Positions 1-64,000 of a stretch of 64,000 bases of DNA are shown piece after piece. The stretch's first letter is position 1; every line of letters starts with the position of its first letter. Source of the DNA: Bacteroidota bacterium (GTDB taxonomy: Bacteria; Bacteroidota; Ignavibacteria; UBA10030; UBA8401); NCBI GenBank assembly GCA_035506275.1, contig DATJPT010000019.1, positions 248,001 to 312,000 on the forward strand, read 5' to 3'. Made by a program: the position numbers and the translations under genes. Below the pieces are notes generated by a model. The model saw only the letters and a program-made list of their open reading frames with translations, ran no database searches and had not been told where the DNA came from.

Positions 1-1
1 C

Positions 2-811
2 TTCGGACATACGTTGTTTGGCCAGGCAGGACCCAGCGGTGCTCCGGTCGGCGTGCTTGCAGGTGCGGCGATCATTTTTTTTGCGTACATCGGGTTCGAT
101 TCAGTGTCGACCCACGCAGAGGAAGCACGGGAACCTCAGAAGGACGTCCCGATCGGAATTATTGCATCGCTCATCATCTGCACGCTTCTCTATATCATTG
201 TTTCCGGCATCCTCACGGGCATGATACCGTATGACAAGATCGACATCAACGCTCCGGTCTCCAATGCATTCGCTCAAAAAGGGCTGCCATGGGCCCGGCG
301 CATTATCGATGTCGGCGCCATCACCGGAATTACTTCAGTCCTCCTGGTGATGATGCTCAGCCAGCCACGCGTTCTGCTCGCGATGGCGCGCGACGGCCTC
401 GTTCCTACCAGCTTTTTCGGCGCGGTCCATGACAAATTCCGCACTCCGTGGAAAGCCACGATTCTCACGGGAGTTTTCGTTGCGGGAATGGCGGCATTTC
501 TGCCGCTCCGGATCCTTGCTGAGCTGACGAACATCGGAACACTGCTCGCGTTCGTCATCGTCTGCACGGCGGTGTTGATCATGCGGCGCACGAACCCCGA
601 TGCCGCCCGACCGTTCCGCGCGCCGTTCGTTCCGCTCGTGCCGATCCTCGGGATCGTGAGCTGCCTGATCCTGATGTTTTCTCTCCCGGCAGAGAATTGG
701 TACCGGCTGATCATCTGGCTTGGATTGGGGTTCATCATCTATTTCGGTTACGGCCGCTATCACAGCGTTATGGCGAAAATTCGGGCGGCCGAAGCAGCGG
801 GCAAATCCTAA
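2..811 (+). CDS. APC-family amino acid permease, C-terminal part (5' cut by window)
   Basis: This is the end of a polytopic inner-membrane amino acid or cation transporter of the APC superfamily (YfnA/CAT-like). The frame is already open at base 2, so the start lies before the window. About 269 residues remain. The segment FFAYIGFDSVSTHAEEA is the conserved stretch after TM6 of this family and carries the acidic residue pair. Further hydrophobic segments follow (IIASLIICTLLYIIVSGIL, VLLVMMLSQPRVLLAMARDG, and three near the C-terminus). The ARDG motif matches the loop after TM8. Substrate cannot be named. The next gene follows after 40 bases with its own strong ribosome site. Confidence 0.88.
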   Translation, partial: FGHTLFGQAGPSGAPVGVLAGAAIIFFAYIGFDSVSTHAEEAREPQKDVPIGIIASLIICTLLYIIVSGILTGMIPYDKIDINAPVSNAFAQKGLPWARRIIDVGAITGITSVLLVMMLSQPRVLLAMARDGLVPTSFFGAVHDKFRTPWKATILTGVFVAGMAAFLPLRILAELTNIGTLLAFVIVCTAVLIMRRTNPDAARPFRAPFVPLVPILGIVSCLILMFSLPAENWYRLIIWLGLGFIIYFGYGRYHSVMAKIRAAEAAGKS

Positions 812-851
812 ATAACGTTCATTTATTCAGCATCACAGTAGGAGGGTCATC

Positions 852-1412
852 ATGACACAACTCCATTTTCTCTGGCTTCCCATCTTATTGTCGTCTGCGA
901 TCGTCTTTATCGTCAGTTCCATCATCCATATGCTCTCCCCCTGGCATAAGGGGGACTATCCAAAATTGGCGACCGAAGAGAAGGTGTTGGATGCACTTCG
1001 GCCGATCGACATTCCCCCCGGCGAGTATATGATGCCCCGTCCTGCGAGCAGGGAAGAAATGCGTTCCCCGGAGTTTACGGAGAAAATGAAGAGAGGTCCC
1101 GTGGTTATGATGACGGTCTGGCCGAAAGGTCCCGTTTCAATGGGAATGAACTTGGTCATGTGGTTTCTTTACACCGTCGTCATGGGATTCTTCGCCGCCT
1201 ACATCGCCGGAAGGGCGCTCCCCATCGGTGCGCCGTATCTCCATGTGTTCCGCTTTGCGGGAGCCACGGCGTTCATCGGCTATTCGGCAGCCCTGTGGCA
1301 GTCCTCAATATGGTACAACAAACCCTGGGTGGTCAACATCAAATCGACGGTGGACGGATTGATCTATGCGTTGTTGACCGCAGGCGTGTTTGGGTGGTTG
1401 TGGCCGCGATGA
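852..1412 (+). CDS. Conserved membrane protein of unknown function
   Basis: The 186-residue product is not recognised as a named family. It has a hydrophobic segment at about residues 8-28, a soluble loop of about 60 residues rich in Pro and charged residues ([12 protein letters not shown]), then three likely membrane segments between about 95 and 184. The start is well supported: AGGAGG at 840-845 sits six bases before the ATG. It follows the permease gene closely and might be co-transcribed with it. No catalytic motif is visible. Confidence 0.75.
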
Positions 1413-1475
1413 TATAAGCCGCGTCTCAAAATTCGTTGTGGAAAATATCACTGTCACCAACCGGCGTTTGATGCC

Positions 1476-3725
1476 ATGAGATTTTTGCGAACGCCATTCT
1501 TCTTGCTGGTTTCTGTTCTCTGGCTCCTGCCCCTTTCCGCAGGAGCTCAAGAGAATCCTGTTGATTACGTCGATCCGCGGATCGGCGCTTCGGGGGACGA
1601 CAGCAATTGCAACATTGGTCCTCAGCTTCCTTTCGGCTCTATCAACCCCGCTCCGGAAACACCGAACTCAAATCAAAACGGATACAATCCCGCCCAGCCG
1701 ATCCGTGGATTTGGACAGTTGCATGTCAGCGGAATCGGCTGGACAAAATACGGCGAGGTCTTTGTTTCACCGCAGGTCGGCCTCGCCGTCGGTGAACTGG
1801 AACACGATTCACCCAAAGCTGATGAGGTTGTCTGTCCATACCGGTATGGCGTCACGCTCACTCGGTATGCCGTTCGGGCCGAGGTCGCACCGGCGATGCA
1901 TTCCGCGATCTATCGCTTTACATTCCCCGAGACGGACGCCGCCAGCGTTATTATCGATGCAACACATAACATTCCGATGGACATCGTCCCGTATGTCGGT
2001 GGAAAAGTTTCGTATGCATTTGTCTCCGTCGACAGTGCCCGCCATAGGATCTCGGGAGGGGGGAGGTACGAAGGAGGATTCGGTGCTGCTGCATACAACG
2101 TATACTTCTCCGCAGAATTCACCGCCGCTTCCGCGGGCTGCGGAACATGGCTGAACGGGAAAATTTCATCGTCCAAGACGGCTGAGTTTCTGATGCAGGC
2201 GAACGATCGCGTCGGCGGTTATTTTGAGTTTCATACGGCTGCGAACGTCCCCGTGCAGATGAAGATTGCAGTCTCATTGAAAAGCGTCGACCAGGCGGCG
2301 TATTGGCTTGAGCATGAAATTCCCGGATGGAATTTCGACGAGGTCAGCCGGGCGGCGGAAACTGCCTGGAACCGGGCGCTGGGAAAAATTCGTGTCGGAG
2401 GGGGAGATTCAACGGCAAAGAAGTTGTTTTATACCGCGCTCTATCATTCGATGTTGATGCCGCATAACCGGACGGGCGATATTCCGGGTTTTGCCGATAC
2501 GGTGCAGGCGTGGGATGACCAATATGCCGTGTGGGATACGTGGAGGACGATGTTTCCGTTGATGTTGCTAATCCAGCCTGACATGGTTCGCGGGAATATC
2601 CGCTCGTTCGTCGCGCGGCTGAAGAAAAACGGAATGGTCAAAGATTCGTTCATCGGCGGAGTCGACATGATCGAAGAGCAGGGGGGCAATGATGTCGATA
2701 ATATCATCGCCGACGCGCGTGTGAAGAAGCTTGACGGCGTGCTATGGGACGATGCCTATGCGGTGATGAAACACAACGCCGACTTCGATCGGCTCGGCTT
2801 CCAGGGGTTTGGCAACGCCGGCATTGTCGATTCCGTGATGGCAAGCTATAAGGTCCGCGGATGGATTCCAGCGGGGAATATGTCCTGCTCGAAGACGCTC
2901 GAATACGCCTATAACGATTTTTGTGCCGCTGAGGTTGCTCTTTCGTTAAATCGTAAGGAAGACTTCGAAAAATATCTGGGAAGGAGCAAACGCTGGACGA
3001 ATCTTTGGAATCCCGAAGCTGTCAGCGATGGGTTCAAAGGGTTCATCACTCCGAAGGATGCCAACGACGCGTGGGTCCCCTTCGACCCGCGGCATTACTG
3101 GGCTTCATGGAAAGAATATTTCTATGAAGGCAGCTCGTGGACATATTCCTATTTTGTTCCGCATCAGTTTTCTACCCTTGTGAAATTATCAGGGGGAAAA
3201 GAAATATTTGCCGCAAAGCTGACTCACGGTTTGCAGGATACGCTCATCGATTTTTCGAATGAGCCGGCTTTCCTTGCCGTTCAGACATTTCAGTATGCCG
3301 GGCGCCCCGACCTTGCGAGTTTTTGGGTGAGAAAGCTTGCGAAGGATGGATTCACGCTCATCGGCGTTCCGGGGAACGACGACAGCGGTGCGATGAGTTC
3401 GTGGTACGCCTTTACGGCGATGGGGTTCTTTCCGAATGCCGGTCAGCCGATCTATTACCTGACAGGGCCGATGTGGAAGAAGGTATCCGTCGAGCTTGAA
3501 AACGGCAAAACGCTCCGCATCGATGCGCCGGAGGCCTCAGAAAAAAATATTTATGTGCAATCGTGCGAGGTCAACGGTAAAAAATGGAATCACTCGTGGA
3601 TTGACCACCGCACTATTATGGACGGCGCCTCTATAAAATTTGAAATGGGGCCAAACCCATCAGCATGGGGGCAGAACGACTCAACCCTCGTTGATGGCGT
3701 CGATTACCTGCTCCGCCCGCAATAG
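1476..3725 (+). CDS. GH92-family alpha-mannosidase, secreted
   Basis: The 749-residue protein begins with a signal peptide (FLLVSVLWLLPLSAGAQ) and continues directly into a GH92 fold (VDYVDPRIGASGDDSNCNIG). GH92 enzymes are calcium-dependent exo-alpha-mannosidases that trim mannose from N-glycans or mannans, usually in the periplasm or at the surface. The motif YEGSSWTYSYFVPH puts a Glu at residue 551 where the family has its general acid. GNDDSGAMSSWY (Asp635, Asp636) matches the acidic region that holds the general base. Length is normal for the family. No SusC/SusD pair or other glycan gene is adjacent, so it looks like a stand-alone enzyme. Exact linkage preference cannot be read from sequence. 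Confidence 0.93.
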   Translation: MRFLRTPFFLLVSVLWLLPLSAGAQENPVDYVDPRIGASGDDSNCNIGPQLPFGSINPAPETPNSNQNGYNPAQPIRGFGQLHVSGIGWTKYGEVFVSPQVGLAVGELEHDSPKADEVVCPYRYGVTLTRYAVRAEVAPAMHSAIYRFTFPETDAASVIIDATHNIPMDIVPYVGGKVSYAFVSVDSARHRISGGGRYEGGFGAAAYNVYFSAEFTAASAGCGTWLNGKISSSKTAEFLMQANDRVGGYFEFHTAANVPVQMKIAVSLKSVDQAAYWLEHEIPGWNFDEVSRAAETAWNRALGKIRVGGGDSTAKKLFYTALYHSMLMPHNRTGDIPGFADTVQAWDDQYAVWDTWRTMFPLMLLIQPDMVRGNIRSFVARLKKNGMVKDSFIGGVDMIEEQGGNDVDNIIADARVKKLDGVLWDDAYAVMKHNADFDRLGFQGFGNAGIVDSVMASYKVRGWIPAGNMSCSKTLEYAYNDFCAAEVALSLNRKEDFEKYLGRSKRWTNLWNPEAVSDGFKGFITPKDANDAWVPFDPRHYWASWKEYFYEGSSWTYSYFVPHQFSTLVKLSGGKEIFAAKLTHGLQDTLIDFSNEPAFLAVQTFQYAGRPDLASFWVRKLAKDGFTLIGVPGNDDSGAMSSWYAFTAMGFFPNAGQPIYYLTGPMWKKVSVELENGKTLRIDAPEASEKNIYVQSCEVNGKKWNHSWIDHRTIMDGASIKFEMGPNPSAWGQNDSTLVDGVDYLLRPQ

Positions 3726-3827
3726 CTTTCTCCTTTGCTTCGTGCAACATTTTCTCCCAACTATCCGTATTGATAGCAAGTCTCACTCTGAGGACTTCCT
3801 TTCACTGCCACATTTTCAAGGCTTTTT

Positions 3828-4919
3828 ATGAAAAAGAAGATATTCATCTCCTCTTTCGCGGTTGTAGGGTTGACTGTTGCGGGCGTTCTTTTCTTCGGGA
3901 ACTCGAAAAGTTCCAAGGAGACCGAGCTTCCAAAAGTGAAGATCGCGCGGGGCAATATCATCGATAAGGCCCTTGCCGTCGGAACCATCGAGCCCGAAAA
4001 CGAGATCTCCGTCAAGTCAAAAGTCGGCGGTGTCGTGAAGCAGATCTTCGCCGATGCGGGGACGTATGTCAATGCCGGAGACAAGCTCCTCGAGGTAAAG
4101 CCCGACCCGGCTCCGCAGGAGCTGGCAGATGCGAAAAGAGGAGTGCAGCTTGCGGAGGTCGAGGTCGCAAATGTTTCGAAGGACCTTGCCCGCGAAGAGG
4201 AGATGTTCAAGAAAAAAATGATATCAAGCAAGGAATACGAGGACGCCCAGCGCAGAGCTCAGGAAGGGGACCTCCATTTGAAGATCGCCAAGGAAAAGCT
4301 CGCTCTTCTTGAAAGCGGCCGGGTCAGCATCGGGAACACCGAGATCGAGTCTATCATCAAAGCTCCGATCAGCGGCTACGTGCTCAGCAAGGCGGTCGAG
4401 GTCGGCGACCCGGTGACTCCGTTGACGACGTACCAGGAAGGAACGGTCCTGATGAAAATGGCGAGCATGGAGCGGCTGCTCTTCAAAGGGACCGTGGACG
4501 AAATCGATGTCGGCAAGTTGAAAGAAGGAATGCCGACCGAACTGAAGGTCGGGGCGCTTCCGAACGACACGATTCCCGGAACCCTCAGAAAAATCTCCCT
4601 TAAGGCGGATAAGAAAGAGAACGCTACAGTATTTGCGATCGAGATTCTGATCCCCAAAACGAGCAACGCAACGTTGCGGGCGGGATACTCGGCAAACGCC
4701 AACATCATCATCCAGAAGAAAGAGAACGTCCTCATGATCCCCGAGCGTGTGGTGACCTTCAGAAACGATTCGGCCATCGTCAACATAGCGCTCGGTGCCG
4801 GCAGAGAAGAGCAGCGTGCCATTAAGACCGGACTCAGCGATGCCATTAACGTTGAAGTGATCGACGGGCTGAAAGAAGGGGATGAAGTGTACGAGAAACC
4901 GGTGAAGAAAATCGATTAG
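3828..4919 (+). CDS. HlyD/MacA-type periplasmic adaptor (membrane fusion protein)
   Basis: The 363-residue protein has an N-terminal membrane anchor (about residues 5-24), a biotinyl-lipoyl half (VKSKVGGVVKQIFADAGTYV), a coiled-coil hairpin at about 95-160 rich in Glu, Lys and Ala, the second lipoyl half (IKAPISGYVLSKAVEVGDPV) and beta-barrel domains. It would link inner-membrane permeases to an outer-membrane channel. It is followed after two bases by the first of two MacB-like permeases, so the three form one operon. No ATPase or TolC gene lies beside it here. Confidence 0.9.
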   Translation: MKKKIFISSFAVVGLTVAGVLFFGNSKSSKETELPKVKIARGNIIDKALAVGTIEPENEISVKSKVGGVVKQIFADAGTYVNAGDKLLEVKPDPAPQELADAKRGVQLAEVEVANVSKDLAREEEMFKKKMISSKEYEDAQRRAQEGDLHLKIAKEKLALLESGRVSIGNTEIESIIKAPISGYVLSKAVEVGDPVTPLTTYQEGTVLMKMASMERLLFKGTVDEIDVGKLKEGMPTELKVGALPNDTIPGTLRKISLKADKKENATVFAIEILIPKTSNATLRAGYSANANIIIQKKENVLMIPERVVTFRNDSAIVNIALGAGREEQRAIKTGLSDAINVEVIDGLKEGDEVYEKPVKKID

Positions 4920-4921
4920 CC

Positions 4922-6157
4922 ATGGACCAGCTGCGCACGATCTTAAAGGAATTTATTCTCGACCTTCGCATGCAGAAACTGCGCGTGTTTCTCACTGTTT
5001 TCGGCATTACGTGGGGAACGGTCGCGATCATTGTCCTCATTGCGTTCGGGCTTGGATTCAAGAAGCAGCTGAGCGCCAACATGCACGGGATCGGAGAGAG
5101 CATAGCGATCATGTTTCCCGGCAAGACGACAAAAGTGTACGAGGGGTTCGGCACCGGAAGACAGATCTCCTTTATAGAGGATGACGCAGCACTCATTCAA
5201 ACCCAGGTTCCCGCGGTTCGGGCGATAAGTCCCGAGTACATCAAATATCGCGTCCCCGTTCATGTCGGACAGAATATTTTGAATCCGGCGATCACCGGAA
5301 TTTATCCGATCTACGGCGAAATGAGGAACATTATTCCCGAGCCCGGCGGGCGTTTCGTGGACGATCTCGATATGAAAGAGCGGCGGAGAGTTGTTATTCT
5401 TGGCGATAAGGTCAAACAATTTTTGTTCGGCGAAACAGAGGCGGTGGGGCGGATCATCTATGTCGCCGATGTTCCGTTCACCGTAATCGGGGTCATGCAG
5501 AAGAAGACGCAGAATTCGTCGTACCAATCGCGCGACCAGGACCGGATCTTCATTCCCGCATCGACATATTCCTCTGTGTTCGGCCAGATTCATCTCCAGA
5601 ACATCATCTTTCAGCCGAGGGATCCATCCCGGGCCGAAGAAGTCGACGATCAGGTTCGCGAAGTTCTGGGGAAGCGTTACCGGTTCGACCCGACAGACCA
5701 CGACGCCGTGTGGATATGGGATACCAACAACTTCGATAAATTTCTTTTCTATTTTTTCCTCGCTTTCAATTTGTTCATGGGTTTGATCGGAAGCTTTACG
5801 CTGGCCGTCGGCGGGATTGGGGTCGCTAACATCATGTATATCGTCGTGCAGGAGCGGATCAAGGAGATTGGCATCAAACGCGCTGTTGGGGCGAAACGAT
5901 GGAATATCCTGTTCCAGTTTTTCATGGAAACATTTTTCATCATCGTGATCGGCTCCTCGATCGGATTTGCGATCGCGTACGGGATCATTCAATTGATGCA
6001 GTTTATCCCCATCCAGGAATTCGTGGGCACGCCCGTGCTTTCGCCCGAGGTAGCAGCGGCGACGGTCTTTGTCCTCGCTGTCGTCGGCTTTGCGGCCGGC
6101 GTTATGCCCGCCCGCCGTGCGGCGAACCTGGACGTCGTCGAATGCCTCAGAACATAG
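4922..6157 (+). CDS. MacB/FtsX-type ABC transporter permease (first of pair)
   Basis: The 411-residue protein has the MacB-type layout: an N-terminal transmembrane helix (FLTVFGITWGTVAIIVLIAFGLG), a periplasmic MacB_PCD domain of roughly 200 residues, and three C-terminal helices with the FtsX signature around EIGIKRAVGAKRWNILFQF. The C-terminus PARRAANLDVVECLRT is the typical cytoplasmic end. There is no fused ATPase domain, so an ATPase must come from elsewhere. It starts two bases after the adaptor stop codon. Confidence 0.9.
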   Translation: MDQLRTILKEFILDLRMQKLRVFLTVFGITWGTVAIIVLIAFGLGFKKQLSANMHGIGESIAIMFPGKTTKVYEGFGTGRQISFIEDDAALIQTQVPAVRAISPEYIKYRVPVHVGQNILNPAITGIYPIYGEMRNIIPEPGGRFVDDLDMKERRRVVILGDKVKQFLFGETEAVGRIIYVADVPFTVIGVMQKKTQNSSYQSRDQDRIFIPASTYSSVFGQIHLQNIIFQPRDPSRAEEVDDQVREVLGKRYRFDPTDHDAVWIWDTNNFDKFLFYFFLAFNLFMGLIGSFTLAVGGIGVANIMYIVVQERIKEIGIKRAVGAKRWNILFQFFMETFFIIVIGSSIGFAIAYGIIQLMQFIPIQEFVGTPVLSPEVAAATVFVLAVVGFAAGVMPARRAANLDVVECLRT

Positions 6158-6187
6158 TGCAACTCACTTCACCCTAGCGGCCGAATC

Positions 6188-7429
6188 ATGTGGCTTGAAC
6201 TCTTAAGAGAATTTTTTTACGACCTGAACGCCCACCGCACACGAGCCATTCTGACGCTTGTCGCGATCATATGGGGAACGATCGCCGTCGTCCTTCTTCT
6301 TGCCTTCGGTGAAGGCCTCACCGACAGGCTCACCGCCGGATTGATCAACGCGGGCAACCGGATCATGATCGTCTTTCCGGGCGAAACGGGATTGAATTTT
6401 GAGGGCCTGCCAAAAGGAAGACGGGTCCGCATGGTTGAAGAAGATGTTGCAATGCTCGAGCAATCGATCCCCGCGATCGAGACCGCAAGCCCCCAATACC
6501 GGACCAATATCACGCTCACCTACAAAAAACTCTCGATGACGACCGAGTGCGAAGGGGTGAACGCGGAGTTCGAAGAAATGCGGCGCATGTACCCCGCCGG
6601 CGGCGGAAGATTCCTGGATAAGCTTGACGTCGCGGAACAGAGGAGAGTGATCTTTCTCGGCCCGAAGATCGCAAAGGATATTTTCGGCGACGAAAATCCC
6701 GTCGGGAAGGTCCTTCTGGCGGACGGCATTCCGTTCACGGTTGTCGGTATTATGGAAGAGAAACTTCAGACCTCGATGAATAACGGTCCCGACGACCGCC
6801 GTGCGATCATGCCGTACTCGACCTTTCGGACAATGTATGGGAATCAGTATGTGAACTCGATCGTCGTCCGGCCGAGCGATCCCGAAAAACAAAAACTGGT
6901 CAAAAGCGAGCTGTACAGAGTTCTCGGGAGAAAGTACCGCTTTGATCCGTCCGACGAGCGGGCGCTCGGGATCTGGGATTTTATCGAGAATGAAGCGATC
7001 AATAGAAAGGTCGGATTGGGAATTTCCATCTTCCTTGGATCGGTCGGATTTTTGACGCTGCTGATCGCTGGGGTCGGCGTTGCCAACGTCATGTACGTCG
7101 TCGTCAAAGAACGGACGAAAGAGATCGGCATCAAAATGGCGATCGGCGCCAGAAAAGGGTACATCCTTTTTCAGTTCATCTTCGAGGCGCTTCTTATATC
7201 GTTTCTCGGCGGATTCATTGGCCTCATGTTCTCCTGGGGTGTCATAGCGGCGGTTCGAACGATTCCCGCCGATGACGGACCGATGCAATTCCTCGGCAGG
7301 CCGATCCTATCGGTCAATATTATGCTTCTGACGACGGGGATTCTCGCTCTTATCGGCGTACTTTCGGGATTTTTCCCGGCGCGGAAAGCGGCGAACGTTG
7401 ACCCGGTCGAATCTCTCAGGTACGAATAA
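6188..7429 (+). CDS. MacB/FtsX-type ABC transporter permease (second of pair)
   Basis: This 413-residue paralogue of the preceding gene shares the IWGTIAVVLLLAFGEG first helix, the periplasmic domain, and the C-terminal FtsX region ([23 protein letters not shown]) ending in PARKAANVDPVESLRYE. The two permeases probably form a heterodimer with the adaptor encoded upstream. The start is 30 bases after the previous stop; no good ribosome site is visible. The gene converges with a small minus-strand gene just downstream. Confidence 0.9.
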   Translation: MWLELLREFFYDLNAHRTRAILTLVAIIWGTIAVVLLLAFGEGLTDRLTAGLINAGNRIMIVFPGETGLNFEGLPKGRRVRMVEEDVAMLEQSIPAIETASPQYRTNITLTYKKLSMTTECEGVNAEFEEMRRMYPAGGGRFLDKLDVAEQRRVIFLGPKIAKDIFGDENPVGKVLLADGIPFTVVGIMEEKLQTSMNNGPDDRRAIMPYSTFRTMYGNQYVNSIVVRPSDPEKQKLVKSELYRVLGRKYRFDPSDERALGIWDFIENEAINRKVGLGISIFLGSVGFLTLLIAGVGVANVMYVVVKERTKEIGIKMAIGARKGYILFQFIFEALLISFLGGFIGLMFSWGVIAAVRTIPADDGPMQFLGRPILSVNIMLLTTGILALIGVLSGFFPARKAANVDPVESLRYE

Positions 7430-7455
7430 TAGGGTGCCGTGAAGATTTGTCCCGG

Positions 7456-7686
7456 CTATGTGGCGGCCGTGGGAGTCTTTCGCGCGAAGAAAGGATGCTC
7501 CTTCGCGTCGCTCACTGTTTTTTCCCCTTCGAGTACATCCTTGATTTCCATTAATTCTCTCTTGCAGGAAGAGCATTCCATGACATGATGTCTGATCGGC
7601 TCTTCCAGCATGTCCACGAGATCGAGAAAAATTGCCTCCACATACAAAGCGAATTCCTCTTCGGTCAAATGTCCTGACGTCTGCAT
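7456..7686 (-). CDS. Small zinc-finger (zf-HC2-like) protein
   Basis: The 76-residue product carries a His34-x3-Cys38-x2-Cys41 motif (HHVMECSSCKREL), the pattern of the zinc-binding domain found at the N-terminus of many anti-sigma factors. There is no membrane segment and no sigma factor gene nearby, so an anti-sigma role is only a possibility. A purine-rich GGGGG tract upstream of the ATG serves as a likely ribosome site. It converges with the permease gene. Confidence 0.65.
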   Translation of the reverse strand: MQTSGHLTEEEFALYVEAIFLDLVDMLEEPIRHHVMECSSCKRELMEIKDVLEGEKTVSDAKEHPFFARKTPTAAT

Positions 7687-7794
7687 GCAATCCCCCTACT
7701 CTTCAACGTTGTTTCCAAACATCATTTCAACCATCGAAGCGGCCTTTCGTATTGCCTTCGTCCAAGAAAGCATTCACCTGTAGAGACTTCGGGT

Positions 7795-8100
7795 TCAAAT
7801 TTCAGAGTTCCCTTTGACGGGCCGGACCGAATTCAGCGATAAGGCCGAATCATTCTGAAGAAATGCTTCTTCCAGTCCATCGAGCGGAAAAAGTGCTGTG
7901 ATCGGTTTCCGTAATGCCCCCGCTATCTTGACCGCTTCCCGAATGCTCGGATCATACCCCTGATTGACAATCCTCTGCAGCCGCTGGTATTGGATGTTCG
8001 TGACGGCGGCCAGCCACGTTAGTTTCCTTCCGTCGTTCTTCAACACATTCTTCAGCGCGGTTGACGAACTCTTCTTTTGTTTGTTTTCGTTTTTTTTCAT
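7795..8100 (-). CDS. XRE-like helix-turn-helix protein
   Basis: The product of about 101 residues starts with a Lys-rich tail (MKKNENKQKKSS) and then shows a Cro/C1-type helix-turn-helix: LTWLAAVTNIQYQRLQRIV followed by SIREAVKIAGALRKPITALFPL. It probably binds DNA. I chose the ATG at 8098-8100; an in-frame TTG at 8115 lies just after the predicted transcription start and is less likely. A very good promoter lies upstream on this strand (8130-8158) and appears to overlap the promoter of the divergent gene. Targets are unknown. Confidence 0.7.
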   Translation of the reverse strand: MKKNENKQKKSSSTALKNVLKNDGRKLTWLAAVTNIQYQRLQRIVNQGYDPSIREAVKIAGALRKPITALFPLDGLEEAFLQNDSALSLNSVRPVKGNSEI

Positions 8101-8129
8101 ATCATTTGCGGTCAAAAGTAAACGTTCGC

Positions 8130-8158
8130 AATATAATAATTAATTATACTTTTGTCAA
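8130..8158 (-). promoter_or_regulatory. Sigma70-type promoter for the minus-strand HTH gene
   Basis: On the minus strand the -35 box is TTGACA (plus positions 8153-8158), the spacer is exactly 17 bases, and the -10 box is TATATT (8130-8135). Transcription would start near 8123, about 23 bases before the ATG at 8100. Confidence 0.75.
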
Positions 8159-8180
8159 GAACGAAACGAATCATTATAGT
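8152..8180 (+). promoter_or_regulatory. Sigma70-type promoter candidate for the divergent plus-strand HTH gene
   Basis: TTGTCA at 8152-8157, a 17-base spacer and TATAGT at 8175-8180 form a promoter-like pair facing right. Its -35 box shares five bases with the -35 box of the opposite promoter (8153-8158), so RNA polymerase could occupy only one at a time. It conflicts with the two upstream start codons of the plus-strand gene, which is why it is only a candidate. Confidence 0.45.
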
Positions 8181-8604
8181 GAGTGAGAAAGCTGAAATAG
8201 CGGCCCGGTTGCGCGAAGAGGCGGTTGCCCGATATGGTTCGATCAAGGGGCTTGCCGACGCCGTTCAAAAAAATCAACAATACCTCAACGTCTATCTTTC
8301 GGGCATTAATTCGCCCGGTCCCAAGTTCCGTCGCCTTCTCGAAAAGGCCGGACTCGATGTTGCGTACATCATGTCCGGAAGGAGAGAAAAAGATGCCGCG
8401 GACGGATCCCGCGACATGCTCCAAATATTACAGTTGATGAAAGACAAGGGGATCAGGACCGTGGAAGAATTACGGGAGCGGCTGGAGCGTGATGAGATGA
8501 TGAAACGGATCCTTGGCGCCGATGTGTATTCGGCATTTCTGGAAATCGTCGCCGTGAAAGAAAAGCAGATCAAATACGCGCCAAGAAAAAAGCCGCGGAC
8601 GTGA
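8152..8604 (+). CDS. Putative helix-turn-helix regulatory protein, divergent to 7795-8100
   Basis: The product of up to 150 residues has an XRE-like DNA-binding region (GSIKGLADAVQKNQQYLNVYLSGI, written here only in outline, about residues 30-55) followed by a charged helical C-terminal half (LMKDKGIRTVEELRERLERD). The start is uncertain. The longest frame begins at TTG 8152, with GTG at 8179 and TTG at 8209 as alternatives. If the promoter at 8152-8180 is real, transcription begins near 8187 and only the 8209 start remains, which still keeps the whole HTH. It probably regulates itself and its divergent neighbour. Confidence 0.65.
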   Translation: MSRTKRIIIVSEKAEIAARLREEAVARYGSIKGLADAVQKNQQYLNVYLSGINSPGPKFRRLLEKAGLDVAYIMSGRREKDAADGSRDMLQILQLMKDKGIRTVEELRERLERDEMMKRILGADVYSAFLEIVAVKEKQIKYAPRKKPRT

Positions 8605-8648
8605 ACGTCGGTCCCGTTCATCCTGCACGCACGTCCCCCGACCTCCCC

Positions 8649-8677
8649 TTGAATCCATCCTGTCAGTTCGCTATATT
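8649..8677 (+). promoter_or_regulatory. Sigma70-type promoter for the GH20-like gene
   Basis: TTGAAT (8649-8654), a 17-base spacer and TATATT (8672-8677) face the GH20-like gene. The predicted leader of about 110 bases contains a short hairpin with arms CAGTCTT and AAGACTG around 8682-8705. It has no U-run, so it is not an obvious terminator. Confidence 0.6.
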
Positions 8678-8794
8678 CTCCGCAGTCTTTTCGGCTGCGA
8701 AGACTGGCAGAGAATAACTCTCCGCAGATTTCTACTCATTGCCGCATCTCCATCAACGATTGATCCAATGATATTCACGTAAGGGGGAATAGTA

Positions 8795-11347
8795 ATGAAA
8801 GCAATCCTGGAATTATTTTTTATCGTTTCATTTTGTGCCGTCGCAGTAACGGCGCAAGAGGAGGGCCAGACAATGCCCGTCGTTATTCCTACGCCTCAAC
8901 AGATCATCGTGAAAAATGCACATTGTAAGATCATGCCCGGAACAAAGATTGTTCTGGGGGCGAATTCAAAGCAGGAACAATTTGCCGCGCAGCAGATCAA
9001 TGAGGAGCTCGCCGGGTTAAAGGAGGCTCCGTTGAAGGTTGTGGCTGAGCAGTCCCTGCGAAAACTCCCCGCGAGCTATATTTTTATCGGAAGCCCTTCG
9101 TCGGACTTCGGACGGCAGTTCCTGCACGAGAGAAAAGAAGCGCTGAAACCGGAAATGAAGGAAGAAGGATATCTTCTCGATGTGGATCCGGGGAGCATCG
9201 TTATTGTTGCCGAATCGGAGAGAGGGAAATTCTATGCCGTCACGTCGCTTCTCCAGTTGATGCATCGCGAAAAGAAAAGCGTCATTGTCGATGCTGTCTC
9301 GATAGAAGATTATCCTCTCGAGAAGAACAGGGGTATCAGCGACGACATCAGCCGGGGACAGGTTTCCACGGTGGACAATTTCAAGAAAATCATCCGCTTC
9401 CTCGCCCGCTACAAAATGAATACCTTCAGCCCTTATGTGGAGGATATGTTCGTCTTCAAGAACCATCCTCTCATCGGAAAGGGGCGGGGTGCGCTGACAG
9501 TGCAGGAAGTCAAAGAGATCGATGCGTATGCAAAGAGATATTATGTGGATGTGATTCCGACATTCGAAACTCTCGGCCATTGGGAGAATATTTTGGCGAA
9601 GCCGGAATATCTTGGATATGCGGAGTTCCCGGGCGCACAGACGCTCAACGTCTCCGATGAAAAAGTCTATTCGCTTTTGGATGAAATGATCGGCGAGTTG
9701 TGCGATGCGTTCAGTTCGCCGTATTTCAACATGGGAGCGGACGAGTCGTGGGACGTCGGCCTGGGAGCCAGCAAAGAACGGGTTGCAGCGATCGGCATTG
9801 CTGCTGTTCACGCCGAGCACTATAAACGGGTCGCTGATATCGTCAGAAAATACGGAAAGAAACCGATGATGTACGGCGACATCATCCTTAATCATCCGGA
9901 AATCCTCCGGCAAATCCCGAAGGACATTGCCATTGTCGACTGGCATTACGACGCCTCGTTCCGTTATCCGAGTGCAGAGGTTTTCAGGAAGGCAGGATTC
10001 CCGTTTGTCGCATCCCCCGCGGTATGGACGTTCACGGGACCGTTTCCGAATTTTCTTACCACGTTCGTGAACATCAGGAACTTTAATCGCGATGGCTTCG
10101 CCAACGGGTCGCTTGGGCTCCTGACATCCAATTGGAACGATTACGGCGGGGAAGAACTGCGCGAACTGAATTATTATGGATATGCCTGGACAGCCGAGTG
10201 TGCGTGGCAGCCGTTGGGCGCCGACGTTGAATCGTTCAACAAGGCATTTTTCACGAAGTATTTCGGCGAGAATGATTGCAGCGACATTCAGACTGTCTAC
10301 ACCATATTAGCCGACCCGGCGAACGACGTCAGCTGGCAGGAGATGTGGCGCCATCCGATGCTGCCGTTCCGCGAGCGATCGCAGGAAGAAGGTTACCAGC
10401 CGTTGGCGGTCCGGGTTCAAAGTATACGGTCGACAATACCCCTCGCTTTGTCGTTGCTCGCAAGGGCAAAAGGGGATATCACGCACAATGACGACCAGCT
10501 CCGCTATCTGGAATTCATAGCGCGGCTGGATCTGTGGTTTGCGAAAAAAATAGAAGTGCAGGAGAAGGTCAAGCAGCTGAGCGCATTGGGAAATGCCTCC
10601 GCTAACAAAGACTCAATCGCTGCGCTGATCATTGACCTTTGTTCGGACGTTGTTAAAGATCTATCCTCGCTAAAGAGCGAATTCGAAAGACTCTGGCTTG
10701 CGACCAATAAGTCAGCGGGACTAGAACTGCTGCTCCTGCGGTACGACCGGCAGGCGGCATATTGGCAGGAAAAAATCGACCAAGTGAAGCGCGGAGATTT
10801 TTTGGTGAACCCGGAACTTGAAAGTGCATGGATCTACCATCCCAGGGCGCATCCGGGAAAGAAGGATTCCTCGCAAGTACAAAAAGCGTATTTCAGAAGA
10901 TCTTTTCTGGCTCCAAAAAATATCCGCTCTGCAACATTGCAGTTGATCGGAGATACCCATGCAAGAGTATCGGTCAACGGGAAAAGCGTCGGCGAAGTGT
11001 ATGCGCGGCCGTCCAATTCTCTCAGCGTTGAGCACCAGCGAATAAAGTTGTTTTCCGTTTTGCCGATGCTGAATGATTCATCAAATTGCATTGCGGTCGA
11101 AGCGGAAACTTTTTCTCCCGACGGGTCGGCCGGAATAAATCTCTACTGCGAGCTGGAGCTTGCAAACGGCTCTGTTCAAAAAATCATGACGGACGGGTCC
11201 TGGAAAGTTTCGGATAGCGCGGCGGGAAATTGGACTTCGGCCGTATACAACGATTCATCGTGGACCGGGGCCGCGGTGATCCCTTTTCCCGCTGTCATCG
11301 TGCGTCCCAATTTTGCTGCGGGGAGAGGTTCGTGGATAGAACGATAG
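8795..11347 (+). CDS. GH20-like beta-N-acetylhexosaminidase, secreted
   Basis: The 850-residue protein has a signal peptide (LFFIVSFCAVAVTAQ), a GH20b-type N-terminal domain (about 28-155), a TIM-barrel GH20 domain (about 160-480) with NRGISDDISRG at its start and the catalytic pair Asp316-Glu317 in MGADES, and a long C-terminal part. The last 150 residues or so (YFRRSFLAPKNIRSATLQL onward) look like a galactose-binding-type beta-sandwich. GH20 enzymes remove terminal GlcNAc or GalNAc from glycans, chitin fragments or muropeptides by substrate-assisted catalysis. The ATG follows AAGGGGG at 8781-8787. It stands upstream of the amidohydrolases and may share their transcript. Confidence 0.87.
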   Translation: MKAILELFFIVSFCAVAVTAQEEGQTMPVVIPTPQQIIVKNAHCKIMPGTKIVLGANSKQEQFAAQQINEELAGLKEAPLKVVAEQSLRKLPASYIFIGSPSSDFGRQFLHERKEALKPEMKEEGYLLDVDPGSIVIVAESERGKFYAVTSLLQLMHREKKSVIVDAVSIEDYPLEKNRGISDDISRGQVSTVDNFKKIIRFLARYKMNTFSPYVEDMFVFKNHPLIGKGRGALTVQEVKEIDAYAKRYYVDVIPTFETLGHWENILAKPEYLGYAEFPGAQTLNVSDEKVYSLLDEMIGELCDAFSSPYFNMGADESWDVGLGASKERVAAIGIAAVHAEHYKRVADIVRKYGKKPMMYGDIILNHPEILRQIPKDIAIVDWHYDASFRYPSAEVFRKAGFPFVASPAVWTFTGPFPNFLTTFVNIRNFNRDGFANGSLGLLTSNWNDYGGEELRELNYYGYAWTAECAWQPLGADVESFNKAFFTKYFGENDCSDIQTVYTILADPANDVSWQEMWRHPMLPFRERSQEEGYQPLAVRVQSIRSTIPLALSLLARAKGDITHNDDQLRYLEFIARLDLWFAKKIEVQEKVKQLSALGNASANKDSIAALIIDLCSDVVKDLSSLKSEFERLWLATNKSAGLELLLLRYDRQAAYWQEKIDQVKRGDFLVNPELESAWIYHPRAHPGKKDSSQVQKAYFRRSFLAPKNIRSATLQLIGDTHARVSVNGKSVGEVYARPSNSLSVEHQRIKLFSVLPMLNDSSNCIAVEAETFSPDGSAGINLYCELELANGSVQKIMTDGSWKVSDSAAGNWTSAVYNDSSWTGAAVIPFPAVIVRPNFAAGRGSWIER

Positions 11348-11412
11348 CGGAAATTTCCATGGCCCGAGGTTTGTTGCAGATGTAGTCATCCGATAACTTC
11401 TGAGGAGGTTGC

Positions 11413-14400
11413 GTGCGTAATAAGATTCTGGTTGTGACGGCGTTCGCGTGCTTTTGCGGCGGTCGGGTATTTGCTCAAATCGAACCGGCGGTCGGAATTC
11501 GAGAACATACGCCTGCAGTTCATGCGCTGAAGAACCTGACGATCGTCGTTTCCCCCGGCAAAAAGGTCGAGCACGGCACGATCGTTGTCCGGGACGGTGT
11601 CATAGAGGCAGCCGGGGCCAGCGTTCCGGTTCCGGCAGACGCGAGAATCTGGGACTGCACCGGATTGACGGCATATGCTGGACTGATCGATCTTTATACT
11701 GACATCGGCCAGCCGAAGCCGCAGCAGGGACAGCAGGGGGGCTCGCCGCCTCCGCCTCCGCGGGGATCCGTTCATTGGAATCCGCAGGTTCATCCGGAGA
11801 TTTCCGGGGCGCAAGAATTCCTTCCCGACAAAGAAACGGCGGAAAAATTTCGCGCATTGGGTTTCACGACAGTGCTTACGGCGCCGCCCCATGGAATTGT
11901 TCGCGGTTCTAGCGCCTTGGTTGCACTCGGCGATGGAAATGCAAATGCACTCCTTATCAGAGACAATGTAGCCCAGAATGTTTCCTTCTCACGCGACCAA
12001 TTTTACGATGGGTATCCCACCTCTCTCATGGGGGCCATAGCGCTTATTCGTCAAACGTTCATCGATGCAAGTTGGTACAAGGAAGCTCTCCGGAGATATG
12101 CCAAAAATCCCGCTCAGGAACGCCCCGAAGAAAATAGATCACTTGTCGCACTCGAAGCAGCCGCATCGGGAAAGCAGCCGGTGGTATTCGAAACCACCGA
12201 CGAGCAGAATGTTCTGCGCGCGTCGAACATCGCAAAAGAATTCTCGCTTTCGCTTTGGATCCGCGGCAACGGCTACGAATATCGCCGAATTGATGCAGTG
12301 AGAGAAGCAAACGCTCCGGTTATTCTTCCGGTGAATTTTCCCGATCCGCCGAATGTCAGCACTCCCGAAGATGCGCTCGATGTTACGCTCCAAGAGCTGC
12401 GCCATTGGGACTTTGCGCCGGAGAATCCTGCACGCCTGAAGGAGGCAGGAATTACGTTCGCCTTGACAACGTCGACGCTGAAGGATGTGGCAAAGTTCAG
12501 GCCGCTCGTTCACACCGCCATCGCCCGGGGGCTCAAAGCCGATGATGCGCTGGCTTCATTAACGACGATTCCGGCAAAGTTACTGGGTATGGAAAAGGAA
12601 TTGGGAACGATCGAAGCGGGAAAAGCAGCAAATTTTCTACTTGCCGACGGGGAATTGTTCGGTGAAAAAACAAAGATCAGAGAAACCTGGATCGATGGAA
12701 CTCGTTACGAAGTTAGATCCATTGCGCAAGCAGAGGCTCGCGGGACGTGGTCGTACCTGCTGAATGTCTCTTCCTCCAAAAAGGACACCGGCACAATTGT
12801 TATAAGCGGCGATCCTGAGATGCTTTCGGGAAATGTATCGCGCGCGGTCGTCAAGATGAAAGCAAACGCCGTTACCCTTTCGGGAAAGAATATTGCGTTG
12901 ACCTTTGCCGGCGATTCGTTAGGATATGCCGGAATTGTCCGGCTGAGCGGTGTGGTTCAGGATTCAACGATGACGGGTACCGGAGAATTGCCCGACGGAA
13001 CGTCCATCGCCTGGTCGGCGCGATTGACAAGGGCGTTTGTCGAGCCCCCCGATACAGCAAAGGAATCCGAGGCAGCGCACGCCTCGTTCGATGTTGTCTA
13101 CCCCGACGGAGCGTTCGGAAGGAAAAAGCTTCCGGAACAGCCTGAAAATATTTTGGTTAAAGGGGGATATGTTTGGACCAGCGGACCCCAAGGGAATCTT
13201 GAGAACACCGATATTCTGTATTCGAAGGGGAAGGTCGCGAAGATCGGGAAGAATCTCACCGCTCCGAAAGGAGCCGTCGTTGTCGATGCAACTGGGAAGC
13301 ATGTGACTGCAGGGCTCATTGATTGTCACTCCCATACAGCTATCTCCGACGGAGTAAATGAAGCGGGACAAGCGATCTCCGCCGAAGTCCGCATCGGTGA
13401 TGTGATCGATGCCAATGATGTCGCTATTTACAGGGAACTTGCCGGAGGATTGACCGTTGCTCATTTGCTTCATGGCTCCGCAAATCCGATCGGCGGCCAG
13501 AACCAGGTTGTGAAGCTGCGATGGGGAATGCTCCCGGAAGAGATGAAATTTGAAGGGGCGCCGAAGAGCATAAAGTTTGCGCTCGGCGAGAATGTGAAGC
13601 AGTCGAACTGGGGAGAGCGGTACACAACGCGCTATCCGCAAACGAGAATGGGAGTCGAGCAGATCATCAGGGACGAGTTCACCGCTGCCCGCGAATACGA
13701 AAAGAGAATGGAGGAGGCAAAGGATGATCCGGACAAGATTCCGCCGCGGAGAGACCTGGAGCTTGATGCTATTGTGGAGATTTTGAACGGCACGCGGCTC
13801 GTTCATTCGCACTCGTACCGCCAGGATGAAATTCTGATGCTCATGCGGGTTGCGGACGATTTTGGTTTCAAAGTTGCCACGTTCCAGCACGGGTTGGAGG
13901 GGTATAAAATTGCAGATATCCTTGTGAAGCACGGCGCGGGAGTCTCGACGTTCAGCGACTGGTGGGCATATAAGTATGAAGTGATCGACGCCATTCCATA
14001 CAACGGGGCGCTGATGCATGACGTGGGTGTCGTTGTATCATACAATTCCGACAGCGATGAACTTGCCCGCCGTCTGAACACCGAAGCCGCGAAAGCGGTG
14101 AAATACGGCGGGGTGAGCGAAGAGGAAGCGCTGAAATTTGTGACGATCAATCCGGCAAAGCAGCTGCGCATCGACAGCCGCGTTGGTTCGATCGAGGTGG
14201 GGAAAGACGCCGACTTCGTCATTTGGAGCGGTTCGCCGCTGTCGGCGTACTCGATGTGCGAGCAGACCTGGATCGACGGTCGAAAATATTTCGACAGAGA
14301 GGAAGACCGGGAAATGAACGCAGAGGTTCAAAAGGAGCGGACAGTGCTGATCCAGAAAGTTCTCGCCGCAAAAAAATCCGGCGGCAGCGGAACACCACCG

Positions 14401-14457
14401 ACGCCGTCGAAAAAGGCTTCGTACTCATGCCATGTGGACGATGGAGGCGGAAAATGA
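11413..14457 (+). CDS. Long amidohydrolase with degenerate N-terminal half and intact C-terminal half
   Basis: The 1014-residue secreted protein has two amidohydrolase-like halves. The N-terminal half (about 25-440) shows the family's beta-sandwich entry (HGTIVVRDGVIEAAGA) but the metal site reads YAGLIDLYTDIG, with no HxH. A Pro/Gln/Gly-rich stretch follows near residue 100. The C-terminal half (about 575-980) has TAGLIDCHSHTAISDG with metal ligands His639 and His641 in place, later His residues (LVHSHSYRQDE, FQHGLEGY) and SDWW with the usual Asp. It should be a metal-dependent hydrolase acting on cyclic amides or peptides; substrate is unknown. The start is GTG, four bases after AGGAGG at 11403-11408. 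It overlaps the next gene by four bases (ATGA). Confidence 0.87.
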   Translation: MRNKILVVTAFACFCGGRVFAQIEPAVGIREHTPAVHALKNLTIVVSPGKKVEHGTIVVRDGVIEAAGASVPVPADARIWDCTGLTAYAGLIDLYTDIGQPKPQQGQQGGSPPPPPRGSVHWNPQVHPEISGAQEFLPDKETAEKFRALGFTTVLTAPPHGIVRGSSALVALGDGNANALLIRDNVAQNVSFSRDQFYDGYPTSLMGAIALIRQTFIDASWYKEALRRYAKNPAQERPEENRSLVALEAAASGKQPVVFETTDEQNVLRASNIAKEFSLSLWIRGNGYEYRRIDAVREANAPVILPVNFPDPPNVSTPEDALDVTLQELRHWDFAPENPARLKEAGITFALTTSTLKDVAKFRPLVHTAIARGLKADDALASLTTIPAKLLGMEKELGTIEAGKAANFLLADGELFGEKTKIRETWIDGTRYEVRSIAQAEARGTWSYLLNVSSSKKDTGTIVISGDPEMLSGNVSRAVVKMKANAVTLSGKNIALTFAGDSLGYAGIVRLSGVVQDSTMTGTGELPDGTSIAWSARLTRAFVEPPDTAKESEAAHASFDVVYPDGAFGRKKLPEQPENILVKGGYVWTSGPQGNLENTDILYSKGKVAKIGKNLTAPKGAVVVDATGKHVTAGLIDCHSHTAISDGVNEAGQAISAEVRIGDVIDANDVAIYRELAGGLTVAHLLHGSANPIGGQNQVVKLRWGMLPEEMKFEGAPKSIKFALGENVKQSNWGERYTTRYPQTRMGVEQIIRDEFTAAREYEKRMEEAKDDPDKIPPRRDLELDAIVEILNGTRLVHSHSYRQDEILMLMRVADDFGFKVATFQHGLEGYKIADILVKHGAGVSTFSDWWAYKYEVIDAIPYNGALMHDVGVVVSYNSDSDELARRLNTEAAKAVKYGGVSEEEALKFVTINPAKQLRIDSRVGSIEVGKDADFVIWSGSPLSAYSMCEQTWIDGRKYFDREEDREMNAEVQKERTVLIQKVLAAKKSGGSGTPPTPSKKASYSCHVDDGGGK

Positions 14458-15824
14458 AGAAGAAAGTATACAGAAGACAGGAGACAGAATTCAGAAGAGT
14501 GATGCACGCATTTACGATTCTTTTGAGTTCATTGTTAATTGTTGATTGTTCATTGTTCGCCTCCGACCCTATTCCGGCAAAGAAGCAGGACCATCCCATA
14601 GCCCTGGTCGGCGCAACGATTCATCCTGTGACCGGACCGGAGGTCCCGAACGGGATCATTCTTTTTGATGCGGGAAAAATTACCGGTCTCGGGGCACAAG
14701 TTTCACTCCCTTCGAATGTTGAAAAGATCGATGTATCCGGGAAGCATATTTATCCCGGGCTCATCAACGCCAATTCGACGGTCGGTTTGACCGAGATCGA
14801 AGCAGTGCGTGCGACGAACGACTTCGCGGAAACGGGGCGCATCAACCCGAACGTGCGGAGCGAGATCGCCATAAATCCCGAGAGCGAATTGATTCCGGTC
14901 GCCCGCGCAAACGGCGTCGTTATCATGAATGTTATGCCGCAAGGGGGATTGATCGCCGGCCGCTCGGCTGCGATCATGATGGATGGTTGGACGCAGGAGG
15001 ATGTCATACTCAAAGCGCCGATCGGTATGGTGGTCAATTGGCCGCCGATGTCGGTATCGCATTCGCCATGGGTGCGTCAAACGGAGGAGGAGCAGAAGAA
15101 GGATCATGCCAAACAATTAAAAGACCTCGACGACGCCTTCGCCGATGCTCGAGCGTATATGGTGGCAAAAAAGGCGGAATCCGGAAAAGATGTTCCGCAT
15201 CATCCGATCGACGTGAGGTGGGAGGCGATGATTCCGGTTCTCGAACGGACGGTTCCGGTTCTCGTCATAGCGGATGAGCTGCGGCAGATCGAGGCCGCCG
15301 TTCAATGGTCAAAGGATCAAAATGTTAAACTCATCATCGTGGGGGGGAGGGATGCGTGGCGAACAGCCGACCTGCTGAAATCGAACGATATTCCGGTGAT
15401 CGTCGGTCCGACTCTCGACGAGCCGAACCGCGAGTGGGAGCCGTACGATGACGCCTTCACCGTGCCGGCGAAATTGTATTCCGCGGGTGTTCGGTTTGCG
15501 ATCTCAGGGGAAGGGGAGGCGATGGCCGAGCGGAATACGCCGTACCATGCGGCGATGGCCGCCGCATACGGCCTGCCGAAAGAGGAAGCGCTCAAGGCAG
15601 TGACGATTTATCCCGCACGGATTCTTGGCATCGATGCTCGAGCAGGATCGCTGGAAATCGGCAAAGACGCCACGCTTATTGTGACGAACGGCGATCCGCT
15701 CGAAATCGAATCCAATGTACTGATGGAATTCATCCAGGGAAAGAAGATCGACTTGCGCAGCAGGCATACAGTTCTGTACGACAAGTACCGGGAAAAGTAT
15801 AAACAGTCAGGGGTTTTGAAATAG
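14454..15824 (+). CDS. Amidohydrolase-like protein lacking the usual metal ligands
   Basis: The 456-residue product resembles the first half of its upstream neighbour: GLINANSTVGLTEIEAVRATND stands where active amidohydrolases have GxxDxHxH (shown here in outline), and no HxH pair is present. Later parts keep the fold (GIDARAGSLEIGKDATLIV). It may be a partner subunit or pseudoenzyme of the 1014-residue protein. The ATG at 14454 overlaps the previous stop and has GGAGG at 14443-14447; an internal ATG at 14502 begins the hydrophobic signal segment FTILLSSLLIVDCSLFA. The DNA between 14471 and 14558 looks like intergenic repeat sequence that now encodes this N-terminus. Confidence 0.82.
   Translation: MKKKVYRRQETEFRRVMHAFTILLSSLLIVDCSLFASDPIPAKKQDHPIALVGATIHPVTGPEVPNGIILFDAGKITGLGAQVSLPSNVEKIDVSGKHIYPGLINANSTVGLTEIEAVRATNDFAETGRINPNVRSEIAINPESELIPVARANGVVIMNVMPQGGLIAGRSAAIMMDGWTQEDVILKAPIGMVVNWPPMSVSHSPWVRQTEEEQKKDHAKQLKDLDDAFADARAYMVAKKAESGKDVPHHPIDVRWEAMIPVLERTVPVLVIADELRQIEAAVQWSKDQNVKLIIVGGRDAWRTADLLKSNDIPVIVGPTLDEPNREWEPYDDAFTVPAKLYSAGVRFAISGEGEAMAERNTPYHAAMAAAYGLPKEEALKAVTIYPARILGIDARAGSLEIGKDATLIVTNGDPLEIESNVLMEFIQGKKIDLRSRHTVLYDKYREKYKQSGVLK
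14471..14558. repeat. Dispersed repeat-like sequence inside a signal peptide region
   Basis: Bases 14471-14497 (purine-rich, CAGAAGACAGGAGACAG...) and 14527-14558 (repeated GTTCATTGTT / GTTGATTGTT units) look like the low-complexity intergenic repeats common in this bacterial group. The second unit recurs at 48971-48992 (inverted) and 61161-61172. Here both lie in frame at the start of an amidohydrolase-like gene. Confidence 0.5.
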
Positions 15825-15890
15825 CTGAATCATATGGGACTCTTATTGAGTTTGTCCCACGCATAACCGAAAATCGAGGTAGACCATAGA

Positions 15891-16562
15891 ATGAAGATCA
15901 ACGCTATTATCTTCGGCGCGACCGGAATGGTCGGAGAAGGAGTCCTCTACGAAGCGCTCAACCATCCCGACGTGGAATCCGTGCTGGTCATCGGAAGAAG
16001 ATCGTGCAATGTGACGCATCAGAAATTGAAAGAGATCATTCATGCCGATTTCTTCAGTTATGCGACCCTCGAGCGCGATCTCAAGAATTACAACGCCTGC
16101 TATTTTTGCCTCGGAGTCACATCGATCGGAAAGAGCGAATCCGAATACACCCGGATCACGTATACCTTGACGATGGCCGCAGCCCGCGTCCTGTCGCGGC
16201 TTAATCCCGACATGACATTCTGTTATGTCTCCGGCGCCGGAACGGACAGCACCGAAAAAGGAAAAATTATGTGGGCGAGGGTGAAAGGGAAGACGGAGAA
16301 TGATGTTGCCAGGCTTCCTTTTAAAGCGGCATACGCATTCCGCCCCGGTTATATCAAACCGATTAAAGGCCTGAGGAATGCCTATAAGCTCTCGATCGCC
16401 TTGGGATGGTTCTACCCGATCCTGTCCGCGCTCTTTCCCAACCATGTCTGCACGCTGCAGGATCTCGGCCGGGCGATGCTTCGAGTGACCGAAGCCGGTT
16501 ACCCGAAGAAGATACTCGAGAATGTCGATATCGCCGCTGCGGCGGCTGAGCTGCAACACTAA
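15891..16562 (+). CDS. NAD(P)-binding Rossmann-fold protein (epimerase/SDR-like)
   Basis: The 223-residue protein opens with a dinucleotide-binding motif (IIFGATGMVGEGVLYEAL; GxTGxxG type) and keeps the length of the small NAD(P)-binding family typified by YbjT-like and HTATIP2-like proteins. YVSGAGTDSTEKG followed by WARVKGKTE resembles the catalytic strand of that family, with Lys rather than a clear YxxxK. It is likely an oxidoreductase or a binding protein; substrate is unknown. A short inverted repeat (TGGGAC...GTCCCA, 15834-15858) precedes it. Confidence 0.75.
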   Translation: MKINAIIFGATGMVGEGVLYEALNHPDVESVLVIGRRSCNVTHQKLKEIIHADFFSYATLERDLKNYNACYFCLGVTSIGKSESEYTRITYTLTMAAARVLSRLNPDMTFCYVSGAGTDSTEKGKIMWARVKGKTENDVARLPFKAAYAFRPGYIKPIKGLRNAYKLSIALGWFYPILSALFPNHVCTLQDLGRAMLRVTEAGYPKKILENVDIAAAAAELQH

Positions 16563-16576
16563 TCACTGCGAGAACG

Positions 16577-17122
16577 ATGGTCTATATCGCAATGCTCCGC
16601 GGAATCAATGTGAGCGGGCAAAAAATAATAAAGATGGAAGACCTGAAGAAGGCTTTCGAAGCGATGCATTTTGAGCGGGTGACGACGTACATCCAGAGCG
16701 GCAATGTGATCTTTGATTCACCGGCGGCGGACCCCGGACAGCTTCAAACCCAGATCAGAAATAAATTGCTGAAGAGTTTCGGCTTTGAAATTCCGGTCGT
16801 CATCAGAACTGTGGATGAGCTCGAAGGAGTAACGAAGCGGAACCCGTTTAAGAAAGTAAATGCGGATAAAGGCGAAAATCTATACGTCTCGTTCCTTTCC
16901 GAAAAGCCGGGGAAAGCGGGCGAAAGGGAGTTGGAAAGAGTAAAGAGTGACGTCGATGACCTTCGGCTGTCCGGTAATGAGGCTTATATTCTTTGCCGAA
17001 AAAGCTATGCTAAAACCGTTTTCTCCAACACGCTGATCGAAAAGAAGCTCGGCGTTGCTTCAACAACCAGAAACTGGAACTCGGTGCAAAAACTTTTGAG
17101 CATTGCAAAAACCGGCAAGTGA
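16577..17122 (+). CDS. DUF1697 family protein
   Basis: The 181-residue protein matches the DUF1697 pattern from its first residues: YIAMLRGINVSGQKIIKM, then FERVTTYIQSGNVIFDS. The family is widespread, soluble and without a proven function. It begins 14 bases after the Rossmann gene, suggesting one transcript. No signal peptide or membrane segment is visible. Confidence 0.85.
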   Translation: MVYIAMLRGINVSGQKIIKMEDLKKAFEAMHFERVTTYIQSGNVIFDSPAADPGQLQTQIRNKLLKSFGFEIPVVIRTVDELEGVTKRNPFKKVNADKGENLYVSFLSEKPGKAGERELERVKSDVDDLRLSGNEAYILCRKSYAKTVFSNTLIEKKLGVASTTRNWNSVQKLLSIAKTGK

Positions 17123-17198
17123 ATTTCTGCGTTATAACGATCAATTATTCGAACTCTTTTTCCCCCATGCCAAATCGACAATGGAAGGATGAATTCTC

Positions 17199-17636
17199 AT
17201 GCTATCAACTGAACGAATTGACTTAGTCGCCCCTTGCGGCATAGATTGCGGAATCTGCGAACTGTACACTTGCCGCAACGACGCCCGACTCTTTAGCGCG
17301 TTAACCCTGCGGGGAATTCCTGCCGAAAAGCTTCCGTGTGACGGGTGCAGGGCGATTGGAGGAAATTGCCCTGTCATAAAAGAGAAATGCGAAACGTATG
17401 ATTGTGTTGCTGAGAAGAAAGTCGAGTACTGTTTTGATTGCTCGGATTTCCCGTGCGTCAAATTACACCCCTCCTCAAAACGAGCAGACGTCCTTCCTCA
17501 TAATATGAAAGTGTTCAACCTCTGCACGATGAAACGAGACGGCGTTGAAAGCTTCGTCGGACAATCGTCGGAGTTCAAAAAAAGATATTACGCCGGAATT
17601 ATGGAGATCGGCAAAGGTCCGCAGATCGATAACTGA
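17199..17636 (+). CDS. DUF3795 family cysteine-rich protein
   Basis: The 145-residue protein begins APCGIDCGICELYTCRND and has repeated Cys pairs (CDGCRAIGGNCPVIKEKC, YCFDCSDFPC), the pattern of DUF3795. Twelve or so cysteines suggest a metal or iron-sulfur site, but no function is established. The ATG at 17199 follows AAGGAT at 17184-17189. It sits in a run of small accessory genes. Confidence 0.85.
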   Translation: MLSTERIDLVAPCGIDCGICELYTCRNDARLFSALTLRGIPAEKLPCDGCRAIGGNCPVIKEKCETYDCVAEKKVEYCFDCSDFPCVKLHPSSKRADVLPHNMKVFNLCTMKRDGVESFVGQSSEFKKRYYAGIMEIGKGPQIDN

Positions 17637-17661
17637 ACGGAGTTGAATCGCTCTTGAGGAC

Positions 17662-18156
17662 ATGAATAATGTTCTGAAATATTTTTCAAGCTGCTTTCTG
17701 CTGTTGATCCCGATCTTATTCTGGAATGCTCTTTTTGCGTCGTCGCTTCCGCGGGGATACTCGATGGAATTTTTCTGGAAAGGTATACCTGCGTTCATCG
17801 GCACGACCGAAAATGTCTTGAGGGCAATAGTAATTCTTATCCCACTCCTCATGCCCTTAAAAGTGAGATCCCGCTCTCAGAAAACAGGTCTGGCGGTCTT
17901 CATCGCCGGGGTGGCGGTTTATCTTGCTTCATGGATTGCGTTGATCTATTTTCCGGAGAGCGTTTGGAGCCGCAGCATATTCGGCTTTATGGCTCCGGCC
18001 GCAACCCCCATTGTCTGGCTCACCGGAATCGGGCTCATCGGCGAAACGTTGTTTGCCGGCATACCGTATCATCCAATGGTTTACATCGGCCTTTCTGCCG
18101 TCTTTGTTGTATTTCATTCGATCCATTCATATATTGTGTTCGCACGGCTGCAATAG
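17662..18156 (+). CDS. Small four-helix membrane protein, unknown
   Basis: The 164-residue product has four predicted hydrophobic segments (about residues 8-26, 53-67, 78-95 and 110-160 with a break). No family is recognised. The gene starts 25 bases after the DUF3795 gene, so it is probably in the same transcript. Confidence 0.7.
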   Translation: MNNVLKYFSSCFLLLIPILFWNALFASSLPRGYSMEFFWKGIPAFIGTTENVLRAIVILIPLLMPLKVRSRSQKTGLAVFIAGVAVYLASWIALIYFPESVWSRSIFGFMAPAATPIVWLTGIGLIGETLFAGIPYHPMVYIGLSAVFVVFHSIHSYIVFARLQ

Positions 18157-18416
18157 GGATGTCCGACTCCACGACCGCTCACTCGAACTCCTAAGATCCT
18201 CAACGATTTCTCTTTCGGGTTGAATACTATGGATGCCGCTATCCGATCCTTTGGCAAAACCTCCATACCCCTGCGGCTTCTCGCCTCTTTATCCTGGCAG
18301 AGGATACATGCCGACAATCCCGCGCACAATGAATCCGTTCGTGATCCGATCCCTCAATTCAGAGGCCAGCCCCGCTTCCTTATGTGTCGGCTTCTTCGTG
18401 TGGGGGGTAATTTCAG

Positions 18417-19238
18417 ATGAGCAACGACCCTGACCGAAAGATTATTCTGGCGCTCTCGCTGCCGTCGGCAGTGCTGATGATCGGGGTAAGTTACGCCGGG
18501 CTTTTCATCCCTGGGGCTTACGCGAAAGAAACGTTGAATTGGACAGCCCAGGCCGTCGGGCAGGATGCGGTCGATCTTCTCTTGATTTCGCCTCTCTTGC
18601 TTCTTACTGCAATTCTCGCCGCGCGAGGAAGCAGGGCGGGGATGTTCTTGTGGAGCGGAATTTCGCTCTACGGCGTCTACACTTTCGCGATCTATTGCTT
18701 CGACGTTCACTTTACGCGGTTGTTCATTGCCTATTGCTCTCAGTTGGGATTATCCGTGTACTCTTTCGCGTTTTTTTTGCATTCTTACAAAACGGAGGCA
18801 CCTGTTCATCAGCCGGAAAATTCTGCGCCGGCAAAAGCGACCGGGGTCTATCTGATTGTCGTTGCATCAATTTTTTATTTACTCTGGCTTGCACAGATCA
18901 TCCCGTCGATCATTCACAATACCGCTCCGTCGGACGTCGTCGACTCCGGTCTCCCGACCAGTCCGGTCCATGTCTTGGACCTCGCGGTATTTCTTCCCGG
19001 GATAATCCTTATCGGTATTTTCGTCCTGAGAAGAAATCCGTTGGGATTTTTATTGGCTCCGGCAGCACTCGTATTTGTCGCTCTCATGTGCCTCACCATA
19101 GCTGTACTCATGGTGGTCATGAGTGCGGAAGGATTCCAAGTCAACATGACGCTGGTGCAGATCATGAGCCTGCTGGCGATGATCACGTTGGTTTTGTTGT
19201 ATTTATTCTTGAGAAGACTGCTGATGAAGGCACCATAA
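18417..19238 (+). CDS. Polytopic membrane protein, unknown
   Basis: The 273-residue protein has about eight hydrophobic segments spaced along its length and ends in a basic cytoplasmic-type tail (LLYLFLRRLLMKAP). I recognise no family motif. The 260 bases upstream (18157-18416) hold no gene that I can support. The next small gene follows after 21 bases. Confidence 0.7.
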   Translation: MSNDPDRKIILALSLPSAVLMIGVSYAGLFIPGAYAKETLNWTAQAVGQDAVDLLLISPLLLLTAILAARGSRAGMFLWSGISLYGVYTFAIYCFDVHFTRLFIAYCSQLGLSVYSFAFFLHSYKTEAPVHQPENSAPAKATGVYLIVVASIFYLLWLAQIIPSIIHNTAPSDVVDSGLPTSPVHVLDLAVFLPGIILIGIFVLRRNPLGFLLAPAALVFVALMCLTIAVLMVVMSAEGFQVNMTLVQIMSLLAMITLVLLYLFLRRLLMKAP

Positions 19239-19259
19239 TAAGAAACATGGAGAAACTCT

Positions 19260-19553
19260 ATGAAAAAAGCATATGAACGAAAAATTTCATCTGAAGAAGC
19301 GAGGGAAGGGTATTTCCTCGTCCTGAAAAACAAGCTCTCGTATTTCCCGCCGGCCGGTTCGTTATTTTCAGTGAAGGTCGGCGCCAAGGAAAAGAAGGCA
19401 GCGGTCCAATCGTATCATTGTGAATGCCGGGGGCCGCAGGAACCCCATGAGCATTATTTTGTTCGATGGCCCGGCTTGGTAAAAGGGGACAGGATTATCA
19501 TTCGGAAAAGCAGCAGGCGTGAAAGTAGCTATTCAATTAGAATCGAAGAATAA
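19260..19553 (+). CDS. Small soluble protein, unknown
   Basis: The 97-residue product is basic, has no signal peptide, and contains two His/Cys clusters (SYHCECRGPQEPHEHYF) that could bind a metal. The start has GGAGAA at 19249-19254. It ends seven bases before the preferred start of the PDZ/SpoIIE gene, so the two may be translationally linked. No family recognised. Confidence 0.65.
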   Translation: MKKAYERKISSEEAREGYFLVLKNKLSYFPPAGSLFSVKVGAKEKKAAVQSYHCECRGPQEPHEHYFVRWPGLVKGDRIIIRKSSRRESSYSIRIEE

Positions 19554-19560
19554 TGCTTCA

Positions 19561-22194
19561 ATGAACTGGCTGAAGTCATATTTGTCAAAGCGAGGACACG
19601 CGTTTGCACTAGCCCTGGCGCTCGTCTATGCCGGTGCCACTCTTGTCTACAGCGTCATCTGGATGATCGACGCCCGCACGAAATCTGCGCTGTCTTCCGT
19701 CGAGCTTGGATTCGATACCGATTTTATTCCCGCAAGCGGATCACAGGCCGTAAAAAGCGTCTATCTCGACAGCCCCGCAGAGAAGGCCGGCCTGCAATCG
19801 GGGGATGAGATCGTAGCGATCGAAGGGCACGCGATCGATGACGCGGCCTATCTGAATAAAATTTGGAGTCAGCACGTACCCGGGGATTCGATTCATCTCA
19901 CGGTCAGCCGCTCAAGGGCAAATGCTCCGCTTCATCTTACGGGCGTTTTTCGCCAGAGGCAGTCTTCAACAGCGGAAGGTGGGCTCGCATTTGTGGCCGA
20001 TCAGGTGCGGAGTTCATTCCCCGTTCCATTTGTCATCGTTGGTCTCGTCGTCTTGTTCCTTCGCGTTGAAGATCGGACTGTGTGGATCCTTGCCCTCATG
20101 TTCGGCGGTTTTGCCGCTTCGCCCGGCTTTTCCAACGATCTTGCATTTGCCCCGGCTCTCCGTCCGTATGCGATGGCTTACAAAGCGATCTTCAGTGCGA
20201 TCCTCGCACCGTTGTTTTATCTCTTTTTCTCGGTTTTCCCGGTGCAGTCTCCGGTTGATCGCCGTCTGCCGTGGTTGAAGTGGGTATCGTTATTCCTCGG
20301 GTTCTCGTTTATGATCTCTGGATTTCGGACGGGGCAGTCGCTCCTTCCTCCTCCGTTCAACGCCATGGTGGGAGAGGTTCTTTCGGGAAAGATCTATGCT
20401 GTCTTTGCCCTCCTCTTTGTGGCGCTCGGGCTTTTTGCTCTCGGCACGAATTTCGCAGCCGGGGATGATGCTGGGGTGCGCAGAAAAATCCGCGTCATTT
20501 TTTGGGGATCCGCGGCCGGCATCATCCCGACGATCATCAGGGCCGGTGCAGAAGATTTCTTCGGCTTTCGGACGCCGACGTGGCTTGAAACGCTTCTGAC
20601 CGTCCTGTTGTTTTTGCTCCCCTTATCCTTCGCGTATGCGGTCGTAAAGCATCGGGTTCTCGAAATTCCTGTGCTGCTCAAACGAAGCGCACGGTATCTG
20701 CTTGTGCAGCGGGGCTTCACGATCCTTTTATCAGCCGTGAGCATTGCTCTCGTTCTTCTCTTTGCCCTTTCACTCTCTAATTACATCCGTTCTTCTTTGG
20801 ACATCACTCCTCCCTTTGCGATCGCCCTCGGGTCGGTTTTCGGAACGGTGCTGCTGTGGGGAGGGACGTCGGTGCACAGGCGTGTGAGCGGGACGATCGA
20901 CCGTGCGTTCTTCCGGAGCGCTTATGACGCACGTCTTATTCTCGAAAATCTCGCTGAACGGTCGGCGACCGCGAAAGACCGCCGGGAGTTAGCGGCCTTG
21001 TTGGAAGAAAACCTCACACAGGCACTCCACACCAACTCACTGTTCATCTATCTCCGCACCGGCGATGCCGCTCTGGAAGCAGTATCGGGAATGGTCCCGA
21101 AGGAGATCCGGGTCCTTTCGCCGGATGCCCCTTTTTTCGATCTCATGGCGGGGGGTAAAATATTGGAGTATGCCTCGACGGCGAAAGAAAAAGAACCGGG
21201 GATATCGCTGCTGGAGCCGCTCAGGCCTGAATGCATCATTCCGATGACCGGAAGGGAGGGGCGACTGGCCGGATTTCTCGTCCTCGGCTCTCGGCTTTCC
21301 GAAGAGCCCTACTCCGGCGAAGACCAACGGATGTTGATCTCGGTTGCGAAGCAGGCTGCGACCGCGCTCGAAAATATCTCGCTTGCCGAAGAGATTGCCG
21401 AGCGGATCGAGACGGAACAGCGGGTGGCCCGCGAGATGGAAATTTCGCGGCGCATTCTCGAAGCCGACAATGAGCGAAAAACGAAAGAACTGGATGAAGC
21501 TCGCGCGCTGCAGCTATCGATGCTGCCGGGGGCCGTTCCGGAAATTCCGGGGATTGAGATCGGAGTGTACATGAGGACCGCCACCGAAGTCGGCGGCGAT
21601 TATTATGATTTTGCCGTCGGCCACGACGGAACGCTGACCGTTGCGCTCGGCGACGCGACCGGGCATGGAGCGAAGGCCGGAACCATGGTCGTTGCCGCCA
21701 AAAGTCTCTTCAACGGTTTCTCCGATGCGCCGGATCTTTTGGAGATCTTTGAGAAGCTGACCGACAGCATCAAACGATTGAACATGCGGTCGATGTATAT
21801 GTCGATGCTGCTGCTTCGCATCAAAAGCAACACCGCTCTGGTGTCATCCGCCGGAATGCCCGCTCCGCTCATTTACAGGTCGGCGGAGGGGATCGTCGAA
21901 GAAGTGCCGCTGAAAGGGATGCCGCTTGGCGCTTTTCACGACTTTCCGTACGAAGAACGAAGATTAGAACTGCGGAAAGGGGATGCGGTCATCCTGATGA
22001 GCGACGGCTTCCCGGAATTATTTAATCCGGCGCAGGAGACGTTCGGCTATGCGCACGTGAAGGAGATTATCGCGGCAGCGGGGAACCGGTCGCCGCAGGA
22101 AATCATCGCATCGTTCGTAAAGGCCGCGGAGGAGTGGGCAAAGGGGACGCCCCAGAGCGACGACATGACCTTCGTCGTTCTGAAAATAACGTAG
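19561..22194 (+). CDS. PDZ - membrane - GAF - SpoIIE-type serine/threonine phosphatase
   Basis: The 877-residue protein starts with a membrane helix (about 14-37), then a periplasmic PDZ domain (about 50-120; VYLDSPAEKAGLQSGDEIVAI in outline), a block of membrane helices (about 155-400), a GAF-like region (about 440-600), a linking coiled coil, and a C-terminal PP2C/SpoIIE domain with EVGGDYYDF, LGDATGHGAKAG, MSDGFPELFN and QSDDMTFVVLK. These are the metal-binding aspartates of RsbU-type phosphatases, which dephosphorylate anti-sigma antagonists. An envelope signal read by the PDZ domain could thus control a partner-switching pathway. No RsbV/RsbW gene is adjacent. An upstream GTG at 19519 would overlap the previous gene; ATG 19561 is preferred. 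Confidence 0.88.
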   Translation: MNWLKSYLSKRGHAFALALALVYAGATLVYSVIWMIDARTKSALSSVELGFDTDFIPASGSQAVKSVYLDSPAEKAGLQSGDEIVAIEGHAIDDAAYLNKIWSQHVPGDSIHLTVSRSRANAPLHLTGVFRQRQSSTAEGGLAFVADQVRSSFPVPFVIVGLVVLFLRVEDRTVWILALMFGGFAASPGFSNDLAFAPALRPYAMAYKAIFSAILAPLFYLFFSVFPVQSPVDRRLPWLKWVSLFLGFSFMISGFRTGQSLLPPPFNAMVGEVLSGKIYAVFALLFVALGLFALGTNFAAGDDAGVRRKIRVIFWGSAAGIIPTIIRAGAEDFFGFRTPTWLETLLTVLLFLLPLSFAYAVVKHRVLEIPVLLKRSARYLLVQRGFTILLSAVSIALVLLFALSLSNYIRSSLDITPPFAIALGSVFGTVLLWGGTSVHRRVSGTIDRAFFRSAYDARLILENLAERSATAKDRRELAALLEENLTQALHTNSLFIYLRTGDAALEAVSGMVPKEIRVLSPDAPFFDLMAGGKILEYASTAKEKEPGISLLEPLRPECIIPMTGREGRLAGFLVLGSRLSEEPYSGEDQRMLISVAKQAATALENISLAEEIAERIETEQRVAREMEISRRILEADNERKTKELDEARALQLSMLPGAVPEIPGIEIGVYMRTATEVGGDYYDFAVGHDGTLTVALGDATGHGAKAGTMVVAAKSLFNGFSDAPDLLEIFEKLTDSIKRLNMRSMYMSMLLLRIKSNTALVSSAGMPAPLIYRSAEGIVEEVPLKGMPLGAFHDFPYEERRLELRKGDAVILMSDGFPELFNPAQETFGYAHVKEIIAAAGNRSPQEIIASFVKAAEEWAKGTPQSDDMTFVVLKIT

Positions 22195-22214
22195 GATCGA
22201 GAGTTACACCGGCG

Positions 22215-22604
22215 TCAATTCTTTTTTGCTCCCTGGTCGATCCATTTTTTGATCACGGCAATCTCGTCGTCATCGAGCTTCTTTTTTGTCATCAACGGCA
22301 TCTGATCGCCGAACGGCGGCCCAGGCTTTAATTTCTTTACAAGGATACTTTCGTCCCCGTTTTTGGGAGCGACGGGCGTTCCGTGTTTTCCCCCCTTCAT
22401 GATATCCGAATACGTTTCCATGTAGAGTTCGCTCGGGTTTTCGCTGTCCGAGGCGTGGCATGGCAGGCAATGTTTTTTGATGATCGGAAAGACATCGTTC
22501 GCAAACGACACTGATCTTTTCTTTTGATGGGAATTTTCCTGTGCCGTCAGGAATGAAAGTCCGGCGAACACCGCGGCAAGGAAGAGTACGACGTACAGCC
22601 TCAT
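22215..22604 (-). CDS. Small periplasmic monohaem cytochrome c
   Basis: The 129-residue protein has a signal peptide (LFLAAVFAGLSFLTAQ) and one haem c site, CLPCH, preceded by SFANDVFPIIKKH. A Met in GDQMPLM is the likely second axial ligand. The pattern resembles the planctomycete-type small cytochrome domain. It is the last gene of a three-gene minus-strand module with a cytochrome lipoprotein and a haem-motif barrel. GAGGAG sits nine bases before the ATG. It probably carries electrons in the periplasm. Confidence 0.83.
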   Translation of the reverse strand: MRLYVVLFLAAVFAGLSFLTAQENSHQKKRSVSFANDVFPIIKKHCLPCHASDSENPSELYMETYSDIMKGGKHGTPVAPKNGDESILVKKLKPGPPFGDQMPLMTKKKLDDDEIAVIKKWIDQGAKKN

Positions 22605-22636
22605 TCTGGAATTCTCCTCGTCAATTATCCTGAGTA

Positions 22637-23290
22637 TTAGTTATTAAGCGCCCCTTGGGTGATCCAAAGAGAAATCTTGCCGATGGTCGCGTCGCTCAAA
22701 TACGGACCGTTCAGCGGCATACGGCTTCCGAAGCCCGCTGTTCCGCGCAGTTTTTTTATGATGACGCTCCCTTCACCGTTCCCGGGGGTGACCACCGGAC
22801 CATGATTGCTGTTTCCGCGCAGCAGGTGCGCATACGAGTCGAGAAACAGCCCCCCGTTCCCGCCGTGGCAGCCGGTGCATCCTGAGTTCTGAAAGATCGG
22901 GAAAACGTCGTTGGCAAAAGAGATCGTCGGAGCCGGCGTTCCACGAACTTCGAACGGCATGCCATTGCTTGCCGTACCGTTGACCGTGACGGAAACATTG
23001 CCGCTCTCGGCAGAAGCCGGCACCTTAACGTCGATCTCGACGGAGCTCCACGCATACACCGTATCCGCGATCGTTCCCCCGATCGAAACGACGCTCGATC
23101 CGCGGGTTGCTCCGAAATTTGTTCCGAAAATTCTCAACGTGTCTCCCGTAAATGCAGAATCCGGCTGCAGCGAGGTGATCGTCGGAACGACTGCGGGGAC
23201 AGCGACGGGGCTTCCCATATCGGTACATCCGGACACGATGGTCATCGTCAGGATGAAGATGCAAACGCATAGAATGTTCTTCAGAGCCAT
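22637..23290 (-). CDS. Lipoprotein with IPT/TIG domain and cytochrome c domain
   Basis: The 217-residue protein has a lipobox (TMTIVSGC, Cys near residue 22), an immunoglobulin-like IPT/TIG domain (about 35-115; PTITSLQPDSAFTGDTLRIFG in outline) and a cytochrome domain with CTGCH. The segment SFANDVFPIF before the haem site and RMPLNGP after it match the neighbouring 129-residue cytochrome, so the two domains are related. It is probably anchored to the outer membrane by its lipid. It lies 15 bases after the barrel gene and 32 before the small cytochrome. Confidence 0.83.
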   Translation of the reverse strand: MALKNILCVCIFILTMTIVSGCTDMGSPVAVPAVVPTITSLQPDSAFTGDTLRIFGTNFGATRGSSVVSIGGTIADTVYAWSSVEIDVKVPASAESGNVSVTVNGTASNGMPFEVRGTPAPTISFANDVFPIFQNSGCTGCHGGNGGLFLDSYAHLLRGNSNHGPVVTPGNGEGSVIIKKLRGTAGFGSRMPLNGPYLSDATIGKISLWITQGALNN

Positions 23291-23305
23291 GAATTCCCCG
23301 CGCCG

Positions 23306-24490
23306 TTATATGAAGAAATGGAAGATGATGTCAAATTCGTCGTTGTTGAGCTGGGTCGGCTGCTCCATGTTGAAACGGTACAACGGACGAACTTCGACGC
23401 CGCTCATGAGGAAAAATTCCGCACCGACAGTGACCCTGGATTCGCTGCCGGTCTTGAGATCTTTGTCGGGGTCGTAAAAATCGTATCCGAGCTTGGCGTC
23501 GACTCCGTTCACGAACATATAATTAAGCTCGGTGTACGACATGAACCCTGTCGTGGTGACGCCGGCGACCGGCGACTGAATGTAATCAAATTCGCCGTTG
23601 AGCGTGAGCGTTCTGAGCACGGTGATCGACCCGAATCCGCCGTAGAACATCGCCTTCTCGGTCGGGTCGGGATTCGGATCGTTGTAATACGAACCGCCGA
23701 AGTTGAGGTTAATATGCTCGGACTGGATCGTCGCATCTCCCCGCACCGAGATCGTTTTGAATTTCGTTGCCCCGGTTCCGTTTAACCCCGCATTCGGTGC
23801 CCCGTTGAACATTCCGACTTGCATCGAAAAAATGCTCGGAGAGATCCCCGCTTCTATTCCTGTCTGCTCTGCACGATCTCCGAACACCAGCCCTTGACGG
23901 TACATCGACAGCGCAGGGTTGATCGGGAAGTACGGCCCACCGCGGATGAATGCGGTATGGTCGTCGATCTTTGTGCCGTATGCCGGAATGAACTGTCCCA
24001 TTTTAAGATACCCATCCAGCGGCAAGACCTTCGCAAGTCCGAATACCTCGAAGCCGGAGTACAATCCTTTGTCCACGTACAGGAGGAACTGGCGGTTCAC
24101 TCTGTAATTCAGATACAGGTCTCCCTGCATTTGAAATAAGCTCGATGTCTTGCTGTTCATTTCGTAAAAATAAAGCGTGCGGAAATCGGCGCCGTAGGAG
24201 AGGTTGGGCGTGATAGCGGTGGAAAAGTCGTCGATATTTGTAATGTCCTCTTTGGCGGCCGCAACTTTCCCGTCGTCGCCGGTGTCGATGACGGTTCTGT
24301 ACGTGTGGATGGGAAGCTCTTCCCGGCCGTACGTCGAGCCGAATGTATTGCGCATTCCCTTACCCGTCGGATTAACGTGGCACGCCTGGCATTTCACGCC
24401 GACCCTGCTCGCAAATTTTGGGAGAGCGAAGAGGTCGGACGAACCGGCAGCCAGGACGACGGCAATAAACAGTGCGGCTGATCTTTTCAT
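23306..24490 (-). CDS. Outer-membrane beta-barrel protein with N-terminal haem c motif
   Basis: The 394-residue protein has a signal peptide (about residues 1-22) followed by GVKCQACHVNPTGKG, a single CxxCH haem site at residues 34-38, and then about 330 residues of alternating aromatic/polar strands ending in FDIIFHFFI, as expected for an outer-membrane barrel with a C-terminal aromatic residue. It leads the module with two cytochromes. A barrel that itself carries a haem motif, next to a cytochrome lipoprotein, suggests passage of electrons or reductants across the outer membrane. Covalent haem attachment is inferred only from the motif. GAGGAAG precedes the ATG. Confidence 0.8.
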   Translation of the reverse strand: MKRSAALFIAVVLAAGSSDLFALPKFASRVGVKCQACHVNPTGKGMRNTFGSTYGREELPIHTYRTVIDTGDDGKVAAAKEDITNIDDFSTAITPNLSYGADFRTLYFYEMNSKTSSLFQMQGDLYLNYRVNRQFLLYVDKGLYSGFEVFGLAKVLPLDGYLKMGQFIPAYGTKIDDHTAFIRGGPYFPINPALSMYRQGLVFGDRAEQTGIEAGISPSIFSMQVGMFNGAPNAGLNGTGATKFKTISVRGDATIQSEHINLNFGGSYYNDPNPDPTEKAMFYGGFGSITVLRTLTLNGEFDYIQSPVAGVTTTGFMSYTELNYMFVNGVDAKLGYDFYDPDKDLKTGSESRVTVGAEFFLMSGVEVRPLYRFNMEQPTQLNNDEFDIIFHFFI

Positions 24491-24599
24491 ATCTTCCTCA
24501 TTGTTGTTCGACGGGATAGAACAATGACGTGAGTCAAAGTAAGGGAAATTGATCTCTCTTCAAAAGACACTGTGTGCTTGGGTAATGATGGGATGAAAA

Positions 24600-25697
24600 T
24601 TAGGAAGAAAAACGTTTGCGTCTGTTCCTGATGTAGTCCACGAAAATGAACTGGCCGAGATTGTTGAGCGAGGAATAATACGCCCGCCCATGGTTTGCTT
24701 TAGTGAGCTCCTCCACGAAGTTGATGAGATACGGATCGCGTGCAACCATGAATGTGCTGATCGTGATCTTTTCCCTTCTGCATGCAACGGCCTCATCGAG
24801 CGTTTTGTTCACGATCCTCGGATCGAGACCGAAAGAGTTTTTATACAAACGCCCCGCGTCGTCGAACATCGCTGATGGCTTGCCGTCGGTGATCATGAAG
24901 ATCTGTTTGTTCACGTTGCCGCAGCGCCGCAGCAGGTTCCGCGCGAGCTGCAGGCCGGCGCGCGTGTTCGTGTGGTATGGACCGACATTCAGGAATGGAA
25001 GCTCGTTGATGCTCACCAGTTTTGCGTCGTCCCCGAAAACGACCAGAGCGATGTAGTCCCGCGGGAATTTGGTCATGATCAGTTCGCTCAGCGCAAGCCC
25101 TACTTGTTTTGCGGGAGTAATCCGGTCTTCGCCGTACAAGATCATGCTGTGGCTGATGTCGAGCATCAGCACCGTCGCACACGTGGAAAGGTTTTCGGTG
25201 TCGTAGACCTCCAGGTCGTCCTCGATCAGGTTGAAATTTTCGATGCCATCCCTCTTGAACGCGTTGGTCATCGTCGAGGTCAGGTCGATGTTCGTCGGCA
25301 TGTCCCCGAAAACCCACTTTTTTGTCTCGCTCAGCCGTTCTACGCCCGAACCTGTATGGGGCGTTTCGTGAGAGCCCATCGGCGTTTTCTTGAGTGAAGA
25401 AAAAATTTCTTTCAGCGCATCCTGCCTGATTTTCTGTACCCCTTTTGTCGTCAGTACCGGCGTGTTGTTGACCTCTTCGATGATCCCCAGCTCTTTCAGC
25501 TTTTGGATGAGGTCTTCCATCGAAAGATTCTCGTCAAAAATGCCGTATTCTTCGGCAAGCTGGCGGAGCCATTCCATCGCCTCTTCAACATCGCCGCTCG
25601 TCTGGACCAGCAGATGACTGAAGAGCTGCATCAGGCTTTGAAGGCGCTGTTCGTCGGTTTGCGACCCGGGGGTCCATTTGGTGTATAAAAAGCGCAT
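24600..25697 (-). CDS. VWA-domain protein, partner of the MoxR/ChlI-type ATPase
   Basis: The 365-residue protein has a helical N-terminal part and a C-terminal von Willebrand A domain with a complete metal site: DISHS at 180-184, Thr245 in HTNTRAG and Asp271 in MITDGKPS. It is cytoplasmic (no signal peptide). Such proteins work with an AAA ATPase, as in Mg-chelatase D/I or RavA-ViaA pairs, to assemble or remodel a client. Its partner gene lies just upstream on the same strand, separated by a 110-base spacer with a long inverted repeat. The client is unknown. Confidence 0.85.
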   Translation of the reverse strand: MRFLYTKWTPGSQTDEQRLQSLMQLFSHLLVQTSGDVEEAMEWLRQLAEEYGIFDENLSMEDLIQKLKELGIIEEVNNTPVLTTKGVQKIRQDALKEIFSSLKKTPMGSHETPHTGSGVERLSETKKWVFGDMPTNIDLTSTMTNAFKRDGIENFNLIEDDLEVYDTENLSTCATVLMLDISHSMILYGEDRITPAKQVGLALSELIMTKFPRDYIALVVFGDDAKLVSINELPFLNVGPYHTNTRAGLQLARNLLRRCGNVNKQIFMITDGKPSAMFDDAGRLYKNSFGLDPRIVNKTLDEAVACRREKITISTFMVARDPYLINFVEELTKANHGRAYYSSLNNLGQFIFVDYIRNRRKRFSS

Positions 25698-25716
25698 AAA
25701 TGCAATTGAGAAATTT

Positions 25717-25798
25717 GAATTATGAATTAGGAATTAGGAATTAAAAAAAAGTATGCCACGTGGGTTCTTTTCAATTCCTAATTTCTAATTCATAATTC
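25717..25798. repeat. Long inverted repeat between the AAA and VWA genes
   Basis: Two 26-base AT-rich arms, 25717-25742 and 25773-25798, match as inverted copies at 25 of 26 positions, with a 30-base loop containing CCACGTGG. The arms are built from repeated AATTAGGAATT-type units. In the minus-strand transcript this would form a strong hairpin between the two genes. A T-run follows the loop on that strand, but this is not a classic terminator. Confidence 0.85.
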
Positions 25799-25806
25799 AT
25801 AATTAA

Positions 25807-27318
25807 TTACCCGTTTTCTTCCAGCTCGTAGTCTCCGCTGCTGCCGCGGCCGGTGAAGATGCTGCCCACCATGTCCTTGTAGGTGGTGATATGCTCGACC
25901 TCATCTTTGGCGATTTTTGAATTTTGATGGAGCCCGTCGAGGGCAAATTCCATCGCCGAAGCCAGCTCGGCCTTATTGCTCTCGTCGATCTTCATGTGTC
26001 GCATCGTCAACTCTCGAAGCCCTTTCACGCGGTCGAGCTCGGTAAAATACGCGGCGAGCGGCATTTCGTCAGCCACTTCAAGCGAGTTTCCCGATTCAAA
26101 CCACCCGACGATCTTTCCGTATTCGGGGTCTTCGTGCGTTTGCTGCTGACCTTTTTGGCGCTTCATCAGCGGGTCAGGAAAATACTTCTTGAAGACCGCA
26201 CGGACAGCCTTTCCGATCAACGCCTTGCTCACTTTGATCGACCCCTCTTGTTCCCCTTCGAACACCAGCTCAATTTTTCCTGTCAGTCCGGGAAGAACGT
26301 GCGGGAGGTCGCAAATGCGCGGCGCGATGCATTTTTCGTTCAGGACGATCGCTCGCCGTTCGGCATTGCTGACAAGGTTCTCCATCGCCGCAATGGTCAG
26401 CCGCGCGCTGACGCCGGATTTTTGGTCGACAAATTCGCTCGCCCGCGCCTCGAAAGCGATATGCTCGATAATTTCCTTGAAGTAGTGGGGTACCCGCGCC
26501 TCCATTCCATTGCGGCGGACCCACGCCTCCTGTTCGGTGATGGCGATGGCGTCGTCGAGCGAGCGCGGATAATGCGTGAGGATTTGTGAATCGATCCTGT
26601 CCTTTAAGGGCGTGATGATGTTCCCCCGGTTGGTGTAATCTTCCGGGTTCGCGGTGAAGATGATCATGACATCGAGCGGGATCCGGATGTTGAACCCCCG
26701 GATCTGAATGTCCTTTTCTTCCAGAATGTTGAACAAGCCGACCTGGATGCGCGGCTGCAGGTCGGGGAGTTCGTTGATCGCAAAAATTCCCCGGTTGCTC
26801 CGCGGAATCAAGCCGAAATGGATCGCCCCTTCGTGCGAATAATGAAGCCGCTGCGTTGCCGCCTTGATAGGATCGATATCGCCGATCAGGTCCGCGATCG
26901 TCACGTCCGGCGTCGCCAGCTTCTCGCTGAACCGGGCATCGCGGGGCACCCATTCGATCTCCGTTTCGTCACCTCGTTCCGCGATCCGGTCGGCGCCGAA
27001 TTTGCTCACCGGCGCGAACGGGTTGTCGTTGATCTCGCTCCCCCTTATAATGGGAACATAGTCGTCCAGCAGCGAAGGGATCTGCCGCACCATGCGCGAC
27101 TTTGCCTGTCCGCGCAATCCTAATAGGATGATGTCATGCTTTGCCAGAATAGCATTGATGAGGGCCGGAACAACGGTCTTTTCATACCCGATAATGCCGG
27201 GAAAAAGCTGTTCGTTGTTTTGAATTTTCTGGATCAGGTTTTTTCGGATCTCTTCTTTGACGGGAAGAACCTTGTAGCCGCTCTTCTTCAATTCTCCGAG
27301 CGTTGAAGGACGGGACAT
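25807..27318 (-). CDS. MoxR/Mg-chelatase-type AAA ATPase
   Basis: The 503-residue protein has Walker A in ILLGLRGQAKSRM (about residues 70-82) and a region in place of Walker B reading GIFAINELPDLQ, with Asn before the Glu. IFTANPEDYTNRGNIITPLKDR is the sensor/arginine-finger region. This is the AAA+ clade of ChlI, MoxR and RavA. With the adjacent VWA protein it probably acts as a chaperone-like motor on an unknown client. The ATG is 10 bases after AAGGAG (plus strand 27329-27334), and a good promoter lies upstream. Confidence 0.87.
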   Translation of the reverse strand: MSRPSTLGELKKSGYKVLPVKEEIRKNLIQKIQNNEQLFPGIIGYEKTVVPALINAILAKHDIILLGLRGQAKSRMVRQIPSLLDDYVPIIRGSEINDNPFAPVSKFGADRIAERGDETEIEWVPRDARFSEKLATPDVTIADLIGDIDPIKAATQRLHYSHEGAIHFGLIPRSNRGIFAINELPDLQPRIQVGLFNILEEKDIQIRGFNIRIPLDVMIIFTANPEDYTNRGNIITPLKDRIDSQILTHYPRSLDDAIAITEQEAWVRRNGMEARVPHYFKEIIEHIAFEARASEFVDQKSGVSARLTIAAMENLVSNAERRAIVLNEKCIAPRICDLPHVLPGLTGKIELVFEGEQEGSIKVSKALIGKAVRAVFKKYFPDPLMKRQKGQQQTHEDPEYGKIVGWFESGNSLEVADEMPLAAYFTELDRVKGLRELTMRHMKIDESNKAELASAMEFALDGLHQNSKIAKDEVEHITTYKDMVGSIFTGRGSSGDYELEENG

Positions 27319-27353
27319 TTACGTAATGCTCCTTTTTGATTGATGGCAGAACA

Positions 27354-27382
27354 AATATAGCTTCTGGCAGCCGGAAAATCAA
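27354..27382 (-). promoter_or_regulatory. Sigma70-type promoter for the AAA-VWA genes
   Basis: On the minus strand: -35 TTGATT (plus 27377-27382), 17-base spacer, -10 TATATT (27354-27359). Transcription would start near 27347, about 29 bases before the AAA start codon, leaving room for the AAGGAG ribosome site. Confidence 0.7.
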
Positions 27383-27520
27383 CGCATTGCTGAACATCAT
27401 CCGTCAATGCGTCCGGATGAACCTAGGCAGCCTTCGATGAATTTATGGTAGTCAGCGGTGTCGGAATTACCTTGCCGCGGGATCAGGGCTTTTGATCAAG
27501 ATGTCCTTCGCCTGTTCTCG

Positions 27521-27549
27521 TTGCAAGTGGAATGGCAAAACTGTATTTT
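27521..27549 (+). promoter_or_regulatory. Sigma70-type promoter for the GT9 gene
   Basis: TTGCAA (27521-27526), a 17-base spacer and TATTTT (27544-27549). Transcription near 27556 supports the GTG at 27575 as the start of the glycosyltransferase and excludes the longer frame from 27458. Confidence 0.65.
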
Positions 27550-27574
27550 GGATGACGCTAAAAAAGACATCGAT

Positions 27575-28633
27575 GTGAAACGAACATTACCTAATAAAAC
27601 AGTTGTCTTTAGATTAAGTTCCATCGGCGACATCGTTTTAACCTCTCCTTTGCTGAGAGTGCTGAGGGGAGCGGCCGGTCCGAAGACGAGAATCGATTTT
27701 GTCGTCAAAAAGGAATTTGCCGAGCTGGTGAAATTCAGCCACCGCCTGTCGGTCGTTCATGAACTGGATGATTCCAGAGGATTCCCGGCGCTGCAGGAAT
27801 TGAAAGAGACTCTCCGTGCCGAGCAATACGACCTTGTCATCGACCTTCACAGCTCTCTGCGGACCATTTATTTGCGTAATTTTTGCAATACCAAGGAAGT
27901 TCTGACGATCGATAAACGGCTGTATGAACGATGGCAGTTGGTTCACTTCAAACGGAACATCTACGGGGAGAACGTTCATGTCGCCGACCGCTACATCGAA
28001 TCGGTCAAGGATTTCGGTGTTTCCAACGACGGCAAAGGGCTTGAGCTGTTCATTCCCGATGAGATCCAATTCGGCGTCTCGGGAAAAATGGCCAAACTCC
28101 GGCTCAACGAATTCGAAAAAGTCCTCGGCGTCTGCCCGGGGGCAAAGCATTTTACGAAACGCTGGCAGAAGGAGAAATTTGCCGAGGTGTGCGGAAAAAT
28201 TGCGAAGGAATACCGCGCCAAGGTGCTGGTGTTCGGAGGAGGAGAAGATAAAGAGGATGGTGATGGAATCGTTTCCCATGTCAACCGAAATGTCTCCGCG
28301 GATGCAGCGGTGAATTTTGCCGGGGCGATGTCCCTGCTTGAAGTCGCCGCCGCGATGGAGTTCTGCGATGTGGTGCTGACGAACGACACCGGCCTGATGC
28401 ACATCGCCTGCGCCCGTCAGCGGAAGGTTGTCGCTGTCTTTGGCTCGACGGTCAAAGAATTCGGCTTTGCCCCTTACGGGACGGAATCGGTCGTCATCGA
28501 GAACAGGTCCCTCGGCTGTCGTCCCTGCTCGCATATCGGCAGAAGCGAATGTCCGAAGGGGCACTTTAGGTGCATGAGCGAGATCAGCGCAGATGAAGTG
28601 GGGCGCTCTGTGATCCAATTCCTTAGAAGATAA
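27575..28633 (+). CDS. Glycosyltransferase family 9 (heptosyltransferase-like)
   Basis: The product of 352 residues shows the GT9 signature near its N-terminus (VVFRLSSIGDIVLTSPLLRVL), a middle QYDLVIDLHSSLRT strand, and the C-terminal donor-binding region with GVCPGAKHFTKRWQKEKF (outline) and TNDTGLMHIACARQRKVVAVFG. Family members add heptose or other sugars to lipopolysaccharide core at the inner membrane. Cys-rich end CRPCSHIGRSECPKGHFRC is common in this family. The GTG start is chosen from the promoter position and family length. The cyclase gene starts immediately after the stop. Confidence 0.88.
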   Translation: MKRTLPNKTVVFRLSSIGDIVLTSPLLRVLRGAAGPKTRIDFVVKKEFAELVKFSHRLSVVHELDDSRGFPALQELKETLRAEQYDLVIDLHSSLRTIYLRNFCNTKEVLTIDKRLYERWQLVHFKRNIYGENVHVADRYIESVKDFGVSNDGKGLELFIPDEIQFGVSGKMAKLRLNEFEKVLGVCPGAKHFTKRWQKEKFAEVCGKIAKEYRAKVLVFGGGEDKEDGDGIVSHVNRNVSADAAVNFAGAMSLLEVAAAMEFCDVVLTNDTGLMHIACARQRKVVAVFGSTVKEFGFAPYGTESVVIENRSLGCRPCSHIGRSECPKGHFRCMSEISADEVGRSVIQFLRR

Positions 28634-30547
28634 ATGTATACCACTCTCGTCCGGAAAATCATCCGCGCTGTCGTTGTCGGAACGTCGCTTGCCGTGATCC
28701 CAGCCGTTCCGTTCTACATCTACACCTTCAGCGCAACACCGCGTCAGCTTGCAATTCTGCTGCCGCTGTTCATTCCGGCGCTCGTGTCGATGCTGCTGGC
28801 GGATGTCCTGATGATCCATCGGTATTTGAAACCGATCAGGGAGTTCTATCTCAGCGAAGAATCCGGCAGCCCCCTTGCAAACGATGACCTCTATCGTGCG
28901 AAACAACGCGCGCTGAATTTTCCTGTCTTTGCGGTGCTGCGGGTTTTTCTCCCCCACGCGATCATCGGCTCGGGGGTTTTCAATCTGTTCATAGTTCTGG
29001 CGAACCGTTATCTCTCCCTCGGCATCAGTCCGGGCGACTTTGTCATGTACTGGGTGATCAACCTGACCGTCGTTCCGGTCGCGCATGCGGTCTATGAATA
29101 TTTTGAATTCTCCAAGGCGATGATTCCGACGCTGCAGCGGCTCGAAACACGAGCGCCGTTGCTTCCGGAACAATATCTTTCGCGCGTTGTTGACGTGCGC
29201 CTCGCGACAAAGGTCATCGTCATTTTCACGATGCTGGGGTTGGCGCCGTTGTTTATCTTGGGCGTCAGTCTGAACAAGAAACATACAAGCCTGCTCATCG
29301 AAAAAGAACAGGATTATCTGTGCCACGAGGCGAGGCTGTTCTCAATGTTCCTCCCCGGAACTGATTCTCCCCGGCGGCAGGGCATCGTCTCTGCCTCCGG
29401 TGAAGGGGAAACCGTTATTGTAAAGGATGCATCGGGCGGACTGTCGTTTTCGGGTCCGAGCCTCGAGGATTTTCAAAAAGCCCGCGTGCTGAAGTTCTTT
29501 GATGAAAAGGCGGCGACGTTGTCGGACGCCGGTATCATCGCAGCCAAAGTGCCATCCTCTGACGGCAGGATGATCGTATGCGTCGCAGTTTCGCTGGATC
29601 GTATAACGGCGGAATCGTCGTCGCTCCGCGGGGGGACCATATCAATTATTGTCGCGTCGATGCTGCTGCTGGGAGCGCTTCTCGTTCTTGTCGCCCGGGA
29701 CATCAACCAATCGACCAGAATGCTTGTTGCCGGTTTGAAAGAGGTCGAAGAGGGTTCGTTCGACCATGAAGTGAAAATTTATTCGACGGACGAGTTTTCG
29801 ACGATCGGGGATGGCTTTAACCGGATGATCGCCGGATTGCGCGAGAGGAATTTCATCAAAGATACCTTCGGGAAGTATGTTGCTCCGACCGTCATGGAAA
29901 AGATCCTTCATGAGGGAGTCAACGCCGAAGGAGGACAGGGTTTCCGTCTTGGTGGAGAACGGCGCACCGTGACAATATTGATGTCCGACATCAGGGATTT
30001 CACGAAACGGACGGAAGAATCAAACGCTGAAATGCTTGTCGACGTTTTGAACAAATATCTGGAAAGAATGGTCTCAGTTGTCGAACGCTACGACGGCACG
30101 GTCGACAAGTATATCGGCGATGCGCTGATGGTGCTTTTTGGAGCTCCGCTCGCGAAAGATGATGACCCTGACCGCGCAGTGCAGGCTGCGTTTGCCATGC
30201 GCGCCGAGCTTGCCCGCTTGAATGAGGAGTTAAAACGTTCTTCACGGGCAAAGTTTTCTCCCATTCGAATCGGCATCGGAATCCACACCGGTGAGGTGAT
30301 CGCAGGGAGCGTCGGATCCCCCAACAGACTTGAATATACCGTCATCGGCGATGCAGTCAACCTTGCCTCGCGCATCGAAGGGCTGACCAAGCAATTCAGG
30401 ACAGACATCCTCGTATCAGAAGCTACCGTCGGGGTTTTAAAAGGATCCTACCCGCTAACGAGACTTCGCCGCACAAAAGTGAAAGGGAAGAAGGGGGGAG
30501 TCGTAGTCTATAAGACCGGGAAATTCGCTATTTCCTCCAGTAAATAA
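28634..30547 (+). CDS. Membrane-bound class III adenylate/guanylate cyclase with HAMP domain
   Basis: The 637-residue protein has several hydrophobic segments in its first 200 residues, a large extracytoplasmic-type region, a further helix near 340, a HAMP linker (about 350-405) and a C-terminal class III cyclase domain. MSDIRDFTKRTEE and DKYIGDALMVLFGAP hold the two metal-binding aspartates; VIGDAVNLASRIEGL is the conserved C2 motif. It should make cyclic nucleotide in response to an envelope signal. Its ATG abuts the GT9 stop codon, so it is co-transcribed with a lipopolysaccharide-type enzyme. Which nucleotide it uses is not certain. Confidence 0.9.
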   Translation: MYTTLVRKIIRAVVVGTSLAVIPAVPFYIYTFSATPRQLAILLPLFIPALVSMLLADVLMIHRYLKPIREFYLSEESGSPLANDDLYRAKQRALNFPVFAVLRVFLPHAIIGSGVFNLFIVLANRYLSLGISPGDFVMYWVINLTVVPVAHAVYEYFEFSKAMIPTLQRLETRAPLLPEQYLSRVVDVRLATKVIVIFTMLGLAPLFILGVSLNKKHTSLLIEKEQDYLCHEARLFSMFLPGTDSPRRQGIVSASGEGETVIVKDASGGLSFSGPSLEDFQKARVLKFFDEKAATLSDAGIIAAKVPSSDGRMIVCVAVSLDRITAESSSLRGGTISIIVASMLLLGALLVLVARDINQSTRMLVAGLKEVEEGSFDHEVKIYSTDEFSTIGDGFNRMIAGLRERNFIKDTFGKYVAPTVMEKILHEGVNAEGGQGFRLGGERRTVTILMSDIRDFTKRTEESNAEMLVDVLNKYLERMVSVVERYDGTVDKYIGDALMVLFGAPLAKDDDPDRAVQAAFAMRAELARLNEELKRSSRAKFSPIRIGIGIHTGEVIAGSVGSPNRLEYTVIGDAVNLASRIEGLTKQFRTDILVSEATVGVLKGSYPLTRLRRTKVKGKKGGVVVYKTGKFAISSSK

Positions 30548-30639
30548 GGGGTTTCATCCCTCATTGGGGACCTCAAGCAACGACATCTGCCGCTCAATCC
30601 ACTCCATTCCGAACGACTCTTCCCGTAAGAGCATTTTTA

Positions 30640-30668
30640 TTGATTCTCTTTTGAAGATGCTCTATATT
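30640..30668 (+). promoter_or_regulatory. Sigma70-type promoter upstream of the 140-residue protein gene
   Basis: TTGATT (30640-30645), a 17-base spacer and TATATT (30663-30668). Transcription near 30675 excludes a TTG start at 30667 and supports the ATG at 30715. Confidence 0.65.
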
Positions 30669-30714
30669 GAAACCGTCAAAAAATTACCCGATAAGCCACT
30701 CCCAAAAACTGTGC

Positions 30715-31137
30715 ATGATCGTCAGTCAACAAACGGAGTCCTTTGTTGCATCGCTCCAGGACTACTCACGTCATGCCTTGCGCCATTCTCCCGACCTCGC
30801 TTCACTTATTGAACTTTCCCGGCTTCATCATCAGGAGCAGGTTTTGGACGATCTGTCGTTTCTTTCAAAATTTCTCGTCAACACCGACAGCGTGATGAAA
30901 AGAATCGGGATCGGTGGCGAGGGGTACAGCAAGCTGTCGTTCGAGTTCACAGAGAACCTTGAAAAGGCATCGACGCTGATCCGCCTGCTTGTCAAAGAAG
31001 CGCCCGATGAGGTCAAAAAACATTTTATGTCGGCATATTTTGGAATGACGCACGACGGGTTAACCGCATTGATGGAATTGCTGCATGACATTGCCTGGCT
31101 GAAAAATTGGGAGATCGACCATCGAATGTCCGAATGA
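30715..31137 (+). CDS. Soluble helical protein, unknown
   Basis: The 140-residue product is predicted all-helical and soluble. I recognise no family. The start is set by the promoter just upstream. Its stop overlaps the ATG of the next small gene (ATGA), so the two are translationally coupled. Confidence 0.65.
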   Translation: MIVSQQTESFVASLQDYSRHALRHSPDLASLIELSRLHHQEQVLDDLSFLSKFLVNTDSVMKRIGIGGEGYSKLSFEFTENLEKASTLIRLLVKEAPDEVKKHFMSAYFGMTHDGLTALMELLHDIAWLKNWEIDHRMSE

Positions 31138-31355
31138 ATGTCTCTCAGGATGAGAACATTGCCCTTGTGCTCCGGCAGGCGCGAAACCTTCTTGCCGTCG
31201 CAGTAGTAATGATGGCTGCGCTGGATCTCATCGATCCGCCGTTTTCGTCCTTCCGCATCATCCTGAATTTTCTTGTTCTTGTGATCCTTGTCTTTACGTT
31301 GTTTCGAATTCATCGGTTCGTCGTCGCGTTGAAATCATCTACCCCTACTCTCTAA
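31134..31355 (+). CDS. Small two-helix membrane protein, unknown
   Basis: The 73-residue product has two hydrophobic segments (NLLAVAVVMMAALDLI and ILNFLVLVILVFTLF) joined by a short loop, which suggests a membrane hairpin. Its ATG overlaps the previous stop codon by the ATGA arrangement. Together with the preceding soluble helical protein it could form a small complex at the membrane; this is inference from gene coupling only. Confidence 0.6.
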   Translation: MNVSQDENIALVLRQARNLLAVAVVMMAALDLIDPPFSSFRIILNFLVLVILVFTLFRIHRFVVALKSSTPTL

Positions 31356-31376
31356 GCGGTCCGAAAGGAGCTTGCG

Positions 31377-32792
31377 ATGGCTCGTAAAATAAAAAGAAGA
31401 AACAAGGTTCGGAGCAGGAAAAAGACTGTACGTGCCCCAAAAAAGAAGCTGCCTGTGAAGAAAGGGAAGAAGAAGGCATTGAAGAAAAAAGCGCTACCCC
31501 TTGCTCCGAAACCGTCGGCAGCGCCGCCGTCTCGCACCGCTCAACCCCCCGCGAAACCGATTACGTCGTATGACGTCGTGCTGCATAATTTCGACATTGC
31601 TGCCGCAAAGCTCCAACTCAGCGACGAATTGAAGCAGCTTATTAAAACACCCGACCGCGAGCTGCGGGTCGAAATTCCGATCATCATGGACAACGGTAAA
31701 CTAAATACGCTGATCGGCTATCGCGTTCAGCACAACAATGCACGGGGACCGAATAAAGGTGGCATCCGTTATCACCCCGATGTGGACCTTGATGAAGTGC
31801 GCGCCCTCTCATCGCTGATGACGTGGAAGACCGCCGTGGTTGACATTCCCTTCGGCGGAGCGAAGGGAGGGATCGCAGTCGACCCGCGCCAGTTTTCTAA
31901 AGGCGAGCTCGAACGGCTGACGCGCGTCTTTACCCAAAAAATAGACTGCATCATCGGTCCCTCGGAGGATATTCCCGCGCCGGACGTCAACACGAACGCT
32001 CAAGTTATGTCCTGGATGATGGACCAGTACAGCAGACGGCATGGCCACACGCCGGCTGTCGTGACCGGCAAGCCGGTTGAGTTAGGGGGATCGGTGGGAC
32101 GGGATGAAGCAACGGGACGCGGCGTCTGCATTGCGTTGCGCGAAACTTCAAAATCAATGAAATTTGATTTGAAGAAAATGTCGATCGCAATTCAGGGGTT
32201 CGGCAACGTTGGCGCACACACCGCGAGGATCCTGGAAGAGGAGTTCGGCGCAAAAGTTGTCGCCGTCAGCGATGTGAAAGGGGGAATCTACAACCCGCGC
32301 GGGATCCGTTTCAAGGATGCCATGGAACACCTCGTTGAAACGGGTTCTGTTGTCGGCCTGAAAGGGGGCGCAAAAATTTCGAACAGCGAGCTGCTTGAGC
32401 TGAAATGTGATGTCCTCATTCCCGCCGCCCTTGGCGGACAATTGCACGGAAAAAATGCCGACCGTGTCCAAGCAAAGCTGATCGTCGAAGCCGCGAACGG
32501 ACCTACGACGTACGAAGCGGACGAGATCTTTGCAGCAAAGAAGATTCCCGTTGTCCCGGACATTTATGCCAATGCGGGAGGCGTGACTGTGAGCTACTTT
32601 GAATGGGCGCAGAACCTTCAGCAGTTCCGCTGGGACTATTCCCGAGTTGTCGCGGAGCTCGAAAAAGTCATGACGAGAAGTTTCGCCGACGTGGAGAAAA
32701 CATCGGAGAAGTATAATGTCACGATGAGGATCGGGGCGTATATTCTCGCACTCGACCGCGTCGCGAAAGCGACGGAATTGCGTGGAATCTAG
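31377..32792 (+). CDS. Glutamate dehydrogenase (Glu/Leu/Phe/Val family) with lysine-rich N-terminal tail
   Basis: Residues 62-471 form a normal hexameric-type glutamate dehydrogenase: GPNKGGIRYHPDV, PFGGAKGGIAVDP with the catalytic-site lysine, and the Rossmann motif QGFGNVGAHTA. It interconverts glutamate and 2-oxoglutarate plus ammonia. The first 61 residues are unusual: 22 of the first 38 are Lys or Arg (KKGKKKALKKK), followed by a Pro/Ala linker, like the tails of histone H1-like proteins. The start is well placed, with AAAGGAG at 31364-31370 six bases before the ATG, so the tail looks genuinely translated. It may bind nucleic acid or membrane. A tail-less start is not obvious. Confidence 0.93.
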   Translation: MARKIKRRNKVRSRKKTVRAPKKKLPVKKGKKKALKKKALPLAPKPSAAPPSRTAQPPAKPITSYDVVLHNFDIAAAKLQLSDELKQLIKTPDRELRVEIPIIMDNGKLNTLIGYRVQHNNARGPNKGGIRYHPDVDLDEVRALSSLMTWKTAVVDIPFGGAKGGIAVDPRQFSKGELERLTRVFTQKIDCIIGPSEDIPAPDVNTNAQVMSWMMDQYSRRHGHTPAVVTGKPVELGGSVGRDEATGRGVCIALRETSKSMKFDLKKMSIAIQGFGNVGAHTARILEEEFGAKVVAVSDVKGGIYNPRGIRFKDAMEHLVETGSVVGLKGGAKISNSELLELKCDVLIPAALGGQLHGKNADRVQAKLIVEAANGPTTYEADEIFAAKKIPVVPDIYANAGGVTVSYFEWAQNLQQFRWDYSRVVAELEKVMTRSFADVEKTSEKYNVTMRIGAYILALDRVAKATELRGI

Positions 32793-32854
32793 CGCAAATC
32801 GAGGCCCACGGGGCGTTGTTGCGATATTGAATTGTTGAGCATGCAGGTTCCTCG

Positions 32855-34099
32855 ATGGCGAAGTTTTTCATTTTTTTGATTCTTGCATCAACGGCAGCAT
32901 CTCAAACTCCTCATGAACCTGCGCCGGCGGTGCGCACCGGAATCGACGTTCTTGTCGAGAACGATTTTTCCATCCTCAAAGGAAAACACGTCGGCCTCAT
33001 TACCAATCCGACGGGCGTTACGGCCGGTCTCATCTCCGCTGCAGACATTTTTTCGCACGCCGACCAATTGAAACTGGTCGCCCTGTTCGCTCCCGAGCAT
33101 GGCATACGCGGTGATGCCGTGGCCGGCAGCCGCATTGATTCCTACATCGACTCAGCAACCGGCGTTCCGGTGTACTCACTCTACGGCAAGACGACAAAGC
33201 CGACCGGTGAAATGCTCAAGGGAATCGATGTCCTGGTCTACGATATACAGGACATCGGTGTCCGGTCGTATACCTTCATCAGCACGATGGCGAACGCCAT
33301 GAGTGCGGCGGCAGAACATAATATTGAATTCGTTGTTCTCGACCGTCCAGATCCTTTGACCGGGAACAAGGTCGAGGGGAATGTCCTCGACCCAAAGTTC
33401 AAGTCGTTCGTCGGTTTGTTTCCCATCCCGTATGTTTATGGAATGACCTGCGGCGAGCTCGCTTCATTGTTGAACAATGAAGGATGGCTTGAAGGAGGGA
33501 AAAAATGCAAGCTCGCGGTCGTAAAAATGGAAGGATGGAACCGGTCGATGTGGTGGGAAGACACCGGGCTTCAGTGGGTTCCGACATCGCCGCATATTCC
33601 ATTTGCCGCGACAGCGTTGTTCTGTGCGGCAACAGGAATCATCGGTGAGCTTGAAGGGTTGAATGTCGGCGTCGGTTATACGATGCCATTTCAAGTCGTT
33701 GGTGCTCCATGGGTCGACGGTAAGGCATTGGCTCGCACATTGAACAGCAAATATATCGCGGGGGTCCATTTCCGGCCGGTCGTCTATACTCCGTTCTACG
33801 GACCGATGCAAGGGAAACAAGTGAACGGAGTTGAGATCCATCTGATGGACCGGGAACAAGCCGACCTGGTGAATATTCAATTGTATATTCTGCAGGCGAT
33901 CGACGATTTTTATCCGGACCGGGACGTTCTTTCACATTCGGATTCTTCGCGTGTGCGGATGTTCGACCGCGTGATGGGAACCGATGCGGTCAGGATCGCG
34001 TTGGAACAAAAAGTTCCGGTGCCGACGATCGTCGCGGAGTGGAAAAGAGAGGTCGAGGCATTCCTGCCGATTCGGAAAAAATATCTTCTATACGAATAG
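32855..34099 (+). CDS. namZ: DUF1343 / NamZ-type exo-beta-N-acetylmuramidase, secreted
   Basis: The 414-residue protein has a short signal peptide and matches DUF1343 throughout: GIDVLVENDFSILKGKHVG (outline), FAPEHGIRGDAVAG, VYDIQDIGVRSYTF and LDRPDPLTGNKVEG. The founding member, NamZ of Bacillus, removes terminal MurNAc from peptidoglycan fragments. In this Gram-negative it would act in the periplasm on cell-wall turnover products. The gene symbol rests on family membership, not on a tested activity. No amiE/nagZ partner is adjacent, though the GH20-like enzyme at 8.8 kb could complement it. Confidence 0.85.
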   Translation: MAKFFIFLILASTAASQTPHEPAPAVRTGIDVLVENDFSILKGKHVGLITNPTGVTAGLISAADIFSHADQLKLVALFAPEHGIRGDAVAGSRIDSYIDSATGVPVYSLYGKTTKPTGEMLKGIDVLVYDIQDIGVRSYTFISTMANAMSAAAEHNIEFVVLDRPDPLTGNKVEGNVLDPKFKSFVGLFPIPYVYGMTCGELASLLNNEGWLEGGKKCKLAVVKMEGWNRSMWWEDTGLQWVPTSPHIPFAATALFCAATGIIGELEGLNVGVGYTMPFQVVGAPWVDGKALARTLNSKYIAGVHFRPVVYTPFYGPMQGKQVNGVEIHLMDREQADLVNIQLYILQAIDDFYPDRDVLSHSDSSRVRMFDRVMGTDAVRIALEQKVPVPTIVAEWKREVEAFLPIRKKYLLYE

Positions 34100-34121
34100 G
34101 CGGTTGGATGAAAAAGTTTAA

Positions 34122-34365
34122 GTGGTGTCTCAATTTGACAGAGTTCCCTTCTTTCTGAGATCCGAAGGAATGCTCCAAAGGAATCCGTTGGACCTTCGGG
34201 AAATCCTTCGATCGAATCCTGCCCGCGCGCCGATCTCTCGAACACGTGTGAAGGAAGGCATTGCAAGGGTTCCGACTTTCCCGAAGGGATTCTTCGGACG
34301 CGAGGTTCTTCTTTCTCTGGCAAGAGAGAAAGCAGAGAGGGTTATCAAATTCAGGCTGAGACGCC
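34122..34365. mobile_element. MITE-like repeat, copy A (about 244 bp)
   Basis: This gene-free stretch begins GTGGTGTCTCAATTTGA and ends with the inverted match TCAAATTCAGGCTGAGACGCC in outline (34345-34365). Internally it shares blocks with copy B at 44885-45406: TTCGATCGAATCC (34208 region) and GTGTGAAGGAAGGCATTGC followed by GGGTTCCGA (34250-34280), and TTCTTTCTCTGGC near the right end. No protein-coding potential or transposase is seen. It looks like a short, decayed, non-autonomous element. It fills the 310-base gap between namZ and the next gene. Confidence 0.65.
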
Positions 34366-34409
34366 GGCAAAAGTTTGCAATTCGGGGAGATTTATTCTAA
34401 TTTTACCCA

Positions 34410-34919
34410 ATGCAAAAGCTTAGTACGAGGATTTCGCTGTTTGTTCTTATCGTCAGCGCGGTAGTGTGGCTTGGAGCGGTGAACGTCAGGGCCGTAATTG
34501 GCAACGAGCTTTTGAATTTCGGCACGCTTGAGTTCAAGGACCACCTCGACGCCGGCCTTGAACGGGAAGTGTTCAGGCTTATCAGTCTGACGTCGGTGAT
34601 CGTGATCGCCGGATACCTGGCCACGTTTGTCAGCGCGGTTGTGTTCGTGCGGACGACGACGCTCAGCCTTAAACGCAACGGCTGGCTCATGATGAGCGCG
34701 CTCATCTTTTTTATTTTTTCTCCCGTCGAGTTCTACACGCTCGTTCTCGACTGGAAAATGATCACCCTTGATTTCTTTTCTAACGCTGCGCCGACGGATT
34801 TTAGAGTATTGTTCATCCACCGGCTTGCGGCGCTGGCAGGAATGCCGATCATCGCGCTGTTGTCCTATTATACGATCGTCGGACTTGCGATCTGGCAGCC
34901 GTTGAAGAAGCCGGAATGA
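34410..34919 (+). CDS. Four-helix membrane protein, unknown
   Basis: The 169-residue product has about four hydrophobic segments (10-28, 60-82, 92-112 and 130-158). No family is recognised. It is separated from namZ by the MITE-like element and followed 28 bases later by a small conserved-looking gene. Confidence 0.7.
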   Translation: MQKLSTRISLFVLIVSAVVWLGAVNVRAVIGNELLNFGTLEFKDHLDAGLEREVFRLISLTSVIVIAGYLATFVSAVVFVRTTTLSLKRNGWLMMSALIFFIFSPVEFYTLVLDWKMITLDFFSNAAPTDFRVLFIHRLAALAGMPIIALLSYYTIVGLAIWQPLKKPE

Positions 34920-34947
34920 ACGACAACATGGAATTGATGCCCATCGT

Positions 34948-35208
34948 ATGACAGTGGAAGAAACATTATCAGAGCTGGAGACGGTCGCCCGGGACATGGG
35001 CGTGACCATCCGCTATGAGAAGGGGGATTTTGACGGCGGGTACTGCCTTCTCAAGGATGCGCGGATCATCGTTGTGAACAAAAAACTCAACCCCAACAAG
35101 AAAGCATCGGTGATCTCGCAGGCGTTCGGCGAACTCGGGATCGAAAATATCTACATCAAGCCGGCGGTTCGTCTCTTCATAGAAGACGAACTCGTGCGTG
35201 CGCGGTAA
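34948..35208 (+). CDS. Small soluble protein, unknown
   Basis: The 86-residue product is compact and mixed alpha/beta, with a central strand GGYCLLKDARIIVVNKKLN and a charged helix. I recognise no named family. It has no signal peptide or metal motif. It lies 42 bases before aroQ and may be transcribed with it. Confidence 0.7.
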   Translation: MTVEETLSELETVARDMGVTIRYEKGDFDGGYCLLKDARIIVVNKKLNPNKKASVISQAFGELGIENIYIKPAVRLFIEDELVRAR

Positions 35209-35250
35209 GCCCTCACTCTGGGAACAATATAACGGTTCGACAAGAAGTCC

Positions 35251-35688
35251 ATGAATATTCTCGTCATTAACGGCCCGAATCTTAATTTGCTCGGGAGGCG
35301 CGAGCCGGAGATCTACGGCAGCCAAACGCTGAAGGATATTGAGGACGATTTGACGAAAGCATTTCCTCGGGTTCGCTTCACGTTCTTTCAATCGAACCAT
35401 GAGGGAGCGATCATCGACCGCCTGCAAACCGCCCAGCCCGATAAGAACGACGGCGTTGTCCTGAATGCCGCGGCGTATACTCATTATTCGTACGCGATTC
35501 GCGATGCGATCGCGGCGCTGACGATTCCCGTCATCGAAGTACACATTTCCAATATTCACTTGCGGGAAGAGTTTCGGAAAAATTCCGTCACTGCTCCGGT
35601 TTGCAAGGCACAAATTTCAGGGTTTGGCGTCGACGGCTACCGCATCGCCGTCGAAACACTCATCCAACATTCAGCGCCCGTCTCATGA
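35251..35688 (+). CDS. aroQ: Type II 3-dehydroquinate dehydratase
   Basis: The 145-residue protein is a standard type II dehydroquinase of the shikimate pathway: NILVINGPNLNLLGRREPEIYG carries the catalytic Arg and Tyr, SNHEGAIIDRL and LNAAAYTHYSYAIRDA follow, and EVHISNIHLREEFR contains the active-site His. It converts 3-dehydroquinate to 3-dehydroshikimate in the cytoplasm. Length is typical. Its stop overlaps the next gene by four bases (ATGA). Confidence 0.97.
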   Translation: MNILVINGPNLNLLGRREPEIYGSQTLKDIEDDLTKAFPRVRFTFFQSNHEGAIIDRLQTAQPDKNDGVVLNAAAYTHYSYAIRDAIAALTIPVIEVHISNIHLREEFRKNSVTAPVCKAQISGFGVDGYRIAVETLIQHSAPVS

Positions 35689-36374
35689 TCAAAGCCGTCG
35701 TTTTCGACCTCGACAATACTCTCGTCGACTTCATGCAGATGAAACGCCAGGCAATCGATGCGGCGATCAACGCAATGATCGACGCAGGGTTGAACCTGAG
35801 CCGCAAGGAGATTCAGTCGCGCATCGATGCTATCTATAAAGAGCGGGGAATGGAATTCCAGAATGTGTTCGACCAGCTGCTGTACGGCGAATTCCAGAAA
35901 ATGGATTACAAGATCTTGTCCGCCGGGGTCATTGCGTATCGCCGTGCACGTGAAGCCGCGCTCGTTCCGTATCCGCACGTGTATATGACGCTCATGGAAC
36001 TCTTGAAGATGGGCATTCGGCTTGCCGTCGTCTCCGATGCTCCGGCGCGTGAAGCATGGCTGCGGCTATCGTATCTCAATTTCCACCACATCTTCGACCA
36101 TGTTGTTACGTTCGAAGATACCGGCCAGCGGAAACCGCATGAAGCCCCCTTCCGCCGCGCATTGGAGCTCCTCAGGGTCGAGCCGGCAGAAGCGCTGATG
36201 GTGGGAGACTGGGAGGAACGGGACGTCGTCGGCGCCGCAAAAGTCGGGATGAAGACGGTCTTCGCCCGCTATGGCGATACTTTCGGCACTGTCGATTCCA
36301 ACGCGGATTTTGAAGTGGATGACATTGCTGAATTGATCGATGTCGTGCGGAATGAAAACAGCATGAGACTATAG
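35685..36374 (+). CDS. HAD-superfamily hydrolase (subfamily IA)
   Basis: The 229-residue protein starts VVFDLDNTLVDFM with the nucleophile Asp and acid/base Asp, has a helical cap (about 15-95), motif II in LAVVSDAP, a Lys in TGQRKPHEAPF, and motif III in MVGDWEERDVVGA. It is a cytoplasmic phosphatase of unknown substrate. The ATG overlaps the aroQ stop codon, so the genes are translationally coupled. Confidence 0.88.
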   Translation: MIKAVVFDLDNTLVDFMQMKRQAIDAAINAMIDAGLNLSRKEIQSRIDAIYKERGMEFQNVFDQLLYGEFQKMDYKILSAGVIAYRRAREAALVPYPHVYMTLMELLKMGIRLAVVSDAPAREAWLRLSYLNFHHIFDHVVTFEDTGQRKPHEAPFRRALELLRVEPAEALMVGDWEERDVVGAAKVGMKTVFARYGDTFGTVDSNADFEVDDIAELIDVVRNENSMRL

Positions 36375-36409
36375 ACCTCAATGTTCATTGTTGGCCGGAG
36401 AAACAGAAC

Positions 36410-36790
36410 GTGATTCAAGGAATCGGCGTAGACCTGATCGAAATCCAGCGGATTCAATCGTCGATCGACGAGTTCGGTGAGACGTTTCTTCGGAAGATTT
36501 TTACCGACGCAGAAATTGCGTACTGCCGTTCGCGAAAAAATCCCGCGCAGCATTTTGCCGCGCGCTTCGCGGCTAAGGAAGCGGTCAGCAAGGCGCTTTC
36601 GACGGGATGGAGCGGAGAATTTGAGTGGAAAAATGTGGAAGTGACGAACGAGCTGTCGGGGAAACCGAATGTCACGCTGCACGGTTCGACGGCGGCGGCC
36701 TTAAAGAAAAGCAGGGTTCATCTCACTCTCTCTCATTCTGAAACCGCGGTCGCTGCGTTTGCCGTCATCGAGGTTGATGGTCCGGTGTAG
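36410..36790 (+). CDS. acpS: Holo-[acyl-carrier-protein] synthase
   Basis: The 126-residue protein is a normal AcpS: IQGIGVDLIEIQRIQ at the N-terminus with the Mg-binding Asp, and FAARFAAKEAVSKALSTG with the second metal ligand Glu. It moves 4'-phosphopantetheine from CoA to acyl carrier protein, in fatty acid synthesis. The start is GTG. It converges with the GDPD gene across a 223-base gap (36791-37013) in which I can support no feature. Confidence 0.95.
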   Translation: MIQGIGVDLIEIQRIQSSIDEFGETFLRKIFTDAEIAYCRSRKNPAQHFAARFAAKEAVSKALSTGWSGEFEWKNVEVTNELSGKPNVTLHGSTAAALKKSRVHLTLSHSETAVAAFAVIEVDGPV

Positions 36791-37013
36791 CGCCGGTGTT
36801 CCCGCCTTTGCTGTTGCTGCCGTGCTGCTCGTTTGAATGTACCTTCGATCGCCGAGCGATCCCTCACCCCCCATCGTAAGTTTCACATGGATGTCCGACC
36901 CCCGGGTGTCCTCCGCTGTGTCGATGCTGATCCATATCCGCACCGGCAGCCACGCCTTGATCCAGCCGCGGTGGAATATTCCCTCCGTACGGAGGAGAGG
37001 AGCGGTGAGCTTT

Positions 37014-37802
37014 TCAACGGAGGAGGGAAGCGATCGCGCTTTTGACCATGGCTGGATTGTCGGCAATGATTCCGTCGGCTCCGAGATGCACCATGCGCGC
37101 CACGTCCCGTTCGGATTTCACGCCGTAGACATAAACGCGGCAATCCGCCTTATGCGCGTCGTGCATAACGTCGCCGTTAAGCTGATATTTGCTGCAGATA
37201 AAGATGTCGGCATGGGCGCGGGCCGCCAACTGGGAGGGGGAGTGACGGAAATCCGCGATCGGATTGTAAAGAATTCCGGTGACGATGCTGCTGTCGATGC
37301 GTTTGATTGCCCTCATCGTGGAATGGTTGAAGGATGAAAACATAATACGATGGGTGGCTTTGAATTTTGCTATAAGGCGGACGATTTCTTCTTCCACCGA
37401 GAAACCGTCGAGTCCCACGACATCGGGCTTGATTTCTATGTTGATACCGATGCCCCGTTTGGTGAGGGGAAGAATGTCTTTAAGAAGCGGGATCCTCTCG
37501 CGGGAGAATTTTCGGGAAAACCAGGTTCCGTTATCGAAGCCGGAGAGCTCCTTTGCGGTGAACTTTTTCAGCGGACCGTGTCCGTCGGAGGTTCGATTGA
37601 GTTTTTTGTCGTGGAAAACGACAAATTCGTTGTCTGCCGATAGCCGCACGTCGAGCTCGAACATGTCGGCTTTTGCTTCGACGGCTTTATGAAATGCGGC
37701 GAGCGAATTTTCCGGCGCCTCCTCTGAAAATCCCCGATGCGCAATGACGACCGGCGCATCGCTGGAGCCGAGATTCCGGAATATTTTTTTTGAAGAAGCC
37801 AT
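37014..37802 (-). CDS. Glycerophosphodiester phosphodiesterase
   Basis: The 262-residue protein has the GDPD motif VIAHRGFSEEAPENSLAAF (His-Arg and Glu-Asn), FELDVRLSADNEFVVFHDKKLNRTSDG with the second His, and INIEIKPD. Such enzymes hydrolyse glycerophosphodiesters from lipid turnover to glycerol-3-phosphate and alcohol. There is no signal peptide, so it is probably cytoplasmic (UgpQ-like). The ATG at 37802 is preferred to a TTG at 37811, with GAGG just upstream. It follows adk after ten bases. Confidence 0.92.
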   Translation of the reverse strand: MASSKKIFRNLGSSDAPVVIAHRGFSEEAPENSLAAFHKAVEAKADMFELDVRLSADNEFVVFHDKKLNRTSDGHGPLKKFTAKELSGFDNGTWFSRKFSRERIPLLKDILPLTKRGIGINIEIKPDVVGLDGFSVEEEIVRLIAKFKATHRIMFSSFNHSTMRAIKRIDSSIVTGILYNPIADFRHSPSQLAARAHADIFICSKYQLNGDVMHDAHKADCRVYVYGVKSERDVARMVHLGADGIIADNPAMVKSAIASLLR

Positions 37803-37811
37803 GGGCCTCAA

Positions 37812-38456
37812 TTAGTTCTGCAGTACCGACAACAGCCGCTGGATAATGTCGACGATCTCTCCGACCCCGTTGACGTTCTGAAGAAGCCCCAGATCCTGGT
37901 AATACTTTTTGACGGGCTCGGTTTCTGTGCGGTAAATTTCCAGGCGTTTCCGTATCGTGTCCGGCGTATCGTCTCCCCGTTCCGCGAGCTCGCCTCCGCA
38001 CTTGAAGCATTTATCCGCCGTGCTGAAATGGTCGATCTCGGAATTATAGATCTTCCCGCAGCTTTTGCAGACCAGCCGCTTGGTCAGCCGGTCAACGATC
38101 TCCTGTTCGTCCACTTCAAGGTTGATCACCTTGTGGACTTTGATATGCAGCTCCTTGAAGATCGGATGAAGCGCCTTTGCCTGAGCCACCGTTCTCGGAA
38201 ATCCGTCGAGGATGAATCCGTTTTTGCAGCGGTCGGTCTGGAGGATATCTTTGATCAGGCCGATCATGACGTTGTCGGGAACCAGCTTCCCCTTTGCCAT
38301 GAATTCGTTGGCCTTGAGGCCGAGCGGCGTCTTCTCATTGATCGCATCGCGCAGGATGTCGCCGGTCGAAATGTGAGGGATGTGGTAGATGTGGGAGAGT
38401 ATCTTCGCCTGCGTCCCTTTGCCGACGCCAGGAGCTCCAAAGAGGATAATATTCAT
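37812..38456 (-). CDS. adk: Adenylate kinase with zinc-type lid
   Basis: The 214-residue enzyme has the P-loop GAPGVGKGT (residues 7-15), DGFPRTVAQA, and a lid with four cysteines (Cys130, Cys133, Cys150, Cys153) as in zinc-stabilised adenylate kinases. It interconverts ATP, AMP and ADP. Length and all motifs are normal. It is followed on the same strand by the GDPD gene. Confidence 0.97.
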   Translation of the reverse strand: MNIILFGAPGVGKGTQAKILSHIYHIPHISTGDILRDAINEKTPLGLKANEFMAKGKLVPDNVMIGLIKDILQTDRCKNGFILDGFPRTVAQAKALHPIFKELHIKVHKVINLEVDEQEIVDRLTKRLVCKSCGKIYNSEIDHFSTADKCFKCGGELAERGDDTPDTIRKRLEIYRTETEPVKKYYQDLGLLQNVNGVGEIVDIIQRLLSVLQN

Positions 38457-38515
38457 AGTCTGGTTTCACAATTGAGAGGCTGCTGATTACAAATTTTGTT
38501 AATTGTCGTTGACGC

Positions 38516-39592
38516 TTACGCCGCTTCACTCTTTACCGCGAGCTGGCCGCATGCGGCGTCGATATCCTCACCGGCGCTGTGGCGGACGAACACCGGGATG
38601 CCGGCGTCCCGGAGCTTTTTGGCAAACCGGGTGATTCTTTCCTGCGGCGATCCTTTCAGCGACGCAGAAAATCCGCGCGGGTTGGTGAACACGATCGAAT
38701 GGAACGGGATCAGGTTCACTCTGCACGGAAAACGGCGCGATGCTTTGATGATCTTCTTGACGTCATCGTCGCCGTCGTTGACCCCGTCGAAAAGAATATA
38801 TTCGAACATGACATTTTTCCGCGTCTTGTGCGAGTAGTATTCGAGCGCGTCGAGCAGCTCTTCGACGGGGAATTTTTTCGTGATGGGCATCAGCCGGGTG
38901 CGGGTCTCGTTGTCCAATGAATGGAGCGAGAGCGCCAGCTTCGGTTTCCGCCCTTCATCCGCCATCCGCTTGATCTGTTCGGCATAACCGGCGGTGGAGA
39001 TGGTGATGCGCCGCGGACTGATTCCCATGCCGAATTCCGACGAGAGAATATCGACCGACGTCATCACGTTGTCGTAATTCAGCATCGGTTCCCCCATCCC
39101 CATGTAAACGACATTCGTGATCGGCTTGCTGCTCATTGCCTGCACCGTCAGTACCTGGTCAACGATCTCTCCGGCGGCGAGGTTTCTGCTGAAACCCATT
39201 GTCGCCGTTGCGCAGAACTTGCAGTCGAGCGGGCATCCGACCTGGGTCGAGATGCAGAGCGTCAGCCTTTTTTCGGCGTCGACCGATTCCTTTCGCGGCG
39301 GAATCAGGACGCTCTCTATTTTCATTCCATCCGACAGCCCGAAAAGAAATTTTATCGTCCCGTCGGATCCGGAACGCTGCTGGTCTGCGACGGCAAGCCG
39401 ATCGATCGCTGCTTCCCGGGTAAGCTGTTCGCGAAGCCGCTGCGACAGCGTCGTCATCGCGTCGAATGACGACACCCGTTGCTTGTACAGCCAGGTGAAA
39501 ATTTGCTTCGCCCGGTATTTTGGCTCGCCTATTGAAGCAACAAAAGCTTCCAGCTGATCCAGCGGAAGCCCTTTGAGGTTTGTCTTGCCCAT
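38516..39592 (-). CDS. rlmN: 23S rRNA (adenine-C2)-methyltransferase, dual-specificity RlmN
   Basis: The 358-residue radical SAM enzyme has the cluster motif Cys120-x3-Cys124-x2-Cys127 (GCPLDCKFCATA), the SAM-binding GMGEPMLNYDNV and a conserved C-terminal Cys near FVRHSAGEDIDAACGQL. It methylates A2503 of 23S rRNA and A37 of some tRNAs. The ATG at 39592 matches the family start; the frame runs further upstream to 39661 but that extension is not conserved-looking. It is divergent from uvrA. Confidence 0.96.
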   Translation of the reverse strand: MGKTNLKGLPLDQLEAFVASIGEPKYRAKQIFTWLYKQRVSSFDAMTTLSQRLREQLTREAAIDRLAVADQQRSGSDGTIKFLFGLSDGMKIESVLIPPRKESVDAEKRLTLCISTQVGCPLDCKFCATATMGFSRNLAAGEIVDQVLTVQAMSSKPITNVVYMGMGEPMLNYDNVMTSVDILSSEFGMGISPRRITISTAGYAEQIKRMADEGRKPKLALSLHSLDNETRTRLMPITKKFPVEELLDALEYYSHKTRKNVMFEYILFDGVNDGDDDVKKIIKASRRFPCRVNLIPFHSIVFTNPRGFSASLKGSPQERITRFAKKLRDAGIPVFVRHSAGEDIDAACGQLAVKSEAA

Positions 39593-39818
39593 CTTCCCGA
39601 AAAAATTCCCACCAATGTAGCCATTTTTGGCGAGTGAAGCAAGGAGGGAAATTCCGGACATTCGGCTGAAAAGTTACCGCTTGACCCTGCAAAATGAGTC
39701 ACGACCCGGATTACAACGCCATTCTCACAGGCTGCTGATGTGTGGGAGTTGCGCAAGCTGTAATAAAGAGTTTCGGCCAGCTCACTTCATTAGCCCGCAT
39801 TGCATTCTCCGCCAATCC

Positions 39819-39847
39819 TTGCAAATAATTTGTATTATCGCTATCCT
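39819..39847 (+). promoter_or_regulatory. Sigma70-type promoter for uvrA
   Basis: TTGCAA (39819-39824), a 17-base spacer and TATCCT (39842-39847). Transcription would start near 39854, about 32 bases before the ATG. No LexA-type operator was recognised around it. Confidence 0.55.
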
Positions 39848-39885
39848 TCATCGAATTCTTTTCAGTTTTTTCTCCCCCAAAAGTA

Positions 39886-42720
39886 ATGCCGAAAAAAGAA
39901 GAAGCAGCGGTATCTTCAAAAAAACATGAGGCAACTCCTGCCGGGAAGGATGTTCTCAGCATCCGCGGCGCGCGTGTGCACAACCTGAAGAACATCAGCA
40001 TTGACATCCCGCGGAACAAGCTGGTCGTCATCACCGGGGTCAGCGGCTCCGGAAAATCGAGCCTCGCGTTCGATACCATCTATGCGGAGGGTCAGCGCCG
40101 GTACGTCGAAAGCCTTTCGTCGTATGCCCGTCAGTTCTTGGAGCGCATGGATAAGCCGGATGTCGACATGATCCAGGGGATGAGTCCCGCCATCGCCATC
40201 GAGCAAAAAACCAACACCCGCAACCCCCGATCGACGGTCGCAACGACGACAGAGATCTACGATTATCTCCGCCTCCTTTTTGCCCGCGTCGGAAAAACAT
40301 ACTGCCGCGTCTGCGGACGGGTGATCACGCGCGACTCTGTCCATTCTGTGGTCGACCGGGTATTGCAGGAAGAGGACGGCGCGAAATTTTATGTGACGTT
40401 CCCGATGCGGGAACACGAAGGGCACACGTTGAAAGAAGAGCTCGCCGCATTGAAGAAACGCGGTTTCTTCCGCCTGATCGTCAACGGCGAATTGATCGAC
40501 CTGAACGAGCGGTCGTACACTTCTTCAAAGAAGGGGATCTTCGTTCTCGTCGACCGCTATGTTCTGAGGAAGAGCGAGAAAGCGAGCGAAACGCGGCTGG
40601 CCGATTCGATTCAAACCGCTTTTGTCGAGGGGGACGGCTATTGCATGCTCTATAATTTGGGGAACAAGGAGCAGCTCTCGTTTAACCAGCATTTCGAATG
40701 TCCCGTCGACCACATCCGGTATGAAGAGCCGGAGCCGCATCTTTTTTCGTTCAACAATCCGATCGGGGCTTGTCCCAAGTGCCAGGGATTCGGCCGCGCC
40801 GTCGGACTGGACATGGACCTGATCGTTCCCAACAAAGAAAAATCGCTGCGCGACGGCGCGATCCAGCCGTGGACCACGCCGAAATTCCGCGAGAATCTGC
40901 GCGACCTCTTTTCGATCGCCGTCGATGCAAAGGTTCCGATGAATGTCCCGTTTTCCAAACTCACCCCCGAGCAGCTGGGCATCGTCATGAACGGCTACGG
41001 CCGCCAGTTCGACGGCATCAACGGCTTCTTTAAAATGGTCGAGAGGAAGGCGTATAAAATTCAGTACCGCGTCTTGCTGAGCAAGTACCGCGGCTATACG
41101 ACATGCGATGAATGCGGAGGAGCGCGGCTCCGCAAGGATGCGCTCGATGTCAAGATTTGCGGCTCTACGATCGCCGGCGTCGTTGAAATGACCATCGAAG
41201 CGGCGGATGAATTTTTCAGAAAAGCCGAATTCTCCGATTTTGAGCTGAGCGTTTGCAAGAGAATTTTGGACGAGATCCAAAAGCGCCTCCGCTATTTGGT
41301 CGATGTCGGCCTCGGCTATATCACGCTCGACCGGCTTTCGTCGACTCTTTCCGGAGGAGAATCCCAGCGGATCAACCTTGCAACGTCCATCGGCTCATCG
41401 CTTGTCGGGTCGATCTACGTGCTGGACGAGCCGAGCATCGGCCTTCATCCGCTCGACAACGACCGGCTGATCCGCATCCTCAAATCGCTCCGCGACATCG
41501 GCAATACGGTGCTGGTGGTCGAACACGATTCCGATATGATGAGGGAAGCGGACGTGCTTATCGACATGGGACCGAAGGCGGGAGAACACGGCGGCGAGGT
41601 CACTTTTTTTGGGCCATACAAGGATTGCATCGCCGACAGTTCGTCTCTCACCGGGAAATATCTCGGCGGGAAGTTGTCGATTCCTATTCCGAAAGCACGA
41701 AGAAAGAAAAGCTCCGCGTCGGTGAAAGTATTGAACGCTTTCGAGCATAACTTGAGAAATATCGACGTGACGATTCCGCTGAACATGTTCGTCTGCATCA
41801 CCGGCGTCAGCGGGTCGGGGAAGAGTACGCTCGTCCACGAGGTTCTTTATCAAGGATTGAAGAAGAAACTGCAGGCGGAAGGGGGCGGAGTGTTGGGCGC
41901 CGGCTCGATCGAAGGGTTCGAGCATCTCTCGGCGGTCGAGCTTGTCGACCAGTCGCCGATCGGCCGTTCCCCGCGATCGAACCCGATCACCTACATCAAA
42001 GCCTTCGAGTTGATCCGCGACCTGCTTGCCGGCACCCAGGCGGCGAAGATTCACGGGTATGCGCCCGGATATTTTTCATTCAACGTTCCCGGTGGCCGCT
42101 GCGAGACCTGCGAGGGGGACGGAGTTCAGAAGATCGAAATGCAGTTCATGGCGGATTTGTACCTCACGTGCGAGAGCTGCAAAGGGAAGCGCTACAAAAA
42201 AGAAGCCCTGGACATCCGGTATAACGGAAAAAATGTCGACGATATTCTTTCAATGACCGTCAGCGAAGCGATCGATTTTTTCAAAAGCCGCGCAGACGGC
42301 CGGCGCGTTGCGCAAAAGCTCAGGATCCTCGACGATGTCGGCCTCGGTTATTTGCGGCTTGGCCAGCCTGCGACGACGCTCTCCGGCGGCGAGGCGCAGC
42401 GTGTGAAGCTCGCCGCGCATCTGACGACGCAGTTCGAGGGGCAGACGCTCTTCATTTTTGACGAACCGACGACCGGCCTCCACTTCGACGACATTGCCAA
42501 GCTGCTGAAGTGCTTCGACGCCCTTCTGGATGCGGGGCATTCCCTCCTCATCATCGAACACAACCTCGATGTCATCAAGTGCGCCGATCATGTGATCGAC
42601 CTTGGACCGGGGGGAGGAGTGAATGGGGGGAAAGTTGTAGCCACTGGAAGCCCGGAAGAGATTGCGGCGAACGCTCAATCGTACACCGGACATTTTTTGA
42701 AGAAAGTTCTTTCTGCATAA
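39886..42720 (+). CDS. uvrA: Excinuclease ABC subunit A
   Basis: The 944-residue protein has the full UvrA layout: two ABC modules with Walker [13 protein letters not shown] and [14 protein letters not shown], signatures LSGGESQR and LSGGEAQR, and zinc-finger cysteines (CPVDH...CPKCQGFG and CETCEGDG...CESCKGKR). It finds DNA lesions and loads UvrB in nucleotide excision repair. A short Lys/Glu-rich extension precedes [15 protein letters not shown] terminator for the convergent gene lies at its 3' end. Confidence 0.98.
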
Positions 42721-42751
42721 AAAAATCCCCCGCCAACCATGCTCGGCAGGG
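42719..42751 (-). terminator. Rho-independent terminator of the outer-membrane protein gene
   Basis: On the minus strand the arms CCCTGCC and GGCGGGG (plus 42745-42751 and 42728-42734, one G-T pair) enclose a 10-base loop and are followed by a run of seven T (plus A-run 42719-42725). It lies about 40 bases after the stop codon of the minus-strand gene. Confidence 0.7.
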
Positions 42752-42791
42752 AATTGTCAATCCAAGAAGCAGCGTCTGTCGGATTGGTATG

Positions 42792-43550
42792 CTAAAATAC
42801 CGACCCGAAATTCAGCGTAATGAATAATCCCCCGAAATCTTTTTTCTTCTCGATCGATCCATCGTTGTTCTCCATGCTGTCGATGCCGTCCTGGAAATAT
42901 TCGAAGTAGTAACGGATGTTGATTCCCGAAATGGTCCCTCGGTCGGAGCCGAAGTACGCCCCGAAACCGACATACCCCCCAGCAGTGTAATGCGCCTGCC
43001 CGTATCCGATGCTGTTGAAGAATTCCCTGTCGTACGGCGTTGCAAAGACGAGCGTCGGTCCGACCGCCGCATTGACATACGGCCGGAAATTGTCGAGAAT
43101 CTCGTCGGCAAATAACCGGTACTGGACGCCGACGTGAAGAGGAATCAAAAGGAAGCGGTTGATCTTTCCGGGGACGATCGTTTCGCCGTCATACGTCACG
43201 TATTCAACTTCGTTTGCATCCTTCGCTTCTGAAAATCCGATCGAGAGCATCCCGAATAATTCTTCCGAGTACTCGTGCCGGTAGAATCCGCCAAGCCCGA
43301 AGCCGTCATTCGAAAGAAGGATATCCACTCCGCCGGCGTCGGCAAGAAACGCCGTTTGCTGCGTCGGGATCAGGTCTTTGTTCGGCGATTCGAAGACGAT
43401 GTTCGTGTCGGGGTTGCTTTTCTCGTTCAGTCCTCTGAGCGAGAAAAATGGCATTGTTCCCGGCGCCGCATCCTGAGAAAATGCAGAGGCGGCCGGCAAG
43501 AGAACGATGGCCGCCGACCGGCAGGCAATTGAGAAGAGTGATCGTTTCAT
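42792..43550 (-). CDS. Outer-membrane beta-barrel protein, unknown
   Basis: The 252-residue protein has a signal peptide (SAAIVLLPAASAFSQ) and a pattern of alternating residues and Gly/aromatic strands ending in LFITLNFGSVF, fitting an eight-stranded outer-membrane barrel of the OmpA/OmpW-like size. No OmpA peptidoglycan domain is present. Function is unknown. GGAGC lies before the ATG, and a clear terminator follows the gene. Confidence 0.78.
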   Translation of the reverse strand: MKRSLFSIACRSAAIVLLPAASAFSQDAAPGTMPFFSLRGLNEKSNPDTNIVFESPNKDLIPTQQTAFLADAGGVDILLSNDGFGLGGFYRHEYSEELFGMLSIGFSEAKDANEVEYVTYDGETIVPGKINRFLLIPLHVGVQYRLFADEILDNFRPYVNAAVGPTLVFATPYDREFFNSIGYGQAHYTAGGYVGFGAYFGSDRGTISGINIRYYFEYFQDGIDSMENNDGSIEKKKDFGGLFITLNFGSVF

Positions 43551-43615
43551 AATGCGCTCCTGTTAGAGAGTCAGCTATCTAAACAATTTCCGGGATAAAG
43601 AGTTTCATGGTATCA

Positions 43616-44788
43616 TCACTCGACCGAAAGCAAGGCAAACTTCAGATATTTGGTCTCCGGCATCGCGGGCAAGGTCGGGTGGTCCGGCGCCGCCCCGCCG
43701 AAATCGAGCAGTCTCACTTTCCGTCCCGCTTTGACAGCGCTGTCATTAATAATGTTTAAGAATGTCGTTTCCTCTATATGGTGAGAACAAGAAGCGGTGG
43801 CAAGAGTCCCGCCTGAGCGGAGGATTTTCATGGCGCCGGCGTTGAGCTCTTTGTAACCCTTCACGGCGGTCGCGACGGTCTTTCGGTTCTTTGTAAAGGA
43901 AGGGGGGTCGAGGACGACAAGATCGTACTCTTTCTTCTGGCCTGCCAACGCTTCGAAAACATCGGCGCATAGGAACGTCGCCGAATGGATATTGTTCAAG
44001 GTCGCGTTCACCTTTGATTTTTCAACCGCGTACTCGGAGCTGTCGATGCCCGTCGCAGAACGCGCCCCGAAATGCGCAGCATAGATCCCGAACCCTCCTT
44101 CATTGCAAAAACAGTCGAGAACTTCGGCATCTTTTGAAAAGGGCCGAAGCGCCGCGCGATTTTCTCTTTGGTCGAGGAAGAAACCGGTTTTTTGCCCTTC
44201 CAGCAGGTCCACGCGGAATTTAAGGTCGTGCAGTTCGATGATCGTCGGCTCGACGGTACCGCGGAGGATCCCTTTCCGGGCCGGCAGCTCTTCAAGCGCA
44301 CGGAGCGGGGATTCGTTTCGCTCGACGATCCCTCGCGGGGAAAAAATCGAAACGAGCACATCGCAGATCAGTGTCAGCCGCGAATCCATTCCTGAAGAAA
44401 AAGTCTGGACCGAAAGGTACTCGTTGTACTTATCGATGATCAATCCGGAAAGAAAATCGCTCTCCCCGTGCACGAGGCGGAACGTTGCGTTCTTGGGGTA
44501 GAGCTTTTTCCGCAAGGCAAGGGCCGAAAGTATCCGCCGCTCGAAAAACTTGAAATCGATCTCTTCGTCATCCGCGGAGAGGAACCGGGCTGCAATGAGC
44601 GAATGGGAATTGTAAAAGCCGATGCCGAGCCGCTTCATGTCGTGCCGGACGATCTCAACGATGTCGCCGCTCCGGGGAGCGCCGTTGATCGTTTGAATTT
44701 CATTGCTGAAGACCCACTGATGCCCGGCCTGAATGCGGCGCTCTTCATTCTTTTTTAGGACTATATTTTTTTTGTTGATTACAGGCAT
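43616..44788 (-). CDS. RlmI-like 23S rRNA (cytosine-C5)-methyltransferase
   Basis: The 390-residue protein has an N-terminal PUA domain (NEERRIQAGHQWVFSNEI), a central EEHD-type linker with GQKTGFFLDQRENR, and a class I SAM domain with VLDCFCNEGGFGIYAA, DLVVLDPPSFTKN and ATASCSHHI. It matches RlmI, which methylates C1962 of 23S rRNA. The ATG at 44788 gives the family length; the open frame further upstream is the promoter region. RlmI orthology is likely but other PUA methyltransferases look similar. Confidence 0.88.
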   Translation of the reverse strand: MPVINKKNIVLKKNEERRIQAGHQWVFSNEIQTINGAPRSGDIVEIVRHDMKRLGIGFYNSHSLIAARFLSADDEEIDFKFFERRILSALALRKKLYPKNATFRLVHGESDFLSGLIIDKYNEYLSVQTFSSGMDSRLTLICDVLVSIFSPRGIVERNESPLRALEELPARKGILRGTVEPTIIELHDLKFRVDLLEGQKTGFFLDQRENRAALRPFSKDAEVLDCFCNEGGFGIYAAHFGARSATGIDSSEYAVEKSKVNATLNNIHSATFLCADVFEALAGQKKEYDLVVLDPPSFTKNRKTVATAVKGYKELNAGAMKILRSGGTLATASCSHHIEETTFLNIINDSAVKAGRKVRLLDFGGAAPDHPTLPAMPETKYLKFALLSVE

Positions 44789-44843
44789 CGCGCTGCGGCG
44801 GAAATGGATGATCGATGATAGCGGTGAGGGCTTCTTGTTATGC

Positions 44844-44872
44844 AAAGTATCAAGAAAGAAAAGGAATGTCAA
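44844..44872 (-). promoter_or_regulatory. Sigma70-type promoter for the RlmI-like gene
   Basis: On the minus strand: -35 TTGACA (plus 44867-44872), 17-base spacer, -10 TACTTT (44844-44849). Transcription near 44837 gives a leader of about 50 bases and rules out the longer open frame as coding. Confidence 0.55.
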
Positions 44873-44884
44873 GGTAAGGTAGGG

Positions 44885-45406
44885 CTAGGTAGTGTCTCAA
44901 TATGATAGGGATCCTTTCTTTCCGAGAAAGAAAGGATCAAAAGAAATCTCTCGTCCGAAGGATCCCTTCGGGGAAAATCGTAACGCGCGGATTCAATCCC
45001 AGCCGCACCCCCGCCAATTTCGGTGCAAACAAGTTTTTTGAATATCATCATATGGGACTATTGCACCGAAATTGGAACCCTTCGATTGAATCCTTCCCCC
45101 CGCTCGCATCCGACGATTTCGAAACGTGGTCAAAATGCCGCTGGAATTTCAAGCGAGGAATCGGCGGATATGTGCGTTGGGTGCGATGCGCGCGTTAAGA
45201 AAACGGCAAGCTTGTGAGTCGGCATGAGGGGCCGTTTTCTTGGGCATGTGCGAAGGAAAGCATCGCGAGGGTTCCGATTCCGAGAGGCTCTTCCCGCTTT
45301 CCAAAACTATGAAAGGCGGGATCCCGTAAAGCGGGACTTTGCTTCTTTCTCTGGCTGCAGAGAAAGAAGACGGATTTGGCAAAATTCATACTGAGGCACC
45401 ACCTAG
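44885..45406. mobile_element. MITE-like repeat, copy B (about 522 bp) with several hairpins
   Basis: The ends are inverted matches: left CTAGGTAGTGTCTCAATATG (44885 on) and the reverse of the right end CTAGGTGGTGCCTCAGTATG agree at 17 of 20 bases. CTAG at both edges could be a duplicated target. Inside are perfect hairpins: 12-base arms GATCCTTTCTTT / AAAGAAAGGATC (44910-44938), 15-base arms at 45014-45028 and 45061-45075, and 11-base arms at 45197-45207 and 45231-45241. It shares several blocks with copy A (34122-34365). No transposase is encoded; the open frames inside look like chance. It occupies most of the 910-base gap between two genes. Confidence 0.72.
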
Positions 45407-45491
45407 TGTTACAGTTCCACATTAGAAGCGATTGGGAACGGAGTAAGACAAGCAAGCGGAGCGAGAGGGGAAATTCTCAAGCTGTAGCACC
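45406..45491. repeat. Small inverted-repeat element abutting MITE copy B
   Basis: The left edge GTGTTACAG and the reverse of the right edge GGTGCTACAG form short terminal inverted repeats around an 86-base purine-rich core. It begins where copy B ends, so B may have inserted at its edge. It could equally be unrelated spacer. Confidence 0.35.
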
Positions 45492-45618
45492 AACCAAGGT
45501 AGGCGATGCAAGAAAGGGGGAGTGAGTTTCATCCGAAAAATCGTGTGCATGATCTTTTTTGAAATAATTGAAATCGCCCCGGCTCGGTTCCGCGGCTGGT
45601 CCCGCGTCGAAAATGCCC

Positions 45619-45647
45619 TTGCAACACATTCCGTACTTTCGTATATT
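45619..45647 (+). promoter_or_regulatory. Sigma70-type promoter for the aldolase gene
   Basis: TTGCAA (45619-45624), a 17-base spacer and TATATT (45642-45647). Transcription near 45654 leaves a leader of about 45 bases with GGAG at 45689-45692, which supports the ATG at 45699. Confidence 0.7.
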
Positions 45648-45698
45648 TTCAAGGATGCAGCACCACTGAACTTGAAACTTTTTTTATCGGAGATGAAT

Positions 45699-46751
<1,053 letters not shown>

Positions 46752-46823
46752 TCATCGCCGTTTGCACGTTTTTGAGCTAGACAGACAAAAGCACGTGAAG
46801 CAGAATTAAACTCGGATTGGAAC

Positions 46824-46860
46824 AGGCGTCCCGCCGCAACGGGACGCCTTCTTTATTTTT
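46824..46860 (+). terminator. Rho-independent terminator after the aldolase gene
   Basis: Ten-base perfect arms AGGCGTCCCG (46824-46833) and CGGGACGCCT (46840-46849) with a six-base loop are followed by TCTTTATTTTT. It ends the aldolase transcript just before the CDF gene. Confidence 0.9.
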
Positions 46861-46866
46861 GCTCCC

Positions 46867-48252
46867 ATGGAACAGTCCTCAATCCAGCAGACCGAAAAAT
46901 CTGCGGTGGCCCGTTCGTCCATCGCCGGAGCGTTGGTCATTACCGGCCTGAAAATTACCGTCGGCGTGTGGACTGGAAGTTTGGGAATTTTGTCGGAAGC
47001 AGCCCATTCGGGACTCGACCTGCTTGCGGCCATTGTCACTTTTTTTGCGGTGAAATTTTCAGCTCGGCCGGCCGATAAGACGCATCTCTACGGCCATGGC
47101 AAGATCGAAAGCTTCTCCGCCCTCATCGAAACGGTTCTCCTGTTGATCACCTGCCTGTTGATCATCGATGAGGCGGTCAAGCGATTGCTCTACCGCACGG
47201 TCGAAATTGAAGTGAACTTTTGGAGTTTCTTCGTCATCATCCTGTCGATCGCGGTGGATGTCTCGAGGTCGCGGGCGTTGCGCAAAGTTGCAGTGAAGTA
47301 CAAAAGTCAGGCGCTTGAGGCGGACGCACTTCATTTCGGAACCGATGTTTGGAGTTCGGGAGTTGTGCTGTTCGGGCTTGTTCTGACATTTTTGAAAATT
47401 CCCGTTGCCGACTCTATCGCCGCATTGATCGTCGCGATCATCGTTATCGGAGTTTCCTTTTCACTCGGCAAAAGGACGGTGGACGAGCTTCTCGACCGCG
47501 CGCCGGCAGGCATCGAAGAAAAAGTGAAACATGCCGCCGAAGGGCTGGCGGGAGTGCAGAGTGTCGGGAATGTCCGGGTCCGGAATTCCGGCCCGCAGAC
47601 CTTTGTCGATTTAACGCTGCACCTTAAGCGGACGATGCCGTTCGAAGCGGCCAACACGCTTGTCCACGTCGTCGAAAAAGAGATTCAGAGCATACTGCCG
47701 AATGCCGACATCGTTATCCACCCCGAGCCGACAGAGACATCCGACGAGACGATCGTCGACAAGGTCAAACTCCTTCTGTCGAAGAAAGGCCTCAGTACGC
47801 ACGACGTTCAGGCATTTCAGGTGGACGGGAGATACCAGGTCGAGTTCCACCTCGAATTCGGACAGCAGCACGAATTTGTGCGCGTTCATTCGATCGTCGA
47901 TGAAGCGGAATCGCTGGTGAAGAACGAGATTCCGAATGTTGCCTCGGTGATCGTTCATATTGAAGATTCCCGGGAAAGAGTCTTCGAATCGACCGACGTT
48001 ACTCGGGCTTCGAAAGAACTTATCGAAAGAATTATGGAGCTGGGGCGGGCCCAGCAGGGAGTCCAGGAGTGCAGCATTCTTTCGGTGCTGGACGTCCGGG
48101 GGAAATACCGTGTGGCGATGAAATGCATCGTCGACAAACGGCTCTCGCTCGAGGATGTGCATATGATTTCCACCGCACTTGAGAACAAGATCATGGTGGA
48201 ATTTCCCCTGATTCAGGAGACGAACATCCATGCCGAGCCGTCCGTAGAGTAA
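46867..48252 (+). CDS. Cation diffusion facilitator transporter with three C-terminal domains
   Basis: The 461-residue protein has a six-helix CDF membrane domain (about 1-205) with the HxxxD metal sites SEAAHSGLDLL and DALHFGTDVWSS. It exports divalent metals such as Zn, Fe or Mn by proton exchange. After it come three successive cytoplasmic alpha-beta domains (about 215-292, 297-371 and 377-459), each ending in a similar strand (ADIVIHPEP, ASVIVHIED, TNIHAEP). Usual CDF proteins have one such domain, so this one has two extra copies. It starts seven bases after the aldolase terminator's T-run. Confidence 0.9.
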   Translation: MEQSSIQQTEKSAVARSSIAGALVITGLKITVGVWTGSLGILSEAAHSGLDLLAAIVTFFAVKFSARPADKTHLYGHGKIESFSALIETVLLLITCLLIIDEAVKRLLYRTVEIEVNFWSFFVIILSIAVDVSRSRALRKVAVKYKSQALEADALHFGTDVWSSGVVLFGLVLTFLKIPVADSIAALIVAIIVIGVSFSLGKRTVDELLDRAPAGIEEKVKHAAEGLAGVQSVGNVRVRNSGPQTFVDLTLHLKRTMPFEAANTLVHVVEKEIQSILPNADIVIHPEPTETSDETIVDKVKLLLSKKGLSTHDVQAFQVDGRYQVEFHLEFGQQHEFVRVHSIVDEAESLVKNEIPNVASVIVHIEDSRERVFESTDVTRASKELIERIMELGRAQQGVQECSILSVLDVRGKYRVAMKCIVDKRLSLEDVHMISTALENKIMVEFPLIQETNIHAEPSVE

Positions 48253-48285
48253 ACCCGAAATTCATAGAAAGATGAAATCAATCCG

Positions 48286-48990
48286 TTGGACCAAAAAACA
48301 TCACGACATCCTTTGAAGTGCGTCATCTTCGATATGGACGGCACGTTAACACAGACGAACCTGTTGATCTTTGAATCATTCAACCATATCGCCGAAGAAT
48401 ACCTGAAGAAACGCCTGACTCCGCCGGAGATCATTTCGTTGTTCGGCCCCCCCGAGGAAGAAGCGATCCAGAAGATCATCGGCACGGGAAACCTCGCGAT
48501 TGCCATGGAAAAGTACTACAGGTTTTATCAGGAACGGCACAACGAGCTTGCCTCGCTTTACCCCGGAATTCGGGAAATTCTTGAGATCCTCAGGATGAAG
48601 AAAGTTGCCATAGCCCTTTTTACGGGCAAGGGGAGACGCACAACCGATATCACCATGCAAAAACTCGGCATCGAGCAGTTCTTTGACCTCACTGTCACCG
48701 GCGACGACGTTGACCATTTTAAGCCGTCCGGAGACGGAATCAGGAAAATATTGCGGAAGTGTTCGCTGCAGCCGGACGAGGCGGTGATGGTCGGCGACGC
48801 CGTTGCCGATATTAAAGCCGCCCACGAATGCGGGGTGCCCGTTGCCGCTGTTGTATGGGACTCATACGGCAAAGAGTCGGTGATGAAGGAAACGACCGAT
48901 TTTCTTTTCCACAGCGTGGACGAATTGCGCTCCTGGCTGGAGCAGAGAATCGATCACAATGAGCGGTCAGCAATCAACGATGAACAATGA
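48286..48990 (+). CDS. HAD-superfamily phosphatase (phosphoglycolate phosphatase-like)
   Basis: The 234-residue protein has VIFDMDGTLTQTN (nucleophile Asp), a helical cap, LFTGKGRRTTD, HFKPSGDGI with the Lys, and MVGDAVADIKAA. It is a subfamily IA phosphatase, similar to Gph or pyrophosphatase PpaX, of unknown substrate. The likely start is TTG 48286, as no in-frame ATG precedes the motif. Its last codons (ERSAINDEQ) are encoded by sequence resembling the dispersed CAATGAAC-type repeat at 48971-48992. Confidence 0.85.
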   Translation: MDQKTSRHPLKCVIFDMDGTLTQTNLLIFESFNHIAEEYLKKRLTPPEIISLFGPPEEEAIQKIIGTGNLAIAMEKYYRFYQERHNELASLYPGIREILEILRMKKVAIALFTGKGRRTTDITMQKLGIEQFFDLTVTGDDVDHFKPSGDGIRKILRKCSLQPDEAVMVGDAVADIKAAHECGVPVAAVVWDSYGKESVMKETTDFLFHSVDELRSWLEQRIDHNERSAINDEQ

Positions 48991-48992
48991 AC
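48971..48992. repeat. Dispersed repeat-like unit at the HAD gene 3' end
   Basis: CAATCAACGATGAACAATGA and the next two bases are the inverted form of the GTTCATTGTTC/GTTGATTG repeat seen at 14527-14558. It supplies the last codons and stop of the HAD gene. Confidence 0.45.
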
Positions 48993-49027
48993 ACGAAACT
49001 TCAGCAGCAAAAGCGAGAGTGTAATTT

Positions 49028-50059
49028 ATGATGCAGAACGGCGCACCGCACACCACGAGCGTTCGGAGTCCTTTGAGAACCGGAGTTGTCGGCATCGGGC
49101 ATCTCGGGTCCCTGCACGCCAAAATGTATTCCGAAATTCCGGGCGCGGAGTTCGTCGGGGCATTCGATACCGATAAAGCAAAATGTGATTCCGCCGTTTC
49201 TCAATTCCGGGGTGCGAGGTCGTTTTCAAGCTTCGATGAGCTGCTGGCGAACGCAGAAGCAGTGAGCGTCGCGACGGTGACCTCCCAGCACTATGAAGTT
49301 GCCAAACGGGCGTTGAATGCCGGCGTCCACGTGCTGATCGAAAAACCGATCACTCAAACGGTGGCGGAGGCGGAAGAATTGATTGCCCTTGCAGCGGCGA
49401 AGGGGTGCATCATTCAGGTCGGTCACATTGAACGATTCAACCCGGCTATTCTTGCCCTTGAGTCGTACGACCTGAAGCCGATGTTTATCGAATCGCATCG
49501 CCTGGCGCAGTTCAACCCGCGCGGCACCGATGTCGCGGTCGTGCTCGATCTGATGATCCACGACATCGACGTGATCCTGAGCCTCGTCCGCTCGCCGGTT
49601 GCCCGGATCGATGCTAACGGCGTCGCGGTCGTCTCCGATTCTGTCGACATTGCGAACGCGCGGCTCCAGTTTGAGAACGGATGCGTTGCCAATGTGACCG
49701 CCAGCCGGATCTCGCAGAATAAAATGCGCAAGATGAGAATGTTCCAGCAAAATGGGTACATCTCCATCGATTTTCTCCAGGGACTTGCGGAAGTGTTCCG
49801 TCTTGTTGATGACGGAGCGGGCCGGGGACAGACGACGATGTTGCTGGGCCAGATCGGCGAGGGAAAGAAGAAACGAAATATTGTTTACGAACAGCCGGAA
49901 GTGAAAGACGTCAACGCGCTGAAGTACGAGCTGGAATCGTTCGTCGCCTCCGTCAGGGAAAAAAAGGAACCTGTGGTCTCCGGTATCGACGGAAAACTGG
50001 CCCTCGAGGTGGCCCAAAGAATTTTGAATTCTATTCAAGTGCAGAAGTTCAACGTCTGA
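49028..50059 (+). CDS. Gfo/Idh/MocA-family oxidoreductase
   Basis: The 343-residue protein has an N-terminal Rossmann domain (GVVGIGHLGSLHAKMY), the family motif HVLIEKPITQTVAEAEEL with the catalytic Lys-Pro pair, and GHIERFNPA. It is a NAD(P)-dependent sugar-type dehydrogenase. Proteins of this size include UDP-GlcNAc 3-dehydrogenase (GnnA) of lipid A synthesis, but no gnnB or lpx gene is adjacent, so I leave the substrate open. The cca gene follows after seven bases. Confidence 0.88.
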   Translation: MMQNGAPHTTSVRSPLRTGVVGIGHLGSLHAKMYSEIPGAEFVGAFDTDKAKCDSAVSQFRGARSFSSFDELLANAEAVSVATVTSQHYEVAKRALNAGVHVLIEKPITQTVAEAEELIALAAAKGCIIQVGHIERFNPAILALESYDLKPMFIESHRLAQFNPRGTDVAVVLDLMIHDIDVILSLVRSPVARIDANGVAVVSDSVDIANARLQFENGCVANVTASRISQNKMRKMRMFQQNGYISIDFLQGLAEVFRLVDDGAGRGQTTMLLGQIGEGKKKRNIVYEQPEVKDVNALKYELESFVASVREKKEPVVSGIDGKLALEVAQRILNSIQVQKFNV

Positions 50060-50066
50060 TGCTCAG

Positions 50067-51491
50067 ATGACCGGAAAGAAACAACATATTGAAATTCGGT
50101 CGAGGGAGCTTCAATCGATCGGGAAGCTCGCCGATGGGCTGGGCGTTGAGGTGTACGTTGTTGGTGGCTACGTTCGCGACAAATTGCTCGGTAAAGAAGT
50201 GCAGGACGTTGACGTTCTCGTGGTTGGCGACGGGATCGAGTTCGCTAAACGCACGGCGGAGGAATTCGGAAAACAGAGCGTGGCGACGTACGAGAATTTC
50301 GGTACCGCGATGCTGAAGACGGGGGCTCTGAAAATTGAATTTGTCGGCGCCCGCAAGGAAAGCTACTCGAGAGATACCCGCAACCCCTCCGTGGAGCCAG
50401 GTTCGCTCCAGGACGACCTCGCGCGGAGGGATTTTACCGTTAATGCGCTCGCCGCCTCGTTAAATTCTGCGACCTTGGGGGAGGTCACCGACCCGTTTGA
50501 CGGACAGGCAGATCTTGAAGCGAGAATTCTCCGGACGCCCCTCGATCCGTCGAGAACTTTTACGGATGACCCGCTCCGGATCATGCGCGCGGTGAGGTTT
50601 GCATCCCAGCTCGGTTTTTCCCTCGAGAAGGAAACGCTCGAAGCGATCGCGTCGATGAAGGATCGGCTTAATATCATAGCACAGGAACGGATCACGGATG
50701 AGTTCATGAAGATCCTCTCCAGCCCGAAGCCGTCTGTCGGCCTGCGGCTGATGTTCGACACCGGCGTGATGAACATCGTGTTTCCCGAGGTCGCGGAACT
50801 CTCCGGAGTCGACCAGCGGGATGACCATCACCACAAAGATGTGTTCCTGCACACGTGCGTTGTAGTCGACAACATCGCGGCGATGACGGACAATCTCTAT
50901 CTCCGTTTCACTGCGCTCGTGCACGACATCGCCAAGCCGAGGACAAAACAGTTTCGCGAAGGGATCGGGTGGACGTTCTACGGGCACGAAGAGGTCGGAG
51001 CAAGGATGGTGAAGCATATTTTCAGGAAGCTGAAGCTTCCGTTCGACAAGATTTCGTACGTGGAAAAGCTGGTGAGGCTTCATCTCCGTCCGATGGCGCT
51101 TGTCGACGAAGACGTGACCGACTCCGCCGTTCGCCGCCTTCTCTTCGATGCGGGAGAATTGATCGACGACCTGATGGTTCTTTGCAGAGCCGACATCACT
51201 TCAAAAAATCCGAAGCTCGTCAGGGAGTACACGGCAAACTACGACCTCGTTTACGGAAAGATGAAGGAGGTGGAGGAAAAGGACCGTCTGCGGGCGTTTC
51301 AGCCGCCGGTTCGCGGCGATGAGATCATGCGGGTGTGTGGTTTGGAGCCGGGTGAATTGGTCGGCATCCTGAAGTCCAAGATTGAAAACGCCATCCTCGA
51401 CGGCGTCATTCCCAACGAGCATGATGCCGCGCTTCATCATCTTCTCTCTATTAAAGACGAGGTCATCCGGGAATATCAGCGCATTCCTTAA
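50067..51491 (+). CDS. cca: CCA-adding tRNA nucleotidyltransferase with HD domain
   Basis: The 474-residue protein has the nucleotidyltransferase head VYVVGGYVRDKLLG with DVDVLV (metal-binding aspartates), ARRDFTVNALA, the class II body FTDDPLRIMRAVRFASQLG, and an HD domain (FLHTCVVVDNI, VHDIAKPRTKQF). It adds or repairs the 3' CCA of tRNA. A poly(A) polymerase I identity is possible but less likely because of the HD domain. It lies in the transcript after the oxidoreductase. Confidence 0.92.
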   Translation: MTGKKQHIEIRSRELQSIGKLADGLGVEVYVVGGYVRDKLLGKEVQDVDVLVVGDGIEFAKRTAEEFGKQSVATYENFGTAMLKTGALKIEFVGARKESYSRDTRNPSVEPGSLQDDLARRDFTVNALAASLNSATLGEVTDPFDGQADLEARILRTPLDPSRTFTDDPLRIMRAVRFASQLGFSLEKETLEAIASMKDRLNIIAQERITDEFMKILSSPKPSVGLRLMFDTGVMNIVFPEVAELSGVDQRDDHHHKDVFLHTCVVVDNIAAMTDNLYLRFTALVHDIAKPRTKQFREGIGWTFYGHEEVGARMVKHIFRKLKLPFDKISYVEKLVRLHLRPMALVDEDVTDSAVRRLLFDAGELIDDLMVLCRADITSKNPKLVREYTANYDLVYGKMKEVEEKDRLRAFQPPVRGDEIMRVCGLEPGELVGILKSKIENAILDGVIPNEHDAALHHLLSIKDEVIREYQRIP

Positions 51492-51531
51492 AAATCCACC
51501 ATTTTCCTGCGGCGGCGCGTCCAGGGGAGAC

Positions 51532-51560
51532 ATGATTCTCTTCTTCAAAATTGTTATATT
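51532..51560 (+). promoter_or_regulatory. Promoter candidate for the TolC-MacAB-like operon
   Basis: ATGATT (51532-51537), a 17-base spacer and TATATT (51555-51560). The -35 box is weak. Transcription near 51567 would leave a leader of about 94 bases before the TolC-like ATG. Confidence 0.4.
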
Positions 51561-51660
51561 GTCTCAAAGAAATTCACGATGCTATGAAACTTTCAGTGAA
51601 ACCGTGCGTCTACTAACAGGTAACGCATAATGGTTCATGGATAACCTTGGAGAGAGATGT

Positions 51661-52995
51661 ATGAAACAGCTGTTTGGGTCTATTTTTGTTCTATTTTTTC
51701 TGGCGTCAAGTGTTTTTGGTCAAGCGGCTCCCGTTCAGAAACTCACCTTGCAAAAAGCTATTGACTTTGCGCTCAATAAGAATGTGACTGTAGCACAGGC
51801 ACAGAACAACGTCGCCGCCGCACAAAGCGGCGTATTGGCCGGATACGGCGGGTATCTTCCGAGTCTTACTGCTTCAGGGTATTGGAATCGAGAGCAGACG
51901 ACAGAAGCCTTTTTTTCGGGGGTCACGTTTGTCCATCCAACGACAACCACGAACTACTTTAATGCTTCCGTAAGCTCGAATTGGACGATTTTTAACGGCT
52001 TTGCGCGCGAGGCGAGTTTGAAGAAAGCGATCGCAGGAGAGGAGTCGACCAATAACATTTTTACGAGAACGAAGCAGCAAATTGTGAATTCGGTGCAGGC
52101 CGATTACCTGACGGTGTTGAGGAATGAACAACTCGTCAAAGTAAGCGAGGAAAATTTAAAGAGGGACCAGAAGCAGCTCGACCAGATCACCGAGTCGCAC
52201 AAAGTGGGGGCTCTTGCGATCGCAGATGTGTACAATGAGCAATCGGTTGTTGCAGCCGACGAATTGAGCCTTATTCAAGCTCAAAATACCTATGACGAAT
52301 CAAAAGCGGACCTTATCGCACTCATTGGGCTGGATGCCTCTGTTGACTTCCCGGTTGCTGACGAATCGATTTCTCCGGACATCAGCCAAACGGACCTTGA
52401 TTCCACCCAATATTCATACCAGAACATGGATCAGTTCCGAAAGACGGCAATGGCATATCGCCCCGACTATCAAAGTGCCTTGGCATTGGTGAGAAGCGCG
52501 CAAGCCGACGAAACATCTGCGTCCAGCCGATATTATCCCGGCGTGACTGCCAGCGCTTCCTATGCGCTCAATAATACAGAGATCTCCAATTTAACCGATA
52601 ACAAAGGACTCAGTTGGGGACTCAACCTTTCGTGGTCGCTCTTTGACAATTTTGCTACCAATCAAACCGTCCAGACCGCCGCGGTTGAAAAAATGAATGC
52701 TGACCTAAATGTCCTTCAAACCGAACGGAACGTTAGCGTTGACGTGAAAAAAGCCCTGCTAAACCTCGAGTCTGGCCGCAAGCAATACACTGCGAGCATC
52801 AAGAGTCTTCAATCGGCAACGCAGAATCAAAAAGTTGCGGAAGAACGCTATAATCTTGGGGCGGGAACGCTTGTCGACCTGTTGACGGCCGACGCCGGCC
52901 TTGTGAATGCCGAAGCGGGCAAAATAAACGCGGCCTTCAATTACATCATGTCAAAAATGAATTTGGACCTCGCCATCGGCAGAATTTCGTACTGA
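51661..52995 (+). CDS. TolC-family outer-membrane efflux protein
   Basis: The 444-residue protein has a signal peptide (LFGSIFVLFFLASSVFGQ) and the TolC repeat pattern: LTLQKAIDFALNKNVTVAQAQ, long amphipathic helices, and two strand regions rich in Asn, Ser and Thr (GYWNREQTTEAFFSG; ASASYALNNTEISN). It should form the trimeric outer-membrane channel of the following export system. GGAGAG at 51649-51654 places the start at ATG 51661. It is the first gene of a five-gene operon. Confidence 0.92.
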   Translation: MKQLFGSIFVLFFLASSVFGQAAPVQKLTLQKAIDFALNKNVTVAQAQNNVAAAQSGVLAGYGGYLPSLTASGYWNREQTTEAFFSGVTFVHPTTTTNYFNASVSSNWTIFNGFAREASLKKAIAGEESTNNIFTRTKQQIVNSVQADYLTVLRNEQLVKVSEENLKRDQKQLDQITESHKVGALAIADVYNEQSVVAADELSLIQAQNTYDESKADLIALIGLDASVDFPVADESISPDISQTDLDSTQYSYQNMDQFRKTAMAYRPDYQSALALVRSAQADETSASSRYYPGVTASASYALNNTEISNLTDNKGLSWGLNLSWSLFDNFATNQTVQTAAVEKMNADLNVLQTERNVSVDVKKALLNLESGRKQYTASIKSLQSATQNQKVAEERYNLGAGTLVDLLTADAGLVNAEAGKINAAFNYIMSKMNLDLAIGRISY

Positions 52996-53037
52996 CAAAA
53001 GCTGATGGACGACATTATTCTTAAGGAGCATCACACC

Positions 53038-54360
53038 ATGGCAAATGGAAAAGGGAAAAAATCAAAAAAGAAGATTTTTATTTTTTCGGGTATCGGCGTT
53101 GTCGTTCTCGCGCTCGTGCTGATCGTGCTGCTGGGGAGCAAACGGGAGAACGTCATTAACGTTCAGACCGAAAAAGTCCAGCGGAAGTCGATAACACAGA
53201 TCGTGACCGCGTCGGGAAAGATCCAGCCGGAGACGATGGTGAAAATCAATGCCGAGGTGAGCGGCGAGATCATTACGCTTCCGGTGAAGGATGGCCAGAA
53301 AGTACAGAAGGGCGAACTGCTCGTGCGGATCAACCCGGACGTCTATCAGGCGACCGTCGACGGCGCTGAAGCGGCCCTCGTTGCCGCGAAGTCGTCGCTT
53401 GCACTCAGCCAGGCGAACCTTGAAAAATCGGAGAGCGAATATAAACGGGCACAAGGCCTCTATGAAAAAACCTTGATGTCCGAACAGGACTTCGTCGGTT
53501 CGCGGACGGCATACAAAGTCGCAAAGGCGCAGTGTGAATCCGCTGTCTCCGGTGTTACACAGGCTGACGCATCGTTGAACCAAGCCAAGGAAAATCTCAA
53601 GAAGACCTCGATCTACTCGCCGATCGACGGAACCGTATCACAGTTGTTGTCGGAGCTTGGAGAGCGCGTGAGCGGCAGCAGCTTTACTGAAGGGACGGAG
53701 ATCATGACCGTCTCCGATTTGTCGAGGATGGAAGCGCGCATTAACGTCGGCGAAGATGACGTTGTGTTAATCTCTCTCAACGATACCGCCAGCATCCAGG
53801 TGGATGCCTACCCCGACAGAAAGCTCAAGGGCATCGTCTATGAAATTGCGAACACCGCCACGACCACCGGCGCGGGGACGCAGGACGAAGTGACGAACTT
53901 TCAGGTGAAGATTCGGATTTTGGACAAGGACATCGCTCTCCGGCCGGGTATGTCTATGTCTGCCGATGTTCAGACCGAGACGCGGAACAATGTCCTGGCG
54001 GTGCCGATCCAGAGCGTGACGACGCGAACTCCGAAAGTGAAAGAAGGAGGGAAGGCCGATTCGTCGAAGGCAACGAAGCAAGAGAACGTCAGCACGGACG
54101 TCAAAAACAACTCGGCGGTCAACCTTGACAAACCGATCGAAGTCGTTTTCGTCGTCAATAACGGGAAAGTCAAGCAAGTTCCGGTGAAACGGGGCATCAG
54201 CGATGAAACAACCGTCGAGATCATCAGCGGTTTGACCGAGAGTGACGAGGTTGTGTCGGGAAGCTACAAGGCGATCAACCGTGAACTGGAAGACGGCGCA
54301 ACGATCAAGATCGACAACACGGCGAAGAAGTTTGGAACCGTGAAGAAAGAAGGAACCTAA
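53038..54360 (+). CDS. HlyD/MacA-type periplasmic adaptor of the complete export operon
   Basis: The 440-residue protein has a Lys-rich cytoplasmic tail, one membrane helix (about 13-33), lipoyl halves ([21 protein letters not shown] and [21 protein letters not shown] in outline), a coiled-coil hairpin (about 105-185), beta-barrel and membrane-proximal domains. A Lys/Ser-rich insert of about 40 residues lies near 345-385. It links the TolC-like channel to the MacB-like permeases. The ATG at 53038 has AAGGAG at 53023-53028. Confidence 0.92.
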
Positions 54361-54380
54361 TACACCGGCAGGAATATTCT

Positions 54381-55088
54381 ATGAACGTCATCAACATCAA
54401 AAACATCAGCAAAACGTACATCATGGGGGAAGAGGCGGTCCATGCCCTTCATGATGTCTCCCTTCAAATCGACAGGGGAGAATACGTTGCGATCATGGGA
54501 CCTTCGGGCTCCGGCAAATCGACGCTGATGAATATTCTCGGCTGCCTGGATACGCCGTCGACGGGATTGTACGAATTCAACGGCGTGAACGTCAGCGAGA
54601 TGAACGACAATGAGCTTGCCAAAATCCGCAACAAGGAAATCGGTTTTGTGTTTCAGACGTTCAACCTTATTCCGCGCTCGGATGCGCTCCACAACGTCGA
54701 GCTCCCCCTGATTTACGGCGGAGTGAACGCTCATGAACGCAAGCGCCTGGCTGCCGAATCGCTCACGCATGTCCGTCTGGCGGACAGAATGCATCACCGT
54801 CCCAACGAACTGTCCGGCGGACAGAGGCAGCGCGTTGCCATCGCCCGGGCGCTCGTGACGAAGCCGTCGATCATCCTTGCCGACGAACCGACCGGAAACC
54901 TGGATACGAAGACCGGCGACGAGATCATGGCGCTGCTCGAAGAGCTCAATCACAACGGCAACACGATCATTCTCGTGACGCATGAAGAGTATATTGCCGA
55001 GCATGCGAACCGGATCATCAGGATCCGCGACGGAAGAGTTGAACGCGACGAGGCAGTCCAGAAGCGCGTTGTCCCGGCTCTGGCATGA
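54381..55088 (+). CDS. MacB/LolD-type ABC transporter ATPase
   Basis: The 235-residue ATPase has Walker [11 protein letters not shown], the Q-loop [11 protein letters not shown], signature [15 protein letters not shown], Walker [13 protein letters not shown] and an H-loop His in VTHEEY. It powers the two permeases that follow. Since the earlier adaptor-permease set (3.8-7.4 kb) has no ATPase, this subunit could serve both; this is inference only. Confidence 0.95.
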
Positions 55089-55157
55089 CGGAGACCGTTG
55101 GATCGTTGATTCCCTCCGCGGCGGCGTTTCACTAAGGTATCATACAAGAGGTGGTGC

Positions 55158-56396
55158 ATGGGCATGAGGATCGCTGACTTTGCGTACGAATTGAAGGAAG
55201 GGCTGGCGATTTCTTTTCAGGCAATTCGTGCGAACAAGATGCGTTCTGTACTGACAACGCTCGGGATCGTGATCGGCATCGTGTCGGTGACGCTGATGGG
55301 CACAGCCATTGAAGGACTGAGCCGCGGATTTCACGACAGCATTTCCAAGATCGGCGCGGATGTTCTGTATGTGCAAAAGTGGCCCTGGTTCGGCGGCGAT
55401 GAATGGTGGAAATACAGAAACCGGAAAGATGTGAAGTATACGCAGTATGAAGCCGTCGAACGCCATGCCACGCTGATCAAAGCCGTCACGCCGATCTGCT
55501 GGACCCAGGGGGTCGTGAAGTACAAGAACCAGAGTTCTGACGGGGTGCTGACGCTGGGAGCAAACGCTCAATACCTCGAGACCTCGGGCATCAATATGGA
55601 CCTGGGAAGATTTTTTAGTCAGGCGGAAGCAGAAGGAGGAAGGCCGGTCGCCGTGATCGGGTCGGAAGTTGCCGACAATCTTTTTCCCAACGAGACACCG
55701 CTGGGCAAAACGATCAGGATCGGCACTGCGGCCTTTCGCGTGATCGGCGTCGTTGAGAAGCAGGGGAGTTTTTTGGGGGTTGAAAGCCTCGACGACCGGA
55801 TCGTGATCCCAATCCAGGCATTCTTCAGAAAGTTCGGTGCGAATCGCGGCATCCAGATCAACGTGAAGGCCGCGGATATCAACAATCTCGACGACACAAA
55901 AGAGGAATTGCGCGGCATTCTCCGGAAAGCCCGCCACGTGTCGCCGAAAGCGGAGGATGATTTTGCCATCAACCAGCAGGAGATGTTTGTCCAAACCTTC
56001 AACGCGATCGGCGTGGTCGTTGCAGGGATCGGACTCTTCATCACAGCTCTCTCGCTTTTTGTCGGAGCTATCGGCATCATGAACATTATGTTCGTCTCCG
56101 TCACCGAGCGGACAAAGGAGATCGGCATCCGCAAAGCGATCGGCGCGCGGCGCGCCACGATCCTTCTCCAGTTTCTGATCGAATCGGCATCGCTCTCCCT
56201 GATCGGGGGGATCATCGGCATCATTATTTCATACCCGCTCAGTCTTCTTGTCAATCAAATTATGCCGACGTCGATGCCGATCAGCGTCGTGGCAGTCGCG
56301 ATCCTTATTTCGATCATCGTCGGCGTTGTCTCGGGATTCCTGCCGGCCAACAGGGCGTCGAAGCTGGATCCGGTGGAAGCGCTGAGATACGAGTAA
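55158..56396 (+). CDS. MacB-type ABC transporter permease
   Basis: The 412-residue protein has a first helix with [19 protein letters not shown], a periplasmic MacB_PCD domain (about 60-280) and three C-terminal helices with [25 protein letters not shown] (outline), ending [17 protein letters not shown]. It forms half of the export pump. It starts 69 bases after the ATPase gene. Confidence 0.93.
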
Positions 56397-56433
56397 AGAA
56401 CCAAGAACTCTTCTCCTTGTCGAGTTGTGAGAT

Positions 56434-57708
56434 ATGCAGATTTCCGAAAGTTTTAAAATGGCGATCAACGCCATCCGTGTCAACAAGCTTCGCTCGTCGT
56501 TGACTCTGCTCGGCATCAGCGTCGGGGTGTTCTCCATTATCGGCGTGATGACGGCGATGGGAGTGCTGCAGAACGCCATCGAGAACGGCCTCAGCGACCT
56601 CGGAACGAACACGTTTCAGATCCAGAAATTCCCCACCGGCTTTTTCCGCGGGAACCGCGACCAATTCAGGAATCGAAAAGATATCACGATCGACCAGGGA
56701 GAGATCTTTGCCACGCGTATGACCCAGGCCAAGTACATCGGGCTGGAATCGTGGTTCGGGGTCAAACAGGTCTTTCACAATAACGACAAAACGAACCCGA
56801 ACGTCAGCATGGTCGGTGAATCGGTGGACGGCTTCCCGACAAACAACTGGACCATCAAGGACGGGAGGGCCTTCACGACGCAGGAAGTCGAATACGGTGA
56901 TTTTGTCTGCGTGCTGGGAAACGCTATCGTTGAGAAGCTCTTTGAACGGGGATCGCCCATCGGGGAAGACATCAAAGTTGACGGGCACAAATTTAAGGTG
57001 ATCGGAACGATCGAGTCGAAGGGCTCCTTTCTCGGCGGCAATCAGGATAATTTTTTGGCCATTCCGATCACCACCGCGATGAACCTGTACGGCAAGCAGC
57101 GGTCCATCAACATCATGGTGCAGACGAAGGATCAGGAAAGCTACAACGACGTCATCGAACTGTCCACCTCCATTCTGCGGACGATCCGTCACGTCCCGCC
57201 GGGCGCGGACGATGATTTTGCGATCTTCTCCAACGACACCCTCATCCAGCAATTCAACGATCTTACTTTTATGGTCAAGATCGGAACAATGGGTATCGCC
57301 TGCATCGCATTGCTGGCGGCCGGCATCGGCATCATGAACATCATGCTGGTGTCGGTGACCGAACGGATCAAAGAAATTGGGATCCGTAAAGCGCTCGGGG
57401 CGACGAAAGTGAACATCCTCTCTCAGTTCTTGAGCGAATCGGTGGTGTTCAGCGAAATCGGCGGGTTCATTGGCATCATCGCAGGTTCGATACTCGGGAA
57501 CGTTGTTGCCGTCTTAACCACCGCCCCCGCAATATTCCCGTGGGACAACTCGGTAGCGATCCTCTCAACCCCCTTTATGAACTTCTCGGCGCTCGGATTG
57601 AATATCGTCGCGCTCGTCTTTTGCTCCTTTATCGGAGTCGTGTTCGGAGTTTATCCTGCATGGAAGGCCGCCAACCTCGACCCGATCGAATCCCTGCGGT
57701 ACGAGTAA
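56434..57708 (+). CDS. MacB-type ABC transporter permease
   Basis: The 424-residue paralogue of the preceding gene has SSLTLLGISVGVFSIIGVM at the first helix, the periplasmic domain and FtsX helices with [22 protein letters not shown], ending AANLDPIESLRYE. It is the last gene of the TolC-adaptor-ATPase-permease-permease operon. It converges with the zincin gene, whose stop lies two bases away. Confidence 0.93.
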   Translation: MQISESFKMAINAIRVNKLRSSLTLLGISVGVFSIIGVMTAMGVLQNAIENGLSDLGTNTFQIQKFPTGFFRGNRDQFRNRKDITIDQGEIFATRMTQAKYIGLESWFGVKQVFHNNDKTNPNVSMVGESVDGFPTNNWTIKDGRAFTTQEVEYGDFVCVLGNAIVEKLFERGSPIGEDIKVDGHKFKVIGTIESKGSFLGGNQDNFLAIPITTAMNLYGKQRSINIMVQTKDQESYNDVIELSTSILRTIRHVPPGADDDFAIFSNDTLIQQFNDLTFMVKIGTMGIACIALLAAGIGIMNIMLVSVTERIKEIGIRKALGATKVNILSQFLSESVVFSEIGGFIGIIAGSILGNVVAVLTTAPAIFPWDNSVAILSTPFMNFSALGLNIVALVFCSFIGVVFGVYPAWKAANLDPIESLRYE

Positions 57709-57709
57709 C

Positions 57710-58810
57710 TCATTTCGCAAGGCCTGCTTTTATTTCCTCCGAAAGCTTCGGCAGTTCATCATACTGCTTGGTGAGAGCATCGTACTTCTCGAAAAAATCC
57801 CCGACTCCTTTCGCGACAGTCTCCGTCAGCGCATTCCGCCCCATTTTTGTATCGATAGCAAAAGCCATCAGCAGCCCGGCCGCCGCCCCGTAATTCCTTT
57901 CGAACGCTCCGGAAAGGTTCGCGTTCATCACCAGTTCCTGTGATCGCGCGCTGGTGATGCCGGGCGACTGTAGTTCCCGCATCGCGTTGTTCAAAACCGA
58001 CACGGCGTTCTTTGCCTCGCTGAAAATGTAGGGGGGAAGCGAGCTCCCCGTTCGTTCCTGGTAGGATATTCTGTATGCGATCCCTTCATTCTGAACGAGC
58101 TCTGCAAGCGACCAGAAGGCTTCTCTTCGGGCATTGATCCCTTTCCACACGGGCGAGTTCGATTGGTAGACGGCGAAGACCGCATGAAAGGTCTCGTGAG
58201 CGAGCGTGCTGAGCGTCTCGATGAATTGAACATTGGTCGGCAGACTATTCCCTACCAGCCGCTGCAAGTTGACGACAATGACCGGGTCCCCCTCGTTTTC
58301 ACCCACGAAGACTGGTGTGTTCCCCTGCCAAACGACACGGCGGACAAACGCGGCAGCATTTTCATTCCCAAACGCCACCACATACACCGAAAGAGTGGCA
58401 GAAATCCTTGCGTCCGTCGGGAAAAATTGTTCGACGGTCGCGATGACGCGGCGGTCCAGTTCCCCCTTTTTTATTTCGGCGAGGAGGCCTTTTATTTCGG
58501 AGAGATGTGCCCTCGTCTGCACGAAACCGAAAACATCGTCCGGACTTTTGGATCCGTCACGAAGGAGTTCGAGCTGGCGCTGGAATGATTCGGAAGTCAG
58601 CTGTCTGCGGGCCAGCACTGCGCTTGTGGCCGCTGCAAGCTGTGTGCCGCGAAGCTCCGCTACGCTGTTCACGCTGTGCAGCCGTCCTTCACAGAGGTCG
58701 ATGATTTGCTCGACGGACGAATAGTCCACTTGCAAGTTGACGTTAAAATCCGGATTCGGCTGTGTGCAAAGAAATGACGGGAAGAGAAGTATGGGGATTA
58801 AAAAACGCAT
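57710..58810 (-). CDS. Secreted zinc-peptidase-like protein (HExxH, DUF5700-like)
   Basis: The 366-residue protein has a signal peptide (LIPILLFPSFLCTQ) and a zincin motif LAHETFHAVFAVY with His205, Glu206 and His209, and a Glu at 242 in VQNEGIAYR as the likely third ligand. This resembles the DUF5700 putative zinc peptidases; I am fairly but not fully sure of the family. Cys15 could be a lipidation site, but the lipobox is weak. It follows the S46 peptidase gene, separated by a terminator. Confidence 0.72.
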   Translation of the reverse strand: MRFLIPILLFPSFLCTQPNPDFNVNLQVDYSSVEQIIDLCEGRLHSVNSVAELRGTQLAAATSAVLARRQLTSESFQRQLELLRDGSKSPDDVFGFVQTRAHLSEIKGLLAEIKKGELDRRVIATVEQFFPTDARISATLSVYVVAFGNENAAAFVRRVVWQGNTPVFVGENEGDPVIVVNLQRLVGNSLPTNVQFIETLSTLAHETFHAVFAVYQSNSPVWKGINARREAFWSLAELVQNEGIAYRISYQERTGSSLPPYIFSEAKNAVSVLNNAMRELQSPGITSARSQELVMNANLSGAFERNYGAAAGLLMAFAIDTKMGRNALTETVAKGVGDFFEKYDALTKQYDELPKLSEEIKAGLAK

Positions 58811-58909
58811 CGGTCAATCACGTCGGAGATTTTTTAGAATGTATCTTTTTTCTTCCCGATTGTCAAAACGAAAGTGTCAGATCGCGCCGGTCGCCTCTTG
58901 TACAAAACA

Positions 58910-58938
58910 AAAGGGCGTTCCGGCCTGGAACGCCCTTT
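58910..58938 (-). terminator. Rho-independent terminator after the S46 peptidase gene
   Basis: Twelve-base perfect arms AAAGGGCGTTCC and GGAACGCCCTTT with a five-base loop; on the minus strand a TTTTG tract follows. It lies about 17 bases past the stop codon at 58955. Confidence 0.82.
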
Positions 58939-58954
58939 CGTCCAACGGGAAAAG

Positions 58955-61111
58955 TTACTTTTTCGCTCTTTTTGTTTTGGAAGGCTGAACTGCCTCCGGT
59001 GCGGGAGCAGCAGGAGCTTCTGCCTTGGTGACGACTCCTTCAAGCTCGTCCGCCAGCGTTCCTGCATCGTAGATCTTCCGCAGGCATTCGATCATCGCGG
59101 CAGTATGGACTGACACTGCGCGGTTCTTTTCGCCGTCGAAGAGGAATCTCCCCGGCAGACTTTCGATGTTCCCGTCAAAGATGAGTCCGACCAATTCTCC
59201 CGCTCTGTTGATCGTCGGCGATCCTGAATTTCCGCCGATGATGTCGCATGAACTGACAAAATTCATCGGGGTCGACAGATCTAATTTTTCTCTCCGCTCT
59301 TCATAACGCTTCGGAAGCCCAAAATCGCCGGTGTTGCCGAAACTATATGCGCGGTCGTATAGGCCGTACATCGTGGTTTTGGAGGGTGCCTTCGTTCCGT
59401 TCATCGGATACCCGCATACCGTCCCATATGACAACCGGAGAGTGAACGTCGCGTCGGGGTACGTGTTCTTTCCATAGACGGCAAAACGGGCCTTCCCGAT
59501 TTTTTCCACTGCGGCGGATTGCACGCTGGTCAAATTTGTTTCTGTCCATTGGCGTCTCTGGCGGACGTCAGGATCAAGCTTCCGTGCGAGGACAATAAGC
59601 GGGTCCGTTGATTGCGCAACCGCCTGTTCCCCCCCCTTGATGAGAGCTTTGCGAAATTCCACGTCAGCTAGTTTGGTTCCCTGGATCAGCTCTTTTGCGC
59701 CATCGGCGGGAGAATGTCCGCCAAGCACCGTTTGGATGAACGGGTCGTTCGGTCCCAGCTCCTCGAGGGATTCCTGAAGACCGTCGGCAAGGAGCAATTC
59801 CTCCATGTCGCTGTACACCGGCGCGCGCGAATACATCCGAAATTGCAGCGACGCGAGGTTGGCATCCTGAAATTCCGTCAACCGCTTTTCATTCGGCTTC
59901 GTTATTTCAGCGACATATTGGACGATCTGTGTTGCGAGCGTTGCCAGCCTCGATCCGCGTAACGTCCGGTAGGTGTTTTGGCTGACGATGGTCTTCGAGC
60001 GGTCGATCGCGACGGCAATCGAATCCCATGCATCGCCATAAGCGCGCTTCCATTCGGGGTTAGCGTTGACGCGCGAACGAAGATCGCTGTCCTCTTTTCT
60101 CTTTTGCTCCATCAAGCCTGCATCGAGCAATCCCTGGTATTCGCCGCGGTTCGCTTTGAGCGTGTTCTCAAGGCCAAAGATCTGATTCAGAGCGCGGCGC
60201 TCCTGCTCAGGTCCGAGTTTGGAATATTTTTTAAGCACCGCAAGCCGGCGTTCGAATGTCTTAAACCGCAAAGGAAAGTTGAAGTCCCTCAGATATTCGA
60301 GCTGCGCCATGGTCTGCAGGCGGTCGGTCGATCCGGGATGCCCCGACACGAACACGAGGTCCCCCTCTTGCGCTCCTTTTGAGTTCCACTTCAAATAGTG
60401 AGCGGGCTGGACCGGCTTGTCGTTTTCGTAAACACGGAAAAGGGTCATGTCGAGGTCGTACCGCGGATAGGTGAAATTGTCGGGATCGCCGCCGAAGAAT
60501 GCGATCTGCTGTTCGGGCGCCATGACGAGGCGGACGTCGGTATATTTCTTGTACCGGTAAAGCCAATGTTCGCTCCCCTGGTAAAATGCGATGACATCGG
60601 ATCGCAATCCGGTTTTCTCCGAGCTCTCTTTTGTGATTTTTGCGATTTCTTCTTTTTGCGCGTCGAACGCTTCTTTTTCGGACATGCCCGGCTTGATTGC
60701 GGATTGCACGCGCGCAGTAACGTTCTCCATCGAAATGAGAACGTTCAACTCGAGGTCGGTGCATTTTATTTCTTCTGCCCTCGTCTTGGCATAAAATCCA
60801 TCGGCGACGTAATCCTTATCTTTTGACGACATCTTTTGAAGTTGACCGAGCGCCACATGATGATTCGTCAAGACCAGGCCGTTCGGACTGACAAACGATC
60901 CCGATCCGCCGTCATTGAACCGGACGCTCGAAAGCCGGACATGGTCGAGCCATTCCTGTGTCGGCGTAAAGTTGTACTTTTCCTGAAGCTGTTTCGTGGG
61001 GGGATTGTCGAACGTCCACATCCCGTCGTCGGCAAATGCCGGCAGCACAAGACAGCATGCGAACGAAACGGCCAAAAGTATGGAGATTGCTCTTTTTTGT
61101 CTATGAGTCAT
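58955..61111 (-). CDS. S46-family dipeptidyl-peptidase, DPP7-like
   Basis: The 718-residue secreted peptidase has a signal peptide (LLAVSFACCLVLPAFA) and the chymotrypsin-like triad of S46: LTNHHVALG (His85), DNFTYPRYDLD (Asp219 or Asp221) and IIGGNSGSP (Ser629). It releases dipeptides from peptide N-termini in the periplasm. Eighteen residues after the Ser, Gly647 in IFDGN sits at the position that separates DPP7 (Gly, hydrophobic P1) from DPP11 (Arg, acidic P1), so DPP7-like specificity is likely. The Ala/Pro-rich tail ends TKRAKK. A terminator follows. Confidence 0.94.
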   Translation of the reverse strand: MTHRQKRAISILLAVSFACCLVLPAFADDGMWTFDNPPTKQLQEKYNFTPTQEWLDHVRLSSVRFNDGGSGSFVSPNGLVLTNHHVALGQLQKMSSKDKDYVADGFYAKTRAEEIKCTDLELNVLISMENVTARVQSAIKPGMSEKEAFDAQKEEIAKITKESSEKTGLRSDVIAFYQGSEHWLYRYKKYTDVRLVMAPEQQIAFFGGDPDNFTYPRYDLDMTLFRVYENDKPVQPAHYLKWNSKGAQEGDLVFVSGHPGSTDRLQTMAQLEYLRDFNFPLRFKTFERRLAVLKKYSKLGPEQERRALNQIFGLENTLKANRGEYQGLLDAGLMEQKRKEDSDLRSRVNANPEWKRAYGDAWDSIAVAIDRSKTIVSQNTYRTLRGSRLATLATQIVQYVAEITKPNEKRLTEFQDANLASLQFRMYSRAPVYSDMEELLLADGLQESLEELGPNDPFIQTVLGGHSPADGAKELIQGTKLADVEFRKALIKGGEQAVAQSTDPLIVLARKLDPDVRQRRQWTETNLTSVQSAAVEKIGKARFAVYGKNTYPDATFTLRLSYGTVCGYPMNGTKAPSKTTMYGLYDRAYSFGNTGDFGLPKRYEERREKLDLSTPMNFVSSCDIIGGNSGSPTINRAGELVGLIFDGNIESLPGRFLFDGEKNRAVSVHTAAMIECLRKIYDAGTLADELEGVVTKAEAPAAPAPEAVQPSKTKRAKK

Positions 61112-61160
61112 TGAAGATTTCCTTCTTTTTTATATTGACTGATCATGGTTCCTTGCTACC

Positions 61161-61179
61161 TGTTCATTGTTCGCTGATT
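61161..61179. repeat. Dispersed repeat-like unit upstream of the S46 gene
   Basis: TGTTCATTGTTCGCTGATT matches the GTTCATTGTTC core seen at 14527-14558 and 48971-48992. It lies at the 3' end of the large Rossmann gene. Confidence 0.4.
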
Positions 61180-62886
61180 TCACGCTTTCATTCGCTTTCC
61201 CTTTTCCTCCTCCGTAAAGATCCATCCGACAATTTTTCCCGGGTCGATCTCTGCGAAATTCTTCCAGTACTCGCCGTCGCGAAGATAACGGGAACTTGTT
61301 TCGGTCTTCGACAGCACCTCTGCTTCTTCCATAGCGACCGCAAATCTGGTCTTCCATTTTTCCATATTGCTGACGCGAAGGTCTACCCAGCCGTTGCGCG
61401 CCCACTCGCCGATCAACGTGTCGTTGATCTTTAATTCGTTCTCGCCGCGATACGGGGGAATTTTGATCTCCTTTCCGCGCAGCAACGTCTTCCCGTCGGG
61501 GAGAAGGATCGGTATGCCGATCGAAATGATGTGAGACCGTAGGGTCTGGTTCTCTTTGATCAGAGCGGTCAGAGCTCTCGAAAGCTCCTTTGCCGAAGTT
61601 TGCACGACCGTTTTCATGGTGATGAAGGCCACTTTGAGAAGATAGGCTTCATACAGCAGCTTGGAAAGCCGGGGAGGACCGAGAATTTCGAATGCGACGC
61701 TGTCGACATGATGTTCTTTTTCGAGCGCCTTAAGCTTTTCCAGAGCGCTGTTGAACATGAATCCGGCCCGGTATGTCGGCTCGAGCGTTGCATTGTCGAG
61801 TGCGTTGATGATATCGTGCCCCGTGTTGCCCCCTTTGATTTCATAGATGACATCCTGGGCAATTTCCTCGGGCGTGACATACTCCATCTGTCCCGGAGTT
61901 GAGATCGCCTCAAATTCGCCGCGCGAAAATATTCCGTTCTCGCCGGTATCGATGAAGACAGAATGCAGCAGCTGGTGCGTCGATTCTGCGATCCCGTCCA
62001 CTTTGATCTTGAAAGTGTTTTTAAGGGTGATCCCTTTCTCGGGCGGGCAGTCGTACAGTTCGATCGGCTTCCCCCGCTTGGCGATCTGGCCGAATCCGAT
62101 CTTCTTCCAGGCGATCGCTCCGGTCGGTTTTATTTCCTTCGTGATCGGCGCATCGGGGGTGCGCCCCATCAAAAAGAGAAGAAGCGTGTGAGCCCCCGCC
62201 ACGGCGGATTTGCTCAACAAGACTCTGGAAGGTTTTTCTTCGCTGTGGGTGTACGGAATGTTCAGCCCCATGCCGCCAGTGCCGCTTGTTCCGATCTTGA
62301 CATAAACCTTCGTTTGCGCTTCGTTCATCGATTTGTAGAAGATCTGGACATGGCGTATAAGCTGGGGCACGTAGAGAGTGCAGAGGAGCTTTTCGATCGA
62401 TTCATGCAAGGCGTGATTTCCCCCAGGTGATGCCCCCCTCAGATGAGTCAAGACCTCTCGTGCGCTCTGAAAAAGGTCCTGGTACGCGATCGCCGTCGCT
62501 GAATTGATGCAATCGACCACGACGTCGGGTTTGTAGCGGGAGAGAAGCTGATACAGCGCGGACCGATGAAGGACGGGCTCGGTCAGTTCGTCTACAATGT
62601 CGTCGATGTACATCCGCCTGAGCTTCGGCTCGCTGAGAATATCCTCACGGTTGACATCCTTGAGTTCCTGCCGCGTAAAGATATTACCCCACCACGGAAG
62701 GAAGAAATCCTTTCCCGCTTTGGGATATTCCTTTTTCATCTGTTCGACTGCGTCCTTTGCCTCCGATTCCTTCAATGAGGTGATGATGATTTTCTTCGGG
62801 TGCTCTTCCATCAACGAACGGCAGACGGCGGAACCGACAAGCCCCCATCCTCCCAGGACTAAGACAATTTTGTTCTCGATGTCCAT
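61180..62886 (-). CDS. Large Rossmann-fold protein (SDR/saccharopine-like), unknown
   Basis: The 568-residue protein opens with a dinucleotide motif (LVLGGWGLVGSAVCRSL) and has DVVVDCINSATAIAYQ at the end of the fold, plus KIGTSGTGGMGLNIPYTHSE (outline). The rest, about 400 residues, is not a family I recognise. It is soluble and cytoplasmic. It probably uses NAD(P); substrate is unknown. A short gap separates it from ybjQ. Confidence 0.75.
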   Translation of the reverse strand: MDIENKIVLVLGGWGLVGSAVCRSLMEEHPKKIIITSLKESEAKDAVEQMKKEYPKAGKDFFLPWWGNIFTRQELKDVNREDILSEPKLRRMYIDDIVDELTEPVLHRSALYQLLSRYKPDVVVDCINSATAIAYQDLFQSAREVLTHLRGASPGGNHALHESIEKLLCTLYVPQLIRHVQIFYKSMNEAQTKVYVKIGTSGTGGMGLNIPYTHSEEKPSRVLLSKSAVAGAHTLLLFLMGRTPDAPITKEIKPTGAIAWKKIGFGQIAKRGKPIELYDCPPEKGITLKNTFKIKVDGIAESTHQLLHSVFIDTGENGIFSRGEFEAISTPGQMEYVTPEEIAQDVIYEIKGGNTGHDIINALDNATLEPTYRAGFMFNSALEKLKALEKEHHVDSVAFEILGPPRLSKLLYEAYLLKVAFITMKTVVQTSAKELSRALTALIKENQTLRSHIISIGIPILLPDGKTLLRGKEIKIPPYRGENELKINDTLIGEWARNGWVDLRVSNMEKWKTRFAVAMEEAEVLSKTETSSRYLRDGEYWKNFAEIDPGKIVGWIFTEEEKGKRMKA

Positions 62887-62956
62887 ACACTTCTCTGTGA
62901 TAAAGTTTGATACATGCGGAAACAGGGTTGGACGGTTTCCTTTGGATAATTTATCC

Positions 62957-63286
62957 TCACACTTTTTGCACGACGCATGCGGTTCCGTACGCCAGCACTT
63001 CGGTGACTCCGTTCATGATTTCGGTGGCGTCGTAACGGAATCCAATGACCGCGTTCCCGCCGACCTGCTCTGCATGCTGAATCATCACCTCGTAAGCGTC
63101 GCGCCGCGTCTGCTCGCATAAGCTGGTGTAGAGCGTGATGTTGCCTCCGAAGAGGATTTGGAAACCGGCGCCGATATTGCCGAACAACGAGCGCGACCGG
63201 ACGATGATGCCGCGGACAACGCCGATGTTCTTGACGATTTTATAGCCGTCGAGCTGGAAGTTTGTCGTAACGAGTGAATGATCCAT
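62957..63286 (-). CDS. YbjQ family (UPF0145) protein
   Basis: The 109-residue protein matches the YbjQ/UPF0145 pattern: VTTNFQLDGYKIVKNIGVVRG, and GGNAVIGFRYDATEI (typically GANAVIGLRFD). Members form oligomers and are annotated as possible metal-binding proteins without proven function. It lies between the aldehyde dehydrogenase and the large Rossmann gene, all on the minus strand. Confidence 0.9.
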   Translation of the reverse strand: MDHSLVTTNFQLDGYKIVKNIGVVRGIIVRSRSLFGNIGAGFQILFGGNITLYTSLCEQTRRDAYEVMIQHAEQVGGNAVIGFRYDATEIMNGVTEVLAYGTACVVQKV

Positions 63287-63369
63287 GAAGCCTCCGGGGA
63301 GCAGTGATGAATTGAGAATGAAGAATTATTTGTTAGGTATTAAAAAATCAAAAGACCAAAAAATGAGCG

Positions 63370-64000
63370 TCATCCTTTGGGAACAACCGTATCGTACCAG
63401 AATTTCTTCTCGCGGGAGCCGACTTCATCGATATGCATATGCTTGGTCTCGGTGTATTCGAGCAAGCCGTCCTTGCCAAACTCGCGACCGATGCCGCTCT
63501 GCTTGTATCCGCCGAACGGCGCTCGTTCGGAGAGCAAATGCCATTCGTTGATCCACACCGTTCCGGCGCGCAATTCACGGGCAGCGCGCAAGGCGCTTTC
63601 TTTATCCGCCGTCCAGACGCCTCCGGCAAGGCCGTACGACGAATCGTTCGCGAGACGGATGGCATCATCCACCGTTTTATATTTGATGACCGAGAGAACC
63701 GGACCGAAAATCTCTTCCTGAGCGATCGCTGAATGGTTGTCGACATTCGTGAAAATCGTCGGCTCCACGAAGAAACCAGTTTTGAGATCGGAGGTGCCGG
63801 GCGTAGTTCCGCCGCATGCAAGCTTCGCGCCGGAGGATTTCCCTTGTGAGATGTATCCAAGGATCCGTTCCTGCTGCTTTTTGGAGATCACTGGGCCCAT
63901 ATCGGTTGCTTCGGATCTCGGATCTCCGAGTTTTATTTTTTTTGTTTTCTCGACGAGCCGTTCAAGAAATTCGTCATGAAGTTTCTCCGAGAGGAGAAGC
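63370..64000 (-). CDS. Aldehyde dehydrogenase, C-terminal part (5' cut by window)
   Basis: The frame is open to the window edge; about 209 residues are visible. KLGDPRSEATDMGPVIS, PTIFTNVDNHSAIAQEEIFGPVLSV, VWINEWHLLSERAPFGGYKQSGIGREFG and the C-terminal KFWYDTV mark an NAD(P)-dependent aldehyde dehydrogenase (betaine-aldehyde or 2-hydroxymuconic semialdehyde type). EEIFGPV holds the conserved cofactor-binding Glu. The catalytic Cys lies outside the window. Substrate cannot be named. Confidence 0.92.
   Translation of the reverse strand, partial: LLLSEKLHDEFLERLVEKTKKIKLGDPRSEATDMGPVISKKQQERILGYISQGKSSGAKLACGGTTPGTSDLKTGFFVEPTIFTNVDNHSAIAQEEIFGPVLSVIKYKTVDDAIRLANDSSYGLAGGVWTADKESALRAARELRAGTVWINEWHLLSERAPFGGYKQSGIGREFGKDGLLEYTETKHMHIDEVGSREKKFWYDTVVPKG

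Follow-up and report, generated by a model that had tools for sequence, protein, structure and literature searches.

The closest described counterpart of the locus analysed here is Cyc2, an Fe(II) oxidase and demonstrated cytochrome in which a cytochrome with one haem and a porin of 16 strands (modelled on OprP/OprO) form a single fused protein, and whose haem domain has been proposed to act as a periplasmic plug (PMC8406198). In the MtrAB, MtoAB and PioAB systems and in OmbB-OmaB-OmcB, a barrel and a periplasmic cytochrome are co-encoded; all of these systems use multihaem cytochromes, and the barrel has 26 strands in MtrB. FoxE of Rhodobacter is a soluble dihaem Fe(II) oxidase without a barrel.

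We studied three genes on the minus strand of a 64,000-nucleotide stretch of an Ignavibacteria genome (the window, i.e., the whole of the DNA analysed). The features are listed below.

23306–24490, minus strand: barrel gene P0001 (394 aa; signal peptide at approximately residues 1–22, haem segment at approximately 22–60, 16-strand barrel at approximately 97–393)
24377–24391, minus strand: CQACH, the predicted haem-attachment motif at barrel residues 34–38, read from the sequence within ALPKFASRVGVKCQACHVNPTGKGMRN, with C34, C37 and H38 invariant in 60/60 family members
23957–23959, minus strand: codon of the invariant barrel residue His178, in the β5–β6 loop (motif DDHTxxxR), with a putative role in haem or metal binding
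22637–23290, minus strand: P0002, a TIG-domain lipoprotein with a C-terminal PSCyt1 monohaem domain (217 aa)
22215–22604, minus strand: P0003, a small secreted PSCyt1 monohaem cytochrome (129 aa), the conserved partner in the window's order

The genes follow one another in the order barrel, P0002, P0003 with intervening gaps of 15 and 32 bases, and each product carries one CxxCH. Re-reading of the sequence reproduced the coordinates, strand and gaps of the first-pass annotation and its placement of CQACH at residues 34–38. The co-encoding of a barrel and a periplasmic cytochrome is shared with the MtrAB-type and OmbB-OmaB-OmcB systems; unlike in those systems, the haem motif is on the 16-strand barrel itself and its partners are monohaem, and the trio proteins include no multihaem cytochrome that could sit inside the barrel. 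Judging by eye from the translations, vWA and MoxR-type genes lie 109 bases upstream of the barrel gene, and a convergent gene on the opposite strand downstream of the cytochromes (19519–22194) resembles PDZ, membrane, GAF and PP2C/SpoIIE-type phosphatase sequences, its C-terminus being phosphatase-like. Neither the vWA/MoxR-type genes nor the phosphatase-like gene looks like a member of the unit. Promoter and terminator scans gave nothing beyond shuffled controls.

Relatives of the barrel were found in 115 of the 197 genomes of the class, and a phylum-wide draw indicated that full-length members are all but restricted to this class. Named relatives carry the labels Ignavibacteriae or Bacteroidetes, the nearest being DeMMO3_9 (70% identity). 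Pfam and NCBIfam held no usable family for the barrel, a sequence search of the PDB returned two designed repeat proteins and weak matches only, and the plasmids searched contained no relative. In a 60-row alignment, the haem segment follows the signature ALPRFAxxTGxKCxxCHVNPTGGGMRN, with C34, C37, H38, P41, G43, R47 and G51 invariant in all rows. Since C34, C37 and H38 are invariant in 60/60 relatives, the barrel CxxCH is not a chance occurrence; homologues near and far have it. Beyond the haem segment, only Met121 and His178 are invariant among residues with haem-ligand potential. The latter is retained even in the most distant relatives; it may act as the distal ligand of the haem or as a metal site in the pore.

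An AlphaFold2 model built from the 60-row alignment (pLDDT 83.7) showed 16 barrel strands, by our own count, from residue 97 onward; ahead of them, the CxxCH turn lies between two helices. The segment between strands 5 and 6 is long (168–208) and includes a short helix bearing His178, at moderate block-mean confidence (55–75). The constriction loop of porins sits between these two strands; Asp/Glu177 and Arg183 flank His178 at this position. The best solved match of the model in Foldseek was OprP (2o4v, E 1.2e-11), the fold being OprP/OmpC-like, and a search of BFVD structures yielded generic porins only. The model and its porin matches support the earlier description of P0001 as an outer-membrane barrel, and the modelled haem segment precedes the strands.

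The haem segment was compared with Cyc2 using yardsticks, i.e., proteins from the same phylum that carry the published Cyc2 motif AXPXFAR[QK][TY] (PMC8406198). In hhalign, the segment matched the Cyc2 profile at 97.7–97.8% (E 1.3e-12), versus 23% for PSCyt1, 3% for a dihaem family and ≤0.6% for shuffled and reversed control profiles. The barrel family model (A1) likewise retrieved Cyc2-motif proteins through the haem segment, with E-values of approximately 3e-6 to 8e-6. The first-pass annotation had stated that known porin–cytochrome systems use large multihaem cytochromes; Cyc2, a fused monohaem cytochrome–porin (PMC8406198) with a haem segment related to that of the barrel, contradicts this. 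Like Cyc2 (Acidithiobacillus ferrooxidans, Mariprofundus ferrooxydans PV-1; clusters 1–3), the barrel has a signal peptide and, behind it, a short N-terminal haem segment with a lone CxxCH, and joins this segment to a porin with 16 predicted strands and an OprP-like fold in one polypeptide. Its 394 aa compare with at least 365 residues for the fused porin of Cyc2, and OprP, its top PDB match, is among the templates reported for Cyc2 (PMC8406198).

Unlike Cyc2, the family lacks both AXPXFAR[QK][TY] upstream of CXXCH (0/60 members; the window barrel reads ALPKFASRV) and PXL approximately four residues after it (0/60), and it has an invariant His178 and other gene neighbours. CHxxPxG was present in 60/60 members and in none of the 15 yardsticks, which were chosen by the Cyc2 motif. 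By profile comparison, the barrel parts of the family and of Cyc2 are unrelated in sequence (2.6%), and the yardstick structure model was too poor (pLDDT 46) for a structural comparison. Because the haem segments are related but the Cyc2 motif and PXL are absent and CHxxPxG stands in their place, we regard the family, on these sequence characters, as Cyc2-like rather than Cyc2, and as a separate class-wide family. With the barrel parts unrelated, the fusion of haem segment and porin could be convergent with that of Cyc2.

The partner proteins agreed with their first-pass description as a lipoprotein cytochrome with a TIG domain and a small periplasmic cytochrome. P0002 has a lipobox (VSGC, residues 19–22, read from the sequence) and a TIG domain (PF01833, E 2.9e-11) that scores above its Pfam cut-off, and the haem domains of both proteins exceed the Pfam cut-off of 22 bits for PSCyt1 (PF07635), P0003 with 26.6 bits and P0002 only just, with 22.2 bits. 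In contrast to known PSCyt1 cytochromes, the domain is fused to TIG in P0002 and free in P0003, and both lie behind an outer-membrane barrel gene. A weak match of P0003 to one haem domain of FoxE (5mab, E 0.003) is too weak for a functional claim. The two cytochromes share 40% identity across 101 residues (E 1e-23), including SFANDVFPI and MPL, and the kinship proposed earlier from these motifs thus stands. A recent local duplication is contradicted by the phylogenetic tree, on which P0003 orthologues from across the order form a single clade (22 rows, support 99/98) separate from the lipoprotein cytochromes; since they form their own clade, the duplication is old. In five orthologues of the lipoprotein cytochrome (L003, L040, L044, L045 and L007), CX3CH, CX4CH or CX6CH replaces CxxCH in an otherwise conserved PSCyt1-like domain.

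Within the window's order, the barrel was detected in 72 of 98 genomes. Strong P0003 orthologues (E 1e-22 or better; genomes counted by hand) occurred in 63 of the 72 genomes with a barrel versus 6 of the 26 without (Fisher p 3e-9, a value that ignores shared ancestry, the genomes not being phylogenetically independent), and they were adjacent to the barrel in approximately 53 of 60 assessable cases (hand count). The cytochromes lie away from the barrel in genus g24 and one related genome (G537); in one g24 member (L172), they adjoin a cupredoxin–porin–kinase–regulator locus. The lipoprotein cytochrome is less constant, being often absent, located elsewhere or equipped with a different Ig-type domain. 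The conserved unit is the barrel with the soluble cytochrome P0003, a linkage that holds within the order; the lipoprotein cytochrome P0002, the third member of the trio described originally, is variable. Some genomes retain P0003 although they have no barrel. One is G089, whose P0003 orthologue comes immediately after the vWA gene, the intervening barrel gene being absent (L175, contig C6), an arrangement that suggests barrel loss.

Elsewhere in the class, the neighbours of the barrel differ by lineage. Partner classes were called by phmmer from seed proteins, and matches to the T9SS tail alone were disregarded. A cupredoxin gene lies directly downstream of the barrel in 4/4 loci of f8, and a gene for a dihaem CytoC_RC-like protein lies upstream in 13/13 loci of f11. 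In f9, 4 of 14 loci have a Rieske gene next to the barrel, and so do some loci of f10, f14 and f17; nine of 12 f13 loci encode a CxxCH protein that shares the haem-segment motif of the barrel and ends in a T9SS sorting tail. The phmmer partner searches identified no convincing redox neighbour in f15, f16 and f23. This repeated linkage of the barrel to chemically different electron carriers constitutes the strongest functional evidence.

Several further observations concern these neighbourhoods. Most f9 upstream genes (143–179 aa) were rejected as Rieske candidates; they encode small lipoproteins without cysteine motifs. In the f8 loci (L054–L057), the cupredoxin gene is followed by genes for an outer-membrane protein, a histidine kinase and a response regulator, and the same set adjoins the PSCyt1 cytochromes in g24 (L172), with the barrel elsewhere. 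Directly upstream of the barrel in L063, L064, L065, L070 and L133 is a gene for a CxxCH protein with Temptin_C (PF24784), a T9SS C-terminal tail and the haem-segment motif of the barrel, possibly a surface cytochrome that feeds the barrel. A membrane protein of 151–163 aa with a weak UPF0093/DUF2269 match is encoded beside the barrel, in divergent orientation, in L080, L128, L136 and L138 (f13, f15).

The host genome encodes two COX1-family haem-copper oxidases, cytochrome c assembly proteins and a separate multihaem-rich respiratory locus (L167, G000:C6:160000-179500), so a respiratory role of the trio is possible in either direction. The proteins of L167 contain 14, 13, 11, 6, 5 and 4 CxxCH motifs and are encoded alongside a cytochrome b, a Rieske-like protein and a protein of 453 aa that may be a barrel and has no haem motif; the locus is a candidate separate electron conduit.

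The invariant CxxCH, the predicted barrel fold, the relation of the haem segment to Cyc2 and the linkage to small redox genes, as seen in sequences and model, support the reading that we consider probable, namely that P0001 belongs to a distinct class-wide family of Cyc2-like outer-membrane porins that transfer electrons through a single haem and work with an exchangeable partner. In the arrangement that we infer, an N-terminal c-type haem segment, with covalently bound haem, would sit as a plug at the periplasmic mouth of the 16-strand porin. A small soluble donor or acceptor would enter the pore and swap one electron with the barrel haem, and P0003 (of class-I type, the distal Met probably being that of MPL) would ferry the electron through the periplasm, connecting the barrel haem with the respiratory chain in one direction or the other; P0002 may serve as an additional relay at a membrane. 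Analogy with Cyc2 points to Fe(II) as a possible substrate and favours oxidation of an outside donor as the direction; the host has two haem-copper oxidases. For the Cyc2 of PV-1, a potential of 208 mV has been reported. The outer-membrane conduit envisaged in the first-pass annotation is supported in part: its core, an electron-transfer barrel with a haem of its own and small periplasmic partners, has good support, and the trio as a unit and the lack of precedent fall away.

Electrons might instead flow outward, the barrel and cytochromes passing respiratory electrons to small soluble or colloidal acceptors outside the cell, such as humics or Fe(III) chelates. A single haem indicates no direction, Ignavibacteriales have been described as obligate heterotrophs (PMC8478452), and L167, with its up to 14 CxxCH per protein and its barrel-sized protein without a haem motif, would suit this possibility; the same locus would, however, make a second, minimal outward route redundant, and Cyc2, the nearest characterised relative, oxidises Fe(II) (PMC8406198), and we think outward flow unlikely. 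The main job of the barrel could also be transport: it might be a redox-gated or metal-binding uptake porin, with the haem or the DDHT pore motif as the sensor or binding site for a metal ion. Such a role would agree with the OprP/OmpC-like 16-strand fold and with the lineages in which the partner searches gave no convincing redox neighbour, and the invariant His178, grouped with Asp/Glu177 and Arg183 where porins have their constriction loop, would be apt for binding a metal or an anion. Transport, however, needs no invariant CxxCH, and in several independent lineage groups the neighbours are electron carriers rather than transporters, which makes this quite improbable to us.

The haem segment also matches the T9SS-tailed Temptin_C proteins (PF24784; 97.3% profile probability), a family named after a non-haem animal protein. 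The barrel CxxCH could accordingly be temptin-like and haem-free, a disulphide with a conserved histidine, and its linkage to cytochromes a matter of shared regulation only. H38 is nevertheless invariant along with both cysteines, the linkage recurs with varied redox carriers, and Cyc2, which is a demonstrated cytochrome (PMC8406198), is matched no less strongly; we judge a haem-free motif very improbable.

Within the preferred reading of a Cyc2-like electron-transfer porin, a more specific version can be put forward tentatively, although we lean against it. In this class-wide redox porin, which would be distinct from Cyc2, His178 would complete the coordination of the plug haem or bind Fe(II) beside it, and, as lineages diverged, carriers of unrelated type (monohaem c, cupredoxin, Rieske, dihaem c) would have replaced one another as the periplasmic partner. 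Should the preferred reading be right, single-haem outer-membrane electron transfer would be far commoner than motif-based Cyc2 screens indicate, and a common trait in a large, mostly uncultured bacterial group. The exchangeable partner would provide a natural experiment on the exit of electrons from such a porin. Mutation of the invariant histidine in the pore would allow a direct test of how one haem can serve an entire membrane.

The iron-oxidation genes called by FeGenie at the DeMMO sites include Cyc2-type genes, mainly of cluster 3 (dominant in D2–D6), and Ignavibacteriales are among the carriers of iron-oxidation genes (PMC8478452). Given these Cyc2-type genes and their carriers, CHxxPxG barrels may already be counted as Cyc2 in surveys. 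Where iron-oxidation calls in Ignavibacteria depend on Cyc2 matches of low score, the genes behind them may belong to a different family that is as yet uncharacterised. Textbook Cyc2-motif proteins (PSFARQTGMSCNxCHTIFPELNAFGRQFK) do occur in the same class, in G093, G145 and G191 (L114, L115 and L116), and G093 and G145 encode both a Cyc2-motif protein and a CHxxPxG barrel.
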